A stretch of DNA of 5,361 nucleotides. Source: JBFLXN01 sp040755715 [NCBI: Candidatus Edwardsbacteria bacterium] (GTDB lineage Bacteria; Edwardsbacteria; AC1; JBFLXN01). The translations under genes were made by a program, and so were the position numbers. The stretch is taken from positions 1 to 5,361 of the forward strand of contig JBFLXN010000178.1 of NCBI GenBank assembly GCA_040755715.1, in the 5' to 3' direction. Shown piece by piece: positions 1 through 5,361 of the stretch. Below the pieces are notes generated by a model. The model was not told the DNA's origin and did no database searches. It saw nothing but the letters and a program-made list of their open reading frames with translations. Position 1 is the stretch's first letter. Each line of letters begins with the position of its first letter.

Positions 1-7
1 CCTTTAC

Positions 8-37
8 AAAAAAGTTATTGCAGGAAGTAACTTCCGC
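8..37 (-). terminator. possible weak intrinsic terminator after the DUF3795 gene
   Basis: On the minus strand, about 22 bases after the stop codon of the DUF3795 gene, there is a small hairpin: GGAAGT and ACTTCC around a single base (23-35), extended by an outer GC/GC pair across one bulged base (20-21 and 36-37). It is followed a few bases later by a run of six T (complement of 8-13). The short stem, the tight loop and the gap between stem and T-run make this a poor fit to a canonical Rho-independent terminator. It is placed where transcription of the leftward gene run could end. Confidence 0.3.
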
Positions 38-59
38 TGGCCTAAAGATAGGGCTGGTT

Positions 60-464
60 CTATTCATAAATATTTTTATCATAGAAATTGGCAAACACAT
101 AATAGCGACAATTAGTTAACAAAGCATTATGGCAAGGGAATTCGTCACATTGAAAACAAAAATCAACGCCTTTCTCTTGATAGCAAGTCATAATCCTACA
201 ATTAAACTCAGGAAATCTGCAAGTGCCCTTCCGACATCCCTTGCAGTCTCCTTGGGCAAAGAATGTAAGCAAGTCTTTAAAGGAAGGATAGTTTTTTAAC
301 ACAGAAAGAAGTACTGAAAATTTTTCAGCGTATTTATCAAAAGACCCGAGGCATTCCAGTAGCCTGGCACTGAGCATTTTTATTTCACCCTCTGAATGAG
401 CAAAACATCGGCGGCAGTTTAATCCACACGGGGCTAAAAAGTCTAATACCTCTCTGTATTCCAT
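60..464 (-). CDS. DUF3795-family cysteine-rich protein (134 aa)
   Basis: A small, probably cytoplasmic protein of unknown function that matches the DUF3795 pattern as I know it. It opens with APCGLNCRRC (C13, C17, C20) and ends with GVDFCFQCDEFPC (C103, C106, C111). There are 13 cysteines in 134 residues: 13, 17, 20, 38, 74, 77, 82, 89, 94, 103, 106, 111 and 119. The grouped CxxxCxxC, CxxC and CxxxxC spacings suggest metal binding (zinc or an iron-sulfur cluster), which is inference. No signal peptide or membrane segment is seen. The ATG is supported by AGGAGG (complement of 471-476) six bases upstream. The gene starts 15 bases after the stop of the beta-CASP RNase gene, so its ribosome binding site lies just beyond that stop and the two are probably co-transcribed and translationally coupled. 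The family assignment is fairly firm; the role is unknown. Confidence 0.85.
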   Translation of the reverse strand: MEYREVLDFLAPCGLNCRRCFAHSEGEIKMLSARLLECLGSFDKYAEKFSVLLSVLKNYPSFKDLLTFFAQGDCKGCRKGTCRFPEFNCRIMTCYQEKGVDFCFQCDEFPCHNALLTNCRYYVFANFYDKNIYE

Positions 465-470
465 TTCATT

Positions 471-476
471 CCTCCT
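471..476 (-). promoter_or_regulatory. Shine-Dalgarno AGGAGG of the DUF3795 gene
   Basis: The complement of 471-476 reads AGGAGG, six bases before the ATG at 464. It sits in the 15-base gap after the beta-CASP stop codon (TGA, 480-482) and fixes the DUF3795 start. An ATG two codons upstream in another frame gives no comparable protein. Confidence 0.8.
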
Positions 477-479
477 ACT

Positions 480-1868
480 TCAACTAAAAATTTGTCCTAC
501 TTCTGGAACAACCACTTCTTTCACCCCTAAATCCTTTATCTCTTCAGCCAAAGCCAGAGATTGGTCTTCATCACCATGAACCAAGAAAACAGGGCCGAAA
601 TTATCTTTTACAGGAATAAGATATTCCAAAAGTTCATTTCTATCAGCGTGAGCGGAAAATCCATTCATCACTTTGACTTCCGCTTCTACCGTGAACTCTT
701 CACCAAAAATTCTGACTTTTTTTGCCTTATCTACTAACTGCTTCCCTAATGTGCCTTGTGCCTGAAACCCAACAATCAAAATAGTATTCCGGGAATTCTC
801 AATTGAATGACGCAAATGATGTAAAATTCTCCCGGCTTCACACATCCCTGAGGCAGAAATAATGATGCAGGATTCTTCTAAAGCGTTCAATCTTTTTGAA
901 TCTTCAACTTCAGTAATATAGGTAAGGCGGTTGAAACCGAAGGGGTCACCGGTATTAAAGACCATCTCTTTCGTTTCTTCATCATAACATTCAGGATGAG
1001 ATTTAAAAATCTCAGTTACATTTACTGAAAGAGGGCTATCAACAAAGATAGGTAAAGGTGGAAGACGATTTGTTTCAAATAATTTATGTAATTCATAGAC
1101 GATTTCCTGAGTTCTGCCAACAGAAAAAGCTGGGATAATTATTTTCCCACCTCTCAAATAAGTTCTTCGCACTACTTCTTCTAATTCTTCAACTGTTTTT
1201 TCAATCGGACCGTGCAGTCTATTCCCGTATGTGCTTTCCAAAATTAAAATATCTGCTTTTTGAATCTGATAGGGGTCACGCAAGATTGGAAGATTTTTTC
1301 TTCCCAAATCACCACTGAAGATAATTTGTTTTTTCTTTCCATTCTCTTTTATTTCTAAAGAAATAAGTGCCGAACCAAGAATGTGCCCGGCATCGTGAAA
1401 GGTGACTTTTATTTCATCAGTGATATAAAATGGCTTTTCATAATTCATCCCGACGAAATAGCAAAGGCAGTCCCCTACTTCTTTTAAAGTATAAAGAGGC
1501 GTCTTTGATGGCAGACCTTTTTCCGCCCTTTTTTTGTTGACGAATTCGGTATCCTTCTTTTGAATATGAGCGCTATCAGGCAACATTACTGCTAACAAAT
1601 CTTTTGTTGCCGAAGTCATATAGATATTTTTCTTAAAACCCTGCTTCACCAAAGTAGGAATATTGCCACTGTGGTCAAGGTGAGCGTGAGATAGAATCAA
1701 ACAGTCAATTTTTTTTGCCTCAAACGGAAGATTTCTATTCCTATTCTCGCTTTCTTCTCTCGGACCCTGAAAGATTCCACACTCCAGAAGAATGCGCTTG
1801 CCGTTTGTTTCAAGTAAATGCATTGAACCGGTGACGGTTCTGGCCCCACCTAAAAATTGGATTTTCAT
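480..1868 (-). CDS. MBL-fold beta-CASP RNase, CPSF/TTHA0252-like (462 aa)
   Basis: A zinc-dependent metallo-beta-lactamase-fold ribonuclease of the beta-CASP group, related to CPSF73 and the single-domain bacterial enzymes such as Thermus TTHA0252. It probably acts in cytoplasmic RNA processing or decay. Numbering from MKIQFLGG: the N-terminal MBL part has GARTVTGS (8-15), motif 2 HAHLDH (H61, H63, D65, H66), motif 3 AGHILGS (H162) and motif 4 SGDLG (D187). The beta-CASP insert begins with LESTYG (E211, motif A), passes through GRILHH (H350, motif B) and reaches SAHAD (H407, motif C). VHGD (H431) lies near the C-terminus. No KH domain is present, unlike archaeal homologues. All catalytic residues are intact and the length is close to the family's. 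A TTG start seven codons upstream (1889) is open, but those codons lie in the flanking repeat and the conserved fold begins at MKIQ, so ATG at 1868 is chosen. No Shine-Dalgarno precedes either start. Confidence 0.93.
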   Translation of the reverse strand: MKIQFLGGARTVTGSMHLLETNGKRILLECGIFQGPREESENRNRNLPFEAKKIDCLILSHAHLDHSGNIPTLVKQGFKKNIYMTSATKDLLAVMLPDSAHIQKKDTEFVNKKRAEKGLPSKTPLYTLKEVGDCLCYFVGMNYEKPFYITDEIKVTFHDAGHILGSALISLEIKENGKKKQIIFSGDLGRKNLPILRDPYQIQKADILILESTYGNRLHGPIEKTVEELEEVVRRTYLRGGKIIIPAFSVGRTQEIVYELHKLFETNRLPPLPIFVDSPLSVNVTEIFKSHPECYDEETKEMVFNTGDPFGFNRLTYITEVEDSKRLNALEESCIIISASGMCEAGRILHHLRHSIENSRNTILIVGFQAQGTLGKQLVDKAKKVRIFGEEFTVEAEVKVMNGFSAHADRNELLEYLIPVKDNFGPVFLVHGDEDQSLALAEEIKDLGVKEVVVPEVGQIFS

Positions 1869-1873
1869 AGTTA

Positions 1874-2040
1874 AAGTAGCGAGTAGCAAGTAGAGAGTTC
1901 TGGGTTTATTGGGTTTGTTGGGTTTATTGGGTTTGTTGGGTTTGTTGGGTTTGTTGGGTTTTAGTAACCCGATAAACTCAATAAACTGTGTAAACCCAAT
2001 AAACTTTTTTTACTGATTATTACTCTCTACTCACTACTTA
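1874..2040. repeat. nested inverted repeat made of heptamer and nonamer tandem arrays
   Basis: A composite element fills the gap between the two metallo-hydrolase genes. The outer left arm (1874-1899) is a tandem of heptamers, AAGTAGC GAGTAGC AAGTAGA. The outer right arm (2021-2040) is the same pattern inverted, reading AAGTAGT GAGTAGA on the minus strand. Inside are six exact 9-bp units, TGGGTTTAT or TGGGTTTGT (1901-1954), and the start of a seventh. Then come a five-base loop TTAGT (1961-1965) and four inverted 9-bp units, AACCCGATA, AACTCAATA, AACTGTGTA and AACCCAATA (1966-2001). Folding 1922-1960 on 1966-2004 gives 30 matches in 39 positions by hand count. The element overlaps the last codons and stop of the glyoxalase-like gene and ends a few bases before the beta-CASP start. 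It has no coding capacity for a transposase. It could be a structured miniature element, a processing signal in mRNA, or inert repeat DNA. Confidence 0.88.
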
Positions 2041-2660
2041 CTTTTCAAAAATGGATTAAATTTCCTCTCCTCTCCAATCGTTGTGTTTTGTCCATGTCCA
2101 GGATAAACAATAGTGTCATCAGGTAAAGTCAACAATTTTTCTTTAATTGACTGAAGAAGAATTTTTTCTGAACCGCCGGGAAGGTCTGTCCGACCAATAC
2201 TTCCAGCAAAGAGAGTATCGCCGCAGAAGATTGCACCACCTACTTTTAGTGTAATACTGCCAGGTGAATGCCCAGGTGTATGTAAAATTTCCAATGACAG
2301 ACTCCCGATTTTTATTATTTCTCCTTCTTTTATCAATCTGTCCGCTGGTGGAGAAGTCACCCATTGAGCAATAAAGAGAGAAAAATTCTTGTCAGGTCTG
2401 GTAAGCATTGAAGCATCTTTGGAATGAATCAAAATTTCCGCTTTTGTCTCTTCTTTTATCTTGTGATTGCCACCGATATGGTCAATATGGCCATGGGTGT
2501 TAATGATATAGACTGGATTGAACTTGTTTTTCCTGACAACCTGTAAAATTCTTTCTGGCTCAGCCCCCGGGTCAATAATAGCACAATCTCTTGTCTGAGA
2601 ACAGGATAAGAGATAACAGTCAGTTTCTAATTCCCCAATAACAATTTGTTCAAGCAACAT
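2034..2660 (-). CDS. glyoxalase-II-like MBL-fold metallo-hydrolase (208 aa)
   Basis: A cytoplasmic metallo-beta-lactamase-fold hydrolase of the short glyoxalase-II-like group (YcbL-like). Family members hydrolyse thioesters such as S-lactoylglutathione, but the substrate here is not shown. Metal ligands are complete: THGHIDH (H56, H58, D60, H61), TPGHSPGS (H131), FCGDTLF (D148) and YPGHG (H189). The segment GSIGRTDLPGG (153-163) is typical of this group. At 208 residues it matches the short bacterial form and lacks the C-terminal substrate domain of classical glyoxalase II, so it may accept other thioesters or persulfides. The ATG at 2660 follows a modest GAGGT (complement of 2671-2675) at about 10 bases. 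The last two codons and the TAG stop (2034-2036) lie inside the neighbouring repeat. It belongs to the same fold superfamily as the downstream RNase, but the proteins differ greatly in length and insert. Confidence 0.92.
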   Translation of the reverse strand: MLLEQIVIGELETDCYLLSCSQTRDCAIIDPGAEPERILQVVRKNKFNPVYIINTHGHIDHIGGNHKIKEETKAEILIHSKDASMLTRPDKNFSLFIAQWVTSPPADRLIKEGEIIKIGSLSLEILHTPGHSPGSITLKVGGAIFCGDTLFAGSIGRTDLPGGSEKILLQSIKEKLLTLPDDTIVYPGHGQNTTIGEERKFNPFLKSK

Positions 2661-2682
2661 TTTTAGAAGTACCTCAGTGGTT

Positions 2683-2762
2683 TTGATTACGGCGATTAAA
2701 AATAGCGATTACAGAGATTTATTCTTTCTCGCTGTCATCTGTGTTTTTATCACTGTAATCAA
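2683..2762. repeat. imperfect inverted repeat filling the ogt to MBL-hydrolase gap
   Basis: The left arm (2683-2718) starts TTGATTAC, then GGCGATTAAAAA, and ends ACAGAGAT. The right arm (2737-2762), read on the minus strand, gives TTGATTACAGTGATAAAAA then CACAGAT. The first eight bases match exactly, most of the remainder matches, and the left arm carries about nine extra bases. The left arm also repeats GCGATTA internally (GGCGATTAAA and AGCGATTACA). No open reading frame is present. It looks like a dispersed intergenic repeat; whether it occurs elsewhere cannot be judged from this window. Confidence 0.6.
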
Positions 2763-2778
2763 TCCGCCTAAGGCAGAT
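2762..2778 (-). other. small hairpin 20 bases after the ogt stop codon
   Basis: On the minus strand ATCTGCC pairs with GGCGGAT around the loop TTA, giving a seven-base-pair stem in RNA if one U-G wobble is allowed. On the plus strand the same pair would be a mismatch. It lies in the 3' untranslated region of the alkyltransferase gene. No T-run follows, so it is not a canonical intrinsic terminator. It could protect a 3' end or be part of the adjoining repeat. Confidence 0.4.
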
Positions 2779-2798
2779 GGACTTTTTCAGTAATCTCG

Positions 2799-3314
2799 TT
2801 AGAGCAGTTTCAATTCTCCCCTTTCTAAAGCCAGTAGTTTTTTCTTCCACTCAAGTCCACCAGAGAAACCACCCAAAGAACCATTTTTTCTTATTACCCG
2901 ATGACAGGGAATAATAATAGGCAGTGGATTAAATTTCAAAGCCAACCCTACTGCTCTGGCGGCTTTTGGCTTTCCCAATTCTTTCGCTATCCAAGAGTAA
3001 GAACGCACCTGTCCGTATGGGATACGACGCACTCTTTCCCAAACTGCTCGTTCAAAAGCAGTTGTTCCTCGTAAATCAAGCGGATAGTTGAAATTCACAG
3101 GGATACCGGCAAAATAGCCGCAGAGGTCAACAATCAACGGCTCAAAGAAATTCTCATCTCTCCTTAATTCAACCTTGACCTCTTTTGCAATTGTTTCAAA
3201 AAATTTTTCTTCCGGCTTGGATAATTGCAAATAGAAAAGCCCTCGCTCAGTGGCGGAGAGACAAATCTCACCGAAAGGTGAAGAGAAAAATGTGTAATAG
3301 AGAATTCCAGACAT
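2799..3314 (-). CDS. ogt: methylated-DNA-[protein]-cysteine S-methyltransferase (171 aa)
   Basis: A suicide DNA-repair protein that moves alkyl groups from O6-alkylguanine (and O4-alkylthymine in the family) to its own cysteine. Numbering from the upstream TTG codon at 3317, the N-terminal half (about 5-80) is the poorly conserved ribonuclease-like domain. The C-terminal half has the helix-turn-helix region YGQVRSYSWIAKELG (Y107), the arginine-finger context AARAVG (R121), NPLPIII (N130), the acceptor-cysteine motif PCHRV (C138) and a glutamate near the end (E165, in LALERG). Every residue expected for activity is present, and the length fits Ogt without an Ada domain. The start is either TTG at 3317 or the following ATG at 3314; I prefer ATG, with AGG nine bases upstream. 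It is co-directional with the DUF1016 gene but 98 bases away, so it may have its own promoter. Confidence 0.93.
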   Translation of the reverse strand: MSGILYYTFFSSPFGEICLSATERGLFYLQLSKPEEKFFETIAKEVKVELRRDENFFEPLIVDLCGYFAGIPVNFNYPLDLRGTTAFERAVWERVRRIPYGQVRSYSWIAKELGKPKAARAVGLALKFNPLPIIIPCHRVIRKNGSLGGFSGGLEWKKKLLALERGELKLL

Positions 3315-3380
3315 CAAAATTTACCTATTTGACATTTTTAGAGTGGCACTTAACCTTAGTGTATAATTAACTTTCCACCT

Positions 3381-3399
3381 TCAAAATCATTGGTCAGTG
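3381..3399. repeat. 19-bp direct repeat, left copy, flanking the DUF1016 gene
   Basis: Reads TCAAAATC, then AT, then TGGTCAGTG. The copy at 4544-4562 is identical except for the central two bases (GC), giving 17 of 19 matches in the same orientation. This copy lies 13 bases beyond the DUF1016 stop codon. A few bases to the right (CG, then TTCTG here and TTGTG there) also align with small gaps. The pair may mark a duplicated junction or be two members of a dispersed family. Confidence 0.7.
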
Positions 3400-3412
3400 C
3401 GTTCTGAAATAA

Positions 3413-4522
3413 TCATTTCTTTTCCTCTATCAATTTTGGTATTGGTTTAAGTTTGAGTCTTAGCTCTTTCTCCGAAGGCAATGCTAATTTATATTTGGAA
3501 GCGAAAACTTTATTGTTCAAGCCACCCAAGACATATTTTGCAAAAATATCATCCTTTTTGGCACAGAGTATAAGACCTACTGGATCATTCTCTCCTTCTG
3601 CTTTCTCGTTATCTTTAATATAATTCAGATAAAAGTTCATCTGCCCAATATCTGAATGGTCAAGTTCGTCTGTTTTCAAATCTATCAGAACCAAACATCT
3701 CAACAATCTGTTATAAAAAACCAAATCTATGTAATAATGACGGTTAGCAATGGTAATTCTCTTTTGACGGGCAACAAAAGCAAACCCTTTACCAAGTTCT
3801 AATAAAAAGTGTTGAAGTCTATCAATCAGGGCTTGTTCTAACTGACTTTCAGTATAAGAGGTTTCTTCTTTAAGATTAAGAAACTCAAGTATATATGGGT
3901 CTTTTATTGCATCCTCTGGTTTTTCTATTATTTGCCCTTTCTCTGCCATTTTCATTACTGCTTTGACATCTTTGCTGTAAGCAATTCTTTCAAAGAGCAT
4001 TGAATTGATTTGTCTCTTTAGTTCACGCACAGACCAATTATTCTGGATTGCCTCTTGTTCATAAAAAGAACGGGCAAGAGGTTCTTCTACCTTCAGCAAT
4101 TCGCAATAATGAGACCAGGAGAGCATCGGTTCAAATTTGGCAGACAGTGTTTGGGATTTTTCACCCTCAGATTTCCAAGACAGTCTCTTGGATTTTTGTC
4201 TTTCAGAAGATTTGGCAGACAGTGTCTGCCGAATTGGAAAATTGAGATAAAAAACTCTGATGTTCCTTAAGTTCCTTTCTGAGAACCCTCTTCCAAATTT
4301 GGCAGTCATGTCTGCCGAAAGTTTTTTGAGTAGTTTTTCTCCGTACTCTGCCCTTGCCTTACCTTTCTGCTCAAACTCTACAATCTCTCTGCCAATCTCC
4401 CAGTATGCCAAAACTTGTGCCTTGTTTATATCTCGGATTACCTTTGTTCTTGCAAGTGTTAAAATCTCGGCAATCCTATCAAGCAAGTTGTTATAATTTA
4501 TTGCAGTTAATCCTTTTTCCAT
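3413..4522 (-). CDS. DUF1016/YhcG-family PD-(D/E)XK nuclease (369 aa)
   Basis: A putative DNase of the YhcG group: an N-terminal DUF1016 domain (about 8-95, including AYWEIGREIVE and FGRGFSERNLRN) followed by a PD-(D/E)XK nuclease domain (about 205-345). Conserved pieces are LSWSHYCELL (134-143), FLLELGKGFAFVARQKRI (239-256), YIDLVFYNRLL (D266), LVLIDLK (D281, K283), DIGQMNFYLNYI (291-302) and GLILCAKK (316-323). D266, D281 and K283 form the expected active site; the second acid is Asp where many relatives have Glu. Relatives are often found near restriction or other defence genes, but their function is poorly known. Odd feature: residues 98-131, between the domains, are three imperfect in-frame repeats (QTLSAK, KRLSWK, QTLSAK) encoded by palindromic DNA. 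The ATG has AAAGG seven bases upstream. The gene is bounded by matching 19-bp repeats. Confidence 0.9.
   Translation of the reverse strand: MEKGLTAINYNNLLDRIAEILTLARTKVIRDINKAQVLAYWEIGREIVEFEQKGKARAEYGEKLLKKLSADMTAKFGRGFSERNLRNIRVFYLNFPIRQTLSAKSSERQKSKRLSWKSEGEKSQTLSAKFEPMLSWSHYCELLKVEEPLARSFYEQEAIQNNWSVRELKRQINSMLFERIAYSKDVKAVMKMAEKGQIIEKPEDAIKDPYILEFLNLKEETSYTESQLEQALIDRLQHFLLELGKGFAFVARQKRITIANRHYYIDLVFYNRLLRCLVLIDLKTDELDHSDIGQMNFYLNYIKDNEKAEGENDPVGLILCAKKDDIFAKYVLGGLNNKVFASKYKLALPSEKELRLKLKPIPKLIEEKK
4136..4233. repeat. three in-frame palindromic repeats inside the DUF1016 gene
   Basis: Copy C (4211-4233) is a near-perfect palindrome: TTTGGCAGACA, G, TGTCTGCCGAA, with 10 of 11 arm positions complementary. 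Copy B (4172-4194) is TTTCCAAGACA, G, TCTCTTGGATT; its arms differ from C but still pair (CCAAGA with TCTTGG). Copy A (4136-4158) has the left arm of C exactly and a right arm resembling B, TGTTTGGGATT, so it is no longer a palindrome. The copies are spaced 39 and 36 bases apart, both multiples of three, and all are read in one frame to give QTLSAK, KRLSWK and QTLSAK. They lie at the junction between the DUF1016 domain and the nuclease domain, where length change should be tolerated. Confidence 0.85.
4298..4319. repeat. fourth related palindrome within the conserved DUF1016 domain
   Basis: TTTGGCAGTCA followed by TGTCTGCCGAA closely resembles copy C of the linker repeats; aligning them needs a one-base gap at the centre and one substitution nearby. 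Here the sequence encodes the conserved family segment LSADMTAKF rather than a linker insertion. The similarity may be a source-copy relationship or chance. Confidence 0.55.
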
Positions 4523-4543
4523 ATAAATACCTTTCTTCCCAGA

Positions 4544-4562
4544 TCAAAATCGCTGGTCAGTG
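4544..4562. repeat. 19-bp direct repeat, right copy, upstream of the DUF1016 gene
   Basis: Reads TCAAAATC, then GC, then TGGTCAGTG, in the same orientation as the copy at 3381-3399, 1163 bases away. It lies within the 59-base gap between the HNH gene stop (4582) and the DUF1016 start (4522), about 21 bases before the ATG. It would therefore be in the 5' leader of the nuclease mRNA. The ribosome binding site (AAAGG, complement of 4530-4534) lies outside the core. Confidence 0.7.
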
Positions 4563-4581
4563 GCGGTTGTGGATTAAACAT

Positions 4582-5157
4582 CTAACTTTTTGAAGAAATT
4601 TTATAACCGTGCCTTTCAAGTATCTGCCGAAGAGTGTCTATTGTCTCAGAGACGGTCTGCTCATCTTGAATATAGTTACACCTTCTATGAACCCATATCA
4701 CATTTTGGACATTATGACCTTCTCTCGCGCGCGAAAGTGGAATTAAATGTCCCATTTGAATAGAAACAGGATCCATTCTCCCCGAACGCATAAAATCCTC
4801 AAAATTTATAGCCTCCTGACAAATCGGGCAATAGGTTATTTCTTCAGCAAATTCCCTATCTTTATTTAGCAATGGGATTAACTGTTCAGAAATTGAAGGT
4901 GCATTTCTACTTTTGAGAAGCAACCAAGTTAGTTTCTTCGCTGCTCCGAGGGTATTTTGTTTTGTGCTATATTCAGCATGGTCTTTTTTAAGTTGCCACC
5001 TTGCTATTCGTTTACCCCTTATAGAGAAAGCGGCGACTTCAATCTTATCAATATATTTTGTTGTAAGAATACTCTTTAGTTCTTCAAGAATTCTTACCCA
5101 TTCTTTTGGTAGTTCTGCTGTCGCAAATTTCCGCAAGACCCAATAATGCCACGGCAT
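4582..5157 (-). CDS. HNH-type endonuclease with zinc knuckles (191 aa)
   Basis: Probably a DNA endonuclease of the HNH (beta-beta-alpha-metal) class; I do not recognise the exact family. The C-terminal part holds the signature: CPIC (C110, C113), then MGHLIPLSR (H137), REGHNVQN (N149 or N152) and WVHRRCN (H157, C160). The two Cys/His pairs would bind structural zinc, while H137, N152 and H157 are the likely catalytic set. The tail NYIQDEQTVSETIDTLRQIL after the motif recalls, from memory only, some Type II restriction enzymes with HNH sites. The N-terminal 105 residues, rich in basic and aromatic residues, show no domain I know and may bind DNA. No signal peptide or membrane segment is seen. 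The start is firm: AAGGAGG lies five bases before the ATG. No methyltransferase is visible in the window. The DUF1016 nuclease follows 59 bases downstream in the same direction. Confidence 0.82.
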   Translation of the reverse strand: MPWHYWVLRKFATAELPKEWVRILEELKSILTTKYIDKIEVAAFSIRGKRIARWQLKKDHAEYSTKQNTLGAAKKLTWLLLKSRNAPSISEQLIPLLNKDREFAEEITYCPICQEAINFEDFMRSGRMDPVSIQMGHLIPLSRAREGHNVQNVIWVHRRCNYIQDEQTVSETIDTLRQILERHGYKISSKS

Positions 5158-5162
5158 ACTAT

Positions 5163-5169
5163 CCTCCTT
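5163..5169 (-). promoter_or_regulatory. strong Shine-Dalgarno AAGGAGG of the HNH gene
   Basis: The complement of 5163-5169 is AAGGAGG, five bases before the ATG at 5157. It is one of the two best ribosome binding sites in the window and indicates that the 191-residue HNH protein is complete at its N-terminus and not a fragment of a longer enzyme. Confidence 0.85.
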
Positions 5170-5236
5170 AGAAATTTATTATTTCCATACTTTGTTTTCT
5201 TAATTCCATTTTGGATATGATAATTTCCCTCGTCTT

Positions 5237-5265
5237 GCTATATGAAACGGCATAATTTTTGATAA
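5237..5265 (-). promoter_or_regulatory. weak sigma70-like promoter candidate for the HNH gene
   Basis: On the minus strand TTATCA (complement of 5260-5265) and TATAGC (complement of 5237-5242) are separated by exactly 17 bases. Each hexamer matches four of six consensus positions. The implied transcript would start near 5230 with a leader of roughly 70 bases. The whole stretch 5170-5361 is very AT-rich, so such matches are expected by chance. Nothing else definite was found in 5170-5361. Confidence 0.2.
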
Positions 5266-5361
5266 ATTATTTATATGGTAAAACATAATTTTGTATTGAC
5301 AATGGAGAACGGTTAATACCTTTAAATACAGTTTTAATAGAATATTTAAGTTTATCTGTAT

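What the first reader, a model, noticed from the sequence alone, without database searches (positions are those of the whole stretch)
4136..4233. Palindromic repeats expanded in frame inside a nuclease gene
Three copies of a roughly 23-base palindrome sit in tandem at the junction between the DUF1016 domain and the PD-(D/E)XK domain. Spacings of 39 and 36 bases keep the frame and give the peptide repeats QTLSAK, KRLSWK and QTLSAK. Short palindromes inserted in frame into genes are known elsewhere (Rickettsia palindromic elements), so this may be an independent case of a protein-tolerated nucleic-acid element. Alternatively the palindrome could be a site the nuclease itself or its host acts on.
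Basis: partly seen in the sequence, partly recalled or inferred. Interest (0 to 1): 0.68.

Follow-up and report, generated by a model that had tools for sequence, protein, structure and literature searches.

The report
Nuclease gene carrying its own target
A widespread family of bacterial and archaeal nuclease genes carries, inside the protein-coding sequence, the palindromic DNA site that the encoded protein appears to bind, and site and protein change together, so the gene itself seems to tell us what its product recognises.

Summary
The palindromes are real, but they are neither a mobile element nor a junction linker. They lie inside the N-terminal domain of a YhcG (DUF1016) nuclease gene. 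The first (4210-4234) is strong; the other two are decayed. Most YhcG genes examined, bacterial, archaeal or viral-contig, have a palindrome here (185 of 210 distinct linkers against 38 of 1,208 control windows), kept palindromic although its sequence differs between genes. Synonymous-codon shuffles speak against a peptide explanation; mismatch types do not favour an RNA hairpin.

The key result is a recognition code. The N-domain resembles ParB/Noc DNA-binding domains in a structure prediction, and residues of its presumed contact helices predict palindrome bases: Arg83 with G at position 7 (79/82 against 9/144; 40 concordant, 0 discordant, 7 tied contrasts), Glu86 with C8, Ser137 with A3. 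The same rules held in 93 new sequences (83 usable; Arg83-G7 27/27 against 3/56). Two E. coli allele types differ mainly in one block holding recognition helix and sites.

So YhcG most likely binds a palindrome inside its own gene. Extra palindromes obey the code only loosely. What binding does (autorepression most likely, or cleavage or exclusion) is inferred.

The parts
3413..4522 (-). yhcG gene, 369 aa: DUF1016_N (PF17761, residues 17-179) plus YhcG_C PD-(D/E)XK nuclease (PF06250, residues 204-358)
   Evidence: best PADLOC match PDC-S02, 475.7 bits
4210..4234 (-). primary palindrome ATTCGGCAGACA-C-TGTCTGCCAAAT, centre 4222 = first base of codon 101; codons 97-104 encode I-R-Q-T-L-S-A-K
   Evidence: its bases k2 C, k3 A and k7 G are those usual with R166, S137 and R83
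4174..4192 (-). second, degenerate palindrome TCCAAGAGA-C-TGTCTTGGA, centre 4183
4139..4155 (-). third, degenerate palindrome CCCAAACA-C-TGTCTGCC, centre 4147; only the 3' half matches the primary site
4241..4279 (-). codons 82-94, predicted recognition helix; R83 (4274-4276), R86 (4265-4267), N87 (4262-4264)
   Evidence: helix 82-94 in the model; alignment columns 83, 86 and 87 covary with palindrome bases
4103..4114 (-). codons 137-140 (S137, C140), presumed second contact helix; alignment columns 122 and 125
   Evidence: covary with bases k3 and k4; helix 136-142 in the model
4025..4027 (-). codon 166 (R166), presumed third contact helix; alignment column 151
   Evidence: covaries with base k2; helix 165-173 in the model
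3449..3913 (-). PD-(D/E)XK nuclease domain; D266 and K283 invariant in 72 aligned homologues, D281 in at least 90%
   Evidence: similar to EndoMS and a P. abyssi repair endonuclease, Z 11.7 and 11.4

Best explanation
YhcG is a ParB/Noc-like sequence-specific DNA-binding protein fused to a PD-(D/E)XK nuclease, and the palindrome is its own parS/NBS-like site, placed in its own reading frame between the codons of two DNA-contacting helices, in a protein loop (disordered in the model where long) that tolerates many peptides. A dimer binds the site: helix 82-94 reads the outer bases (k5-k8), the helix after the linker (137, 140) reads k3-k4, and residue 166 reads k2. SHOWN by comparison: DNA-level palindromes at an orthologous position, base-for-residue covariation, the same rules in new sequences. 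INFERRED: physical binding, the dimer, and the role. Most likely role: autogenous control, in which bound protein blocks transcription through the gene and keeps the nuclease at its own locus and low. Placing the site next to the recognition-helix codons keeps site and specificity together when the cassette changes or is exchanged. My confidence is about 0.9 in self-binding and about 0.5 in autorepression as its main role.
For: (1) Palindromes: 185 of 210 distinct linkers score >=7 against 38 of 1,208 control windows; 165 of 210 exceed synonymous shuffles at p<=0.01; 182 of the 185 are odd and centred on codon position 1. (2) Compensatory variation, e.g. position 7 paired in 57 of 58 minimal linkers against 20 expected under independence. 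(3) Code in 226 sequences: R83-G7 79/82 vs 9/144, E86-C8 36/37 vs 3/189, S(col 122, window 137)-A3 111/123 vs 0/103, R(col 125)-C4 41/46 vs 2/180, R(col 151)-C2 150/151 vs 17/75. (4) Contrasts on a FastTree tree built without these columns (concordant/discordant/tied): R83-G7 40/0/7, E86-C8 18/0/1, S122-A3 24/0/7, R87-C5 16/1/5, R151-C2 7/0/6, R125-C4 7/1/3; the best p among 1,200 control tests was 0.004, that of R83-G7 2e-12. (5) Held-out 93 sequences, 83 usable: R83-G7 27/27 vs 3/56, E86-C8 7/7 vs 2/76, S122-A3 30/36 vs 0/47, R151-C2 56/56 vs 6/27. (6) N-domain model: the 13 best of 164 chains in the structural second look are ParB/Noc/Spo0J, Z 5.4-8.7, next row 5.1; ParB contacts parS with helices 4, 6 and 8, and work on variants pairs residue 173 with base 1 and residue 201 with base 6 (PMC7383237 passages), the same outer/inner order as here. 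(7) E. coli alleles: K85/R88 with site CGCC and R85/W88 with site GTGC (E. coli numbering = columns 83/86) differ mainly in one DNA block, nt 240-420.
Against: No binding, expression or cleavage was measured. Foldseek's own E-values for the ParB/Noc matches are weak (best 0.47), and Z below about 13 for helical domains can be a common arrangement (tool note). Extra palindromes in the same gene follow the code only loosely (R83: 20 of 28 have G7, others 10 of 37; E86: 21 of 25 have C8, others 9 of 40), and E. coli second and downstream copies partly contradict it. R125-C4 is not significant by contrasts (p = 0.07), and columns far from the presumed interface also associate with k2-k4 (e.g. col 60 Trp with C3, 46/56 vs 8/170), so the inner-base rules are partly confounded with subfamily. 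Columns 10, 71 and 81 also ranked in the top ten without an explanation. 25 of 210 linkers score below 7. Within 50 nt before the start, where a classic operator would sit, six palindromes were found in 210 gene entries; three are of this type (L069, L078, L003), and the L003 copy does not match its own protein's type.
Confidence: 0.72

Rival explanations
1. The palindrome is a cleavage or exclusion target rather than an operator: YhcG cuts or nicks at or near the site, so elements that carry the same specificity type exclude or convert each other, and the cassette of recognition helix plus site spreads by recombination.
For: PD-(D/E)XK domain with invariant D266 and K283 and EndoMS-like fold; in 12 genomes the core site lies almost only in yhcG genes (10 of 11); 12 paralogues read in one genome all differ in their best palindrome (G004); E. 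coli allele types differ by one divergent block; E. coli alleles with in-frame and frameshifting deletions of palindromes 2 and 3, and truncations whose ends (nt 385 and 406) fall in palindrome 3, next to IS1 or another transposase gene.
Against: A nuclease that cuts its own gene needs a control that was not found; restriction-modification genes were near yhcG in only 5 of 13 loci looked at. The E. coli breakage is anecdotal.
Confidence: 0.22
2. A hairpin in mRNA (or single-stranded DNA) is what matters: the palindrome is kept because the folded strand is recognised or regulates translation.
For: Strong hairpins are predicted (E. coli linker z = -11.4 as single-stranded DNA); arms are kept complementary.
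Against: G-T mismatches on the coding strand are not commoner than A-C (22 against 42 in 1,640 cells; synonymous ones 14 per 373 against 18 per 606 opportunities); the window linker as RNA has z of only -2.7; amino acids of a presumed DNA-binding domain predict the bases; no Rfam match at E<=0.1 for 3300-4700.
Confidence: 0.04
3. Rickettsia-type mobile palindromic element inserted in frame.
For: In-frame palindromic repeats whose number varies between relatives.
Against: Core found almost only in yhcG (10 of 11 sites in 12 genomes; in one E. coli chromosome 4 of 6 sites in or just behind yhcG); one orthologous position with different arm sequences across phyla.
Confidence: 0.02

Closest known systems
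ParB-parS and Noc-NBS
   Same: Predicted fold of the N-domain; palindromic site contacted by a recognition helix plus two further helices; outer bases read by the recognition helix and inner ones later; specificity set by a few residues (PMC7383237, passages read). I also recall that a B. subtilis parS site lies inside spo0J itself; two searches found no passage on this.
   Different: No ParB CTPase domain detected by Pfam; fused to a PD-(D/E)XK nuclease; the site lies inside the reading frame of its own protein in most family members examined and varies greatly, whereas parS is nearly constant (recalled).
I-TevI homing endonuclease as autorepressor
   Same: A nuclease that also binds a site at its own gene to limit its expression, as proposed here (PMC2988022, passages read).
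   Different: Its operator lies upstream and resembles the homing site; a coding palindrome that travels with the specificity-determining part of the gene is not described in those passages.
Rickettsia palindromic elements
   Same: Palindromes translated in frame (PMC4316617, passages read).
   Different: They are about 100-150 nt and occur in genes and gaps; here about 15-33 bp, almost confined to one gene family and position.
Type I restriction specificity subunits (HsdS)
   Same: Exchangeable specificity parts (recalled); some yhcG genes lie near hsdM, hsdS or hsdR (L018, L053, L069).
   Different: HsdS genes are not known to carry their own recognition sequence as a conserved coding element (recalled).

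Membership tests
YhcG / DUF1016 nuclease family | DUF1016_N and YhcG_C domains above Pfam cut-offs | tested here: met
   PF17761 152 bits, PF06250 197.4 bits
YhcG / DUF1016 nuclease family | conserved PD-(D/E)XK active-site residues | tested here: met
   D266 and K283 invariant, D281 in at least 90% of 72 homologues
ParB/Noc family | ParB/Noc-type DNA-binding fold | tested here: inconclusive
   the top 13 rows of the second look are ParB/Noc/Spo0J, Z up to 8.7, but Foldseek E-values are weak (best 0.47)
ParB/Noc family | N-terminal CTPase (ParBc) domain | tested here: not met
   Pfam scan of the window protein finds only DUF1016_N and YhcG_C at E<=0.001; hence 'works like', not a member
ParB/Noc family | sequence-specific binding of a palindromic site | not testable with these tools
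   only comparative evidence: base-residue covariation and held-out prediction
Rickettsia-type palindromic elements | many copies in different genes and intergenic regions of the genome | tested here: not met
   10 of 11 core sites in 12 genomes of relatives lie in yhcG; the window's own genome is not held
Rickettsia-type palindromic elements | length about 100-150 nt | tested here: not met
   palindromes of about 15-33 bp
Anti-phage defence (PADLOC PDC-S02) | match to the family models | tested here: met
   475.7 bits, E 2.2e-143
Anti-phage defence (PADLOC PDC-S02) | demonstrated protection against phage | not testable with these tools

The most novel reading that the evidence does not exclude
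YhcG genes are self-addressed: the recognition helix and its cognate DNA site form one exchangeable cassette inside the open reading frame, so specificity can change while the gene always keeps a site for its own product. The site then acts as an identity tag by which these mobile nucleases regulate, exclude or convert copies of the same type. Extra palindromes in a gene would be tags of other or former types.
Probability: 0.35. Interest if true: 0.96.

Novelty: new variant of a known kind. Interest (0 to 1): 0.92.

Why it matters
DNA-binding specificity normally has to be measured protein by protein. Here each gene appears to carry the answer inside itself, so public genomes would hold a very large natural table of protein-DNA specificity pairs for a ParB-like domain, from which a recognition code can be read and tested. 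It gives a first molecular handle on YhcG/DUF1016, a common nuclease family whose function I found described nowhere in the papers searched. It is also a clear case of a protein sequence shaped by a DNA site written inside its own coding sequence, and it suggests a source of sequence-specific nucleases with readable targets.

Tried and rejected
Peptide motif (QTLSA) as the thing conserved: not favoured, given synonymous shuffles, palindromes in other reading frames (L349, L365, L367) and subfamilies with different peptides at the same place. Mobile repeat: rejected. mRNA hairpin: not favoured; no Rfam match. Palindromes as a record of viral targets: GGCAGACANTGTCTGCC gave 5 viral-contig stretches, 1 of them in a yhcG gene. 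GTGCAACANNTGTTGCAC was a spacing error of mine and served as an accidental control (25 stretches, none with a yhcG hit); the intended GTGCAACANNNTGTTGCAC gave 33, of which 5 hold a yhcG gene by HMM. No clear enrichment outside yhcG. Mutation alone (template switching between arms): may help arms change together, but does not explain 123 palindromes scoring >=9.5 in linkers against 9 in the rest of the same genes, nor the residue code. A search for each gene's palindrome elsewhere in its locus found little beyond a few flanking copies (mean best match 12.6 of 19 against 11.9 for other genes' palindromes). No solved structure matched the whole protein by sequence at E<=0.01; the N-domain profile gave 8 matches, all with E>=0.019 and none named as a DNA-binding ParB.

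What was dropped or capped: the genome scan kept the best 80 of 584 relatives, and genome searches give only their best-scoring loci; 8 of 106 sequences had no linker by the first regular expression; 31 of 260 HMM hits lacked an anchor column and 19 of 229 were duplicate linkers; even-centred, weak (<6.5) and identical rows were left out of the code tables, leaving 226. The contact columns were first picked by a scan of the same data; the held-out set was fetched afterwards and the rules were applied unchanged. 83 of its 93 sequences were usable. It comes from two classes centred on genomes already sampled; median best identity to the first set is 0.67, and 84 of 93 are below 0.8. Held-out rules not quoted elsewhere: Trp/Phe86-T8 23/23 against 34/60, Arg87-C5 27/37 against 4/46, Thr122-G/T3 21/27 against 2/56, Gly122-C3 13/13 against 17/70, Arg125-C4 9/10 against 5/73; Gln87-C6 (2/2 against 29/81) and Asp83-G6 (1/1 against 25/82) were hardly tested.

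Full report
WHAT IS THERE. The gene at 3413-4522 (minus strand) encodes a 369-aa YhcG protein with DUF1016_N (residues 17-179) and a PD-(D/E)XK nuclease domain (204-358). Its best PADLOC match is PDC-S02; of the 25 matches shown, 24 bear that name and one is a CRISPR-associated PD_DExK model. That PDC stands for a defence candidate is recalled. The three palindromes lie in codons of a loop inside DUF1016_N, between helix 82-94 and the conserved W-S-H-Y motif at 136-139. Only the first (4210-4234) is strong; the other two have decayed. In the model the loop is disordered (100-106 and 108-120 with pLDDT below 50).

A FAMILY-WIDE FEATURE. The eight homologues fetched first, from the plasmid collection, all have a palindrome at this place, with different arms. 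I then took 80 loci from species genomes (the best 80 of 584) and 17 from viral contigs, and more from genome searches. Of 210 distinct linkers, 185 hold a palindrome scoring at least 7, against 38 of 1,208 control windows of the same genes; 165 exceed synonymous-codon shuffles at p<=0.01 and 195 at p<=0.05. 182 of the 185 are odd and centred on the first base of a codon; a few sit in another frame (L349, L365, L367), so the peptide is not what is kept. Arms vary by compensatory change: at position 7 from the centre 57 of 58 minimal linkers pair against 20 expected under independence. Subfamilies with different peptides (IVQQLVAQIPW, IVASLSRQLSW, KLQPLVAEISW) have the palindrome at the same centre.

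NOT A MOBILE REPEAT, NO SIGN OF AN RNA HAIRPIN. CAGACANTGTCTG occurs at 11 places in 12 genomes of relatives; 10 are in yhcG genes, four of them in four paralogues of one genome with different arms. In an E. coli chromosome CAGACNNNGTCTG occurs six times: three in yhcG, one just behind it, two elsewhere, of which I looked at one. Pooled mismatches at positions 2-9 are 22 G-T, 42 A-C and 51 others in 1,640 cells, and synonymous opportunities are used about equally (14 per 373 against 18 per 606), so G-U pairs are not favoured.

THE CODE. Asking which protein columns explain palindrome similarity beyond overall identity pointed to columns 122, 83, 87, 150, 86 and, for single positions, 125 and 151; columns 10, 71 and 81 also ranked high and remain unexplained. 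Columns 122, 125 and 151 are window residues 137, 140 and 166. With k the distance from the centre on the 5' arm: Arg83 goes with G7 (79/82 against 9/144), Glu86 with C8 (36/37 against 3/189), Trp/Phe86 with T8 (39/39 against 65/186), Arg87 with C5 (27/36 against 11/190), Ser122 with A3 (111/123 against 0/103), Arg125 with C4 (41/46 against 2/180), Arg151 with C2 (150/151 against 17/75). Arg with G and Glu with C are chemically usual contacts (recalled). Columns far from the interface also associate with k2-k4 (for instance column 60 Trp with C3, 46/56 against 8/170), which reflects subfamilies, so contrasts matter. On a FastTree tree built without columns 80-125 and 148-152, separate contrasts gave (concordant/discordant/tied) Arg83-G7 40/0/7, Glu86-C8 18/0/1, Trp/Phe86-T8 12/0/11, Arg87-C5 16/1/5, Gln87-C6 8/0/10, Ser122-A3 24/0/7, Thr122-G/T3 24/0/10, Asp83-G6 13/0/2, Arg151-C2 7/0/6 and Arg125-C4 7/1/3 (the last not significant); the best of 1,200 control tests had p = 0.004. 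Six contact columns correlate with half-site similarity at 0.518 after removing overall identity, against at most 0.219 in 300 random sets. The same rules on 93 new sequences (83 usable) gave Arg83-G7 27/27 against 3/56, Glu86-C8 7/7 against 2/76, Ser122-A3 30/36 against 0/47, Arg125-C4 9/10 against 5/73, Arg151-C2 56/56 against 6/27; 83 of the 93 had a palindrome scoring at least 7, against 12 of 274 control windows.

STRUCTURE. The N-domain alone (L040, pLDDT 88.8) matches ParB/Noc/Spo0J DNA-binding domains in all 13 best rows of the structural second look (164 chains; Z 5.4-8.7), then drops to 5.1. Foldseek itself ranks ParB/Noc first but with weak E-values (best 0.47). The nuclease half resembles EndoMS and a P. 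abyssi repair endonuclease (Z 11.7, 11.4). In ParB the recognition helix 4 and helices 6 and 8 contact parS, and variants pair residue 173 with base 1 and residue 201 with base 6 (PMC7383237, passages). The coupled columns here lie in three helices and read outer, inner and innermost bases in the same order; equating the helices one by one is my inference.

E. COLI AS A NATURAL EXPERIMENT. Alleles differ in palindrome number: three in K-12 and L007, two in L120 and L125, one in O157:H7 after a 78-bp in-frame deletion. L007 and L120 are 92-100% alike before nt 240 and 88-100% after nt 420, but 60-65% between, a block holding recognition helix and palindromes. Their first palindromes match the code: K85/R88 with CGCC, R85/W88 with GTGC. 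Second and downstream sites do not always: both R85 alleles have C at position 7 in their second palindrome.

HOW IT LIKELY WORKS. The protein most probably binds its own palindrome as a dimer. Why inside the gene is inference: written next to the recognition-helix codons, the site stays matched to the protein through changes or exchanges of specificity. The simplest use is autogenous repression, as for I-TevI (PMC2988022, passages). A nuclease that cuts or excludes copies of its own type is the main rival. Of 13 loci whose neighbouring frames I scanned (20 of the 32 frames listed), 5 had restriction-modification genes and 2 a phage integrase near yhcG.

NOT IN PRINT, AS FAR AS SEARCHED. 'DUF1016' (10 papers), 'DUF1016' with 'palindrom' (3), 'YhcG' with 'palindrom' (4), 'YhcG' with 'PDDEXK' (1), 'PDC-S02' (4), palindrome and in-frame terms (110, of which 20 were listed) and a combined search (0) showed no report of this in the open library. 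I saw listings, and passages of PMC4316617, PMC7967276, PMC11341870, PMC1913061, PMC7383237 and PMC2988022; PMC7333895 was searched for terms without a hit. Subscription papers and preprints were not covered.

Noticed in passing
window 3381-3399 and 4544-4562: A 19-bp direct repeat (89%) flanks yhcG on both sides. Across loci, direct repeats scoring >=12 between the 120 nt before and after yhcG occur in 13 of 179 gene entries (L056 counted twice) against 0 of 179 mismatched controls (e.g. L148 54 bp, L019 45 bp, L048 62 bp), as if the gene arrives by an insertion that duplicates its flank.
   Followed up: partly
window 4301-4317: CGGCAGACATGACTGCC in codons 69-74 of the same gene: two half-sites like the primary palindrome but with no base between them.
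   Followed up: no
L007, L117, L118, L120, L125, L126 (27 nt behind yhcG); L069, L078, L003 (21-36 nt before it): Further palindromes of the same type just outside yhcG; the L069 copy is identical to the internal one, the L003 copy belongs to another type than its own protein.
   Followed up: partly
L117 (E. coli K-12 yhcG): K-12 has Arg in place of a Trp that is invariant in 72 aligned homologues and a mismatch in its first palindrome, so the allele may be inactive.
   Followed up: no
L121-L124 and L126 (E. coli): yhcG is truncated in a number of E. coli strains; in the 60 rows sampled, 12 matches start at nt 385 or end at nt 406, both inside the third palindrome.
   Followed up: no
G004 (genome of L040): 16 DUF1016_N matches, some partial, in one 5-Mb genome, with a different best palindrome in each of the 12 copies read.
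   Followed up: partly
window 1901-1961 and 1972-2005: Nine-base tandem repeat (TGGGTTTGT)n with an inverted partner array between the two metallo-hydrolase genes.
   Followed up: no
window 4582-5157: The gene just upstream of yhcG matches the DraIII restriction enzyme family of Pfam (35.7 bits, cut-off 27).
   Followed up: no
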